A stretch of DNA of 64,000 nt from Neonectria sp. B-13. Taxonomy: Eukaryota > Ascomycota > Sordariomycetes > Hypocreales > Nectriaceae. The notes beneath the pieces were generated by a model, which did no database searches, was not told where the DNA came from, and was given only the letters and a program-made list of their open reading frames with translations. Positions 1 to 64,000 of this stretch are shown here, piece after piece (position 1 is the stretch's first letter; each line of letters opens with the position of its first letter). A program made the translations under genes and the position numbers. The stretch is from contig NOKP01000001.1 in the NCBI GenBank assembly GCA_002682825.1, forward strand, positions 5,397,296 to 5,461,295, in the 5' to 3' direction.

Positions 1-2320
1 TGCAAGGTGCAGTGCAGTGTTGGTAGGTGCTTGCCAGGCGCCTGCCTGCCCTGGGAGCTTCGGTGCTTGGGTGGGAAATTGCCTGTTGATGGCGGCTCGG
101 CCGTCTGAGTCGGCCAGTTGGCGTCGCGTCTCCCCTTTTTCCGGGCCTAACGCCCCCCGAAAATACCTCTTCCTCCACAATCACTCGTGACTTGCCACAC
201 TTGACCACCCATAAATAAATTCGAGATCTTCGTAAGAAGGGAAAGCCCTTGAACCATCCGACCATTCCCCATCCAACTGTCTGGCCAGCTCTTCTCTGCG
301 TGCCAGCTAGCAGCAATACACCATTCAACCCTACCTGTAAATCATTATCTTCTTCAGAGACTCCTTCCCCCAATCATGTTGGCATTATTAAGGCAGGCCT
401 GGCTAGCTACTGCTAGGTTCATACCTACTCGCCTATGGGGTCTTGTAGGTGGGTAGCCCAGCACCTCATCTAACTAAAGTAATTGAATGGTTGAATCTGC
501 AAACGTAAGTACTAATGGATCCATCTCTATTACGAAGTACTCCGCACGTCCTTCAAAACCATCAAATAGACTCGGCTTCTCGATAATCTGACTAGAAGGG
601 AAAACAAACAATGCACTGGAGCGGATGTTTCTTTGCACGGGCAATCACTGTAATTGCTGCTGACATCCCCAAGTCGTTCTGGAGAGAAATATTGATGGCG
701 TGCCTCGTCCTACGTGGCCCTGGTTTCGAAAAGGTGGAGTTTACTTCCATTAGCTTGGAGGTACCTCCCACTGACGGTCCAGTATTTTGTAAACCTCAGG
801 GATGAGCGCAAGGGAAATTCACTGCCAAATGAAACGGACGATGCCTGCTTATCGGCTGTACGCCCCTGCAACGTGACCGGTCAATCTTGCCCAGCTGCGC
901 TCCTGAGGTGTTCCATGGAGCAAAACGACCAAGCTTCAAAGGGCAAACCGTACTTCGTAATTCGTACTCTGTCTCCGTCCCCATCAAAGCACAGGACTTC
1001 GTACGCGGTCTACTTCGTAGATCCCTGTTCAATCGGCCACGAACCACGGCTCTCGGAATTATAACTACGGATAAACGATGTCTATTTGTGGTTTTGTACC
1101 AAGGTCTCGAAGCCTCGTATCCTTGCCCATCCACACTTCCGCTATGCGCATCTCTTCCCGCCCCTGCCGCCGAGCAATCTGCTTCCAGGTTCTCGATCGT
1201 TAGTTGAAGAGCCAAGTCTCCAAGCGGAACCGGTATCTGGCCCCCATCAATCGAAACCTAAGCGTCGGTCCTTGCCGCTTCCATCAGTCCGTTCTCATCG
1301 TAAGCGGCTGGTAGCCGCCTGAGGTACTTAAGCAAGTAGGTGTCCTTCTCCATTCTACGGGCCATCAAAGCCGGCCGTCCTCACTTCAGCCAGTAACGAT
1401 CCTGTGGAAGATGCGGTGTACTAGATGCGTACTAATATTGAGAGCATGATATGCGCCGCATCCTTCTGACGTTAGCAGCACGACACCATGGTGGGATGAA
1501 CCACTGTCGAGTATCAAACCGGATCCAAGTAGAGCCTCAAGATGACATGCTCTCGATCAAAAGGGTCCTCCATCCGGCCGGTAGAATTCGCTGTGCCTGC
1601 GCCCAGCATGATTGCCAAGCCTTGGTATCATTTATATAAGGTATTAAGCTTCTTCGTAGTCATTAGTCTATTACTTTGTTTGTTTGTCTTCTCTTATCCA
1701 CACGCCGTCTTCATTGACTCCGGAAATGTGGGCGATATGATGTCAAGATGTGTTCTGCTCAGGCGAGTGAGCCGCATGGGTCACAGATCTGCGGCTTGAA
1801 TCTAGTGTCAACGGTCGGTGTCATTGCCATTCGTCGGCCTTCTATCCACCTTCGATTCTCAAACACATACTTTCACGGGTTGGGGGATATCTTCAACACT
1901 GTACCATTCTCTCAAAACTCAATTATGTCCAGCCTCCACAGCCTCGTTCCCTCCTTCAAGATATCTTAGTGAGTGAATATTCATATATCGCACTGTATGT
2001 AAGTATGACGCACACTTGCATTGCATGGCCTGCAGTTATGCCTTTATCCAACCCCACTTAACGCGCTTACCTTGTCTCACGCGTTCCATATCAAGGGCGT
2101 GCAACCGATCAGTCCCCAGCCTCGCTGTGGTGGGTGAATGTCATTCGGCATCAGGAGCCAATAGCATCAGATCTCACATCCAAAAAATTGTCCTTCTACC
2201 TTCGTATAAAGGAGATTGCTCTATCCCCCGACGCCTCAGTTCCTAACAGCAGCTAAATCGCGGTGGTTCTCGAGCCATACACATGCACGTGCGTCCACAA
2301 ACACAGGCTCAATCATCGTC
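1..2320. other. Intergenic stretch, no supported gene
   Basis: No reading frame here shows a recognisable domain or a convincing splice structure; the short open frames overlap on both strands and look like chance. The stretch has several copies of quasi-palindromic TACTTCGTA/TACGAAGTA words (around 531-540, 951-960, 996-1004 and 1011-1019). The last few hundred bases are presumably promoter and 5' leader of the mismatch-repair gene that follows. A 3' end of a gene lying outside the window cannot be excluded. Confidence 0.5.
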
Positions 2321-5300
2321 ATGGCTACCATCAAACAGATCGATGGACACACAGTATGCTCCACCGTTACAACTTTATAAGACAGGCTACAGCTAACTGT
2401 ACCGTGCAGATCCATCAGATTCAGTCTGGCCAGGTCATTGTTGATCTATGCTCCGTGGTGAAGGAACTCATAGAGAATAGCATTGATGCGCAAGCAACCA
2501 GCATAGGTATGCACTCTCAGGCCATTCCCCCGCCATTTGGCTTTGGCCTAGTTCAATCCTTAAATTTCTTGTTGGTATATGCTAACCTGTCTTTGAATTA
2601 GATGTCCGTTTCAAAAACCAGGGCCTTGATCTAATCGAAATCCAGGACAATGGCACTGGCATATCCCCGAGCAACTACCCCTCCGTTGCTCTAAAGCATC
2701 ACACATCCAAGCTCTCGTCCTACTCGGACATTGCTTCCCTTCAGACCTTTGGCTTTCGTGGTGAAGCACTCGCCTCACTCTGTGCCTTATCTGTGCTCTC
2801 TGTCATTACTTGCCAGGCTTCGGATGTCCCCAAGGGTGCGAAGCTCGCCTTTGAGCCTTCTGGCGAGCTTAAGGGAACATCGATTGTGGCCGCTCAAAGG
2901 GGAACGACGGTATCTGTCGAGAAGTTGTTTCACAACTTACCTGTTCGTCGTCGGGAACTGGAACGAAACATCAAGAGGGAATGGCACAAGGTCATCGCCC
3001 TCCTCAACCAATATGCGTGTATTCAAACGAACCTCAAATTCAGCGTATCCCAACAGCCAACCAAGGGAAAGCGCATTCATCTCTTCTCAACAAGAGGTAA
3101 CCCTACCACTCGAGAAAACATTATCAACATATTTGGCGCCAAAACGATGACGGTCCTGGTGCCCCTGGATTTAAAGCTAGAGATGGAACCGTCTACTGTC
3201 GGCCGGGGTCCACAGATGGGTATCAGTACCGCTCCCGCTGTCGGGGATGTCCATGTCATAGGTCATGTATCACGGCCATCCCATGGCGACGGTCGACAGA
3301 TGCCGGACCGTCAAATGTTCTTCGTCAATGGAAGACCATGTGGCCTGCCGCAGTTTGCCAAGGTGTTCAACGAAGTATATCGGACTCACAACTCCTCTCA
3401 AAACCCCTTCATTTTGGCGAATATCCAGCTCGATACCGACATGTACGATGTCAATGTCAGCCCTGACAAGCGAAGCATTCTATTGCACGATCAAAATAAT
3501 CTCCTTGATACACTCCGCAATTCTTTAATGGCCTTGTTTGATTCACACGACCATTCGCTTCCCGCCGCTCAGCTTCTGAAACCCCGGCGGCCGGAAGCAA
3601 CATCACGCAAGGCTACGCCCACAACCCCCAAGACAACCACCCGCCCGGAAGCCTCGAATGACGACTCCGACTCCGACCAGGATTCACAGTCGAATAGCGA
3701 GGCCAGGGATGGCAAATCTCCCATTGGGAGAGTGCCTCCAGGGAGGGCGAGGACCGTGGGCAATTCAAGGTCTCTAACGAAAGATGATCGTGGTCAAAAC
3801 TTGATCAGTCGATGGGTCGAGAACAAGGCAGAAAGCCGGGTCACCAAAAAGCAAAAGTCCAAATCACCTGTCCCCAAGGCACCCACGGGTAGAACTCTGA
3901 GAACATCAACCCTACCTACGACGACGGTAACGAATGTTGATCACCCTACAAGGGGGTTGGAGCTATCAGAGAGCGACGAAGAAAACAATCCCAGGCCAGT
4001 TTTAGACTTCAACAAAAGATTGGCAGAATTCAGCAAAACGAGTGGCAGAGTGGCGAGGAAGACAGCCATTCCCTCGTCTCCCTCGTCTGATGATGAATCT
4101 CAAAGCCCTGTTGTCCGACCTTTTAGGCCTGGGCAGTTAGACAATGCTCCTGAAAACCAAGCACCGCCATCATCCCGCAAACCGAATGCGCCCGAAGCCA
4201 CCACTATAGTCATAGGTGATCATATTGTGAGCAGTGCAACGAACTCGTCGGAAGAGCCGAATAGTGAGGCTGAGTCCCAGAAAAAGGCTGTGTCTGGGAA
4301 GCGCAAGAGAAGAGGTGAACCACAAGCGTCATTTGGAAATCGCCTAACACAGTTGTTCTCGGCCGATCAAAAAGGGCAAGATGAGGACGGTAATTACGGG
4401 ACGCTTTCAAATGATGAAGATGATAAGGAGGAGCCTGGGGCGGGGACTGGCCAAGAGATCCGTGAGGCGTCTCATGGAGAGTCCGACAAAGAGTCCGACA
4501 GAGCACTTGGCTCGCCAAAGCATTCAAGGCTCACTGTTGACAACGGACAGGTCAAGAGTATGCCTGACACCACTGTCGACAATATGATTCGTGACGGCTC
4601 GTCAAGCTCCGTGCTTGATTCACGTGAAGACGGATCCGAAGACCACCTAGATCCGGGGGACGAAATCCAGACGGAGCATGCAAGCTCCGCTAGACTAAAC
4701 ACGACGGATCAGAAGGAACTTTTAAGAGCCAGGGCACAGAAAAAAGATGCCACATTCCAGATAGTGCAGCACCTTCGAGTCGATGAAGGCACTCTGCGAT
4801 CACGAATTGCAAGCTGGATCGAATGTATCCCCGAAAATGGCGCCCGCAAGTCAGACGAAAGTGGAGTGGCAGATCTCAGCGCTGACGATGCTGAAGAGAA
4901 GCTCTCGCTTGTCATCTCAAAGGGAGACTTTTCCAGGATGCGAATTGCGGGACAATTCAACCTCGGGTTCATAATTGCGGTTCGTCCGGCGAAGAATCAG
5001 CTTGGGGACGAACTGGAATCAGTCGATGACGACGAGTTGTTCATCATCGATCAACACGCCACCGATGAGAAGTACAACTTTGAGAGACTGCAAGCGACCA
5101 CGGTAGTGCAGTCTCAGCGGCTTGTTCACCCCAAACAGCTCGAGCTAACTGCTCTCGAAGAGGAAATTGTTATGGAGAATATCGAGGCCATAGAGGCTAA
5201 CGGGTTTAAAGTCAACGTTGACACGAGTGGTGACGAGCCAGTGGGCTCGAGGTGTCAGCTTCTGGCCTTGCCTCTCAGCCGTGAAACAACGTTCACTCTT

Positions 5301-5618
5301 GCTGATCTGGAGGAACTGGTCTCACTCCTTGGGGACGAGTCATCTGAATCCAAATATATTCCACGTCCATCTAAAGTAAGAAAGATGTTTGCCATGAGGG
5401 CATGTCGGAGCAGCATCATGATTGGAAAGTCTTTAAAGCAAGGACAGATGGAGACGTTGGTCAGGCACATGGGCGAGTTGGATAAGCCCTGGAACTGCCC
5501 TCACGGACGGCCTACAATGAGGCATTTGTGCAAGTTGCAGTCGTGGGACGAGAAGCGCTGGAAGGGTGACCAACAACAAGGCTCTGTTACAGCATGGCGC
5601 TCGTTTTCCCAGGGCTAG
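2321..5618 (+). CDS. pms1: DNA mismatch repair endonuclease Pms1 (MutL homologue)
   Basis: MutL-family ATPase/endonuclease that acts with Mlh1 in nuclear mismatch repair (family knowledge). Exons read as 2321-2353, 2410-2506 and 2602-5618, giving 1,048 residues. The GHKL ATPase motifs are in order: ELIENSIDA (residues 30-38), DNGTGI (59-64) and GFRGEAL (94-100). The first two exons are needed to supply the start and the ELIENSIDA motif. A long acidic, Ser-rich linker with no visible fold occupies roughly residues 330-800. The C-terminal dimerisation/endonuclease domain has GQFNLGFII, the metal-binding motif DQHATDEKYNFE (860-871), an ACRSSIMIG segment and CPHGRPTMRHL near the end. All key residues appear intact, so the gene should be functional. 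It is somewhat longer than yeast Pms1 because of the linker. Identity is secure; the first short exon is the least certain part. Confidence 0.95.
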
Positions 5619-5864
5619 TAGCTGCTAGAAAGCGACTTCACGGCATGATATCACAAATCGGTATAGAACACAATTCGAGGGACAATTAAGTCCCTATCCA
5701 TTCCGAGCACAAAAATCGACATCTACCAAATCACGCCGTCCATCCCTATTTACCCTCATTCAAACCACATTGTCTAGACCGACCTGCAGTGCGACCATCT
5801 TACAAGAAAATCCATCACCAAACAAGCACCAAATCAAGTTTTCAGACCCTCCAGGGCTTCAGAA
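5619..5864. other. Short convergent intergenic between pms1 and the membrane-protein gene
   Basis: About 245 bp separate two converging stop codons. This must hold both 3' ends. No hairpin terminator or gene is apparent. Confidence 0.5.
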
Positions 5865-7749
5865 CTAGTCACGCCCAAATCGAGTTTCGTAAACAGAGAA
5901 CCTGTTCCCAGCAGCGCCGCCGCGTCCTTCTTCAGCTACCTTGCCGCTGACATTCCGTCGCTCATAGGCCACGGACGAATACTTGGCGTCAAAGTCATTG
6001 CCCGAGGAGACCTTGCGGTTGTTGCCAACCATGACAGGCGGAGTCGCGCTCTTCAGGTCGCCATAAGGTTGAGAATAGAAGTCATCCTCCTTTTGGATGG
6101 AGCTCTGTCTGTTGAGAGGCGAGGGCTTGGCCGGCGCAAGGCCGGGCTTCTCGTCCGCAATATCATGGCTGGCGCTAACGCGTCTCGTGTTTGAGCTGAC
6201 CTCGGACAAGGAGTTGGTAAGGGGGTGGTAGTAAGGTGTCCTGGCTCGAGGAGGAGGAGTAGATCGATCCATTTCTGTTGGGTTCAGGCGCAAGGGATGA
6301 GGCCGGAGCTCGCCACCAAGGTCCGCCTCGTCGTCGTCGTTATGGATCTGGATGTTCTCGTCACCATACTCATCGTCAGACATATCGTCGTTGTAGTATC
6401 GCTGAGTCAGGGCCTCATAAGACTTGCTGCCCCGGTTCTGGGCACTCGTCTTGGCTGCCGCAATCTCACGATTCCGCTGATTTGTTCGGGAGATGAGTGA
6501 GTCCGTTGGTACCCACGTCTCGGTGAACTTGGGCGGTCGAGTCTGGCCGTTCCTGTTTGAGCTGCTGGTTGGGCGAGAAAAGCTGGGGTCGTGCAAGGGA
6601 ATCTCAGTGTAAGAGTCGCGGTGGTATGACGGAGCAATGGAAGTGCGCTTGGTGTCCCTGGAAGCAATCGAATCCCGAGATGGGCCAGTCGGTACCTTCT
6701 GGTACTGGCGAGAGCCCCGGCTTCCCACTGTGGTAGTAGATCCGGTCCGAGTGTGCATGAAGGGAATGGACGGGGGCCGCTCGACGCCATTGTGCGAAAG
6801 AACAGACTGTCGACGAGCATCGCGAGCAGTGGAGAGCCGGCTGCCCGTATCCATGGTGCTCAGGGTGGAAGTAGAGGACTTGGCCTTCTTGTGCTTGGGC
6901 CGGGCTGTCAGATTATCCTCGAGTGGGTTCATGTCCGGGGGCATGAAGCTGATCTTGCGGAACATCCACCCCAACCAAAGCGAATTGGAAAGCGAAACCA
7001 GGTGAAGACTAGCTACGACGATAAGGGTGAAGAACACAGCCGGCACAAAGGTATCCATGAGATACGGGTCGGCAAGGACTGTCTTCCAACTGTCCGACTT
7101 CTTATGCACGGTCAGAGCACAAAAGGCGTAGATGGGCGCGGCGGCCACGTCCGTCATGGCGGAAAACAGGTGATAAGCGGCCGACGAGGCAGGGGGTCGT
7201 CCTGAGGAATCGCGGGAGAGATGGTAAACGGCATAGAGACAGTGAGCTGTGACGACAGCGGGCTATCAGATGGGTCAGCAGCGCTTCTGTCGCAGTGTCC
7301 AAGTGCCAACGTACTGTTATTCTCAGGATCCAGCCGGTAACCGCCTCGACCTTGGTGATCAGGATCATCAAGACCAAGATTCCGACGGCGCCTACGAGCT
7401 CGAGGAAGCGTAGCAGGAGCTGGAAGTAGCGCAGCCACTTGACCCAGTTCTTGGTGCGGGGGCTCATCGATGAATAGTTGTTCGATCGGTACGAGAGAAC
7501 CATATGCGCACTATCACGGACGGTCAGCTGGATGTCGCGTGCGCTGACGGGCGGCCATGGGGGTGTTTGCGACCTGACTTACTCTGGATGCCGGTTGAAG
7601 GAGACGAGGGGTCCGTCGGGCTTGGGCTTGGGCTTTTTGGGCTCCCAGCTCGCCCTCGTTACGGCCTTGGGGTCAAATGTGGTCTGTGGGAATCTCGCAT
7701 CGTTGCGCTGGACGGCGCTGTACATAAACGGCGGCTGCATACCACCCAT
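5865..7749 (-). CDS. Four-TM membrane protein with long disordered C-terminal tail, function unknown
   Basis: I do not recognise a named family. The model on the minus strand is 7749-7583, 7510-7315 and 7262-5865, giving 586 residues. The start at 7749 has a CACCATGG context. Intron 1 has GTAAGT and a CTGAC branch 13 nt before its acceptor; intron 2 runs GTACGT..TAG and keeps frame. The first 70 residues are hydrophilic with a Lys/Pro-rich stretch. Hydrophobic segments follow at about 80-100 (FLELVGAVGILVLMILI), 120-140, 160-180 and 205-235, which resembles a MARVEL-like four-helix membrane bundle. The rest, about 340 residues, is Ser/Arg/Asp-rich and probably a cytosolic, phosphorylated tail (inference). 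The promoter region (7750-8161) is shared head to head with the adrenodoxin reductase gene. Confidence 0.75.
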
Positions 7750-8161
7750 GGTGAGTCGCGGGCGCTGCTTTGCGCTGCGCTTGCGCGAGACGCTGATGCT
7801 TGATGTGTTGGAGTGAGGCCGAGAAGACGAAGCGGCCGAGAAGCGTGCGTAGCTGAAGTTCGGGAGTATCGGAATGCGAGGGTCGACATGCAACGAGTGA
7901 GTGGTTCCAAGAATCCGGATGTGTCTCATCTGAGCTTGGTGGTTTGTGTGGACATCACCAAATGCATATGCGTGTGGGCGGGCCCGGTCGCCACAGCAAC
8001 GGCTCGGAGGTCGGTCCCCGACGCAAGGCCCGATTAACGCAAGGCCCGACGACGCGAGCAAGCGAGGTAATCCGGCGCATCGGATTGGAGACCCATCTCG
8101 ACGGCAGGTGCAGCATTCTCTGAACAATGCCTCTCGCCATCTTCATCCACCACCTGCGAGA
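7750..8161. promoter_or_regulatory. Divergent promoter between membrane-protein gene and arh1
   Basis: This 412-bp gap separates two start codons facing away from each other, so it should carry both promoters. No specific factor site is obvious beyond a generally GC-rich composition. Confidence 0.5.
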
Positions 8162-9776
8162 ATGTCATTGGGGTTGAGAATCGCTCGGCCGTCCGGCTTG
8201 GCACGCAAGCTGCGCAGCTTCCCCCGGCCCTTTGCTTCCACCTCCCGCCAAGACTCCTCTCGATCCCCGGATTTGCCGTTCCGTCTAGCTGTAGTCGGCT
8301 CCGGCCCCGCCGGCTTCTACACGTCATATCGGGTCATGGGCAAGATCCCGGGTGCCCGGGTCGACATGTACGAGAGCCTCCCGGTGCCTTTTGGCTTGGT
8401 CCGCCACGGAGTTGCGCCCGATCATCCCGAGGTCAAGGTGTGCGATATGAATATCCACAGTCGCCGAGCTGGCGAGTATTAATGTGTAGGAGTAGAACTG
8501 CCAGGACAAGTTTGACGAGATCGCCTCGTCACCCAATTTTACCTTTATTGGGAACGTTTCCATCGGCCGGCCAGGTCACTCCACCCAGCATTGCACCATC
8601 GAACTGGACACCATCTTGCGCCACTACGACGCCGTGCTATTCTCGTACGGGGCGTCAGAGGACAAAAGGCTAGGAGTTCCTGGCGAGTCCACTCTGAATG
8701 GCATACACTCAGCGCGCCACGTCGTTGGCTGGTACAACGGCCTTCCGGACTACGCGGACCTGGACTTGGATCTGACCCGGGGTGAGGAGGCCGTCATTAT
8801 TGGCCAGGGAAATGTCGCTCTCGACGTAGCACGGATGCTCCTTGAGGACGTCGATGTGCTCAGAAAGACGGACATCACCGAACATGCCTTGGCGAACCTC
8901 GCCGAGAGCCGAATCAAAAGGGTTCATGTTGTCGGAAGACGTGGACCAATGCAGGCGGCATTCACTATCAAGGAGATTCGTGAGCTCATGAAGTTACCCC
9001 GGGTAGAATTCCTGCCCTTCAACCGGAGCCTTGTACCCGAGAGCCTCAAGACCCTACCTCGTGCGACGCGGCGGATGATGGAGGTCTTGGTCAAGGGTTC
9101 GCCAACCACGTCTGAAGCAGCCACCAAGTCCTGGTCGCTAGATAGTTGTCTGTCTCCAAAGCACTTCTTGGCGAACCAAGAGTCGCCCTCCAACGTTGCG
9201 AGCACGCAATTCGACGTTACCAAGCTGTCTTCGCCCTTCGACCCTCGGTCGTCGGTCAAGTCGACGGGGGAAACGGTCGTCCTGCCATCCGACATTGTGT
9301 TTCGGTCTGTTGGCTACAAGTCGGTTCCCCTCCCAGGCTTTGACGATGCCGGCATCCAGTTTGATGACCGACGCGGTGTTATATGCAACGACGGATTGGG
9401 CAGAGTGACGCGCCTGGTGTCCAGCGACTATGCAGAGGGCGTACAGAACCAGACTGTCCCTGGAGCGTATTGTGCAGGCTGGGTCAAGACAGGCCCGACT
9501 GGGGTCATTGCGTCAACCATGCAAGATGCATTCATCACGGGAGACGCCATTACAGAGGATTGGCTTTCGGGGGCTCCTTTCATGAACACACCATCCGAGA
9601 ATACCCGCAGCGGGTGGGAGGCAGTGAAAGCGGAGGCTGATTCATCCGCAGGCCAAGCCGTTACGTGGGATGACTGGCGTAAGATTGACCAGGCAGAACG
9701 GCAGCGAGGGCGGGAGAGTGGAAAAGAAAGGGAGAAGTTCACAAGCACGGCTGAAATGTTGGCGGTCCTTGTGTGA
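8162..9776 (+). CDS. arh1: Mitochondrial NADPH:adrenodoxin (ferredoxin) oxidoreductase
   Basis: FAD enzyme that passes electrons from NADPH to mitochondrial ferredoxin for iron-sulfur cluster and heme A synthesis (family knowledge). Exons 8162-8437 and 8496-9776 give 518 residues. The 58-nt intron restores the run from HPEVK into NCQDKFDE. The N-terminus (about 35 residues, rich in Arg, Ser and Ala, no acids until residue 31) fits a mitochondrial presequence. The FAD-binding GSGPAGFY motif is at about 46-53, GQGNVALDVARM of the NADPH-binding fold at about 194-205, and the conserved GWVKTGPTGVIASTM is near the C-terminus. Length is close to yeast Arh1. It ends 68 bp from the stop of the converging ETF alpha gene, so the transcripts probably overlap at their 3' ends. 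Confidence 0.93.
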
Positions 9777-9844
9777 GGACGGGTGGGGAATTCAAACATG
9801 CTGTATAACACCCCACTCCATATATGTGTATCATATCATAGACA

Positions 9845-10967
9845 TTACGCGCTCTTGACTTTTTCTGTCAACTCGGGCACCTTCTCGAAAAGATCACCAA
9901 CAAGACCAACATCCGCCACCTGGAAGATGGGTGCGTCGGCATCCTTGTTGATGGCCACAATCACCTTACTGTCCTTCATACCTGCCAGATGCTGAATGGC
10001 ACCCGAGATACCAACAGCCACATACAGCTGAGGAGCAACAACCTTGCCCGTCTGGCCGACCTGGAGGCTGTTGTCCGCGTAGCCACTGTCGACAGCCGCG
10101 CGGGAGGCACCAACCGCGGCGCCAAGAGCGTCGGCCAGAGGAAGCATCACCCTGTCGAATTCCTCCTTGGACTTGAGACCACGGCCACCAGACACGACCC
10201 TGCCAGCGGTGGCCAGGTCGGGGCGGTCGGACTTGGTGAGGTTCTCAGACACCCACTCGGTAGCCGACTCGGCCTTGGGATCGACACCATCCTCAACAAC
10301 CGCAGATCCTGACGCCAGCTCGGCGGCGGCGAAGGCCGTGCCTCGAATAGTGAGAAGCTTGATGTTGTCGGATGACTCAACGGTGGCGATGGCATTGCCC
10401 GCATAGATGGGTCGTACAAAGGTATTCTCACTCTCAATGCCCGTAATGTCGGAAATCTGTTGCGAATCGAGGAGAGCGGCAACCCGAGGTAGGAGGTTCT
10501 TGCCAAAGGCAGTGTGGCCAACGATGACATGAGTGTAGCCGCCCTTCTTGATGTTCTCGACGAGCAGGGGAGCATAGTTCTCGGGAAGTCCCTGTTCGAA
10601 CGTCAGTGTGAGAGAGGCATTGGTGGGAGGGGCAGGATATACGCTGCCCGCCCCATTGCTAACTAACCTTGTCATATGCGCCGTTCTCTACGACGATAAT
10701 CTTCTCGACGCCGTCAACCTTTGCAGCCTGCTCAGCAACAGACTTGACGTTGCTGCCGGCAACGAACCCGTGTACCGGGCCGCCCAGCTTCTGTGCTGCC
10801 GTAAAGGCGCTCAATGAGCTGTGGTTCAGCTGTCCATCCCGCTGCTCCAAGATGGCCAGGGTAGACAGAAGCCTCTGGCGGGCATGTGCGCTAAGGTTCA
10901 GAGCTGGCGCGCGGCCAATAAGGCCGGTCGCCTGTGTCGCCAGCACTCGTCTCGCAGTGGGAAGCAT
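9845..10967 (-). CDS. Electron transfer flavoprotein subunit alpha, mitochondrial
   Basis: Alpha subunit of the ETF heterodimer, which takes electrons from matrix acyl-CoA dehydrogenases and passes them to ETF-ubiquinone oxidoreductase (family knowledge). Minus-strand exons 10967-10668 and 10591-9845 encode 348 residues, matching yeast Aim45 and human ETFA in size. The N-terminus has alternating Arg and Ala and looks like a matrix presequence. The ETF alpha signature [16 protein letters not shown] followed by [15 protein letters not shown] lies at about residues 289-318 and carries the FAD-binding elements. The 76-nt intron keeps phase 0 between NGAYDK and GLPENY. It converges on arh1 downstream and diverges from the Swi3-like gene upstream. 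Confidence 0.95.
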
Positions 10968-11600
10968 CTTGTCGCAGAATTTGGGTGGAATTGGCCAGCT
11001 TCTTGCTCGAGGAGAGGGAATTTGGAGGCCGTGGGGGGGGAGAAGTCCAGAATAGGGCAGTTGAAGATGGCGACGGCTGGTGACGGCCCGAGGTAGCCTT
11101 CGCCGAGTTGTTCGCGTGGGACTCCGCCGTCATCGGCCACTCGCCGGGATTGCACGGTTGTTAAACTTGCCGAGCCGCCGACTCAGAAAAGGCAAGTGTG
11201 AGCGACTGGGGGGCACCGTGGGGAGGTGCATGCGACAAGCACGTGCTACATCAGCAGACATGTCACGTGATTCGGATGACTGATAAACTATCACGTGGCT
11301 ACAGCTAAACCCCCTAGTGCTTCGCGGTCTGTCTTGGTATGCACTGAGATGCAGCAGCCAGCCCCCGTTGTCGTCGCGCCAAAATTTCTCCAAACGCGAC
11401 CTATCATCGCCAGACTCCATCAAGATCACGACGCTAGACATCAAATCCCCAACGACATCTCGACCAAACTTTGCAAAGGCTGCCGCGCGATATTCGGTCT
11501 CATCAGTAGCCGCGCGACGCCTCACGTCTCCCGCGCGCCCGATTGACCTGCCTCGTCGCCGTTCGCCTGGTGTTGGCAGCCGACCGCGACTGCCATCAAG
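10968..11600. promoter_or_regulatory. Divergent promoter between ETF alpha and Swi3-like genes
   Basis: This 633-bp region separates two divergent start codons. It contains three CACGTG hexamers within 58 bp, described separately, and no convincing coding sequence. Confidence 0.6.
11240..11297. promoter_or_regulatory. Cluster of three CACGTG E-boxes
   Basis: CACGTG occurs at 11240-11245, 11264-11269 and 11292-11297; the second is in the extended palindrome TCACGTGA. Such sites are bound by bHLH factors of the Cbf1/SREBP/Pho4 type in fungi (family knowledge). The spacing of 24 and 28 bp is fairly regular. Which factor acts here and on which gene is not shown by the sequence. Confidence 0.5.
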
Positions 11601-13800
11601 ATGGACGACTCCGCGACCTACGGCTCGCCAGGCAATGGCGCATCGCCCAACAGCAACCCGATTCTAGCGCAACCTCCCCTGCAGCCAGAGCCCGGTGCTG
11701 GGGACGGCGAAGGTATACTCGCGCCTTTCATGGATGACTTCAGCTCGTGACACTGACGCGGAACACAGACATCCAGATGTCCGAGGGTCTGTTGAATGAG
11801 GCCAATATCAAGCAGGATAGCACAACTCCCGCCCCAGGTAAACTATTTTCTCGCCCACTCACATTTTCCAATGCTTTCGATGGACTTTGCGCTAACTTGA
11901 CAGTTCGTGGTGACGACGAGATGAACGACGCGCCTGAAGATGGCAAGACTGGCGCGGGCCAGAGCGATCCGGCCGCCGGGACCAATGGCCAAGAAACGAA
12001 GTCGAAAGAGACGATCGAGTCGGCTGCTCGCGAGCACCTCATCGCCCAAACCCATGCCATTGTTCTACCGAGCTATAGCACCTGGTTCGACATGAATACG
12101 ATTCATGACATCGAACGCAAGGCCATGGCCGAGTTCTTCAACAACCGGAATCGAAGCAAAACTCCCGCTGTCTACAAGGACTATCGTGATTTCATGATTA
12201 ACACGTATCGACTCAATCCCGTTGAGTACCTTACAGTCACGGCTTGTCGCAGAAACTTGGCTGGCGACGTTTGCGCAATCATGCGCGTACATGCTTTCCT
12301 AGAGCAATGGGGCTTGATCAACTATCAGGTATGGACCTACTTGTCAAGCACTGGATCGATGCTAATCCGAACTAGGTTGATGCTGATCAACGTCCTTCCC
12401 ATGTCGGCCCGCCCTTCACGGGCCACTTTAAGATCATCTGCGATACTCCTCGGGGCCTGCAAGCGTGGCAACCCTCGGCTGACCCGGTGGTTCTAGAGGG
12501 AAAGAAGAGCCAGGACACGGACAGCAAGGCCGCTGCTACCCCCACCGCCAAGGGCGAGCAGAATCTCGGGATCGGTCGAAACATCTACGAGGCCAATGCG
12601 AAGGGAACCCCTATTAGCAAGACCGAGGGCAAGGCCAATGGTGAGCCGCCAGCCACCAACGGGGTCCCTGGGACGGATGATGCTACCAAGACGCCCATTG
12701 CCAAGGTTCACTGCCATCAGTGCGGCAACGACTGCACCCGAATATACTATCACAGCAACCACACCGATGCCAATCCCAAAGCCAAATACGACCTGTGCCC
12801 CAATTGCTTCACCGAGGGTCGTCTACCCGCGAACCATACGAGCAATATGTATGTCAAGATGGAGAACCCCACCTACACGTCCATCCTAGATCGAGATGCC
12901 CCATGGACGGATGCGGAGATCTTGCGTCTCCTGGAAGGCCTGGAGCGATTTGACGACGACTGGGGTGAGATTTCTGAGCATGTCGGAACCCGCACGCGTG
13001 AAGAGTGTGTCCTCCAGTTCCTGCAACTAGATATTGAAGAGAAGTATCTGGACTCGGAAGCGCCCATCAATGCGCCAACGGGTTTGTCGATGCTCGGCCC
13101 TCAACAAGGCCAACTCCCATTCAGCCAGGTGGACAATCCTGTCATGTCTGTGGTTGGGTTCCTCGCCAGCCTCGCGGACCCAGCCAGCACGGCTGCGGCT
13201 GCCAACAAGTCGGCGGACGAGCTCAAGCGGAAGCTCCGCAAGCAGCTGAACGGGGGTAAGTCTGGTGACGATACGCAGGCCAATGGCGACAGCAAGGATA
13301 AGGGTGATTCCATGGACCTGGACGTCCGACAGGAAGTGACCTCGACCACGATGACCACAACCACGACCACGACCAAGACCAAGACGACCGCCTTGGCTTC
13401 CATCCCCCTGGCTTCCATAGGGGCACGGGCTGCGGGATTCGCATCACATGAAGAACGGGAGATGACGCGGTTGGTATCAGCAGCGTCCAACGTGACACTA
13501 CAAAAGCTAGAGATGAAACTCAAGTACTTTGACGAAATGGAGGCGGTCCTGCGGGCGGAACGACGAGAACTCGAACGCGCACGGCAACAGCTTTTCCTGG
13601 ACCGGCTGGCTTTTAGGCGGCGAGTGCGAGAGGTTCAGGAGGGCCTCAAGGCGGCGGCAATCACGGGGGGTGAGCAGGGCGTCCGCATGGCCCATGAGGC
13701 CATGACCGACGGTGAGCGGCTGAGCTTCCAACCGGCAGCCGGGGCGCAAGCCGTCCCTCCGCCGAGTAGCGATGGCCAGGTGAAGAGCTACGAGGCGTAG
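11601..13800 (+). CDS. SWI/SNF-RSC chromatin-remodelling subunit, Swi3/Rsc8 type (SWIRM-ZZ-SANT)
   Basis: Scaffold subunit of SWI/SNF-class remodellers in the nucleus (family knowledge). Exons 11601-11712, 11769-11837, 11904-12328 and 12376-13800 give 676 residues. A SWIRM domain spans about 105-210 (starting HLIAQTHAIVLPSYSTWFD). A ZZ-type zinc finger with CHQCGNDC and CPNCF pairs is at about 313-360. A SANT/Myb repeat with PWTDAEILRLLEGLERF is at about 376-430. A Lys/Ala/Thr-rich linker with a run of threonines (about 13345-13388) follows, then a long charged coiled coil at about 570-635. The ZZ finger between SWIRM and SANT favours the Rsc8/SMARCC type over a Myb protein. Paralogue assignment, Swi3 against Rsc8, would need a tree. 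Confidence 0.92.
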
Positions 13801-15930
13801 GGGGCCTTTAGGTGGCCTCTGACAAGAATGAGGGGTTCGGCAATTGGAGACGAGAGCACAGAGGACGGAGAGACGGTGGGACAGATTGGGATCTAGTCAA
13901 CGGCGGTGTCCGCATGGCGCGTTGGGGTGCAAGTGTATTGATTGGACTGAACAGATACCGGCAGGACAGGCAAGCTGGCGCGATGGAGACGAACGTGGCG
14001 GGACCGGATGATGGTCTCGTCTGAGAGAGGAGAAGGCCCAAGGACGGCTTGCAATGGCTTGGCCACGGCAAGCTGAGTGGCACGGCAGTGTCCCATCACC
14101 AAGGGGCGAGGTGCGCTTGTCATATTTGGTATTTGCGTGTGTGGTTGTACTATTACGTATAGATGCCTTTAGTTTTCTTCGGTTTCGTCCTGTCTCAGAG
14201 TTGTGTGCCTGTAATGCGACGGAACGGTGCCAAGTAGCAATACCGATAATGATATTTTGGGGTTTCTTCGGGTCTTGAAGATTCATCAGTTCCAGTCTCA
14301 GTCGTGGTGGTAGTATTGCTGGTCTACCAAAGATACTCCTTACGTGCATATGTCAGATTCGTGTAGATGCAGTCGTACATAGTCGTAAGGTGATTAGTGC
14401 CGGCAGTTAGTTTAGCTGGCAGAGTATGCACGGAGTAATGGGGGGTTGCACCTCCACCACACTTCGGACATATTCCGGAGACGTCCGGACCAGCGGGGAG
14501 GGAAGACGACGGCGCTGAGAGACGGCGCTAAGTCGCAGCCAGTCCCGGTCGTGGTCCGCTGCAGGAAGGGACCGGCCGGCGGAGGGCAGGCCGGTGGGCA
14601 TCCATCGCATCAACGGAATTGAAGATGGGCCGGAGCCACCTCGACCCATCACCGATAATCAGGAACCGGGAAGTTGACGATCTTTCTGACTGTAGTGGCT
14701 ATGTTGGTTTGACGTGCCAAAGGGGCCTATTTACTTACTGGAAGATGACAACAGCCCAGGCAGTCAACATGTCTTTTATATTGGCCTCATACGAGCGCAC
14801 GTGTTTGCAGAGATAAAGACCGAGCGGAGGAATGAGGGAGACTGGAGCCGACAACGCGCAGAGTCTGGATGCATAACTAGGAACAACAGCAGCCAGCAAG
14901 CAGCCTGGAGTCTGGAGAGGTCATCATTATGTTCCTCGAATTACCAGTCAGACATGTGGACTGTTGGACATGTGGACAGGATGGAAGACTCCGCAGTGTG
15001 GTGATGGTCCGGTGATGACTTCTGGTGGTGGCAGCTAATTACCAGCTTGCCAGTCTACTTCGTATGTTCTACTTCGGATGTGCCCTGCTAGTTAACCGCA
15101 TGCATGTCACTAGTTGGATGCCCCCAGCCAGTTCATACCTCGGCCCAAGGCTGAAGCGGGGCGGTGACGTCTCGGGACACGGACGCGGAGGACAGGTGCA
15201 TGTGTGTGTGAGTCCATGTATATTCGCGCCTATGCCCTACCGCCGCCAATAATGCGATTGAGCGAGGAGGGAGAAGGGGGGAAGAAGGAGATAAAGAAGG
15301 AGAAGGAGAAGGAGAAGACGATGGATGATGGATGATGGAATCAAAGCAAGAGAGTAATTGCATGAATACCTACCTAATAGATATTCGCAAATAGGTACTG
15401 TGCATACACGATGCTGTCATGAGTACCTAGGTAAGTAAGTTCGGATAGGTAAGGAGGCCATCCCGAAGAAAGCCCCGGCCCCGGCATTACCCAGGGCAGC
15501 TCTTCCCCCGCCAAACTGGAAAGATTTACTCCTCCATCGTACCTTCTGTGGGCCCATTAAGTTACCGACCCTGCCTTGCCTCCTTTTGCAACGTCAACCC
15601 AGGCAGGTACGAAGTACACTACGGAGTACTACGTACAGTAATAATTCTTCAACACAGTTGCGCGCCAGCCCCACAACTCCACAACCTCCACCACCTCCAC
15701 CACCTCCGCCATCCCTCCCGTCGTCGAGCCGAGGCCTACCGTGATACTCCACGGACCACGGCTTTGTTGCCCCTCTCAGCGCCTCTCTCAATCTCGTTCT
15801 CTGGCCACTGGTCCAAGTCCCTTTAAAAGCGACCTTCGCTGCTGCCACTATCCGCCGTCTCCGCCGCCGCCGATCAAGACCTCTTTTTGTGTCATCCCTC
15901 TGAGCCCTCGCATCTCGCTCTGCGCCGGCC
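13801..15930. other. Intergenic stretch, no gene seen
   Basis: This 2.1-kb gap contains no open frame with recognisable protein features. It has a purine-rich tract (15262-15330, mostly GAA/GGA), a GGATGAT repeat, and a run of CCACCT triplets (about 15672-15706) just upstream of the next gene, probably in its 5' leader. A TACGAAGTACACTACGGAGT cluster lies at 15608-15627. Confidence 0.5.
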
Positions 15931-18347
15931 ATGTTGACTTTAGCCCGCTCGTCCGCCCTGAGGAACAGCTTCCGTCACATCAACGCAACACGCACCGTAA
16001 GTCTCTCCTATCCCCTCGCTGCCTATATACACATTCCTATCTCTATCTCTCACGCGTCGCCTCCGTTGTGTGTGTTTGTGTGTGTGTGTATGTGTATGGC
16101 TGTGCTTCCGCTAGCTTCCCTCTGCACAACTACCACTCCCACTCCCACCAGATGGTCCGGGCAACCGGCGATTTGGCATGGGTCGTCACAGCCGATGGCA
16201 GGGCCCAAACTATCTATCCTAGCCCGCCGTCGCTCGAATTACTGACGACTCGTCTTTTTCTCCTGTTCATTCACTACCACATCTGACATCCTGCTCTGCC
16301 TCAATACTGACTTCACCCCAGGCGCAGACTCTCATCATGGCACCCGCCAAGCGAGCCAACAGCTCCATCCCTTCAGGTACGCCCACGCCCCAGTCCCGGA
16401 TTCCCATGTGACAATCGGACTTTGCCGTCCTCACGAATAGTTCCGCTACCGCTAACACCACCTCCTTCCAGCTTATGCCGAGGACAAGTCAAAGGGCCCC
16501 ATGTTGAGGTTCCAAGACTCCTTGCCCCGACTACCCGTGCCCTCCCTCGACGAGACGGCAAAGCGTTATCTCAAGTCCCTCCACCCCCTTCTCTCTGCCG
16601 CCGAGTACGAGGCCAGCGAGAAGGCCGTTCAAGACTTCGTCCGCCCCGGTGGCGTCGGCTCCAAGCTCCAGGACAAGCTCACCGCTCGCCGCGAGGACCC
16701 CAACATCAGGAACTGGATCTATGAATGGTGGAACGAGGCCGCCTACCTAGCCTATCGCGATCCTGTTGTCCCCTACGTCAGCTACTTCTACTCCCATCGA
16801 GATGATCGCCGCCGTCGGGACCCCGCCAAGCGTGCTGCCGCCATCACCACCTCGGCTCTCGAATTCAAGAAGCAGGTCGACACCGGCACCCTTGAACCCG
16901 AGTACATGAAGAAGCTCCCCATCTGCATGGATTCCTACAAGTGGATGTTCAACGCCTCCCGTGTTGCCGCCAAGCCCGCCGACTACCCCATCAAGTACTC
17001 CGCCGATGAGCACAAGTACATCATCGCCATCCGCAAGAACCAATTCTTCAAGATTCAGTGCGAAATTGATGGCAAGCAGCTCAACACCTCTGAGCTAGAG
17101 CAGCAATTCAAGCACGTGTACCAAAATGCCCACCGTGTTCCCCCCGTAGGCGCTTTGACCTCGGAGAATCGCGATATCTGGGCCGATGCCCGTGAGGTCT
17201 TGATTCAGGCCAGCCCCAACAACAAGGCTGCTCTCGAGGCCATCGAGGCATCCTCGTTCGTCATTTGCCTTGACGATGCCGCCCCCGTCACCCTCGAGGA
17301 GCGTGCCCGCCAATACTGGCACGGCGATGGCGCCAATCGGTGGTTCGATAAGCCGCTGCAGTTCATTGTCAACGACAACGGCACCTCTGGCTTCATGGGC
17401 GAGCACTCCATGATGGACGGAACCCCCACTCATCGCCTGAATGACTACGTCAACGACCTTATCTTCGGCAACAAGCTCGACTTTTCCGATCCTACCATCC
17501 GCTCCAATCTCCCCGAACCCCAGATTGTCAAGTTTGACATTGACCAAAAGGTTCAGGCTGAGATTGACCGCGCCACAAAGGACTTCAACAGCATAATTTC
17601 CCAGCACCAGCTTGCCGTCCAGGCTTACCAGGGCTACGGCAAGGGCCTCATTAAGAAGTTCAAGTGCTCTCCTGATGCCTACGTCCAGATGATTATTCAG
17701 CTGGCCTATTTCAAGATGTACGGTAAGAATCGTCCTACGTATGAGTCTGCCGCCACTCGACGCTTCCAGCTTGGCCGCACCGAGACGTGCCGAACCGTCT
17801 CGGACGAATCGGTAACCTGGTGTAAGGCCATGGCGGATGGTTCGTCGGAGGACAAGACACGCGTCGACCTCTTCCGAAAGGCCATCAACGCCCACCTCGA
17901 GTACATTACCGCCGCCTCCGATGGAAAGGGCGTTGATAGACATCTCTTCGGTCTCAAGAAACTCCTCGAACCCGGCCAGGACGTGCCCGCCATCTACAAG
18001 GATCCTGCCTTCGCTTACTCTGCATCTTGGCACCTGTCCACTTCCCAGCTGAGCTCCGAGTTCTTCAACGGCTACGGGTGGAGCCAAGTCATTGATGCTG
18101 GATTCGGCATTGCCTACATGATCAATGAGAACAGGTAAGCACGCAAACCCTCATACTTCCACCCGGGCGCCAGCGACGGCCCTAGTACTTTATGAACGTG
18201 ACACTAACGAGTTTGAATAGCCTCAACTTCAACGTTGTTTCCAAGGGCTTGGGAAGCGATCGGATGAGCCACTACTTGAACGAAGCCGCGGGAGACATGC
18301 GCGACCTCCTCATTCCCACGCTTGAGCCACCTAAGGCCAAGCTATAG
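15931..18347 (+). CDS. Carnitine O-acetyltransferase, mitochondrial and peroxisomal
   Basis: Transfers acetyl groups between CoA and carnitine to shuttle acetyl units between organelles (family knowledge; yeast Cat2). Exons 15931-15996, 16322-16376, 16472-18134 and 18221-18347 encode 636 residues. The first exon encodes 22 residues with Arg, Ser and Asn and no acids, a typical mitochondrial presequence. The protein ends in AKL, a peroxisomal PTS1. The catalytic His is in GEHSMMDGTP (about residue 352), the CoA-binding YGKGLIKKFKCSPDAY follows at about 430, and the carnitine-site segment TRVDLFRKAI is near 510. Intron 1 is 325 nt, much longer than the others, and exon 2 carries an in-frame ATG (LIMAPAKR) that would give a form without the presequence. 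Acceptor choice at exon 2 (after 16321 or 16327) is uncertain. Confidence 0.93.
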
Positions 18348-18740
18348 AGTCGTTGGATTCATTGATATCCATCGACAGAGAGTTAGCGTCATTCACGGTT
18401 GATGCACGCCAAAGGAGTTATTCTAGAGACGCCATTTGGGATGTTGGTATGGTCTCGTTTGTTATATCTACTTGCCATGTATTCTAGCGCCGTCCCATGT
18501 TACACACCTTGTCTCCTGCATGTTTAGGCAAAAAGGGAGGCAAAAGAGGAAAAGGTTGGGAGCATTGGAGACAAATTAGAGGCCAAATTTTGGTCGAATT
18601 GCCCAAAATTCAAATTTAAGACACGCTGTTTGTCAACTGTCGGTGTTACCACTCGAATCCCAACTGTACACGATAAGAGCGAGTCTCTCGATATCCTAGT
18701 CCTACAGGCCAAATATCCAAGTATTGTACCAGCGACAAGC
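18348..18740. other. Convergent 3' intergenic between carnitine acetyltransferase and CAP
   Basis: The 393-bp gap lies between two converging stop codons and probably holds both 3' untranslated regions. No gene or structured repeat is seen. Confidence 0.5.
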
Positions 18741-20613
18741 CTAGCCGGCATGCGCCACAATCTCAGAGACCAGGTCGTCCTTCTCCTCGTCGTAGTATGA
18801 ACAGATCTGCGATGGCAAGGGTACTTCCTTGTAATCTTCTTCAGGGCCGGAGATGACGTTCAGGTTTATGCCCGTAGACTTGCTCGTAAAGATCTTGGTA
18901 CCGGTGCTCTCCTTGCTGAAGTAGATTTGGGCGCCGTCGATTTGATCCAACATGACGGTCGGGATGGTGCCCAGGACCTGAAGGGCGAAGTTCTGGGCCT
19001 TAACCACATCCACGGTCGAGACCAGATTGTCGACGACGAGGGACAACCGGGTCGAGTTTTCAATCGTCACCTGGTTCGCCTTACCCTTGACGATAACGGT
19101 AGTGTTGTTGCATCGGCTAATAAGGATCGATTGGGTCAGGGACGCCTCAATCTCGATCGGCTGAGGCTCCTTGTCATAGTTCTCCTGAATTGGGGGTCAG
19201 CAAGCTAACTCAAATCATGTCGCATCGGGGTTTCCATACAATTGTCCATTTGTTGCCTTCGAGCTCATGCTTGGGTGGCTTCTTGACTCGCATGCTCTGG
19301 GGCTTGGGCTTCTTGCCGGGCGCTGGGCTCTTAGCACGAACCGATCCGTCATGCTCCGATACTGTTGAGCTTGCGCGGAGAGACGGGTTCTTGTGTGTCA
19401 TCTCGGATTTTTCCACTTTTCGAAGACCCTTTGTGACGGACTCGCCCTTGTTCAGCTCGGAGAAGACAGCTCCCAGGCCGCCTGGTGTCGTGGCAGCAGG
19501 GGCCGCGTCGGGCTTGATCTCCAGAACCGGCGGTGGGCCGGGGGGAGGCGGCGGCGGCGGCGGCGGTGGAGGACCACCAGTGGCTGAGGGAGCAGGAGCA
19601 GCTGGTGGGCTTGAGGCATGAGAGAGGGACTTGACGACATCTTGAGCCGGGCTACCCTTGGGGTTCCAGGTGATGCCATTGGCGAAGTATTGCTTGACGA
19701 AGTCGGCCAAGTCTCGGAAGATTTGGTAGAATGCTTGAACCCACTCGACCTGCTTGCCGTCCCTGTACAATCAGTCAGTAGAGGCAACACAGATAGGTCC
19801 AGAGAGACGTACTTGTCCTTTTGCTCTTTAAGCACCCTGTTTCCGAAGAATTGGGCCGATCCAAGACATTCCTCTACATGCTTGTAGGGGCGGCTATCAA
19901 CAGTGACCCATGCCAGAACCATGATACCATCGGCGACGGTGCTGAGCTGCGTATACATGGGGTCGGGGCGGTTCTTGTCCTTCAGATCAGTCACGGCCAT
20001 CAGGGCCTCGTTGATGGGCTTAATGAGTTCCTGATATACGGCCATATCAGCGCCAGAGATGTCGGGTTTCTTGGCTTTAGTCGAAATGAGGAGGAACTTG
20101 CGTTGTTCTTGGAGTCCCTTGCGGACCAACGTGGCCTAGTCAATGTTGATGTTAGCTGCCAGAGGAAACGAGGTCGTTTGGTATCCCAAGATTCAGAGCG
20201 ACGAAAAGGAGCCAGAGAATAACGGACGGACCTGTTGGGCGACAAGGCCACCGAGTTGGTTGCTAAGCTTCACATATTTGTCGACGGCGGAATTGAGAAA
20301 GGCGTCGAATTCCTCGACGGCTTCGGGAAGCGGCTCAGCGGCAGGCTTTGGAGGCGCAGGGGCAGCGGGAGGCGTGGAGACGACAGCAGCTACCTGGGGA
20401 GAAGGGATCGGGGGGTGAGAGGCAGGAACATCCTTAGGAAGGTCGGTTGAGGAGGCAATGTCCTCGAGTCGGGATGTTGCAGCTTCGAGGCTAGACAGGA
20501 GTCAGTACTCGCGACAGGGGGCCTTGGCGGACAAAGGTCGCAAAGGGGAGAGGGGAGAAGCTGTACCGCTTGATGAGCGTAGTCAGGTTGTGCATGTGGC
20601 TCGTGGCTGCCAT
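18741..20613 (-). CDS. Adenylyl cyclase-associated protein (CAP/Srv2)
   Basis: Recycles actin monomers from cofilin and, in yeast, links Ras to adenylyl cyclase (family knowledge). Minus-strand exons are 20613-20567, 20490-20232, 20135-19813, 19762-19240 and 19184-18741, encoding 531 residues, near yeast Srv2 (526). The N-terminus has the Leu/Arg/Glu coiled coil (LEAATSRLEDIA, about 17-28) used for oligomerisation. A helical folded domain covers about 75-245. A run of 11 prolines lies at about 274-284, a WH2-like segment (LGAVFSELNKGESVTKGLRK) at about 306-325, a second basic Pro stretch (KKPPKHELEGNKW) near 370, and the C-terminal beta CARP domain from about 375 to the end. All introns carry GT..AG ends and keep phase. 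Confidence 0.94.
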
Positions 20614-22290
20614 GGTGAAGAGACTATTCTGCTTGGACTGGGCGCTCCTGGTAGCTGTGGTGAAGAAGTGCGAAGAAAGATCAAGTGTGAGGTCGGGATA
20701 GGCCGATGGAGAATGTCTCGCAGCAGAGGGAGTCTGGGACAAGGAGGAGGGTGACGAGGAGCTTTAAGCTGGTGAGGCGACGGGTCCAGGCACCGGAATA
20801 GGGATGCTTGGTGTGTCGCAAAGAGCTGTGTGTCGCGGAAAGCTACCGTCGAGTGGAGGAGCGCAGAATTGCGTGGATGTCTTGGCCTTGGGAGTTGGGA
20901 TAGAGGTGAGTTGTTGCGGAGGGAGACGGAGGGTTCCAGGGACGGGATAACTCTCAGGAGGCACAGGTAACAACAGGTAGGTAGTTAGTCTACCTCGGTG
21001 CCTTGTGGTGAGGTGAGGTGAGGTGAGGTCCACTGGTGCTGACAGGTGCTGGTGGGTGCTGCAGCCCCTGGAACCAGGCTGCCAGCTTGCAGCTTTGCGC
21101 CCCGGAGCTTCCTACGTCCGAGCCCCGATTCCGATCCAGGAACCAGCCGTCAACTCGCCAGACAGCCCTAGCATGTGTTACGTAAACTTGCATTTGAGCT
21201 TCACTGACTACCCTAATTACCCTGGAGATGATCAAGTCGGATGGTGTCTCTGAAGCGAATATCGAGGGAGGGTTTTTTCGTGGCTAATGGACTTTCTCAC
21301 ATGCATTGGTACATTAGATAAAGAGACTGTCAACGAGCACCTGCCGTTTGGCTGGTTTGTTGGTTGGAGATCTGACGTGAACTGTGGTCGCGCGAGGATC
21401 TTGTCTTCCTGGTCAATCCACGGTCATTGCGATTCGCATCCATACAGATATGCTCACAGCTCATGAAAGGGGAGCGTGTAATCCACGCGAAACTAGTAAA
21501 CAGCCGCGATAAGATCCTAAAGTATTATGAGATCGAATGTGTGGTGAGGCTCGCCCGCGTTGAGACAACACCGCCCATTCTATTTGGGCAAGTAAGTATT
21601 CTTAGGTGTAGACTATTGTACCCATGCTGCATGCAAGTTGTAACTAACCCCTGAAAGAGCCGCCAACTCCCGGCGTAACTACTACTAGAGGAGCCGCCTG
21701 CTTGCCTGCTCTCCACCTCCATCAAACCATCACCCCTGTCGGTCGCCCTCTGCGTGGCCCTCGCCTTGTATCCTCTGGGTGCCCCCAGACCGCGCCTGGG
21801 TACATTCCAGGCACATTGGCCGCTGGAGGATACTTAAATCACCAGCCACAGGTACCAGCGGGCAACCGATAAGCCGACTTTCGGATCCACGAAACAGTGC
21901 AGCGCAGTCCCACCCAACCTCAGCCCAACTTGAGAGAGACACCGCCTGGCAAACAACAGCTGAGAACGAGAGCGGCGACTCATCGACATTCACAATAAAC
22001 TTGCTTGGCTTGTTACTGAGAGGCGCAAAAACCGAGCCGTCGCCTCCATCTCTTAACTATCCGTGAGTAGGTTCCATTTAGGAGGAACCAGGAGGATTTT
22101 CTTCCTACCCTGCCCGCTAGGTACCTACCTAGGCAGTCCACTGAGCTCCGTCCCTCACACTTTTCAGTGCCCATATCCAGCCAGCCAGCCCAGCGGCAGA
22201 TGAACCGAGCTCTCAGCTCACGGAGTCTTGACTGTTGACTCACAGCGCCGCCCTTTCAACCCCGGCATCACAGTGGCCCTGCTCGCCGTC
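20614..22290. promoter_or_regulatory. Divergent intergenic between CAP and Mak32-like genes
   Basis: This 1.68-kb region separates two divergent starts. It contains a GGTGA tandem run (about 21007-21028), TAGGTAGTTAG and ACCTACCTAGG words, and no supported coding region. Promoters of both genes must lie here. Confidence 0.5.
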
Positions 22291-23836
22291 ATGGAGGCTG
22301 CGGATGATCGACCACATGATCAGATCCAAGGCGAAGATGGCGATCGGGTTCCGGGTCTCCAGGTGCCAGAGGAACCCGTGGTTCCAGAGGTCCTAGAAGC
22401 CCCAGAAGCCCAAGAGGAGCCAGCAGTCCCGGAGGAAGAGGAGCAAAAAGGGCGGCAGTTGGAACTGAGGCTGCAGCAACAAGATCAACAGCAACAAAAA
22501 GAACAACTGGAAGAACTGCCAGAACCACCGCCAGAATCACTGCCAGAACCACAAACAAAAGGCCCATCTTCCCCGAAGGAACATGTCTCCATCGACTTTG
22601 TTACCCTGGGCATGTTCATCATCGGTTAGCACGCCCATCCTTCTCACTATCATCGAGAGAGCAATCGCTGACATGTCATGGCCTCGGCCCCTCATAGACG
22701 ATATCGACTTCATTCCGCCGACACCTCCGGTCAAGAACATTCTTGGCGGCGCTGGTGCCTACTCTGCGCTCGGCGCCCGTATCTTCTCGCCGCCGCCCAT
22801 CTCGTCCTCGGTAGGCTGGGTCGTCGATCAGGGCTCTGACTTCCCACCATCCCTGTCCACCCTCATCGACTCATGGTCGACCTCTGCTCTCTTCCGCCAC
22901 GATGGCCTTCGACTCACCACCCGCGGCTGGAACGGCTACGAGGGCGCCGCCGAAAAGCGCGCCTTCAAGTATCTCACCCCCAAGAAGCGTCTCACCGCCG
23001 ACGATCTCACCGCGACCTTGCTTCAGTCACGTTCCTTTCATCTCATCTGCTCCCCCACGCGCTGTAGGGACCTCGTCTCTGATATCACCAAACTCCGCAA
23101 AAGAGCCGTTGCCCCAGAAGCGTATACTAAACCCATCTTCATTTGGGAGCCCGTGCCCGACCTGTGCACCCCGGATGAGCTGCTCAACTGCACAAACACC
23201 CTGCCCTACGTCGACATTTGCAGCCCCAACCACGCAGAGCTAGCGGGCTTCATGGGCGATGACGGGCTCGACCCGGCCACAGGCGAGGTTTCGAGTTTGG
23301 CGGTTGAGCGAGCTTGCGAGCAGCTCTTGGCCAGCATGCCCCTCCAGTCCTTTACTCTCGTCGTCCGAGCCGGTGATAAAGGCTGCTACATTGCAAAGAA
23401 TGGCGGGAGGAAGCGGCAACGCGATCCCGTTGCAACGACCAAGCGCCGCAAGAAGGACTACGTCCGGGGTGGCTTGCAGCCTGACACTGACATGGAGGCT
23501 CTCTTCGCCGGCCTTCTCCAGGACGCCGACGGCTTTGTTGCCCGCGAAGAGATTGAGGTCGACCCCGGTATCGAGCGATGGGTCCCGGCCTACCACCAAG
23601 ACCCTTCAAAGGTGGTTGATCCCACTGGTGGCGGCAACACGTTTCTCGGAGGGCTCGGAGTCGCCCTTGCCCGAGGTGAGAATATCGAGGATGCCGCCAT
23701 CTGGGGCACGGTAGCAGCTAGCTTTGCCATCGAGCAGGTTGGCGTTCCTGTGCTTGGCAGGGACATGGATGGCCAAGAGACTTGGAATGGGCAGAGTGTT
23801 CAGGCTCGGGTCCGCGAGTTCAAGCAACGTATATAG
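22291..23836 (+). CDS. PfkB-fold carbohydrate kinase-like protein, Mak32 type
   Basis: Exons 22291-22624 and 22698-23836 give 490 residues. The intron has a GCTGAC branch and restores FVTLGMFII into DDIDFIPP. Residues 1-100 are a Pro/Glu/Gln-rich extension (repeated VPE and QQQ runs). The PfkB fold starts at about 101, with GGAGAYSALGARI resembling the N-terminal PfkB signature. The C-terminal signature reads VVDPTGGGNTFLGG (about 417-430). Where ribokinases have a catalytic Asp in GAGD, this protein has Asn (about residue 425). That variant recalls yeast Mak32, a PfkB-like protein needed for killer dsRNA maintenance whose biochemical role is unclear (family knowledge). An acidic/basic insert with KRQRDP and KRRKKD lies at about 350-370. 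It may not be an active kinase. Confidence 0.8.
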
Positions 23837-24129
23837 AGTACCTAGTTAGTTGCCCATCTAGCAATGCAAACTGCGCATTCAACACCCGGCAATGAGTGCT
23901 TGGGTACAGCAGTAAGTCAAATTCAAGACCTTCCTGTCCTCATGTTGAGGTTGTGCAAAGTTCCCAAATGTGACAATTTCCGGCATGTCACTGGCACAAA
24001 ACAAGTACTGCCTATGAACACTCTTCCAAGCCCCCCCCCCCCAAAACCCCCGCCGTATATCCATGATTAAATTGACGGTCCTATTCCCCTTCCGACGCCA
24101 ATCAAGTTCATATTGTCATCCTTGTCATT
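23837..24129. other. Convergent 3' intergenic with poly-C run
   Basis: 293 bp between converging stops of the Mak32-like gene and mcm3. It holds a run of 13 C at 24030-24042 followed by A4 and C5. No gene is seen. Confidence 0.5.
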
Positions 24130-26942
<2,813 letters not shown>

Positions 26943-27857
26943 GATGTCTGTTGAGCTGCAATGCCGTGCCTCTCACCGACAGTGCAAACAAGAGATGCAA
27001 AGGTGGGGTGCTATGGAGATGGATGGAGATGGATGGGCGACCTTGGCTGGATGTTCTGTGGAAATTGGAGCCGCGTTGTTGGTAGACGCGACTCTTTCGC
27101 GTAAAGTGGGTGAGAGTGGAGGTACCTAGGCCCAGATCGGATGCGTATGTTGACGGTTGTCGGTTGACGATTGGAAGCGGGGCGGGCGCTAAAAGCATGC
27201 GCTATCCGCCTCACAGTACGGATACTCCGTAGCGATTTTACCGCTAAAGTTGGGATTGATCAATTTCTATTGCACTATCAAGTTATGCAAAGTGATCAGA
27301 TGTACCCGTTCCCACTATGGCTATAAGTAGTAAGGTTACTAAGAAAAATCCACTTCCAACCGACTTTTGATGGTTTAACTGCCTGTTTTTGTGCAAAGGT
27401 CTAATGGGCTTTTTTCTTTTTCTTCTTTTTTTTCTTGGCTTTCCGCTTGTCGGCTAGGCCCTAAAAGCCCTGGAAGCTAGAGCCCTAGAAGCCCTAGAGG
27501 CCCTGGAAGCCTAGTTGCATAATCTGGACAATTAGTATAAGTACATACGCCAATTCCTACGCTAGCTAATGTCACTTTTGTCGAAACCGGAAAGCGAAAA
27601 CATACACATCCGATGTGGGCCCTAATTACTGCCTGCAGGGGAGTGGGACGTTGTGGCTTCGCGTTGTGGCAAGTAGAGTATCTCAGCTCATGTGGCTGAA
27701 GGCAGGACGTATTCGTACAGCAATAGGATCCGGAGCTATGAACGTGGAGCTCTCAACCACCTCCCTCCCTTTCACTCCTACGGCCGCATCGACTCCTATG
27801 CCCGTTGCGTACCGCACCACTTGTCTGTGTCCACGCCTACGGCTTCAGCTTTAAGCC
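26943..27857. promoter_or_regulatory. Divergent promoter between mcm3 and exo70
   Basis: A 915-bp region between divergent starts. It has MCB-like cores close to mcm3 and a small degenerate repeat of GCCCTAGAA/GCCCTGGAA words at about 27455-27512. Short open frames here have no protein features. Confidence 0.5.
27086..27102. promoter_or_regulatory. Paired MCB/E2F-like motifs upstream of mcm3
   Basis: ACGCGA at 27086-27091 and TTTCGCGT at 27095-27102 lie 145-160 bp upstream of the mcm3 start. MBF/SBF in fungi binds ACGCG/TTCGCG cores to drive G1/S genes including MCM genes (family knowledge). Use here is inferred. Confidence 0.45.
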
Positions 27858-29820
27858 ATGGCTGTCGGCCTCGCCAGCAGTGGCCACAGCACCCTTGACG
27901 AGGAGGCGCGAGCTGAGGTTGACGTGCTCAACTCGCGGCTTGAGAAGACGACTCAACTGACCAAGAAGATCCAGTCATGCCTTGGCAGACTTGATGCCAC
28001 TGGTAAAAGCGTCCATGATGTTACCGGCCCGTTAAATGGAGAAACGAGGCGCCTACAGACGCTTGGGAATAGTACGTTTCGTCCCATATGCCTCATGAGC
28101 ATCAGGCCAGCCTTGTTGACCAACGACAGACGTCGATGCTGTACTCGCCGCCATCGACCGCCTGCGCCAGCCCGCCGACAGCAAGAATGACGAAGAGCAG
28201 ATTATACGCGTCGGGCCGGACAAGGCCGGCCTTCCCAACTATTTGGCATCAATCAAGCGCCTGACCAAGTCCTTGACCGACATGCAGGCTTCCAACCTGC
28301 GCGCCAACCAGCAGACCATGGCAGACCTTGCCCGCCTCATCAAGTCAGGCAACACTCAGCTTGAGAACCACTTCGATAAATTGCTCCGCGCCGAGACCCC
28401 TCGCTCCATTGAGCCGCTACACTACATCACCAAGGACAAGCCGTTCCCCGTTTTTTCCCAGGACAAGATTGCCCGCCTGGGCCTGGTTTACTCCTATGTT
28501 GCCGGCAGCCAGCCACAGGGCGGACAGGAGTCGCCAGTTGCCAGGATTTATGCCGAAGTTCGTGGGCCGTATCTCTCCTCGTCCTTGGCCAACCTGGCCG
28601 CTGCAAGCGTCAACACTGCCAAGAAGAAGAATCCAGATGCAATCTATCGGGCTGGGACCAATGGCATTGGGACTTATGCGCAAGCCATGGAAGGCCTTTT
28701 TCTCTCCGAGTACGATAATGTTTGCAGCATATTTACGCGGGAGGACTGGGGCATTGTCTTCCAATCGACTTGCCAGGCCGCCCTGGCAGAGCTGGCGCGA
28801 ACTCTGCGCGAGCTCAATGCCCATATCAAGGCCCACCTCCATACCGACTGCTACCTGGCATACGAAGTGACTGAGATTTTGTCTGCCTTGTCAGGCAAAC
28901 TGGACACCCGGACCGGCGAGCTCAAGGGTTCGCTAGCCGCAGCGCTAAAACCGGTCCGTGAAACGGCAAAGTCCTCTTTGTCCGAGCTACTCGACGAGAC
29001 AAGACGGAAGATTGGGGTTTTGCAAGTTTTGCCTTCTGATGGCGCCCCGATAGCCGTTGTGTCGGAGTCGATGCAGAGGCTCCAGGCCATGGTGGAGTTT
29101 CTGCGACCCATCTCAAGCATCATGGTCTCACTCGGTGATGGGGGCTGGAAATCAAGCACGGCCTCCAACGGCCGTTCAACGGATGCCATTCCTAGCCTCG
29201 CATCATTCGACATTGGGGCAGATGGCCGAGACATATTTGCCCATTACTGCCTTGATACAATTGACGTGCTCCTAACGTCCCTGGACCAGAAAGCTCGAGT
29301 GCTCCTGAAGAGCAAGGCAGTTGCCGGTGTTTTCATGGCCAATACCGTTGTGATCATCGGACGGATGGTCTACGATTCCGACCTCGCGCCTCTCCTGAAA
29401 ACGAGGCTTGAAGTTCTTGATCAATGGCGCAAGAAGGCTACCGCAGCGTATACGGATATCTGTAAAGATCTCTCGGTATACCTTTTTGATACCATCCACA
29501 CGAGCCGGTCTCACCGCCCCACATCAGGCCCAGCCGACTCTGCGTCCGTTATCAAGGGGCTGGGCAGCAAAGATAAGGACAAGATCAAGGAAAAGTTTAC
29601 GCAGTTCAACAGTGCTTTTGACGACATGGTTTCGAGACATAAGTCGTACAGCATGGAGCGCGAAGTGCGCAAGATGTTCGGAGAAGACATCCGGCAGAAG
29701 CTGCAACCACTCTATGATAGGTTTTGGGATCGCTATCATGAGATTGATAAGGGCAAGGGCAAGTACGTCAAGTACGACAAGTCGTCCATTGCGGCTGTAT
29801 TCATGAGTCTCGCATCATGA
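27858..29820 (+). CDS. exo70: Exocyst complex subunit Exo70
   Basis: Exocyst subunit that binds plasma-membrane phosphoinositides and Rho GTPases to tether secretory vesicles (family knowledge). Exons 27858-28071 and 28130-29820 encode 634 residues, close to yeast Exo70 (623). The N-terminus has a long helix (EEARAEVDVLNSRLEKTTQL) that would form the exocyst CorEx coil. The rest is helical repeats; the C-terminus has the basic segments (KDKIKEKFTQFNSAFDD, REVRKMFGEDIRQKL) and the ending YDRFWDRYHE..SIAAVFMSL, which is characteristic of Exo70. The 58-nt intron keeps phase (LGN into NVDAVLAAID). Confidence 0.94.
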
Positions 29821-30281
29821 TTTGTCGTGGCTTGATGGCATCTGCAGGAGCCTTGGACGTGTGTCGTGTTTTGGCGTGGTCGTGTGACGACCGATCCCTG
29901 ACTGCACCGCACCAATCTCTGTCACGACCTGGAGCACGTGTTTCCTCTCGAGGGACTTATCGTCTGACCAGCCAATGCATGTCCACAACAGCTCGGGTGG
30001 TCTATCTGCATTGGATGGTTATCACGAAGCGATGGCTCTTGAACAAAAAAAAAACTTGCACACTTGGGTCATTCTATTCATCTGTCATACCCTGCATAGC
30101 CCTCCTATCCGACTTCAGTCCGATCTCCCACTATCTTCGATCCTGGACCCGGAACTATCGAAGTTGATGATGATGGCGATGGAAAAGATGTCGATGAACA
30201 AAGCCGACAAAACGAACCCGCGCTAAGTCGAGAGGACTCCGGAGCATGTGGTTGATGAAAGGAGAAGCCTGACGGGTTTGT
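29821..30281. other. Intergenic between exo70 and small Cys-rich candidate
   Basis: 461 bp that probably carry the exo70 3' untranslated region; a run of nine A lies near 30046-30054. No gene is seen. Confidence 0.45.
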
Positions 30282-30650
30282 CTAGGCGGGACATTTGGGG
30301 CAAGTTCCGCAGTAGTCGTGGGTGCCAAGGTCGCTCGACTTGCAGCAGTTGGTACAGCAGCCGTCGACGACGGGCTGGGCGTCGCGGATGGCCATGTCTT
30401 GCGGATTGGAGTTTGAATTGGAGTTTGGAGCGGGGTTCGAAACAGTGGTTATTGGTGATGTTGATTGAGGTTGTGGCTGGAGTTATCGTTGTTGTGGTCG
30501 CTGATGATGCCGATGGTAATGGTAAATGGTAAATGATGATGGGATGCGGGAGACTGACACAGTAATGTGGTCGTCTGGGTGGTGAAGGTGGGAGTGGCGC
30601 ATCCGGAGCAATTGACGGTCGGATCCAGACAAGATTTATACCTGATCCAT
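30282..30650 (-). CDS. Candidate small Cys-rich protein, function unknown
   Basis: A short minus-strand frame (30476-30282, TAG stop) ends in a dense cysteine cluster: CCTNCC, then CGTCPKC, seven Cys in the last 27 residues. It is preceded by a Pro/Ser/Asn-rich stretch (NSNSNSNPQ). An in-frame stop lies just upstream, so a splice is needed for a longer form: a mini-exon ATG GAT CAG (30650-30642) with donor GTATAA joined to an acceptor TCCAG before 30476 would give 67 residues. Alternatively translation starts at the internal ATG (30395), giving 38 residues. The CxxC pairs suggest metal binding (inference). The cysteine pattern and codon choice look non-random, but the length is short and I recognise no family. 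Confidence 0.45.
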
Positions 30651-31582
30651 GCCCAGGGGTCTAGAGGTCAGCAATGACACGACGGTCTCATCAGTGGGGC
30701 CGAAAGTGAGGCTGATTTGGGGTCGAGCTGGGGGTGACGCCGTGACGCCGTGACGGTGACACGGCGACAAGTTGTGCGTGCTGGCCAAGTTGAGAGGAGA
30801 GCGAAGGGCCTCTCTGTACGAGTACCTGGGCCCCCGGGCCATGTGAAGCGACAGGGATGTGTAGTAATTAGTAGGGATGCGTTGGAAGGGAGTGCCGAGT
30901 GTTGCCTGTGATGGATGAAACGTGAAACAAGGTCATGCCCCAACGCGTGGTGTAGTGTACGGAGTACGGGGTACTGGACTGCGCGCCGCCATCGCAGGCC
31001 ACACCACAGGTGTCATCGTCATCATGATCACACAGGCAACAGCCGGGAGTGTTTGGTGGTTGGTCGGTGCCAAGGTTACTTAGTAGTTAGTACGTTGGTT
31101 GGTATTGTAATTACTGGAGGTAGGTTAGTACCAAGTAAAACCGGACAGTCCAGGTTATTCCAACTTCACCTCAGGTGGCAGCGACGTAATTCCGGCATCT
31201 GGCCCGTGGTACTAGTACGTTCCCGCCCACCTGGCACCTGGCAGCTGGCACCTCGGCATTCTGGCAGCTCACCCCCTGCGCCCCACGGCGTTGCATTGTT
31301 AGTACTACGTATCAGTGCCAGGTAGTCCATCGTATCTTCGTAGAAGCTTCCGAGTGGAATGCCAACCATGCAACGATACCAGTTACCCGGGTCTCTGCAA
31401 GCCGGGTGCATGCTTGGCACGACCCACGTTTCTACGCCCCATGAATGTCCCCTACAATACAGTAATTATTCGTGCCAAGTACGTACACGCATCGCCGTTT
31501 ACAGAACCAGCCTGCCCCTGTTGGGTTTGCTTTGAGAATCCCTGCCATTCCATCTATCTATGGATGTCTCAGCCACGACAGC
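30651..31582. other. Intergenic stretch, no gene seen
   Basis: 932 bp between the Cys-rich candidate and the end of the RNA-repair-like gene. It contains TACGGAGTACGG (about 30958-30969) and several GTTAGTAC/TTAGTAG words. No protein features in any frame. Confidence 0.45.
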
Positions 31583-34500
31583 TCATCCTTCGGCCTTGAT
31601 CCCACTGCCAAATATGTCGTCGATCCGGCTCCTTCGCTCCCACACAACCGCTCCGTCACTCTTGCGTTTGAAGTAGAGGATCCGGTGCTGCGGGATGAAT
31701 TCCTCGTCCGTCTGCTCGCTCTTCCACAGCTCCACCGCCTTCTCCTGAGCCCCAGTGAACCTGTCCTCGTACCCAACAACGTAGTCGTTGCTGTCCAGGT
31801 TGCCGTCCCACCGGAGCCGGTTGAGCACGTCGGCTGCCATCCTGAACTTGCCCAGTCCTGCCGCCTTGGCCACAGTCACTGCTCTCGAGTTGTGCCCTGC
31901 TGCCTTCTTCCCTGGTTTCCCTTCGGCCCCACGAGCCGACACCTCCTCGTCAGCATCTTCGCCATCTGGATCCATGTCGTCTTCTGAGTCATCGTCCTCG
32001 CTGTCACCAGCGTCTTCCCCCCAACGACTGTCATCGAGCTCCAGGCCACCCACGTCATGGGCCCGGACCACCAATGCGCTCATCCAGCAACACTGGGCGT
32101 CAAAGTACTTCTCGTCGCAACGAATCCTCCTTTCAAACTCCTGCAGAACAGTCTGCAGCGATGTGTGTGTACTTTTGGCTTGGTGCTTGGTCGACTCGTC
32201 TCCATCCCACCCAAGGCCAACCAGATAACAGCCATGGTATTCTGTACCTATGCTGTCCATTGTCGTAGAAGATCCATCGACGAATCTCGCTGGCCAGATG
32301 CGTGCCAAAATACCCTTGAGTTTCCTATCAATGTCTTCATATCACGTCAGCATCGTCTAGCATTGCCAAGTCGGACAGAGGGTGCGCGCAGTCTTACCAA
32401 CAAGGAGCATAATGCATCGTGATTCCAACCAGCCGATAAATCGACTGCCCTTTTCCGGCGATGTACCCCAGTAGTGGGCATCGATTTTCACGTAGCTCCG
32501 ATACGCCAGCAGGAACTCGGCACCTGCCAAGCTGCCAGGCTGATACTGTTGGCTCTCGTTCTCGAGACCCGGTCCCAGAAGCCGGTCCCAGACCAAGCCG
32601 TCCGTTGATATAAGATGCCTGGCTCGGCTGAACTCGGCGGCTATTGTGTTCACTGTCGGGACAGAAGCATTCACAGCCGTGTTTAGTGATGGAGCATGCC
32701 AGCCAAGTAGACAGAGGGGTTCTCTGAAGGTCCGGTTGTATCTTGTTGCCTTGTGGAAGAACGGGTCAAACACTGCTTGATTTTTCCAATCGAAAGTGGC
32801 GTAGTGATGGAAGAAGGTCACTATTATATCAGAGGCAGTAACTGTTTCTCCGTTGTGCGCTAGCATCTTGCAGATAGACACAAGCATGACAGAGATATGG
32901 ATGCCCCCCAGAAAACCGAACTTGGCAGCATAGATACCTCGCGACTTAGCCCACGCCTTGATAAGGAGGTGAGCAACTCGATACTGTCCCATATCAGGAA
33001 TTGATTTGCGGAGATAGAAGAGGTCTCGTGCAGGCTTCAGCTTCGCTAGCACTTGTAGGGGCAGAGCGAACACAGGGTCAGTTGACGGGCGCTTCATGAT
33101 TTCTGGCCAACTGTAACAAATAAGCGCTGGATCTGAATCACCTTTCAATCCAGTGACTCACCTCTCTGCAATAGAAGTTGCTGGACAATATTGTAGATCT
33201 ACCTTGATCCCGCGTACCTCAAGCTCCAACATGAAGCCTGAGTTTGCTTTAACTCTTCGAAGGATCTTGATTCCTTCCGAAGCTGCCTTTCTGAGCCTCT
33301 GGAGAGCTAGAGCAAAGAAGGTCTTGGATCTGATGGGCCCAATACAGAGGCAATCAATGTCGGACGAACTCGTCCAAACGCCAAGACCATATGAGCCTAC
33401 CGGGACTAGGACCAAGACTAGACCTGATCGTGCATCGGCCTGTGCCCCAGGCCTGGCTGAATCTAGCAGAGTGTTCTCCAAGAGAAGGAGGGCATCTTTG
33501 CGCCCGGCTCTATCGACTTCGGTTGGCAAACAGCCATGGTTGCTCAGGCACTCCTTCAGATCATCGAGACTACCGAGACTGGGCGGCGCTCTTTGCAGGC
33601 GAACGCTCACTTCTGGCATGCTAGACCGCTTCGTGTCGTCCTGGGCTGATGAGCGTACGAGGAGGCACCGAACGCCCCAATGATCGCTGGCGTAGGATGA
33701 CCCTCCTCCCCCAGTCTGTTCTAATGGCGTCTGGCCAAACATGTTGAATCCATGTGGGCGATATTGGTCGTTTGCTCTAACGAGAATTCGATCATACCTC
33801 TGAGGGCGATTGTTTAGACCGGTACCAACAAGCTTGGCAGCCAACGAGTTGATGAAAGGATCGAATGTTGCACCCTGCTCACCTTCGTAGGCGTCTGCAG
33901 CGCTACGGTAATCGTTGGCCACGTCGGAAGACTCACCCGACTCAAGGCGAGTGACAAGCCATGTGTCCTGGAACCCTGCATGTGACAACAGCAGATCAAT
34001 ATCGTGTAGGTACTGGACAGTGTGGGAGGAGATGTCCTGCTTCTTCTTGGCAGCGTCCACGGTGTAAGACGACGTGGCCAGGTTGAAATCGCCTGCTAAG
34101 ACCCAGGGGTGGTGTGTATAGTGGGCGGACAGATGGTTGAGGATTCTCTGGACCTCCTTCTTCTTTGCAACAACGGCACCATCAGTGAGACCTTGGCTAA
34201 GATGGCAGGCAGCAAGGACCCAGGGTCGAAAGCATTCGTTGTCATCGCGGGTCCCGATGGTGGGAAACTGGACCACAGCACATCCTTTGTGCTTCCTCTT
34301 GAACGCTAGGTATTCCCATTGAATCGGAAACTTGCTTAGAACCACCACGTTAAGAAGGCTTGGAAGAGGGCCTATATTAGGCTGGTCTGGGGGTCCGTGA
34401 GTGACAAACGGATACCGAATGCGGATGTCCTCGTTGGCGAGCAGGAAGGGCAGAAAGTGATCGGTGACTTCCTGCAGCACCAGAACATCGGCGGCAGCAC

Positions 34501-35374
34501 GGCTGGAGAGCAAGTTTTCCACAAGACCCTCATGCCGGGTCGCCTGAGGGGGCCACTCGAACTCGGCCAGAACATTGTAGGACGCAACGATGAGGCGATC
34601 CACGACAAGCTGGGTATCAGCGGCGATAGAAGACGGTGATGTTGCCTGCCACATCGCGGACGGGTTCGAGCACTGAAATGACGGTTGCACGGCTGCATTC
34701 GGGGCGAGCAATCTTTCATCAAGCTTCGGTATGGTGTCGGATTCTTCATAGAGATGCTGAGCGGGCTCAGACCGAGTTATGAGCTGCGATGAAAGGTCCA
34801 GCATCGCCCATAGCATCATCGATCGGGGTCCTTCGCCGCTCGATGGAGCGGCATCGCGGGTGAGTAGGGCAATGTGGCCTAAATCCCACGCTATGGGACT
34901 GAGGAGGCGAACCTTCTCGAAGAGGAAGTGGTGAGGCGCCGTGAGAGCATCGTCACTCTGGCCGATGGTCATGTGCGGGCAATACTTGCTCCCAGCGGGC
35001 TGAGCAAGAGCGGCGCATATCTCGTTTCTCAGCTGCAAGAGCGCGGCAGTGTCGGGGCCATGGGCCGGACGGAGGAAGATGGTGTTGTGGTGCTTGCGGA
35101 TAAAGGCGTCAGCCGTGTCCAGGTTGATGCGGCGGTGATGATGCTGGCCTAGCGGGAGCTGGCTGAGGATGTCGGCAGCGTCCGAAAGGACCTCAGGCTG
35201 CACGAAGGGGTAGATGAGGTTGATGTGAGGAGGCCAAGCGCGGTACGCCTTGTCATAGAGACATCTCAAACGGTCTGCGGCGGGCCAGAGATGCCGCGGC
35301 GGAATTAGACAGAGGGCGGTCTCGTGAGACGTAAAGGCGAAGGGTGTTGTTCCGCTCTGGGAGGCTTGCTCCAT
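31583..35374 (-). CDS. 2H phosphoesterase - EEP nuclease - nucleotidyltransferase - MJ1316 fusion, predicted RNA-end repair enzyme
   Basis: Minus-strand exons 35374-33162, 33110-32398 and 32334-31583 encode 1,225 residues. Introns of 51 and 63 nt join S738 and D976 in frame. Four modules are visible. (1) A 2H/LigT-like phosphoesterase with PHINLIYPF (His50) and CPHMTIGQ (His134). (2) An endonuclease/exonuclease/phosphatase domain with YNVLAEFEWPPQ (about 266-277), LQEVTDHF (Glu302), LAGDFN (Asp429) and SDHWGVR (Asp563, His564). (3) A poly(A)-polymerase-type nucleotidyltransferase with GSYGLGVWTSSSDIDCL and its third acid in KVDLQY; the triad D672, D674, D726 is intact, followed by a helical PAP/OAS-like region. 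(4) A C-terminal MJ1316 (formerly DUF504) domain with IPQHRILYFKR and GAVVWERRSRIDDIFG, after a very acidic linker. Comparative work linked MJ1316 to recognition of cyclic-phosphate RNA ends; this order would suit trimming and re-tailing damaged RNA (inference). All catalytic residues appear present. Confidence 0.85.
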
Positions 35375-36383
35375 GATTCTGGCTGGCGGAAGGGGGTACC
35401 TTCAACTGGGGAAGTTGGTGCGGGGTGAGTACAGCACAATCAATGCCCAGTTTAAAGGGCAGGTCGCTTCAATGCTATCTATCCGATGCGGATGTTATGA
35501 GATATAATATTATATGATGGTGATGTTTATATTGCGCTCCATTTCCTTTCACATAGCTCAATTTAACACGCATCCAGCCACTTCAACAACACACTCGCCG
35601 GTGACTCGTCTCTAGCTACCTGGGTGGTTGTCTTGCGGTGCACTAGCAGACGCCCCATTAGGCTGACTGAGGCGTTGCTCCCCAAGGCGTGAGTCACACA
35701 GCCCCAATGAATGATGACTGCGACAACGTGCTTGGGTCTGATACGAAAAAGGCTCCACGACAATGGCACGCTACCCCTTCCCAGTGCGTTGAGTGCCTGC
35801 CTCTTCCCTTTCCCATTCTCAGCCCTATTCTACGGGGCAGTCAGAGGTCTTGGGGAAGGGGTGTATTCGCAAATGCTCAAGTTGACTTTCACTCATAAAC
35901 GGCCTGATCCTCAACGACTTCATTACCTCTCTGTTAATTCATCGCTCTCCAAGATAAAAGAAACCAACTATATACGTAATTACTTGTAGCATATATCCTG
36001 TTCTTCCGCAACATAGCTTCCAGCCCGTAATTCCAAACCCAAACAATCCATAAGTGCACAGAGACCCCAGAGACTCCTCGCCAAATAATCGCCAAAGGCA
36101 TTGCCTCTAACGAAAGAGATTTCAGGTAGCATTATGACGTGTCCGAGATTCCCCTTCTCATTCCCGAGTCTAGGCAACCAGGTCAAGGAGCGCTGAATCT
36201 GCTCCAGTCCCATGGCCCTCGGCATTTATTCCAGTCATTTCTTGCATCCAAACAGCTCGCCATCATCATGATAGAGCGGCGCGTCTTGATACGGGGTTAT
36301 TGTGACAAGGAGCGGTGTCCTTCGTCACAGTGGCCTTGTTTGACGAGTTGTGCCCCTGGCCATCACCGTTCCTCCAAGAAAGG
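35375..36383. other. Intergenic stretch, no gene seen
   Basis: 1.0 kb between the start of the fusion gene and the end of the next minus-strand gene, so it holds a promoter and a 3' end. No coding signal or repeat is apparent. Confidence 0.45.
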
Positions 36384-37400
36384 TCAATAGGCAGGACGGT
36401 CAGGGCCCCAGTCAATCATGTTCGTTCCATTGCCCTTGCCCTCCATCACCGCCTCGAGTTTGTCCTCGACTGTCACCCATCCATGTCGCCTCTGAGAGAT
36501 GGCGTACTTGATGGGGTCCTTCCATTCCCTCCACCATACCTCCTCGCTCTGGACCACACAGCGTCGGCCCGGGTCCCCGTTCTTGGTCGTCGCAAAAGGC
36601 CACACGGCTTTGATCACCTCGTACTTGTTCTTTCCCGAGAACAGAGTAGTGACATTTGTGAAGAATTGGTTCACCTTGTCGGGGTTCTGCACCAAGACCC
36701 GGCTGTGAGTGACGACGAACGTCACGTCGACAACGCCACGATAGCTTAGCGACGCAACGAGACTCCGGACCTGGCCTTCGATCCACTCAGTGTCGAGGTT
36801 GGCTACAACACGATCAAGGGTAAAGAGCTTCACTCCTGACGAATCCTGGACATATCGCCGACACCACTCTTCCAACCCGGCGTCTCCAACCTCGGGCAAG
36901 ACATCAGCCCGGGTACCTCCACGGTACGCCAGCTCACCCTCGCCGACGCAGCGAATATAGTCGATGCGCTGCTTTTCATCATCGGGCACCAACAGATTCA
37001 TCAAATTCAACTGAATGTTGAAGTCAACCTTATGGCCGCGACTGCCGCGAATATGGATCTGGGGTTTGGGAGGGACGGAAGCCTGGGCCCGAATCAGTGA
37101 CACCAGCGCGATGGCGTTGGTAGATAGGTACTCGGCGCGAGAAGAAAGCGTTTTTGAATCACTCGAGAGCTTGAAGAGTGGTGGTGAATACAGTCGATAG
37201 TCCAGCTTTGGGAGCCCGGGATATCGAGTCGGGCCCTTGGCTGCCACCTCAGTGTCCTGGGCCGTCGGCGCTCGCGCAATCAGTGCCGTTGAAGGCCCTG
37301 AGTATGGGGGAGGTGTCGCCTGTCGCTGTGTCTCTTCAACTTCGCCAGGCGACAGAGGCAGGGTGGTAGACTCCAAGGCTACGAGCGTGGCCTTCTCCAT
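36384..37400 (-). CDS. Conserved-looking protein of unknown function with PPPY motif
   Basis: A single uninterrupted minus-strand frame of 338 residues. I do not recognise a family. The N-terminal 60 residues are Pro/Thr/Ala-rich and contain TPPPYSG, a possible WW-domain ligand. The remainder looks globular: LVPDDEKQRIDYIRCVGEGELAYRG, WCRRYVQDSSGVKLFTLDRV, a hydrophobic VVDVTFVVTHSRVLV strand, and a Trp-rich C-terminus (VWWREWKDPIKYAI, GWVTVEDKLEAVM, MIDWGPDRP). There is no signal peptide, no membrane segment and no obvious catalytic motif. Its start lies only about 230 bp from the edge of the AT-rich repeat block, so its promoter borders likely heterochromatin. Confidence 0.7.
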   Translation of the reverse strand: MEKATLVALESTTLPLSPGEVEETQRQATPPPYSGPSTALIARAPTAQDTEVAAKGPTRYPGLPKLDYRLYSPPLFKLSSDSKTLSSRAEYLSTNAIALVSLIRAQASVPPKPQIHIRGSRGHKVDFNIQLNLMNLLVPDDEKQRIDYIRCVGEGELAYRGGTRADVLPEVGDAGLEEWCRRYVQDSSGVKLFTLDRVVANLDTEWIEGQVRSLVASLSYRGVVDVTFVVTHSRVLVQNPDKVNQFFTNVTTLFSGKNKYEVIKAVWPFATTKNGDPGRRCVVQSEEVWWREWKDPIKYAISQRRHGWVTVEDKLEAVMEGKGNGTNMIDWGPDRPAY

Positions 37401-37944
37401 ATCTGGCTTTGATGGAGTTATTTCGATTGAGTGATGGAAGATGACGAAAGCTCATAAGATGAGATCGTCGTCGCATTGGTCGTATTGAATCGGATAGTTG
37501 GTCCGCTAAAATTAGGCAGCGCTTGAGCGCACGGTTGTACCTTTGGGGGTGCTAAATGCACACGCTAAAAGTCTGGAAACATTGTGCAATACACGCGTTA
37601 GATATGTTTAGAGTGGGTACCCCTAGGTTCGCTACTCTCTAACTTTGTTACTGAACATATAAATGCTTATTTAATAAGCATAGAATGTTAAGTTAAAAGT
37701 AGGGTAATATTAGCATATTATAAATATTAACTTTATAAATAGTTAAACTAACCTATTAAAGTATTAGTATTTATAGTAATTTAAGCTATAATTAATATTA
37801 TTTAATAGATTAAAATAATATAATAAATAATATATAATAATTAATACCTATTAAAACTATAATTTAAATTAATATTTCTATTTATTTATTTTTTAATATA
37901 ATAGTTCTTAGTAATATATACCTTTTTAATTTTTCTATTTTCTT

Positions 37945-38655
37945 TTATTTATAGTAATTTTAGCCTTAGTTAATATTATTTAATAGATTAAAACAATATA
38001 GTAAATAATATATAATAGTTAATATAGTAAAATATTATACTTAGTACTATTAATCTTAATAACTTAAATATAATAAGCTTTCCTAGTAATATAGTTTATA
38101 TTAATATTATATCTTAAGCTTATTTTTATAATCTATTATTATAAGGCTAAAAGATATTCTAACTTATATAAAGACTAATTACTATTATAATAAAAGATTA
38201 AATAGTAATTATAATTATTATAATTATTATACTTTATATTTACTCTTATAATAGCTCTATATAATATACTAATTACTATTATAATAATAGCCTATAAGCC
38301 TTATTATATTATCCTCCTTCTAAAGTAATATACTTTAAGTTATTATAGTCTTTAACTATATATTTTTAGCTTATACTCTCTAAAACTTATTATAAATCTT
38401 AGAATACTATAATAAATATTAACTCTTAAGGCTTAAGCTTATTATAGCTATTTATAATAGTTCTATCTTATAAATTTAAGTATAAGAAATCTTACTAAGA
38501 ATAAAGAATTAAATCTTAATCTTTTTACTATTAAATCTATAGATTTATAATTACTTTATTATAGAGTTAAAAGATATTTTAACTTATATAAAGACTAATT
38601 ATTATTATAGTAAAAGATTAAATAGTAATTATAGTTATTATAATTATTATACTTT
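37945..38655. repeat. Background AT-rich repeat Y, host of the R insertions
   Basis: This sequence receives the two R insertions that follow, and continues on the far side of them at about 57383 (ATAATATACTAATTACTATT matches about 38254-38273). It contains a near-duplicate of about 90 bp at its two ends (about 38150-38255 and 38565-38660). A reverse-complement copy lies at about 58560-59040. The first 220 bp also match the 5' part of X. What kind of element it was is not clear. Confidence 0.5.
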
Positions 38656-38692
38656 ATATCTACTTTTATTACTATTAAAACTACTATTTAAA

Positions 38693-38882
38693 TGTAATAA
38701 GAGTACCTTTAGGATACATAGTCAGGTAAGGTAGATGGATTGGAAGCAAAGTTGGTCTTCTTATTGATATGTAAGCTGAAGCTTACCCCTCAATTCTAAA
38801 GAGAGGCAGGCGTTTGGGTAAGGAGACATGGCCGCGATGTGCGGGCCATGTGACCGAAGTACTAAAGGCTGGCACTATAACA
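38693..38882 (+). mobile_element. Solo LTR, copy A (190 bp)
   Basis: Begins TGTAATAAGAGTACC and ends CACTATAACA, with TG..CA termini, flanked by a 5-bp TSD TTAAA (38688-38692 and 38883-38887). Its composition is near normal, so it is little mutated compared with the R copy around it. A strongly RIP-mutated second copy of exactly 190 bp is at 57806-57995. No internal retrotransposon sequence is attached to either copy. Confidence 0.8.
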
Positions 38883-39400
38883 TTAAACTACTATTTCTAC
38901 TTATCTATAATTGCACTAAATTATATATTTCCTTTGCTTAAGCTTAATAGGGGGATAGATCTTTGGATTTTAAACCTAATTATTGACTTTTGCCCCCTCT
39001 ACTACTATCAGTCTACTAATGCTAGGAATAACCATTAGGCTTTCTAGAACTCCCTCTACTAAATCCCTTTATAGTTCTAGGATTCTCTTGCTTTCTAATA
39101 TAGTTATTACTCCTTTAGTTATAAATTGATTAATATAGTATTACTTATTAGCTATATAACCTATAAGATATAGTTATTATACTTTAGACTATTAATAAAC
39201 CTTTTTTCTATATTAATAATATTACTATTCCTTTCTAGCTTTAAAGCTAGTTTTTCTAGAAAGACTTATTCTATTATAATCTATTAAGCTATTACTTTAT
39301 TAAGTTAGATTCTATCTTATAATAAAATATAATAACTAAAGATTATTAATTAGACTAATTCTTTAGTCTTAAGGTATTAATTAGTTTTAATTTCTTTTAT

Positions 39401-41493
39401 TTATAGTAATTTTAGCCTTAGTTAATATTATCTAATAGATTAAAATAATATAATAGATAATATATAATAGTTAATATAGTAAAATACTATACTTAGTACT
39501 ATTAATCCTAATAACTTAAATATAGTAAGCTTTCCTAGTAATATAATTTATATTAATATTATACCTTAAGCCTATTTTTATAATCTATTTAAGTCCTTCT
39601 TTCTAATCTTAATATTTAATTTATAAAAAGCTTATTCTAAACTATTTAAATATAATAGTCCTTAGTAGTATATACCTAGAGAAGAGGCTAAAGGTTAAAT
39701 AATATAAAAGAAAATAGAAAAAATAATAGTATAATAGGCTTAATACCTAAGCCTAAAGTAATAATAACTCAAGGAGATAAAAGTTTCTACTATAAAGTTA
39801 AGGTATAAGTTTTATTGCTCTAATCAGCTAGAAAAGCTAGATCTTAGAAAAGCTAGATCTTAGAAAAGCTAGATCTTAGAAAAGCTAGATCTTAGAAAAG
39901 CTAGACCTTAGAAAAGGCTAAAACCCCTTAGGATAAAAGCCTAGCCTCTACGCTTTCTAGGTTACTTACCTCTTCATATTCCATCTAACCTTCTAAACAA
40001 TATAACAACTATACCACTGATCATATAAGATAACTACTTCTGTCTAAATTGCACTATAGCCTAGCAAGCCCTTGCCAAGCTATACATATAAGCTCTTATA
40101 TAACCTATATATCGAATTGAAAGAACATCCAAGCCTTATTTCTATACTGCAAATTATAACTTAAAAGTCTAGCCTAGGGTATATAAAATAGCTTATAATT
40201 AATTGCTTTAGACCTAAGAAATTAGTCTAATTAGTAGTTTTTAGCTATAATATTCTATTATAAGATAGAATCTAGCTTAATATAGTAATAGCCTAGTGGA
40301 TTATAATAGAATAGCTCTTTCTAGAGAGGCTAGCTCTAAAGCTAGAAAGGAATAGTAATATTACTACTATAGAGAAGAAGTTCCTTAAGAAGCTATACAA
40401 TCTTATCTTTGCCCTATGGATTATATAGTTAATAGATAATATTGTTCTAATCAATCTACAGCTAAAGGAGTAATGCATTAGAAACTAAGGGAATCCTATG
40501 GTTATCTCTAACATTAGCTATAAAGCATGGAGGGATTTGGCAGAAGGAGTTAGAAGCCTGATGGTTGTTCCTTGCGTCAGTGGACTGACGATGGCTATCA
40601 TAGAGGGGGCAAAAGTCAATAATTAGGTTCAAAATCCAAAGATCTATCCCCCTATTAAGCTCAAGCAAAGGAAACATATGACTGTTCAGCATAATTGCGG
40701 ATAGGCAGAAATAGTAGTCCAAACAGTAGTTTTAATAGTATTATTCTAAACTATAGTATATATAAAGAACTATTTCTTATTAAACTAATAAGTCTAACTA
40801 GCTTTTTTCTTTTTTTCTTAATATACTATAATATAATATAATATAATTATAATATATTCTACTTTTACTATTATTTATTATATTTTATAATCTAATAGTA
40901 AGAAATAGAACTATAAAGTATATAAAATAGAATATTATTACTCTTTAAATAAAAAGATTAAGCTTATTAAGTATAAGTAGTAGCTTTATTAGACTAAAAT
41001 CTATAATCTTAATAGCTTTAAGTCTAATTATATAATAATTAGTACTATTTAAATAGTATATCTAGCTATATTTGATTATTATCTACTCCTAAATAATAAA
41101 AGTACTAAAATTAATAATATTAGCTTTATTAGAGAGAAAAAGGAGTTTCTTAAAAAGCTTATTAAAAGATTAAAAGCTAGATTATACTAGGATAAAGTTA
41201 TTACTAATAAATTAACTAGAGATAAATATGCTCTATGGTTCTAGGAGCTACTAGGGTATATAGAGCTAGTGTAAATAGCTAGTTAGTATATTATGAAATC
41301 AGGGGGAAAAGGACTAATAAGAGTAGGATTATATGCTAGAAATAAGATTAAGGAAAAACTTAGAATGGAAAAAGTAGATAGGTTTAAGTTAGATATAAAG
41401 GTTAATAAAGAACTTTAAAACCAATTAGGCTTAAGACAAAGAAATCAATATATAATATAGTAATTATTATATATTAGATTCCCTTATAGAGGG
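39401..41493 (+). mobile_element. X element, forward copy, interrupted by R1
   Basis: Starts TTATAGTAATTTTAGCC and ends TTCCCTTATAGAGGG, flanked by a perfect 14-bp TSD TTAATTTCTTTTAT (39387-39400 and 41494-41507) that lies in the R element it hit. Without R1 it is about 984 bp. A second copy in inverse orientation is at 42396-55532. No coding sequence is recognisable; the family looks non-autonomous. Confidence 0.85.
39646..40740 (+). mobile_element. R element copy 1 (1,095 bp), inside X
   Basis: Begins TTAAATATAATAGTCC and ends AGTTTTAATAGTA, with a perfect 14-bp TSD TTATTCTAAACTAT (39632-39645 and 40741-40754). It includes about five 16-bp units of the type AAAAGCTAGATCTTAG at about 39830-39905. 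Its end carries several less-mutated words such as GTCAGTGGACTGACGATGGC. Confidence 0.9.
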
Positions 41494-43147
41494 TTAATTT
41501 CTTTTATATCTTATAAGTTAGACTTTTAAACTATAATTTATAGCTTAGAAATAAAGCTTAAATCTATTTAAAATAGGCTATATAAATTATATAAAAGCTT
41601 ATAGATATAGCTTAGTAAGAGCTTATTAAGCTATAATATAATTTAAAAAGTTATCTTATATAATTAGTTATATAATCTTTATATTATATAAAAGGTTAAA
41701 TAAAATATAAAGAGCCTAGAAAGTATAAAGGCTAGGCTTTTATCCTAAGGGATTTTAGCCTTTTCTAAGATCTAGCTTTCTAAGATCTAACTTTTCTAAG
41801 ATCTAGCTTTTCTAAGATTTAGCTTTTCTAAGATCTAGCTTTTCTAGCTAATTAGAGTAGTAAAACTTATACCTTAACTTTATAATAGAAACTTTTATCT
41901 TCTTAAGTTATTATTATTTTAGGCTTAGGTATTAAGCCTATTATACTATTGTTTTTTCTATTTTCTTTTATATTATTTAACTTTTAGCCTTTTCTCTAAG
42001 TATATACTACTAAGGATTATTATATTTAAATATCTACTTTTATAATAGCTTTATTACTATTAAAACTACTATTTGAACTATTATTTTTACTTATTTATAA
42101 TTATATTAAATAGTTATATATTTCCTTTACTTAAGCTTAATAAGAGAATAGATCTTTGGATTTTAAATCTAATTATTGACTTTTGCCCCCTCTACTATTA
42201 TCAGTCTATTAACACTAGGAATAATTATTAAGCTTCCTAGAACTCCTTCTACTAAATCTCTTTATACTTTATAGCTAATATTAAAGATAACTATAGGATT
42301 CCTTTGATTTCTAATATATTATTCCTTTAGCTATAGGTTAATTAGAATAATATTACTTATTAACTATATAATTTATAAGATATAAATAGGATTATCCCTC
42401 TATAAGGGAACCTAATATATAATAATTATTATATTATATATTAATTTCTTTATCTTAAGCCTAGTTGGTTTTAAAGTTCTTTATTAACCTTTGCATTTAA
42501 CCTAAACCTATCTACCTTTTCTATCCAGTCTAAGTTTTTCCTTAACTCTATTCCTAGTATATAATCCTTCCCTCTAATTTTATAATACTAGACTAACTAA
42601 CTATCTATACTAGCTTTATATACTCTAATAGCTCTTAGAACTATAGAGTATATTTATCTCTAGTTAATTTATTAATAATAGCTTTATTTTAGTATAATCT
42701 AACTTTTAATCTTTTAATAAGCTTTTTAAAAAACTCTTTTTCCTTTCTAATAAAGCTAATATTATTAACTTTAGTACTTTTATTATTTAAGAGTAAATAG
42801 TAATTAAATATAATTAGATATATTATTTAAATAATACTAATTACTATATAGTTAAACTTAAAGTTATTAAGATTATAGATTTTAGTTTAATAAAGCTATT
42901 ATTTATACTTAATAGACTTAATCTTTCTATTTAAAGAGTAATAATATCCTATTTTATATACTTTATAGCTTTATTTCTTATTACTAAGTTATAAGATATA
43001 ATAGATAATAGTAAAAGTAGAATGTATTATAATTATATTATATTATATTATAGTATATTAAGAAAAAAAAAAGAAAGCTAATTAGACTTATTAGTTTAAT
43101 AAGAAATAGTTATTTATATATACTATAGTTTAGAATAAACTTTTTAT

Positions 43148-43559
43148 TATGTTTAGCAGGGGGTGACTCTATGACAGCTAATAAGGCTATAGATACCTAA
43201 CTGGCTTTACTATAGTTACAGTAAGGGAAGAGACATATTCTATCCTTTTGTCTTCTAGGTAGGTAGGGAAAAAGTTAGTCAAAATGACTATAGTTGTAAT
43301 ACTATTAAGACTACTATAATAAGGGTCTTAAGATCAATAGAATCATTCAAATCTAGCCAAAAATTGGATAATTATAGCTCTTAAATTCATTACTAAATAC
43401 TAATATTCTTGCTTACTTTCTTTGATAGACTTTATTAGTCTCTATCTTCCTTTTAATCTTAGCTAATTTAGACTAATTGTTAAAAGAGGTTACTAGCTAG
43501 TAAAAGCACTATAATGCTTATACCTTATCTGGACTTTAATGTCTACTGGCCCTAATACA
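43148..43559 (-). repeat. Gypsy 3' LTR (left copy)
   Basis: 412 bp, pairing with 54895-55306 at the same length and with differences that are transitions where inspected. Its outer end reads TATG where the other copy has TGTG, consistent with a G-to-A change. Confidence 0.85.
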
Positions 43560-43876
43560 TACCTTCCCTTAGGACTCCTACTTATCCTTAAGTACCTAGA
43601 ATTATAATCTTTATATTATTAGCCTCCTTTATAAGGAACTTACATTTATCCTTAATCCCTAAATATTATTTGATTTATATAGTAATAAAGTATTCATATA
43701 AATTTCCCTTTATAGACTATAAAGTAAAACAAATAATCCTTATAATCTACTAAATCAGTTTTTATATTGCTATCTTTGCTCCTCTGCCTACTTAGCTTAG
43801 GTATTTACTTGGTTTTCCTTTTCCTTTTTAACTCCTTTAGTAACTCTTATAAAGATTTCCTCTTATTATCTATGAT

Positions 43877-44554
43877 TAGGGTTGTGAAATTAGTTAGTCC
43901 ATTTTGGACTAACTAAATACTAATTGAAATTAGTTAGTATTTAGTTAGTATTTAGTCCAAAAAATTAGTATTAGTATAGGCCTATACTAACTAATTAGAA
44001 ATTAGTATTTAGTTAGTACTTAGTCTAGAAAATTAGTACTAGTATTAGTATAGGCCTGTACTAACTAAATACTAATTAGCTTAATTTAATAATTTAAATT
44101 AAGCTATAAAAATACTATTAAAATAAAGCTTAATTTAAAACTGATATTAAGCTATAGATAGATTTTCTATATAAATATTCTTATAAAGAATTTAATTTAA
44201 AATATATATTTATATTTTAAAATAGCATATATTTAATTCTTTAAAATAGCTATTATATTTTTTATAATAAAGAAATAGACTAAATAAAATAGCTAAGATA
44301 ACTATATTTAATAAAGTATTAAATAATTAGCTTTTAACTTTATAAAAGCCCTACTTTAATTGGAATTAGTATAAGTTGTACTAGTAAATTAGTTAGTATT
44401 AGTACAGGCTTGTACTAACTAAATACTAATTTAAATTAGTTAGTATTAGTATAGGCCTATACTAACTAAATACTAATTGTAATTAGTATATACTAACTAA
44501 ATACTAAGAAAATTAGTATTTAGTTAGTCCGGACTAACTAATTTCACAACCCTG
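43877..44554. mobile_element. hAT-type MITE, copy 1 (678 bp)
   Basis: Terminal inverted repeats TAGGGTTGTGAAATTAGTTA (left; first base C-to-T mutated) and the complement of CAGGGTTGTGAAATTAGTTA (right), flanked by a perfect 8-bp TSD TCTATGAT (43869-43876, 44555-44562). The 8-bp TSD and CAGGG termini fit hAT transposons. Subterminal regions are packed with TTAGTTAGTA repeats in both orientations. There is no transposase frame. It lies in the 3' part of the Gypsy element. Confidence 0.9.
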
Positions 44555-45352
44555 TCTATGATAGATTATTCTAGGTAGTATATATAGAGCCTAGGTGTTA
44601 CTGCCTAATAGATAGGTAATAATCTGCTAAGGCATTAGCACTAAGTTCAGAGAGCATACCTTATGTACTATTTGCTTAGTAGTAGGGCTAATATAAAGCT
44701 AATTAAAAGATTTATGTATATCTGAAAGCTTTTGTATGCCTAGAATGTATAGGTTACTACTAATAATTACTAGTATACTAGGAATGTTAATTGTAATTGA
44801 AGATAGGATTAGGGTTATTGTAATTGTAGTTTAGGTAGTAGTAGGTTATTATAAGGGTTAAAGCTTAGCCTTAGGAGAAGGCTTATAGTAGTGAGAAATA
44901 GGTATTGTAAGTAGGGTAGATGATTGTATGTTATACTAGGGTTCTTTGTTAAGCTATTACTAGTATTCCTTATCCTTTTTATAAACTAGGTATTCTTTAT
45001 TGCTTAAGCTACTATTCTTAACTATCTCTATGAATTGCTTAACTTCTTCTTAGGGTATATTAGAAAGTATTTACTTAATTGAGTGATTAGTATTAATACT
45101 AAGATTATAGACTAGTTTATGGAGAATTAAGGTTCTTTATTGAATGGAAGGGGGGGTATTTAGCATTTAAGTATCTTTTGTAGGTTTAGGCTTATAGCTT
45201 AGTATAATAGTAGGTTTTATCTTTTTTAGGGAGTAGGTAACTTTAATAATGCTTTAGGTAAGGTTGATTACTATAGGTAGTAAAGTGCAAAGGTAAAGGG
45301 GAATATAGCTATTGAGAATATAGTACTTAGCTTTAGTATAGACTATAATCAA

Positions 45353-46400
45353 TTGGTCTTTAATAGGCATAAACTTCTTTTTGATTTTCTTAATATATCT
45401 TATATATTAGTGTTATTAGTCCTTATTGATTTAAAGAGTTTAGTCCTTATTAAAGCCTATAATCCATTTGTGATTTTTCTATTAAAGAAACTAATATCCT
45501 TTAAGATCTATATAGCATTCCTTATCTTTAACCTTTTGCAGTTGGGTATAGTTATATTTATTATAGTCTGATTTATTATTAGAGTTTCTAAGTTCAGTAA
45601 GTCTTCCCTAGTAGATATATATATAGTTCTTAACTCTAAGTTCATTTAGAATAATAATACTAATGAATTTATAAACTCTTAAAGTATTAACCTTTTGATT
45701 ATTCATCCCTTACTAGAGAGCTAATACCCAATCCTAGTATTATAACTTAGGCTAGATCTATAAGTACTTTAATGTATAGATTTGTTCTTGTTTTACTCTT
45801 GACTATTTAGGGTTACCTATGTATATTAAGCTTGCTTTTAAAGGCAAAGATATTGCTATTATAAAGGACTATGCTTCTTATTACTTTAGGGGTTTTTAAC
45901 CAAATGATAAGATGCTTAATTAGGGTATAAGTCTTCTCTTAAAACATACCCTCTAGCTAGTGTATATTCTAGCTAAGTTTGCCTATCCTTAAGGGTAGCT
46001 TATATACTAACTCTCTAACCAGCCTAAGAACATTAAGGCTACCTTAGTATTGTTTATTGATTATTCTAACTCTATCTATTGTTACTATTGTATTCAATTG
46101 TTTACTTATAATATTACACTCAATAAGGCTTATATTTTAGTCCTCTTTTTGACTTATTGTTTACTCCTTAGTTTTATAGATAGAAAGTACTCTAACTGTA
46201 TTTAGTATAAATACTTAGATTGCAATTAGAGGTTTTTATAGGGATATTAGTTATTTAGGCTATAAAAAGGATCTTTAAGCTTTCTATTAGCTAGAAAGGC
46301 TTTACTTAATAAGAGTATTAAGAAGGGTAAGAAACATTAGGATATTCTTAACTATAATACTTATCTTTATATTACTTACGATTGGCTATCTATAGAGGGG
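45353..46400 (+). pseudogene. Possible decayed coding stretch antisense to Gypsy pol
   Basis: Between integrase and the 3' LTR the + strand has frames with fewer stops than the surroundings, such as a 72-codon frame at 45353-45571 and stretches near 45950-46300 where most stops are one C-to-T or G-to-A step from a sense codon. It could be an antisense gene carried by the element or part of another nested element. I recognise no family, so this is tentative. Confidence 0.25.
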
Positions 46401-48079
46401 AATAAGCAAAAAGAGCATAGGGATTTCAGTTAGGCTACTATAGTTATATAGTAGGAATATTAAAAGGGATATTATAGAGTATTAGATACTATAGAGTAAT
46501 ATTTATAGTATTACATTAGAGAGAGTTTATCAATTTGTTTTTAGGTTTTTATAATTTATCTAAACTTATTTCCTAATTCATTTAATTTATTCTACTACAA
46601 TTGTACTATATATACTTATTAATCATTATATAATATTATTATATCTTTTTAATAAGATACTAATATAGGCTACTAAAGTTTAGTATTCTAGATTATATTT
46701 TTATCTTACTTTCTTATTTTTCCTTATTTTTAGCTAGATTTTCCTTTGATTCTTACATTATTTTAGTATTTTTATTTCATTTTTGAGTATTTTTATGTAT
46801 TACTTATACAATTCTTGGCATCCTAAGTAGTAGTATTAATAGCTTAAGCCTATATAAGTCCTTAGGATTAAGGGTCTTATATATACTTTTGTATAATTCT
46901 TAATGCTTTATAGACTATTTAATAATAGTAATAGGAATAAGATAGCCTAATACTAGTATAAAATAGAGAAAAACTTATATGTATAGTAAAAAAATGAGAG
47001 AGTTAGGTAATTTTATTGATTTCCTCTACTATATCTCCTTTCTATAGTAGTAGCTATATACCCTTATTAGTACTACTACTATCTTAACTTATTTTCTATA
47101 TATACTTCTCTATATTAAGCATAGATATCTTCTAGGATATATAGAATTTAAACTTTAATTTATTTAGTATAGTTCTTAGTAGGATCTTAATTATCTTAGT
47201 CTAGGTTTAAGCTCTAATCTAAGTTTTCTTACTCTAATAAGAAGTCTATTTTATTTTATTCTATTTAATTATTAGAGTTAGAAACCTCTTCTTTAGTTCT
47301 TATATCTTCTTTAAGTTAGTATTAGTAATTATAGTTATCCTTAATAAACTTCTAAAGGTATTCCCTATGGATAGTATTATCTAAGATAATACTATTTATT
47401 ATCTTTAGTCTATATAAAGGGCTACTAGAAATGTACAAATAGATTTAGAATAAGCCTTACTAAATAGGCTTAAACTTCCTTTCTCTAGATAGATCAATTG
47501 ATTATATTAGATTGAACTTTAGGACTAAATCTCCTTCTAGAAGAGGGGTTTTATATAATTGGTTTTTGTTAATCTTATTAGTCCTTTATAATAAATATTA
47601 TCTCTATTATCTAACCTTCTTACTTACTACTAGGACATCCTTATTTATTCTCTAAAGAATTTACATTCTTATAAATAATAGGTCTTTAGTCATAGTAATA
47701 TTATCCTAATCAATAAGTCACTATATAGGATAAATCACTTCCAGTAGGAGAATAGGTTCCCATTTGTATATAAAATAGAAAGGTAAATAGCTATGAGAGG
47801 CTTAGGTGGCTGCCCTATCTGCCAGAAGGGCTCTTTCAATGTTACTAACCTATCACTTTCCCTTTTTCTTTAGTATTAATATAATTATTATATATCTAAC
47901 TTCAATAATTCTATTTACATTAGGATAATAAGAGGATATAAAGATAACCTTAATCCTTAAGTCCTTAAGAACTTTCTTTAGTTCTTTCTTTATCTTAAAG
48001 CTATTATCAAAGATAGTAGTTTAGATAACTCTAAATCAGTTAATAAGGAATAAGATAAAACATTATATAGGTCTTACTT

Positions 48080-48170
48080 TTAGGTATTATACTAGTATAG
48101 TTTTAACCTATCTAGTTAGATCATTTCTAGCTTCTAAGAGGTACCTATAGTAATGATCAAAAGGTAAATA
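48080..48170 (-). pseudogene. Remnant of Gypsy integrase core
   Basis: The minus strand reads LEARNDLTR followed by a TAG stop and VKT, which lines up with the catalytic-core stretch typical of fungal Gypsy integrases. A conserved Asp is Asn and a Trp codon has become TAG; both are G-to-A changes on the coding strand. Confidence 0.6.
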
Positions 48171-48569
48171 CTATACATTAAAGTAGACTTTTAACATTAG
48201 GATAGAAAGGGCAGTTAGTATAGTAAGTTCCTATAGTCTTTATGGTTAGAATAGTTAGTACTATGGATAGCTAGGGACTATTTCCTACACTATCTTATAC
48301 ATTCCTTCCTAATAATATTATAATTACAGAAGGGTAAAGGTAGTATCTCTTCCTTTATGGCTATTATCCTAGTATATTAATATAATGAGTGTTTACTGCT
48401 TTTTAGAGTTATTAACTACTAAAGTGAGCTCCTACCTCTTTTTATCTTCTCTTTTCTATAGTTATTATCAAAAGACAAAGTACTTAATAGTATTCTTTCT
48501 AAATGTTCTAAACTACTAAGATATTATGCTTTTAGAGCACTTAAGGGTTTAAAGGTATTAAGTAATTTA

Positions 48570-48788
48570 CTAAAAGCATTTAGAATAGTCATTAGTTAAG
48601 CCTATAATTTCTAGTTCTTTATAGTTATTAACTTTCATAGGGTTTAAATAAAGGTTAATAAACTCTTTAATATCTCCTTTAGCTTTAATATCCATTTGAT
48701 CTAAAGGCCCTATAGGCTTTCTAGATAGCCCATCTACTATTATATTCTTAACTTTAGGCATATACTTAATAGTAAAGTTAAAGAGCAT
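48570..48788 (-). pseudogene. Remnant of Gypsy RNase H end and linker
   Basis: An open 72-codon segment contains FTIKYMPKVKNIIVDGLSRK, matching the end of the Gypsy RNase H domain, where the family pattern is Y.PG..N..ADALSR. It is the longest open pol piece and sets the strand of the element. Confidence 0.8.
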
Positions 48789-49539
48789 AAGATAGCTTAA
48801 CTACCAAATAATCATTACTCCTAGGATATTATCTATATACCTATTGATTTAGTAGACTAGTACTTACAAGTCTATCTCTAGTATAAATTATACTCTATAA
48901 ATTATACTTTATAAATGCTAAAAGGAATAAAGCATAATGTAATATTCTCTCTTAGTTATATTATAGTTCTTTTTAGTATAATTCTAAGCTCCTAATTTAA
49001 AGTAGATAGAATACCTTTTCTTATCCTTTTATACTTATATTAGAATATATCTCTAGCCTATTAGGCTTATATTAACTATTAAAATGATTTCTCCTGCTTT
49101 ATTTAAGTAGTCTAAGGTAACTAGGATAGATAGTCTTATTATTTTAGTTTTAAGAAGGTTTAAAGCTTCCTATTGATCCTTGCCCTAGATAAACTTAGTA
49201 TCTTTCTTTAAAAGCTATATTAGGGATTAAACATATATAACAAAGCTATGAATCTATTGTTAGTAATAGCCTATAAGTCCTAGGAAAGCTCTAATCTCTT
49301 TAATATTATAGTATTCTATTCATTTATTGATCTTAATAACTTTCTCTTCTAAAGGAGATCTGCTATTTGTACTATAAAGATAGCTAAGTATAATAATAGT
49401 TCTTTAATAGAACTGAGATTTCTTTACTAAGACTGTATAATTAGCTAGTTTAACATTCAAAAGGACTTTATTAATATTAATCAAATGGTTTATAATATAA
49501 TAGTATATACTTAGTATAACTTCCTTATTATTGTATATA

Positions 49540-49590
49540 GTCTTTGGTCCTTTAATTATAATATTGTTAAGGTATGGTTGATAGATATTA
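49540..49590 (-). pseudogene. Remnant of Gypsy reverse transcriptase active site
   Basis: The minus strand reads QPYLNNIIIKGPK. YLNN (49563-49574) sits where reverse transcriptases have YLDD; both aspartates are asparagine through GAY-to-AAY changes, so the enzyme would be inactive. Confidence 0.75.
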
Positions 49591-52500
49591 GGGATTAAGT
49601 TAAATAGTATCCTTATAATAACTTATATGAACTATACTATTAAATTTATAGCTCCTTAAGATAGTATGCATATGTGTAATAGTCTGATGGGTGTATTGAA
49701 GGTAGTTAGGTTCTTGCTTTTCTTATCTAGTGAAACTTGATTGTATTTAAAAAAGAGATTAAGGACTAAGATCAATTTGTATATAGTTAAGATCAATTTG
49801 TATATAGTGAAGTTAGCTGAGAACTTATCTATTCCTTAAGGAATTAGAGTATTGCAAATGGTAATTGTATTAAAATAAGAGGTATTATTGATTAGTTAAA
49901 GTCCTTTGTCCTTTTTGGCTATTAGGAACTAAGGGTTGTAATAGGATGTATAGGACTCTTCTAGAATTCCTTTTCTTATTTGAACTCTTAGTAAGTTAAT
50001 AACTTTCTTCTTAAGTCCCTTAGGAATAAGAATGTTTACTGCTTACTAGGCTTTATAGTTAACTATTTAGATGACTTATAGAAGGGCTATAATTAGGTCT
50101 ATATAGCCTATATCTTTAAAGTCCTAAGCAAGAGTAACTTCTCTATTATACATAATCAAAAGGAATACATTTAGTTCTTCTTTAGAAAATACTTCCTTAA
50201 CTTTCTCAATCAGTTCTTTAAGCTAGTTACTATATAATCAGGAGCCTTTCTCAATCTTAGAGAACTTAGGTATAATAAAGTCTATATACTTAGAATCCTT
50301 TTTTATAGTAGCCTAAGCTTTTATTAACTTAGCTTCCTTCTAATAGAGGGTACCTTTAGGAATTAATCCATTAGATAGAATATTATCAAGAGGGTAAACT
50401 TTAACCTCTTTCTTTTTGAATATCATATTAACTTTAATAACCTTTTGACTAGGTTTTAGACTATAATATAAGTATTTAAGCTCTTTCTAGGCTAACTCTT
50501 TAGTGTACTTGTATTAATCTTGTATATATAAGGCAATCAATTTAATAACTTTAAGTCTACTAGTAAAACTTATACATCTTATTAACTTAACTTCTTTATC
50601 ATTTTCCATTAGGTCTAAGATATCTTTAGGTTTCTAGTCATAGGGTTTATCCAATTATAGAAGATCTTCCTTACTTTTACTCTAGCAGTCTCCTATAATA
50701 ATAGGGTTAACCTTAACAGTTAAAAGAGCTTAATCAATACTAATCATAGGTACTTTCCATCTAATACTTCCTACAGTAGATATAATAATTCAAATACCTT
50801 CTAATTAGCATTACAATAAGAGGTTCCTATCCCTAGAGGCATAATCAAATGAAACTTATGCTTTACAGATAAATAATATTCCTAGGATAAAGCCAATTAA
50901 TACTTAACCTCTTAGAGCAATATACATTCATTATCAGATCTAGACATTGCCTAGGTAAAGCTTTACCTTAGCTCTTCTAACTATTAAGACTTGATTATTA
51001 GAATAGGATATTATCTTTATAGTAGCCATTATATACTTTAAGCTACTATAGTTAGCTAGTTCCTAGGAAATAATGTTTCCTTTAAAGCTAGTATTAACTA
51101 TTACTTCAATCAAAGGAGAATCCAGACTACTAAGCTATACATAGATCTTAGGTAGCTCCTAATAGTATACTACTATTTTCTCACTAGAAGTTATAGGATT
51201 AGTAAAGATATTTATATTAACTATTTGATAGGCTTATAATAGAGTAGGTAGGTCTATTACTAGAGTTCTTATTATTATTATATTGAATTTCTCCTTTTTA
51301 GTGGTTAAATAGTTACTATTCTAGAGGGTAGTATTATCCTTAGTGCAATCTTAGCTATTATTCTTATAGTCTTCTTTAAAGATTATAGTTATATAGATTC
51401 CTATTTCCTTTTCTAGTCTATTAAAGTATTCCTCTATAAAGGTAGGAATATTAAGAGTAACTATATTCATTTCAACCCTTCTTCACTTTAAGCTAGTAAT
51501 ACTTTCTAGTAGGTTTACCCATTGAGTACTACTCACTCCTTTAGATAAGTCTAGGTACTTAGAAGTAAGCTCTTTAATAAGGATAGGGTTGATTACTAAA
51601 AGGTCTTTGATTATAATGCTAAATTTCTTCTGTTTAATATTATTCTTAATCTTAGCTTATACTTTATTGATCTTATCTTTTAGGCTTATTCCCTTCTAGG
51701 TTCCTTAGGTCTAGGTCTATAATTAGTTAGTATTCTTTATAATAGTTCCTAGTACTAAAACAATCTTCTTTAATAATTATATATTGTTAATTATCTTTAG
51801 AGCTTCCTTAGAGAGTTTATCTACTTTATCTATAATATATAGTTAATAGTATTTATTAGTATTAACTTAGACTAAATCAATTAGGACTAATTGATTATTA
51901 GTTATAGGTTTATCTTTAATTATAATAGAGTTAACCTTGGCTATAAGTAGAGAATTATCCTTAGGTACTATGTAAGTTAATAGTAATAGGTAGTATAATA
52001 AGGTTAGATTATTTTAGAGGAACTAATTAATAATTTCTTTCTCTTTTAGTATAGCTTTATAGGATAATAGTATCTATCTGGACTTTATAATCATTAAATA
52101 GGACATTTCCTATGAATCTAGGAACTATTCAATCTAGAGAATTACTAATCTCTTTATATAAGAGATTTTCTTAAAGGCCCTTACTAATATAGGGGCAACT
52201 AGCTTAGTTTAAAAGCCAAGTTAGATAGTATCTCTAGTAAGGTTATAGCTAGTAAATCCTTAACTCTAGTTGAATTCAAGGTCTAAGTAGGAATAAATAA
52301 GATAATTGCTTTTACTATAGTAGAAACAAAAGAGTTAAATATTACTATAGTTACTATTATATTAGCCTAAGTATTCTTTATTTCTCTAGGAGTTCTAGAA
52401 TCCAACTATATATATTACAATATTATAACTTATATTATCCTAATCAAATGAAAGTACTATTATATAATAAGGTTTATTATTACTAAAGTAGCTTATTATT

Positions 52501-53594
52501 GACTGAATTATGCATTCTAGGTTATCTTTCTATATAGTATTAATTAATAACTACTTAATCCTTTGTACTAAAGCATTAATAGACTTTATTATATTATTAG
52601 ATACTATATGTATAATAATTATAGGTATCCCTAGGGTTATAATATTATAGTCCTTAGAGGCTTAAAAGGGTAGATTAGGTATTAGCTCTTTATCTCTAAG
52701 TTTATACTTCCTCAAAGGAAACTTATACTTAGAATAGTTTATAGTATATATATCTATTTTATATTAGATAAGAGATTTAATCTTATTATAAAGTCCTTTA
52801 TATAATATATTATAAATTGCTTTTAGGTCTATATTCTATAAGTTATATATTCCTTCCTGAATTATTATAGGTATTACATTAAAGAGGTTTCTAGAATAGA
52901 AATTAAACTCCTTCTAGCCTATTGGATTAATCTATTAGTAAAGGTAAAAATGATTGCTTAGCTAGTATAGGATCATAAGATAATCTAGTATAAGTTGTTC
53001 TTGATTATAGATATTAAGTTGCTAGTTAAAGGTCCTTGTTTAGCTATTATCCTAGAGTTTGAATATAGCTTTTAGGTTTATCTTAGCTACATTCTAGTCA
53101 TTTGAATTATTAACTTCCTATAAAACCATCCTCTTTACAGTCTTATTAAGATATAGTAAAAGATGATTATTATACCTCTCTAGCTGAATGGCATAATCAT
53201 CCATTGTACAATCAAATTCATATAAAAACACTATTATATTTCTCCTATTGAACTTTATATTAAAAGGCATACTTATAAGAAAATGATTTACTCTTTCTAT
53301 CTACTAGGTAGAAAGTCTTTGTATAATTTTACTAAGTATCTAAAGATTCTTAGTAGTATTAAAACTTTTAGTTCTATGGTTATAGGTAGTAGTCTTAGCT
53401 CTTATTATAGGACTCTAAGTAGTAGGATTAATTAAAGCTATTATATTAAGGGCTTTTATAGCTAATTCTTCTTTTATAAAGAGAGATAGAGTAGTGTTTA
53501 AGGGTAATAATAATAATAAGGGTATTATCTTAAATAAAGTCATAAGTTCTAAATCTAATAAAGGTATTTACTTATAGTTATAATCATTAAATAT

Positions 53595-54070
53595 GGTTCC
53601 GTGGCGTAGTGGTTACACGCTTGGAATCCCCCCGCGCAAGCGAGGGGTCGTTGGTTCGAACCCAGCCGGAATCAACCTTCCTACTAGTAGGAAGGAACCC
53701 CCCCCCTTGGGTCAATAGGGACCAGTCCAAGCAGTCATGTGACACCGTATCACGTGGCTGTAGAAAACCAACCGGCCTGGCAGTGGCGTGCCGTTACACC
53801 GGAATTGTTTACTCATTGTTGATTCGCTAATGAGTTTGAGTTGCCTGTCTGGGCCTAGCAATAGGACCAATTAGGGGCACGGGGTTTTCTCTCCTTGCAA
53901 AAAAAGGGGTTTCCTCGGTGTTTAGTCACCCCCTGGGAGATGTTAGAGAGGCGAACTAAGCCGGATTGGGACAGGATCGGGTTTGAAGGGCCTCCGGATA
54001 GTGGTTAGTGGTGGTTTGGAACCCCCTTGTATTAGGAGCACACATTATCTAGCAATTGACCTTGTTCAAA
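53595..54070 (+). mobile_element. tRNA-derived SINE (476 bp)
   Basis: A perfect 15-bp TSD ATAATCATTAAATAT flanks it (53580-53594 and 54071-54085). The first 80 bp are tRNA-like: acceptor halves GGTTCCG (53595-53601) and CGGAATC (53667-53673), an A box TGGCGTAGTGG (53602-53612) and a B box GGTTCGAACCC (53653-53663). The anticodon arm is replaced by an unrelated GC-rich hairpin-like stretch, so it is not a working tRNA. The remaining 396 bp is of unknown origin and ends ACCTTGTTCAAA, with no poly-A. Its composition is normal while the Gypsy host is heavily mutated, so it inserted after RIP of the host or is too short to trigger RIP. Confidence 0.88.
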
Positions 54071-54894
54071 ATAATCATTAAATATACTATACTAATAAGC
54101 ATCTATCATTATTCATTCTTATCTCTTCTCTTTTTTCTTATTCTTCTTATTATTATTATTCTCTCTTTTCTTAGCCTCCCTTTTATACTTTATCCAGATA
54201 ATAAAGCCAGCCAATAATCCTATAACAAACTAATCATTTATATAAGCCTAGAAAAACAGTATAATCATAAGGTTTAACCATTCCTTACTACTCTTCTGTT
54301 CAACAAATCTAAGTAGTACAATCACTAACCCTTCAGTTACAATAGCTTTACTACTCTAAGTCTCTCAAGGGAATTAATTTCTAAATAACCTATCAGTTTA
54401 ATTATTACTCTATATAATATTATTCTCTTAAGCCTTAATTTATCTTTCTTTAATATTAATAAGTTATACTATAGGCTAATGCCTATCAGTAGACCTAGGT
54501 ATATTACTCTTATATAGGGTCATAAAGTTATAACTAGAATCTCCTAATAATAGTTCTTAGTAATTATTAGGCATTATAGTTATCTATAATACTACTTATC
54601 AATTGGTTTTAATTATTGTAGTACATTAGCTATATTATGGTCTTCAATAATCATTATTTGAATACCTCATAATGCCCATATTGCAGATACTATTCAAATT
54701 TCTCAATTAGCTCTACCCTAGTATAACTCACAGTTAGTCCATAAAAGGCATAATAAAAGTATATTAAGCCTACCTTCCTAATCCTTTTAATTCATCATAG
54801 CTATCCTATGACCAACTATCAATAGATCTTAAAGCAGAAAGCAGTTATCCCTTTCAACAGGGATTTCACTTATACCCTACCATAACCTCTAAAA

Positions 54895-55306
54895 TGTGTT
54901 TAGTAGGGGGTAACTCTATAATGGCTAATAAGGCTATGAACACCTAACTGGCTTTACTACAGTTACAGCAGGGGAAGAGACACATTCTATCCTTTCATCT
55001 TCTAGGTAGGTAGGGAAAAAGTCAGTCAAAATAACTATAGTTATAATACCATTAAGACCACTACAATAAGGGTCTTAAGATCAATAGAATCATTCAAATC
55101 TAGCCAAAAATTGGACAATCATAGCTCTCAAATTCATTGCTAAATGCTAATATTCTTACTTACTTTCTTTAATAGACTTTATTAGTCTCCATCTCCCTTT
55201 TAATCTTAGCTAATTTGGACCAATTGTTGAAAGAGGTCACTAGCCAGTAAAAGCACTATAATGCCTATACCTTATCCAGACTTCAATGTCTACTGGCCCT
55301 AACACA
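54895..55306 (-). repeat. Gypsy 5' LTR (right copy)
   Basis: 412 bp, starting TGTGTTTAG and ending CCCTAACACA in plus-strand reading, with inverted ends TGTGTTAG-like. It is less mutated than the left LTR. The internal sequence next to it on the minus strand begins TTTTAGAGGTTATGG; I could not assign a tRNA primer. Confidence 0.85.
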
Positions 55307-55851
55307 TTATACATTAGATATTAAGGTTAAAGAGAAGGACCTAAATAGATTATAAAAATAGGCTTAAGATATAATATTAATATAAACTATATTACTAGAA
55401 AAGCTTATTATATTTAAGTTATTAGGATTAATAGTACTAAGTATAGTATTTTATTGTATTAACTACTATATATTATCTATTGTATTATCTTAATCTATTA
55501 GATAATATTAACTAAGGCTAAAATTACTATAAATAGATAGAATTATATAGCTTCTTAAAGAACTCTTTCTCTATAATAGTAATATTCACTATTAAAACTA
55601 CTGTTTGGACTACTGTTTCTGCCTATCTGCAATTGCGCTAAACAGTTATATGTTTCCTTTGCTTGAGCTTAACAGGGGGATAGATCTTTGGATTTTGAAC
55701 CTAATTATTGAAGGTCGGATGGAATGCAAAGAGGTAACCTGGAAAGCACAGAGGCTGGGCTTTTATCCCAAGGGGTTTTAGCCTTTTCCAAGATCTAGCT
55801 TTTCCAAGGTCTAGCTTTTCCAAGATCTAGCTTTTCCAAGATCTAGCTTTT

Positions 55852-56016
55852 TGTAAGAAGATACGCTAAGGGGCTAAGCGCCTATGTGTATGTGTGCTAC
55901 CTTATCAATTGATGTGTGGCTAGATTCGGATAACACTAGCTTATTCGAATTGTTGATCTTTTGGCCTAACGGCTGATTGGTTATTGAAGGTTAGGCAAGC
56001 CACCCTAACTCTTACA
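55852..56016 (+). repeat. TRIM 5' LTR
   Basis: 165 bp with TGTAAG..CTTACA ends; see the TRIM entry for the pairing evidence. Confidence 0.88.
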
Positions 56017-56296
56017 ATTATTCGAATATGCGTTAGGTCAGTAGTTGTGCGGAAGGTTATGGGTTCGAATCCCTGCTGAACCTTGTGACCGCGGTAGACT
56101 ATTGGCTCATAAGGCAGGTTGTGCAGTTGCCTGCTGCAGACTGGGCCTTGGGGGTTAACATCATTGGGTATCCCAAGACCTTGGAAGACCGGGTCTTAGC
56201 AGCTTATAGCAGGGCTATTCGCTAGAGCCAGTGTCCTTGAGTGAGACTGGTCAGTTGCATGCCCTGGGATGTGATACTGTTAGGAAGGGGGATAAT

Positions 56297-56461
56297 TGTA
56301 AGGAGATATGCTAAGGGGCTAAGTGCCTATGTGTATGTGTGCTATCTTATCAATTGATGTATGGCTAGATTCGGATAATGCTAGCTTATTCGAATTGTTG
56401 ATCTTTTGGCCTAATGGCTGATTGGTTATTGAAGGTTAGGCAAGCCACCCTAACTCTTACA
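56297..56461 (+). repeat. TRIM 3' LTR
   Basis: 165 bp, preceded directly by the polypurine tract. Five of its eight differences from the 5' LTR are C in the other copy and T here. Confidence 0.88.
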
Positions 56462-57429
56462 CTTTTCCAGCTGATTAGAGTAGTAAAACTTATACCTTAA
56501 CTTTATAGTAGAAACTTTTATCTCCTTAAGTTATTATTACCTTAGGCTTAGGTATTAAGCCTATTATACTATTGTTTTTTCTATTTTCTTTTATACTATT
56601 TAACCTTTAGCTCTTTCTCTAGGTATATACTACTAAGGACTATTATATTTAAATAATAATAATATTATTATTTCTTTCTAGCTTTAAAGCTAGCCTCTTT
56701 AGAAAGAGCTATTCTATTATAATTTATTAAGCTATTACTATATTAAGCTATATTTCTTCTTATAATAGAATATTATAGTTAAAAACTATTAATTAAACTA
56801 ATTTCTTAGGTTTAAAGTAATTAATTATAGATTATTTTATATACTTTAAGTTAGACTTTTAAGCAATAATTTATAATATAGAAATAAGACTTAAATATTT
56901 TTTTAATTTATTATATAGATTATATAAAAGTCTATATATATAGTATAATAAAAGCTTATTAAGCTATAATATAATTTAAATAGAAATAGTTATTTTATAT
57001 AATTAGTAGTATAATTATTATATTATATAAAAGGTTAAATAGAATATAAAAAGCTTAGAAAGTATAAAGATTAAGCTTTTATTTTAAAAGGTTTTAACCT
57101 TTTCTAAGATTTAGCTTTTCTAAGATTTAGCTTTTTTAAGATCTAGCTTTTCTAAGATCTAGCTTTTCTAAGATCTAGCTTTTCTAGCTAATTAAGGCAG
57201 TAAAACTTATACCTTAGCTTTATAGTAGAAACCTTTATTTTCTTAAGTTATTATTATTTTAGGCTTAAGTATTAAGCTTATTATATTATTATTTTTTCTA
57301 TTTTCTTTTATACTATTTAACCTTTAGCTCCTTCTCTAAGTATATATTACTAAGAACTATTATATCTAAATAATAGCTTTATATAATATACTAATTACTA
57401 TTATAATAATAGCTTATAAGTCTTATTAT

Positions 57430-59155
57430 ATTTATTTAGATCTTTCTTTTTAATCTTAATATTTAATTTATAAAAAGCTTATCTTAAAGTATACTATATA
57501 TAAATAACTATTTCTTATTAAGTTAATAAGTTAAACTAGCTTTCTTTTTTCTTTCTTAATATACTATAATATAATATAATATACTTATAATATATATTAC
57601 TTTTCTAATTATTTATTATACTTTATAGTTAAATAGTAAAATATAAAGCTATAAGATATATAAAATAGAATATTATTATTCTTTAAATAGAAAGATAAAA
57701 ACTATTAAATATATATAATAACTTTACTAGATTAAACTTTATAACCTTAATAGCTTTAAGTCTAACTATATAATAATTAGTATTATCTAAAAGGTATATT
57801 TAATTTATTATAGTACTAGTCTTTAGTACTTTAGTTATATAATCTATATATTATAACTATATTTCCTTACTTAAACACTTACCTCTCTTTAGAATTAAAG
57901 AGTAAGCTTTAGCTTATATATTAATAAGAATACTATCTTTACTCCTAATCTATTTATCTTATCTAACTATATATCCTAGAAGTACTCCTATTATATAATT
58001 ATATTTAATTATTACTTATTCCTTAATAATAAGACTATTAAGATTAATAATATTAGCTTTATTATAAAGGAAAAGATATTACTTAAAGCTTTTACTAAGT
58101 AATTAAAGACTAGATTAAATAATAAAGATAATAAAGTTATTATTAAAGAATTATCTAAAAATAAATATACTCTTTAGTTTTAGAAGCTATTAAAGTATAT
58201 AAAACTAGTATAAATAGCTAGTTAGTTTACTATTTAGAAATTAAAAGAAAAGGATTAATAAGAGTAGAATTATATAGGATTAAAGAAAAGCTTAAATTAA
58301 ATAAAAAAGATAAATAGATTTAGTATAATAAGGCCTATAAACTACTATTATAATAGTAATTAATATACTATATAGAGCTATTATAAGAATAAATATAAAG
58401 TATAAGAATTATAAGAATTATAATTATTACTTTCCTTGAGTTATTATTACCTTAGGCTTAGGTATTAAGCCTATTATACTATTGTTTTTTCTATTTTCTT
58501 TTATACTGTTTAACCTTTAGCCCCTTCTCTAGGTGTGTACTACCAAGGACTATTATATCTAAATAATTATTACTTAATCTTTTATTATAGTAATAACTAG
58601 TCTTTATATAGACTAAAATACTTTTTAGCCTTATAATAAAGTAATTATAAATTTATAGATCTAATAATAAAAAGATTAAAGTTTAATTCCTTATTCTTAG
58701 TAAAGTCTCTTATACTTAGGCTTATAGAATAAAACTATTATAAGTAGTTTATAATAAGCTTAAGCCTTAAGAATTAATATTTATTATAGTATTCTAAGAT
58801 TTATAGTAGATCTTAGAGAGTATAAACTAAAGATATATAATTAAAGGCTATAGTAATTTAAGGTATATTACTTTAGAAGAAGGATAGTATAATAAGGCTT
58901 ATAAGCTATTATTATAATAGTAATTAATATATTATATAAGGTTATTATAAGAGTAAATATAAGATATAATAATTATAGTAATTATAATTACTATTTAATC
59001 TTTTATTATAATAGTAATTAGTCTTTATATAAGTTAGAATACTTTTTAGTCTTATAATATTTAGATTAGATATAAAAGTTAATAAAAAACTTTAAAAACT
59101 AATTAAGCTTAAAATAAAGAAATTAATATCTAATATAGTAATTATTATATATTAG
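57430..59155 (+). mobile_element. Third X copy, 5'-truncated and interrupted
   Basis: X sequence resumes from TTTAGATCTTTC (about 57432) without the first 190 bp of X, runs to about 58335, is interrupted by Y- and R-derived sequence, and reappears at about 59040-59155 up to its 3' part. A solo LTR (57806-57995) lies inside. Loss of only the 5' part is typical of LINE-type retroposition, but secondary deletion is not excluded. Confidence 0.55.
57806..57995 (-). mobile_element. Solo LTR, copy B (190 bp), RIP-mutated
   Basis: Reverse complement of copy A (38693-38882), same length, with a perfect 5-bp TSD TAATT (57801-57805, 57996-58000). Its ends TATTATAG..TATTATA are C-to-T/G-to-A versions of TGTTATAG..TTACA. 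Confidence 0.8.
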
Positions 59156-59311
59156 GTTCTTATATAGAAAGCTATTTTCTTTTATACTATTTAATCTTTA
59201 GCTTTTTCTTTAAGTATATATTACTAAGGACTATTATATCTAAATACTTCTTTAATACTTTTAAAAGATAATTAAATACTAAGGAAACTTTTTAGAAAGA
59301 GAAAATCTTAT

Positions 59312-59990
59312 TTAGATATAATAGTCCTTAGTAGTATATACCTAGAGAAGGGGCTAAAGATTAAATAGTATAAAAGAAAATAGAAAAAACAATAGTATAA
59401 TAAGCTTAATATCTAAGCTTAAGGTAATAATAACTCAAGAAGATAAAGGTTTCTACTATAAAGCTAAGATATAAGTTTTACTACTCTAATTAGCTAGAAA
59501 GGCTAGATCTTAAAAAAGGCTAAAACCCCTTAGAATAAAAACCTAGCTAATCTTTATACTTTTTAAGCCCTTTATATTCTATTTAACCTTCTATATAATA
59601 TAATAACTATACTACTAATTGCATAAGATAATTACTATTTAAATTAAACTATAGTCTAATAAGCTTTTATTAAACTATATTTATAGTCTAAAGTATAATA
59701 ATTATATCTTATAGATTATATAGCTAATAAGTAATATTATACTAACTAATCTATAATCAAAGGAGTAATAACTATATTAGAAAGCAAGAGAATCCTATAG
59801 TTATCTCTAACATTAGCTATAAAGTGTAGAGGGATTTAGCAGAGGGAGTTTAAAGAAGGCAAAAGTCAATAATTAGGTTCAAAATCCAAAGATCTATCCC
59901 TCTATTAAGCTTAAGCAAAGAAAATATATAACTATTTAGTACAATTATAAATAAGTAGAAATAGTAGTTTAAATAGTAGTTTTAATAATA
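59312..59990 (+). mobile_element. R element copy, internally deleted (about 680 bp)
   Basis: Begins TTAGATATAATAGTCC and ends AGTTTTAATAATA, as other R copies do, but lacks several hundred central bases. I could not find a convincing TSD. Confidence 0.65.
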
Positions 59991-60004
59991 ATATACTTTA
60001 TTAT

Positions 60005-61093
60005 TTAGATATAATAGTCCTTAGTAGTATATACCTAGAGAAAGGGCTAAAGGTTAAATAGTATAAAAGAAAATAGAAAAAACAATAGTATAATAGGCTT
60101 AATACCTAAGCCTCAGGCAATAATAACTTAAGGAGATAAAAGTTTCTACTATAAAGTTAAAGTGTAAGTTTTACTGCCTTAATTAGCTAGAAAAGCTAGA
60201 TCTTAGAAAAGCTAGATCTTAGAAAAGCTAGATCTTAGAAAAGCTGAATCTTAGAAAAGCTAGACCTTAGAAAAGCTAGATCTTAGAAAAGGCTAAAACC
60301 CCTTAGGATAAAAGCTTAGCCTTTATACTTTTTAGGCTCTTTGCATTCTATCTAACCTTCTATATAATATAAAGATTATATAATTAATTATATAAGATAA
60401 TTGCTTCCTTTTAAATCATATTATAGCCTAGTAAGCTCTTACTAAGCTATACCTATAGGCTTTTATATAACCTATATAGTCTATTTTAAGTAGATCTAAG
60501 CCTTATTTCTAAGCTATAAATTATAGTTTAAAAGTCTAATCTATAAGATATAAAAGAGATTAAAACTAATTAATACCCTAAGGCTAAAGAATTAGTCTAA
60601 TTAATAGTCTTTAGTTATTATATCCTACTATAAGATAGAATCTAGCCTAATAGAGTAATAGCTTAATAGATTGCAATAGAATAGATCTTTCTAGAGGGGC
60701 TAGCTTTAAAGCTAGAAAGGAATAATAATACTACTAATATAGAGAAGAGGTTTATTAATAGTCTAAAGTATAATGACTATATCTTATAGGTTATACAGCT
60801 AATAAGCAATATTATAACAATTAACCTACAATCGAAGGAGTAATGCATTAGAAAGCAAGAGAATCCTACTGATCGGCCATAAAGCATAGAGGGATTTAGT
60901 AGAGGGAGTTCTAGGAAGCCTAATAGTCGTTCCTAGCGTTAGCAGACTAATAGTAGTAGAAGGGGCAAAAGTCAATAATTAGGTTCAAAATCCAAAGATC
61001 TATCCCCTTATTAAGCTTAAGCAAAGGAAACATATAATTTAGTGCAATTATAGATAAGTAGAAATAGTAGTTCAAATAGTAATTTCAATAGTA
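60005..61093 (+). mobile_element. R element copy (1,089 bp)
   Basis: Begins TTAGATATAATAGTCC and ends AATTTCAATAGTA, flanked by a 12-bp perfect TSD ATACTTTATTAT (59993-60004, 61094-61105). It contains six or seven 16-bp AAGCTAGATCTTAGAA-type units at about 60187-60292. Confidence 0.85.
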
Positions 61094-61241
61094 ATACTTT
61101 ATTATATAATAGATAATAATAAGGATTATATTATATTCTTTACTATCTACTTAAGTACTATTTAGTAAGCTTATAATAAAATCCAAGCTAATTTCTTAGA
61201 ATAAATATATTAATAATAATAGTAATTATAATTACTTATAA

Positions 61242-62286
61242 TACTATTGAAACTACTGTTTGGAGTATTGTTTCTGCCTATCTGCAATTGCGCTGAATCA
61301 TGTGTTTCCTTTGCTTAAGCTTAACGGGGGGATAGATCTTTGGATTTTGAACCTAATTATTGACTTTTGCCCCCTCTAGCTTCCTAGAACTCCCTCTGCC
61401 AAATCCCTCTATGCTTTATGGCCAATGTTAGAGATGACCATAGGATTCCCTTGGTTTCTAATGTATTACTCCTTTAGCTATAGGTTAGTTAGAATAATAT
61501 TATCTATTAACTGTATAATCTATAGGGCAGAGATAGGGTTATATAGCTTCTTGAGGAACTCCTTCTCTATAGTAGTAATATTACTATTCCTTTCTAGCTT
61601 TAGAGCTAGCCTCTCTAGAAAGAGCTATTCTATTATAATCCACTAGGCTATTACTATATTAAGCTAGATTCTATCTTATAGTAGGATATTATAGCTAAAG
61701 ACTATTAATTAGATTAATTTTTTAGGTCTAAAGTAATTAATTATAGGCTATTTTATATACCTTAGGCTAGACTTTTAAGCTATAATTTGTAGTATAGAAA
61801 TAAGGCTTAGATATTCTTTTAATTCAATATATAGGTCATATGAGAGCCTATATATATAGCTTAGTAAGGGCTTACTGGGCTATAGTACGATTTGGATAGC
61901 AGTCATCTTGTGCGATCGGTAGTGTGGTTATTGTGTTATTTGGAAGGTCGGATGGAATGTGAAGAGCCTGGAAAGCGCAGAGGTTAGCTGGGCTTTTATC
62001 CTAAGGGGTTTTAGCCTTTTCTAAGGTCTAGCTTTTCTAAGATCTAGCTTTTCCAAGATCTAGCTTTTCCAAGATCTAGCTTTTCCAAGATCTAGCTTTT
62101 CCAGCTGATTGGGGCAGCAAAACTTATACCTTAACTTTATAGTAGAAACTTTTATCTCCTTGAGTCATTGTTGCCTTAGGCTTGGGTATTAAGCCTATTA
62201 TACTATTGTTTTTTCTGTTTTCTTTTATACTGTTTAACCTTTAGCCTCTTCTCTAGGTGTGTACTACTAAGGACTATTATATCTAA
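61242..62286 (-). mobile_element. R element copy (1,045 bp), the least mutated
   Basis: Begins TACTATTGAAACTACTG and ends TATTATATCTAA, with a perfect 14-bp TSD ATAATTACTTATAA (61228-61241, 62287-62300). It keeps many CpG and CpA sites lost in other copies, so it is a good guide to the original R sequence. The 16-bp array (about 62025-62105) has clear AAGATCTAGCTTTTCC units. Confidence 0.9.
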
Positions 62287-62454
62287 ATAATTACTTATAA
62301 GGTTTATACCTTAGTATATATATACTCTAGTATTATTAATACTTTTAAGTATAATCCTTTATATCCTTAGAAATCTAGTTCTAATAGAACTTATATATAA
62401 TAAGCTTTAAAGTCTTAGTAGCTTTTATATATTCTAAGTATAGATTATTATAGT

Positions 62455-62967
62455 TAGGGTTATAATTTTAGTTAGTTAGTAATTAGTTAGTAAAATTACT
62501 AACTAAAACTTTAGTAATTAGTACTTAATTTAGTAATTATATTAAGATATAAATAGTAACTTTATTACTTATCTTATTAATATTAATATTCTATAGTATT
62601 ATATTAGCTTTTAATTAATAATCCTTATTTTTGTATTATTAATAATAGAATTCTATAGCTTTTTTTAATTATTTAATTCATAATATATATTTCTTATAAG
62701 AATATTTAATCTTTATAAGAATATATATATAATATTATTAAATCTTTAGTTACTAAATTACTAACTAAATACTAACTAATTTAAAATTAGTAATTACTAA
62801 CTAATTACTAAAACTTTTAGTAATTAGTTAGTAATTACTAATTTTAAATTAGTTAGTAATAGCTTTAACTATTACTAAAACTTTTAGTAATTAGTTAGTA
62901 ATTAGTAAGTGATTTTAGTTAGTTACTAATTACTAACTAAAAAGTACTAACTAATTTTACAACCCTA
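62455..62967. mobile_element. hAT-type MITE, copy 2 (513 bp)
   Basis: Inverted ends TAGGGTTATAATTTTAGTTA and the complement of TAGGGTTGTAAAATTAGTTA, flanked by a perfect 8-bp TSD ATTATAGT (62447-62454, 62968-62975). It shares termini and TTAGTTAGTAATT subterminal repeats with copy 1 but is shorter and more mutated; both end bases are changed C-to-T. Confidence 0.85.
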
Positions 62968-63286
62968 ATTATAGTATTAGTAAAGGATCTTTTATCTTAT
63001 TGTATATTAGTCTAGGATTATTAATCTTTCTTTAAAGAAAAAAGTACATTATATATTATAGTAGTAATATCCCTAGTTCTTAGCTACTTTTTAAACCTTT
63101 ATTAACTATTATTAATAGAATTAATCTTTAAGCTATAGTCCTTAAACTAAGTCTTTTAATTTATAGAATAATTATAAGAAAAATACTATTTTACCTTTTA
63201 TAAGTTCTTTTATAATAGAATATAAGATATATTACTCTAGAATAATAACTCTAGCTTTAAATAAATCTTTTTTTATTTTTTTTATT

Positions 63287-64000
63287 TTAGATATAATAGT
63301 CCTTAGTAATATATACCTAGAGAAAGAGCTAAAGATTAAATAATATAAAAGAAAATAGAAAAAATAATAGTATAATAAGCTTAATACTTAAGCCTAAGAT
63401 AATAATAACTTAAGGAGATAAAAGTTTCTACTATAAAGTTAAAGTATAAGTTTTACTATCTTAATTAGTTAGAAAAGCTAGATCTTAGAAAAGCTAAATC
63501 TTAGAAAAGCTAGATCTTAAAAAAGCTAGATCTTAGAAAAGGCTAAAACCCCTTAAGATAAAAGCCTAGCCTCTATACTTTTTAGATTATTTCTTTATAT
63601 TCTATCTAACCTTTTATATAATATAATAACTATACTATTAATTACATAAGATAACTACTATCTAAATTATACTATAGTCTAATAAGCCCTTACTAAACTA
63701 TATACATAGGCTCTTATATAATCTCTATAGTAAATTAGAAGAATATCTAAGCCTTATTTCTATACTATAAATTATAGCTTAAAAGTTTAGCCTAAAGTAT
63801 ATAAAATAGCCTATAATTAACCACTTTAGACTTAAGAAGTTAGTCTAATTAGTAGTCTTTAGCTATAATATTCTATTATAAAAGGAAATATAGCTTAATA
63901 TAGTAATAACCTAGTAGATTATAATAGAATAGCTCTTTCTAGAAAGACTAGCTTTAAAGCTAGAAAGGAATAATAATATTACTACTATAGAGAAGGAGTT
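63287..64000 (+). mobile_element. R element copy, cut by the window end
   Basis: Begins TTAGATATAATAGTCC and follows the R layout, including the 16-bp array (about 63475-63545), as far as the last base of the window. Confidence 0.8.

What the first reader, a model, noticed from the sequence alone, without database searches (positions are those of the whole stretch)
31583..35374. One-protein RNA repair kit: 2H phosphoesterase, EEP nuclease, nucleotidyltransferase and MJ1316 domain fused
The sequence shows four modules in one 1,225-residue frame, each with its catalytic residues in place: two His motifs of the 2H fold (H50, H134), an EEP nuclease set (E302, D429, D563, H564), a nucleotidyltransferase triad (D672, D674, D726), and a C-terminal MJ1316 (DUF504) domain. 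Comparative genomics on RNA repair proposed that MJ1316 recognises cyclic-phosphate RNA ends. Put together, the protein could sense a cleaved RNA, open the cyclic end, trim it and re-add nucleotides. Such ends are left by tRNA-cleaving toxins and by splicing-type nucleases. I know of no experimental characterisation of the full fusion.
Basis: partly seen in the sequence, partly recalled or inferred. Interest (0 to 1): 0.8.

Follow-up and report, generated by a model that had tools for sequence, protein, structure and literature searches.

The report
Fungal four-module RNA-end processing protein
A fungal gene makes one large protein that joins a cyclic-phosphate-opening module, a nuclease or phosphatase module, a complete poly(A)-polymerase-like enzyme and a putative RNA-end-binding domain; it is a real, conserved and apparently untested family, so the proposed repair of broken RNA ends is a directly testable idea.

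The parts
33162..35374 (-). Exon 1: residues 1-737 and two bases of codon 738 (2H, EEP, most of the PAP nucleotidyltransferase domain)
   Evidence: Open frame; Pfam
33111..33161 (-). Intron 1 (51 nt, GT-AG, in-frame stop at the donor)
   Evidence: 64 of 106 N-half hits end exactly at residue 738
32398..33110 (-). Exon 2: PAP central domain and start of the RNA-binding-like domain
   Evidence: PAP_central 781-902
32335..32397 (-). Intron 2 (63 nt, GT-AG, in-frame stop)
   Evidence: ungapped across the junction in N. punicea P0001; N. ditissima P0002 is predicted with it retained
31583..32334 (-). Exon 3: rest of the PAP RNA-binding-like domain, acidic linker, MJ1316 domain, stop
34790..35329 (-). 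2H phosphoesterase-like module, residues ~16-195 (H50-I-N52, H134-M-T136)
   Evidence: Pfam PF13563 E 7.3e-27; profile match to PDB 2d4g E 8.2e-8
33650..34609 (-). EEP module, residues ~256-575, TDP2-like fold (N267, E302, H391, D429, N431, D528, D564, H565)
33162..33577 (-). PAP catalytic (nucleotidyltransferase) domain in exon 1, from residue ~600 (G660-S661, D672, D674, D726)
   Evidence: PF01909; profile match to PAP-gamma 4lt6_A E 3.6e-30 over profile positions 600-1016
32036..32334 (-). PAP RNA-binding-like domain, part in exon 3 (to residue ~1075)
31871..32035 (-). Acidic, poorly conserved linker, residues ~1076-1130
   Evidence: Sequence; mean pairwise identity 0.30 over 1066-1130
31634..31843 (-). 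MJ1316 domain, residues 1140-1209
   Evidence: PF04457 E 4.9e-19; most conserved module, mean pairwise identity 0.73 over 1136-1220

Best explanation
A conserved filamentous-ascomycete enzyme for damaged RNA 3' ends. Shown: one reading frame over three exons with 2H-like, TDP2-like EEP, complete PAP-type nucleotidyltransferase and MJ1316 modules, each with conserved catalytic or signature residues. Inferred: MJ1316 binds the RNA end (probably 2',3'-cyclic phosphate); the 2H module opens the ring to a monophosphate; the EEP module removes the remaining phosphate, or another end block, to leave a 3'-OH; the PAP module adds a tail. The tailed RNA is then either rescued (the cell has a separate T4-type RNA ligase gene) or marked for decay. 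The RNA target is unknown; ribotoxin- or RNase-cleaved tRNA or rRNA is a guess.
Confidence: 0.42

Rival explanations
1. Tag-for-decay enzyme: MJ1316 and PAP are the core, binding cleaved RNA fragments and tailing them for the exosome (TRAMP-like); 2H and EEP only clear the end. No repair takes place.
For: A complete PAP is fused and no ligase; models with PAP and MJ1316 but without most of 2H and EEP exist, 17 of 344; MJ1316 and PAP central are the best conserved modules.
Against: Those short models may be truncated; the solved relatives found are canonical nuclear PAPs, not Trf4-type.
Confidence: 0.3
2. 5'-end or adduct processing: the TDP2-like EEP removes a peptide or phosphotyrosyl adduct or acts on 5' ends, so that the protein works on both ends of an RNA or on RNA-protein adducts.
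Confidence: 0.13
3. 2',5'-linkage metabolism: 2H and EEP (PDE12-like) degrade 2'-5' bonds and the nucleotidyltransferase makes them.
Against: The solved relatives of the NTase are poly(A) polymerases; PDE12 scores below TDP2.
Confidence: 0.05
4. Ordinary U6/snRNA or other housekeeping 3'-end maturation, not damage related.
For: Conservation in many named ascomycetes; 2H plus terminal transferase resembles Usb1 plus a tailing enzyme (recalled).
Against: A separate Usb1-family (HVSL) gene is present on contig C40.
Confidence: 0.1

Closest known systems
Orthologous fungal proteins named 'polynucleotide adenylyltransferase' or 'MJ1316 RNA cyclic group end recognition' in databases (e.g. Neonectria punicea P0001, Fusarium oxysporum P0014)
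   Same: Same modules and order; N. punicea has the same length and 88% identity over 100%
   Different: Nothing essential seen; the window gene is one more orthologue
MJ1316/UPF0248 domain proteins (archaeal; animal LENG9)
   Same: PF04457 domain
   Different: Most archaeal matches listed lie in open frames of about 80-130 aa; LENG9 is described with a CCCH zinc finger plus this domain (PMC9635633 passages)
Eukaryotic MJ1316 fusions to RNA-repair domains, and to C12orf65-like release factors
   Same: MJ1316 fused to partners; reported in PMC6514570 (passage)
   Different: The architectures in the survey it cites were not seen, as that paper is not held
Canonical nuclear poly(A) polymerase (PAPOLG/PAPOLA/Pap1/Pla1)
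   Same: Three-domain fold, catalytic triad
   Different: Fused to three other modules; the genome's best PAP_central match is elsewhere (C32); residues in the base-binding region differ
TDP2 (EEP family)
   Same: Closest fold and the weak best sequence match
   Different: About 21% identity in the fold alignment; substrate unknown
ANGEL2 (EEP 2',3'-cyclic phosphatase)
   Same: EEP fold; plausible chemistry
YjcG/LigT 2H phosphoesterases
   Same: PF13563 match; best solved sequence relative 2d4g
   Different: First motif HxN instead of HxT/S

Membership tests
Fungal 2H-EEP-PAP-MJ1316 family | All modules in one reading frame, in this order | tested here: met
   (134 of 134 with all modules keep the order; 121 of 344 cover each module by half or more)
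Fungal 2H-EEP-PAP-MJ1316 family | One transcript (spliced across both introns) | tested here: inconclusive
   Homology and conserved intron position support it; no RNA-seq
2H phosphoesterase superfamily | Domain profile and two active-site histidines | tested here: met
   (94.7 bits, cut-off 27)
2H phosphoesterase superfamily | H-x-[ST] in both motifs | tested here: not met
   Motif 1 is HxN in 60 of 63, HxT in 3; so described as 2H-like, probably working like a 2H
EEP superfamily | Fold and catalytic N, E, D, N, D, H set | tested here: met
TDP2 | 5'-tyrosyl phosphodiesterase activity and its substrate residues | not tested
   Only fold and weak profile similarity
Poly(A) polymerase, canonical type | Catalytic, central and RNA-binding domains with GS and three Asp | tested here: met
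Poly(A) polymerase, canonical type | ATP-specific tailing | not testable with these tools
   Residues differ in the base-binding region (the role of those residues is recalled)
MJ1316 (PF04457) | Profile match over the full domain | tested here: met
   69.2 bits, cut-off 26.3, positions 2-75 of 75
MJ1316 (PF04457) | Binding of RNA 2',3'-cyclic-phosphate ends | not testable with these tools
   Stated in PMC6514570 with citations to computational work, by title
RNA repair system with ligase | RNA ligase in the same protein | tested here: not met
   No ligase family among the Pfam rows; RNA_lig_T4_1 lies on contig C60; RtcB not detected

The most novel reading that the evidence does not exclude
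A single-polypeptide 'RNA end reset' machine: MJ1316 captures a blocked RNA end, the 2H and TDP2-like modules clear the cyclic phosphate and a further block (possibly a 5' or protein adduct), and a dedicated second canonical-type poly(A) polymerase writes a new tail: an RNA quality-control route of filamentous fungi for which I found no experimental description.
Probability: 0.22. Interest if true: 0.78.

Novelty: new member of a known kind. Interest (0 to 1): 0.45.

Why it matters
MJ1316 is said to read cyclic-phosphate RNA ends, but I found no experiment on it in the held library. This fusion ties it to three enzymes that act on nucleic-acid ends, in genetically tractable fungi such as Trichoderma reesei (P0046), so both the domain's role and whether fungi tail or repair cleaved RNA become testable with one knockout and one purified protein.

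Tried and rejected
Two-gene reading: rejected, because orthologue gene models run through both junctions (eight of the nine models compared continue across the second junction, P0002 has an insert there), and halves called as two genes can sit on one contig, e.g. Stylonectria g4706/g4707 (P0140, P0249; contig length 67,189).

Genuine second gene copy: the 5-kb locus is found twice on C1 at 100%, but it is part of a perfect inverted repeat of 90,780 bp or more (the fetched stretch ends there) around a 100-N gap. I treat this as an assembly artefact; this is inference.

Archaeal MJ1316 neighbourhood as proof of an RNA-end role: weak. Loci carry about 1.5 kb on each side. In one search the 47 neighbours scanned (picked from the 91 ORFs, 24 loci) were mainly metallo-beta-lactamase-fold (17), Na/H exchanger (8) and VIT1 (7), with 1 CLP1-type kinase (L153). 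In one search, of 112 neighbours from 58 loci (L153, L175-L231; some gave one neighbour or none), 9 were CLP1-type, L153 counted again; larger groups were ArsR (20), CBS (14), TrkA_N (12) and DHH/DHHA1 phosphoesterases (12). No 2H or nucleotidyltransferase family was among the 25 shown of 28 and of 79 families. A 953-aa frame around MJ1316 in L232 looked like a fusion but seems to be an open frame antisense to other ORFs in GC-rich DNA.

EEP as a CCR4/ANGEL2 relative: ANGEL2, PDE12, Nocturnin and CNOT6L are listed but lower. The 2H and MJ1316 modules were not tested by fold on their own; one domain filled the lists (notes). MJ1316 alone against solved sequences gave nothing significant. RtcB absence rests on one six-frame search whose controls are prokaryotes only (found in 9 of 14).

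The RNA-repair survey by Burroughs and Aravind (2016) is not held. I recall that it shows eukaryotic MJ1316 fusions but could not check whether this exact order is printed there. Literature searches that ran.

Full report
The gene. On the minus strand, 35374-31583, three exons join into one 1,225-aa frame. The introns are short (51 and 63 nt), have GT-AG ends, and each holds an in-frame stop, so the protein needs splicing. The closest protein listed, from Neonectria punicea, has the same length and is 88% identical over its whole length, without a gap at either junction. The N. ditissima model P0002 carries an insert at the second junction and is 21 residues longer, as if intron 2 were retained, which looks like a gene-calling error. 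Of 106 newly listed hits to the N-terminal half, 64 project to an end exactly at residue 738: many are nameless metagenome gene calls that stop at the intron-1 donor, so the intron position is shared.

Conservation. In 63 aligned orthologues, which I chose from the 120 listed, H50, N267, E302, H391, D429, D528, D564, H565, G660 and S661 are invariant; H134, N431, D672, D674 and D726 are 62 of 63; N52 is N in 60 and T in 3; T136 is T in 61, S in 1, F in 1. Exceptions: the Beauveria bassiana sequence P0095 at N431, D672 and D726; P0030 at D674; P0077 (annotated partial) at 134 and 136; P0072 at 136. Mean pairwise identity is 0.73 for MJ1316, 0.62 PAP central, 0.54 PAP catalytic, 0.53 EEP, 0.51 PAP RNA-binding-like and 0.47 2H. 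This suggests that every module is under constraint.

Distribution. 612 proteins match the whole protein at E <= 0.001 among 7,995 scored candidates; 120 are listed. Searches with each half gave 219 and 281 matches, 120 listed each. Together 344 distinct proteins were fetched. With modules scored by profiles from the 63-sequence alignment, 121 cover every module by half or more; 134 show all modules and all 134 keep the order; 17 have the PAP parts and MJ1316 but neither 2H nor EEP over half its length, 13 of these without any EEP match. Most of the others lack one end or the other, as expected of unspliced or partial gene calls. The named organisms that I read in the lists are ascomycetes, mainly Sordariomycetes, with Dothideomycetes (Cucurbitaria, Massariosphaeria), Eurotiomycetes (Aspergillus germanicus) and lichen lineages (Candelina, Peltula) (classes recalled). 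I could not survey beyond the listed rows, so presence or absence in other fungi is open.

Genome context. The same genome holds a stronger PAP_central match on C32 (E 1.3e-61), an RNA_lig_T4_1 match on C60 (E 5.7e-96, a mirrored pair), a Usb1-family (HVSL) gene on C40 and no RtcB match. The PF04457 and PF13563 searches each found only this gene and its mirror copy. So mRNA polyadenylation, RNA ligation and U6 3'-end work seem to have their own genes, and this protein is likely to do something additional.

Mechanism. Proposed order: MJ1316 holds the end; 2H opens the 2',3'-cyclic phosphate; EEP clears the remaining phosphate or another block; PAP tails the 3'-OH. Only the modules and their conserved residues are shown. 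The MJ1316 role is stated in PMC6514570 (passage), which cites a comparative survey and a superfamily classification, of which I saw titles only. That an EEP enzyme can hydrolyse a cyclic phosphate is reported for ANGEL2 (passage of PMC9525292), but the nearer fold here is TDP2, a 5' phosphodiesterase (abstract of PMC7077319). Whether the outcome is rescue or decay cannot be decided from sequence. The lack of a fused ligase and the presence of a full PAP make tailing the safest part of the reading. The base added is uncertain: two asparagines of mammalian PAP, which I recall as ATP contacts, are K763 and A800 here.

Independent test through archaea. MJ1316 was found in 21 of 28, 29 of 36 and 67 of 148 genomes drawn from the phyla of three archaeal genomes. 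Neighbours were mostly unrelated to RNA ends, with a CLP1-type kinase in 9 of 112 nearest neighbours, all nine 63% or more identical to the first. This is weak support at best.

Novelty. PMC6514570 says that MJ1316 shows diverse fusions to RNA-repair domains across eukaryotic lineages (passage), and databases already name hundreds of these fungal proteins after the MJ1316 or adenylyltransferase part. Whether this exact order has been printed could not be checked.

Verdict. The finding is real and correctly dissected apart from details. It is a member of an existing fungal family for which I found no experiment, rather than a new kind, and its biological role is an open and testable question.

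Noticed in passing
G000:C1 5377296-5559154, centred on N gap 5468076-5468175; window 1-64000 lies wholly in it: Perfect inverted repeat, 90,780 bp at 100% on each side of a 100-N gap (at least that long; the fetched stretch ends there). Looks like one contig end scaffolded against its own copy.
   Followed up: partly
G000:C60 101940/193989; G000:C114 138540/1436997 and 594590/981244: Other gene matches also occur as opposite-strand pairs, on C114 around nearly the same axis, so mirrored contigs may inflate this 61-Mb assembly.
   Followed up: no
window 38001-64000: Drop from about 47-59% to 20-31% GC, no ORF of 230 aa or more and diverged inverted repeats near 60,000-62,291 (77.9%): an AT-rich, possibly RIP-affected block beside the gene.
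   Followed up: no
window 53594-53677 +: tRNA-Gly (TCC) inside the AT-rich block.
   Followed up: no
window 28120-29817 +, 24234-26816 -, 2793-5615 +: Neighbouring genes match Exo70, an MCM3-like helicase and a MutL-type mismatch-repair protein: ordinary housekeeping surroundings.
   Followed up: no
P0095 (Beauveria bassiana): Otherwise conserved orthologue with catalytic positions changed in EEP (N431) and PAP (D672, D726); possibly an inactive copy or a sequence error.
   Followed up: no
P0152, P0159, P0160, P0166, P0173, P0176, P0183, P0187: Models of 618-650 aa with PAP and MJ1316 but no 2H/EEP match in Hypoxylon, Candelina, Peltula, Sarea, Massariosphaeria and Delitschia: a possible natural loss or split of the N-terminal half.
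   Followed up: partly
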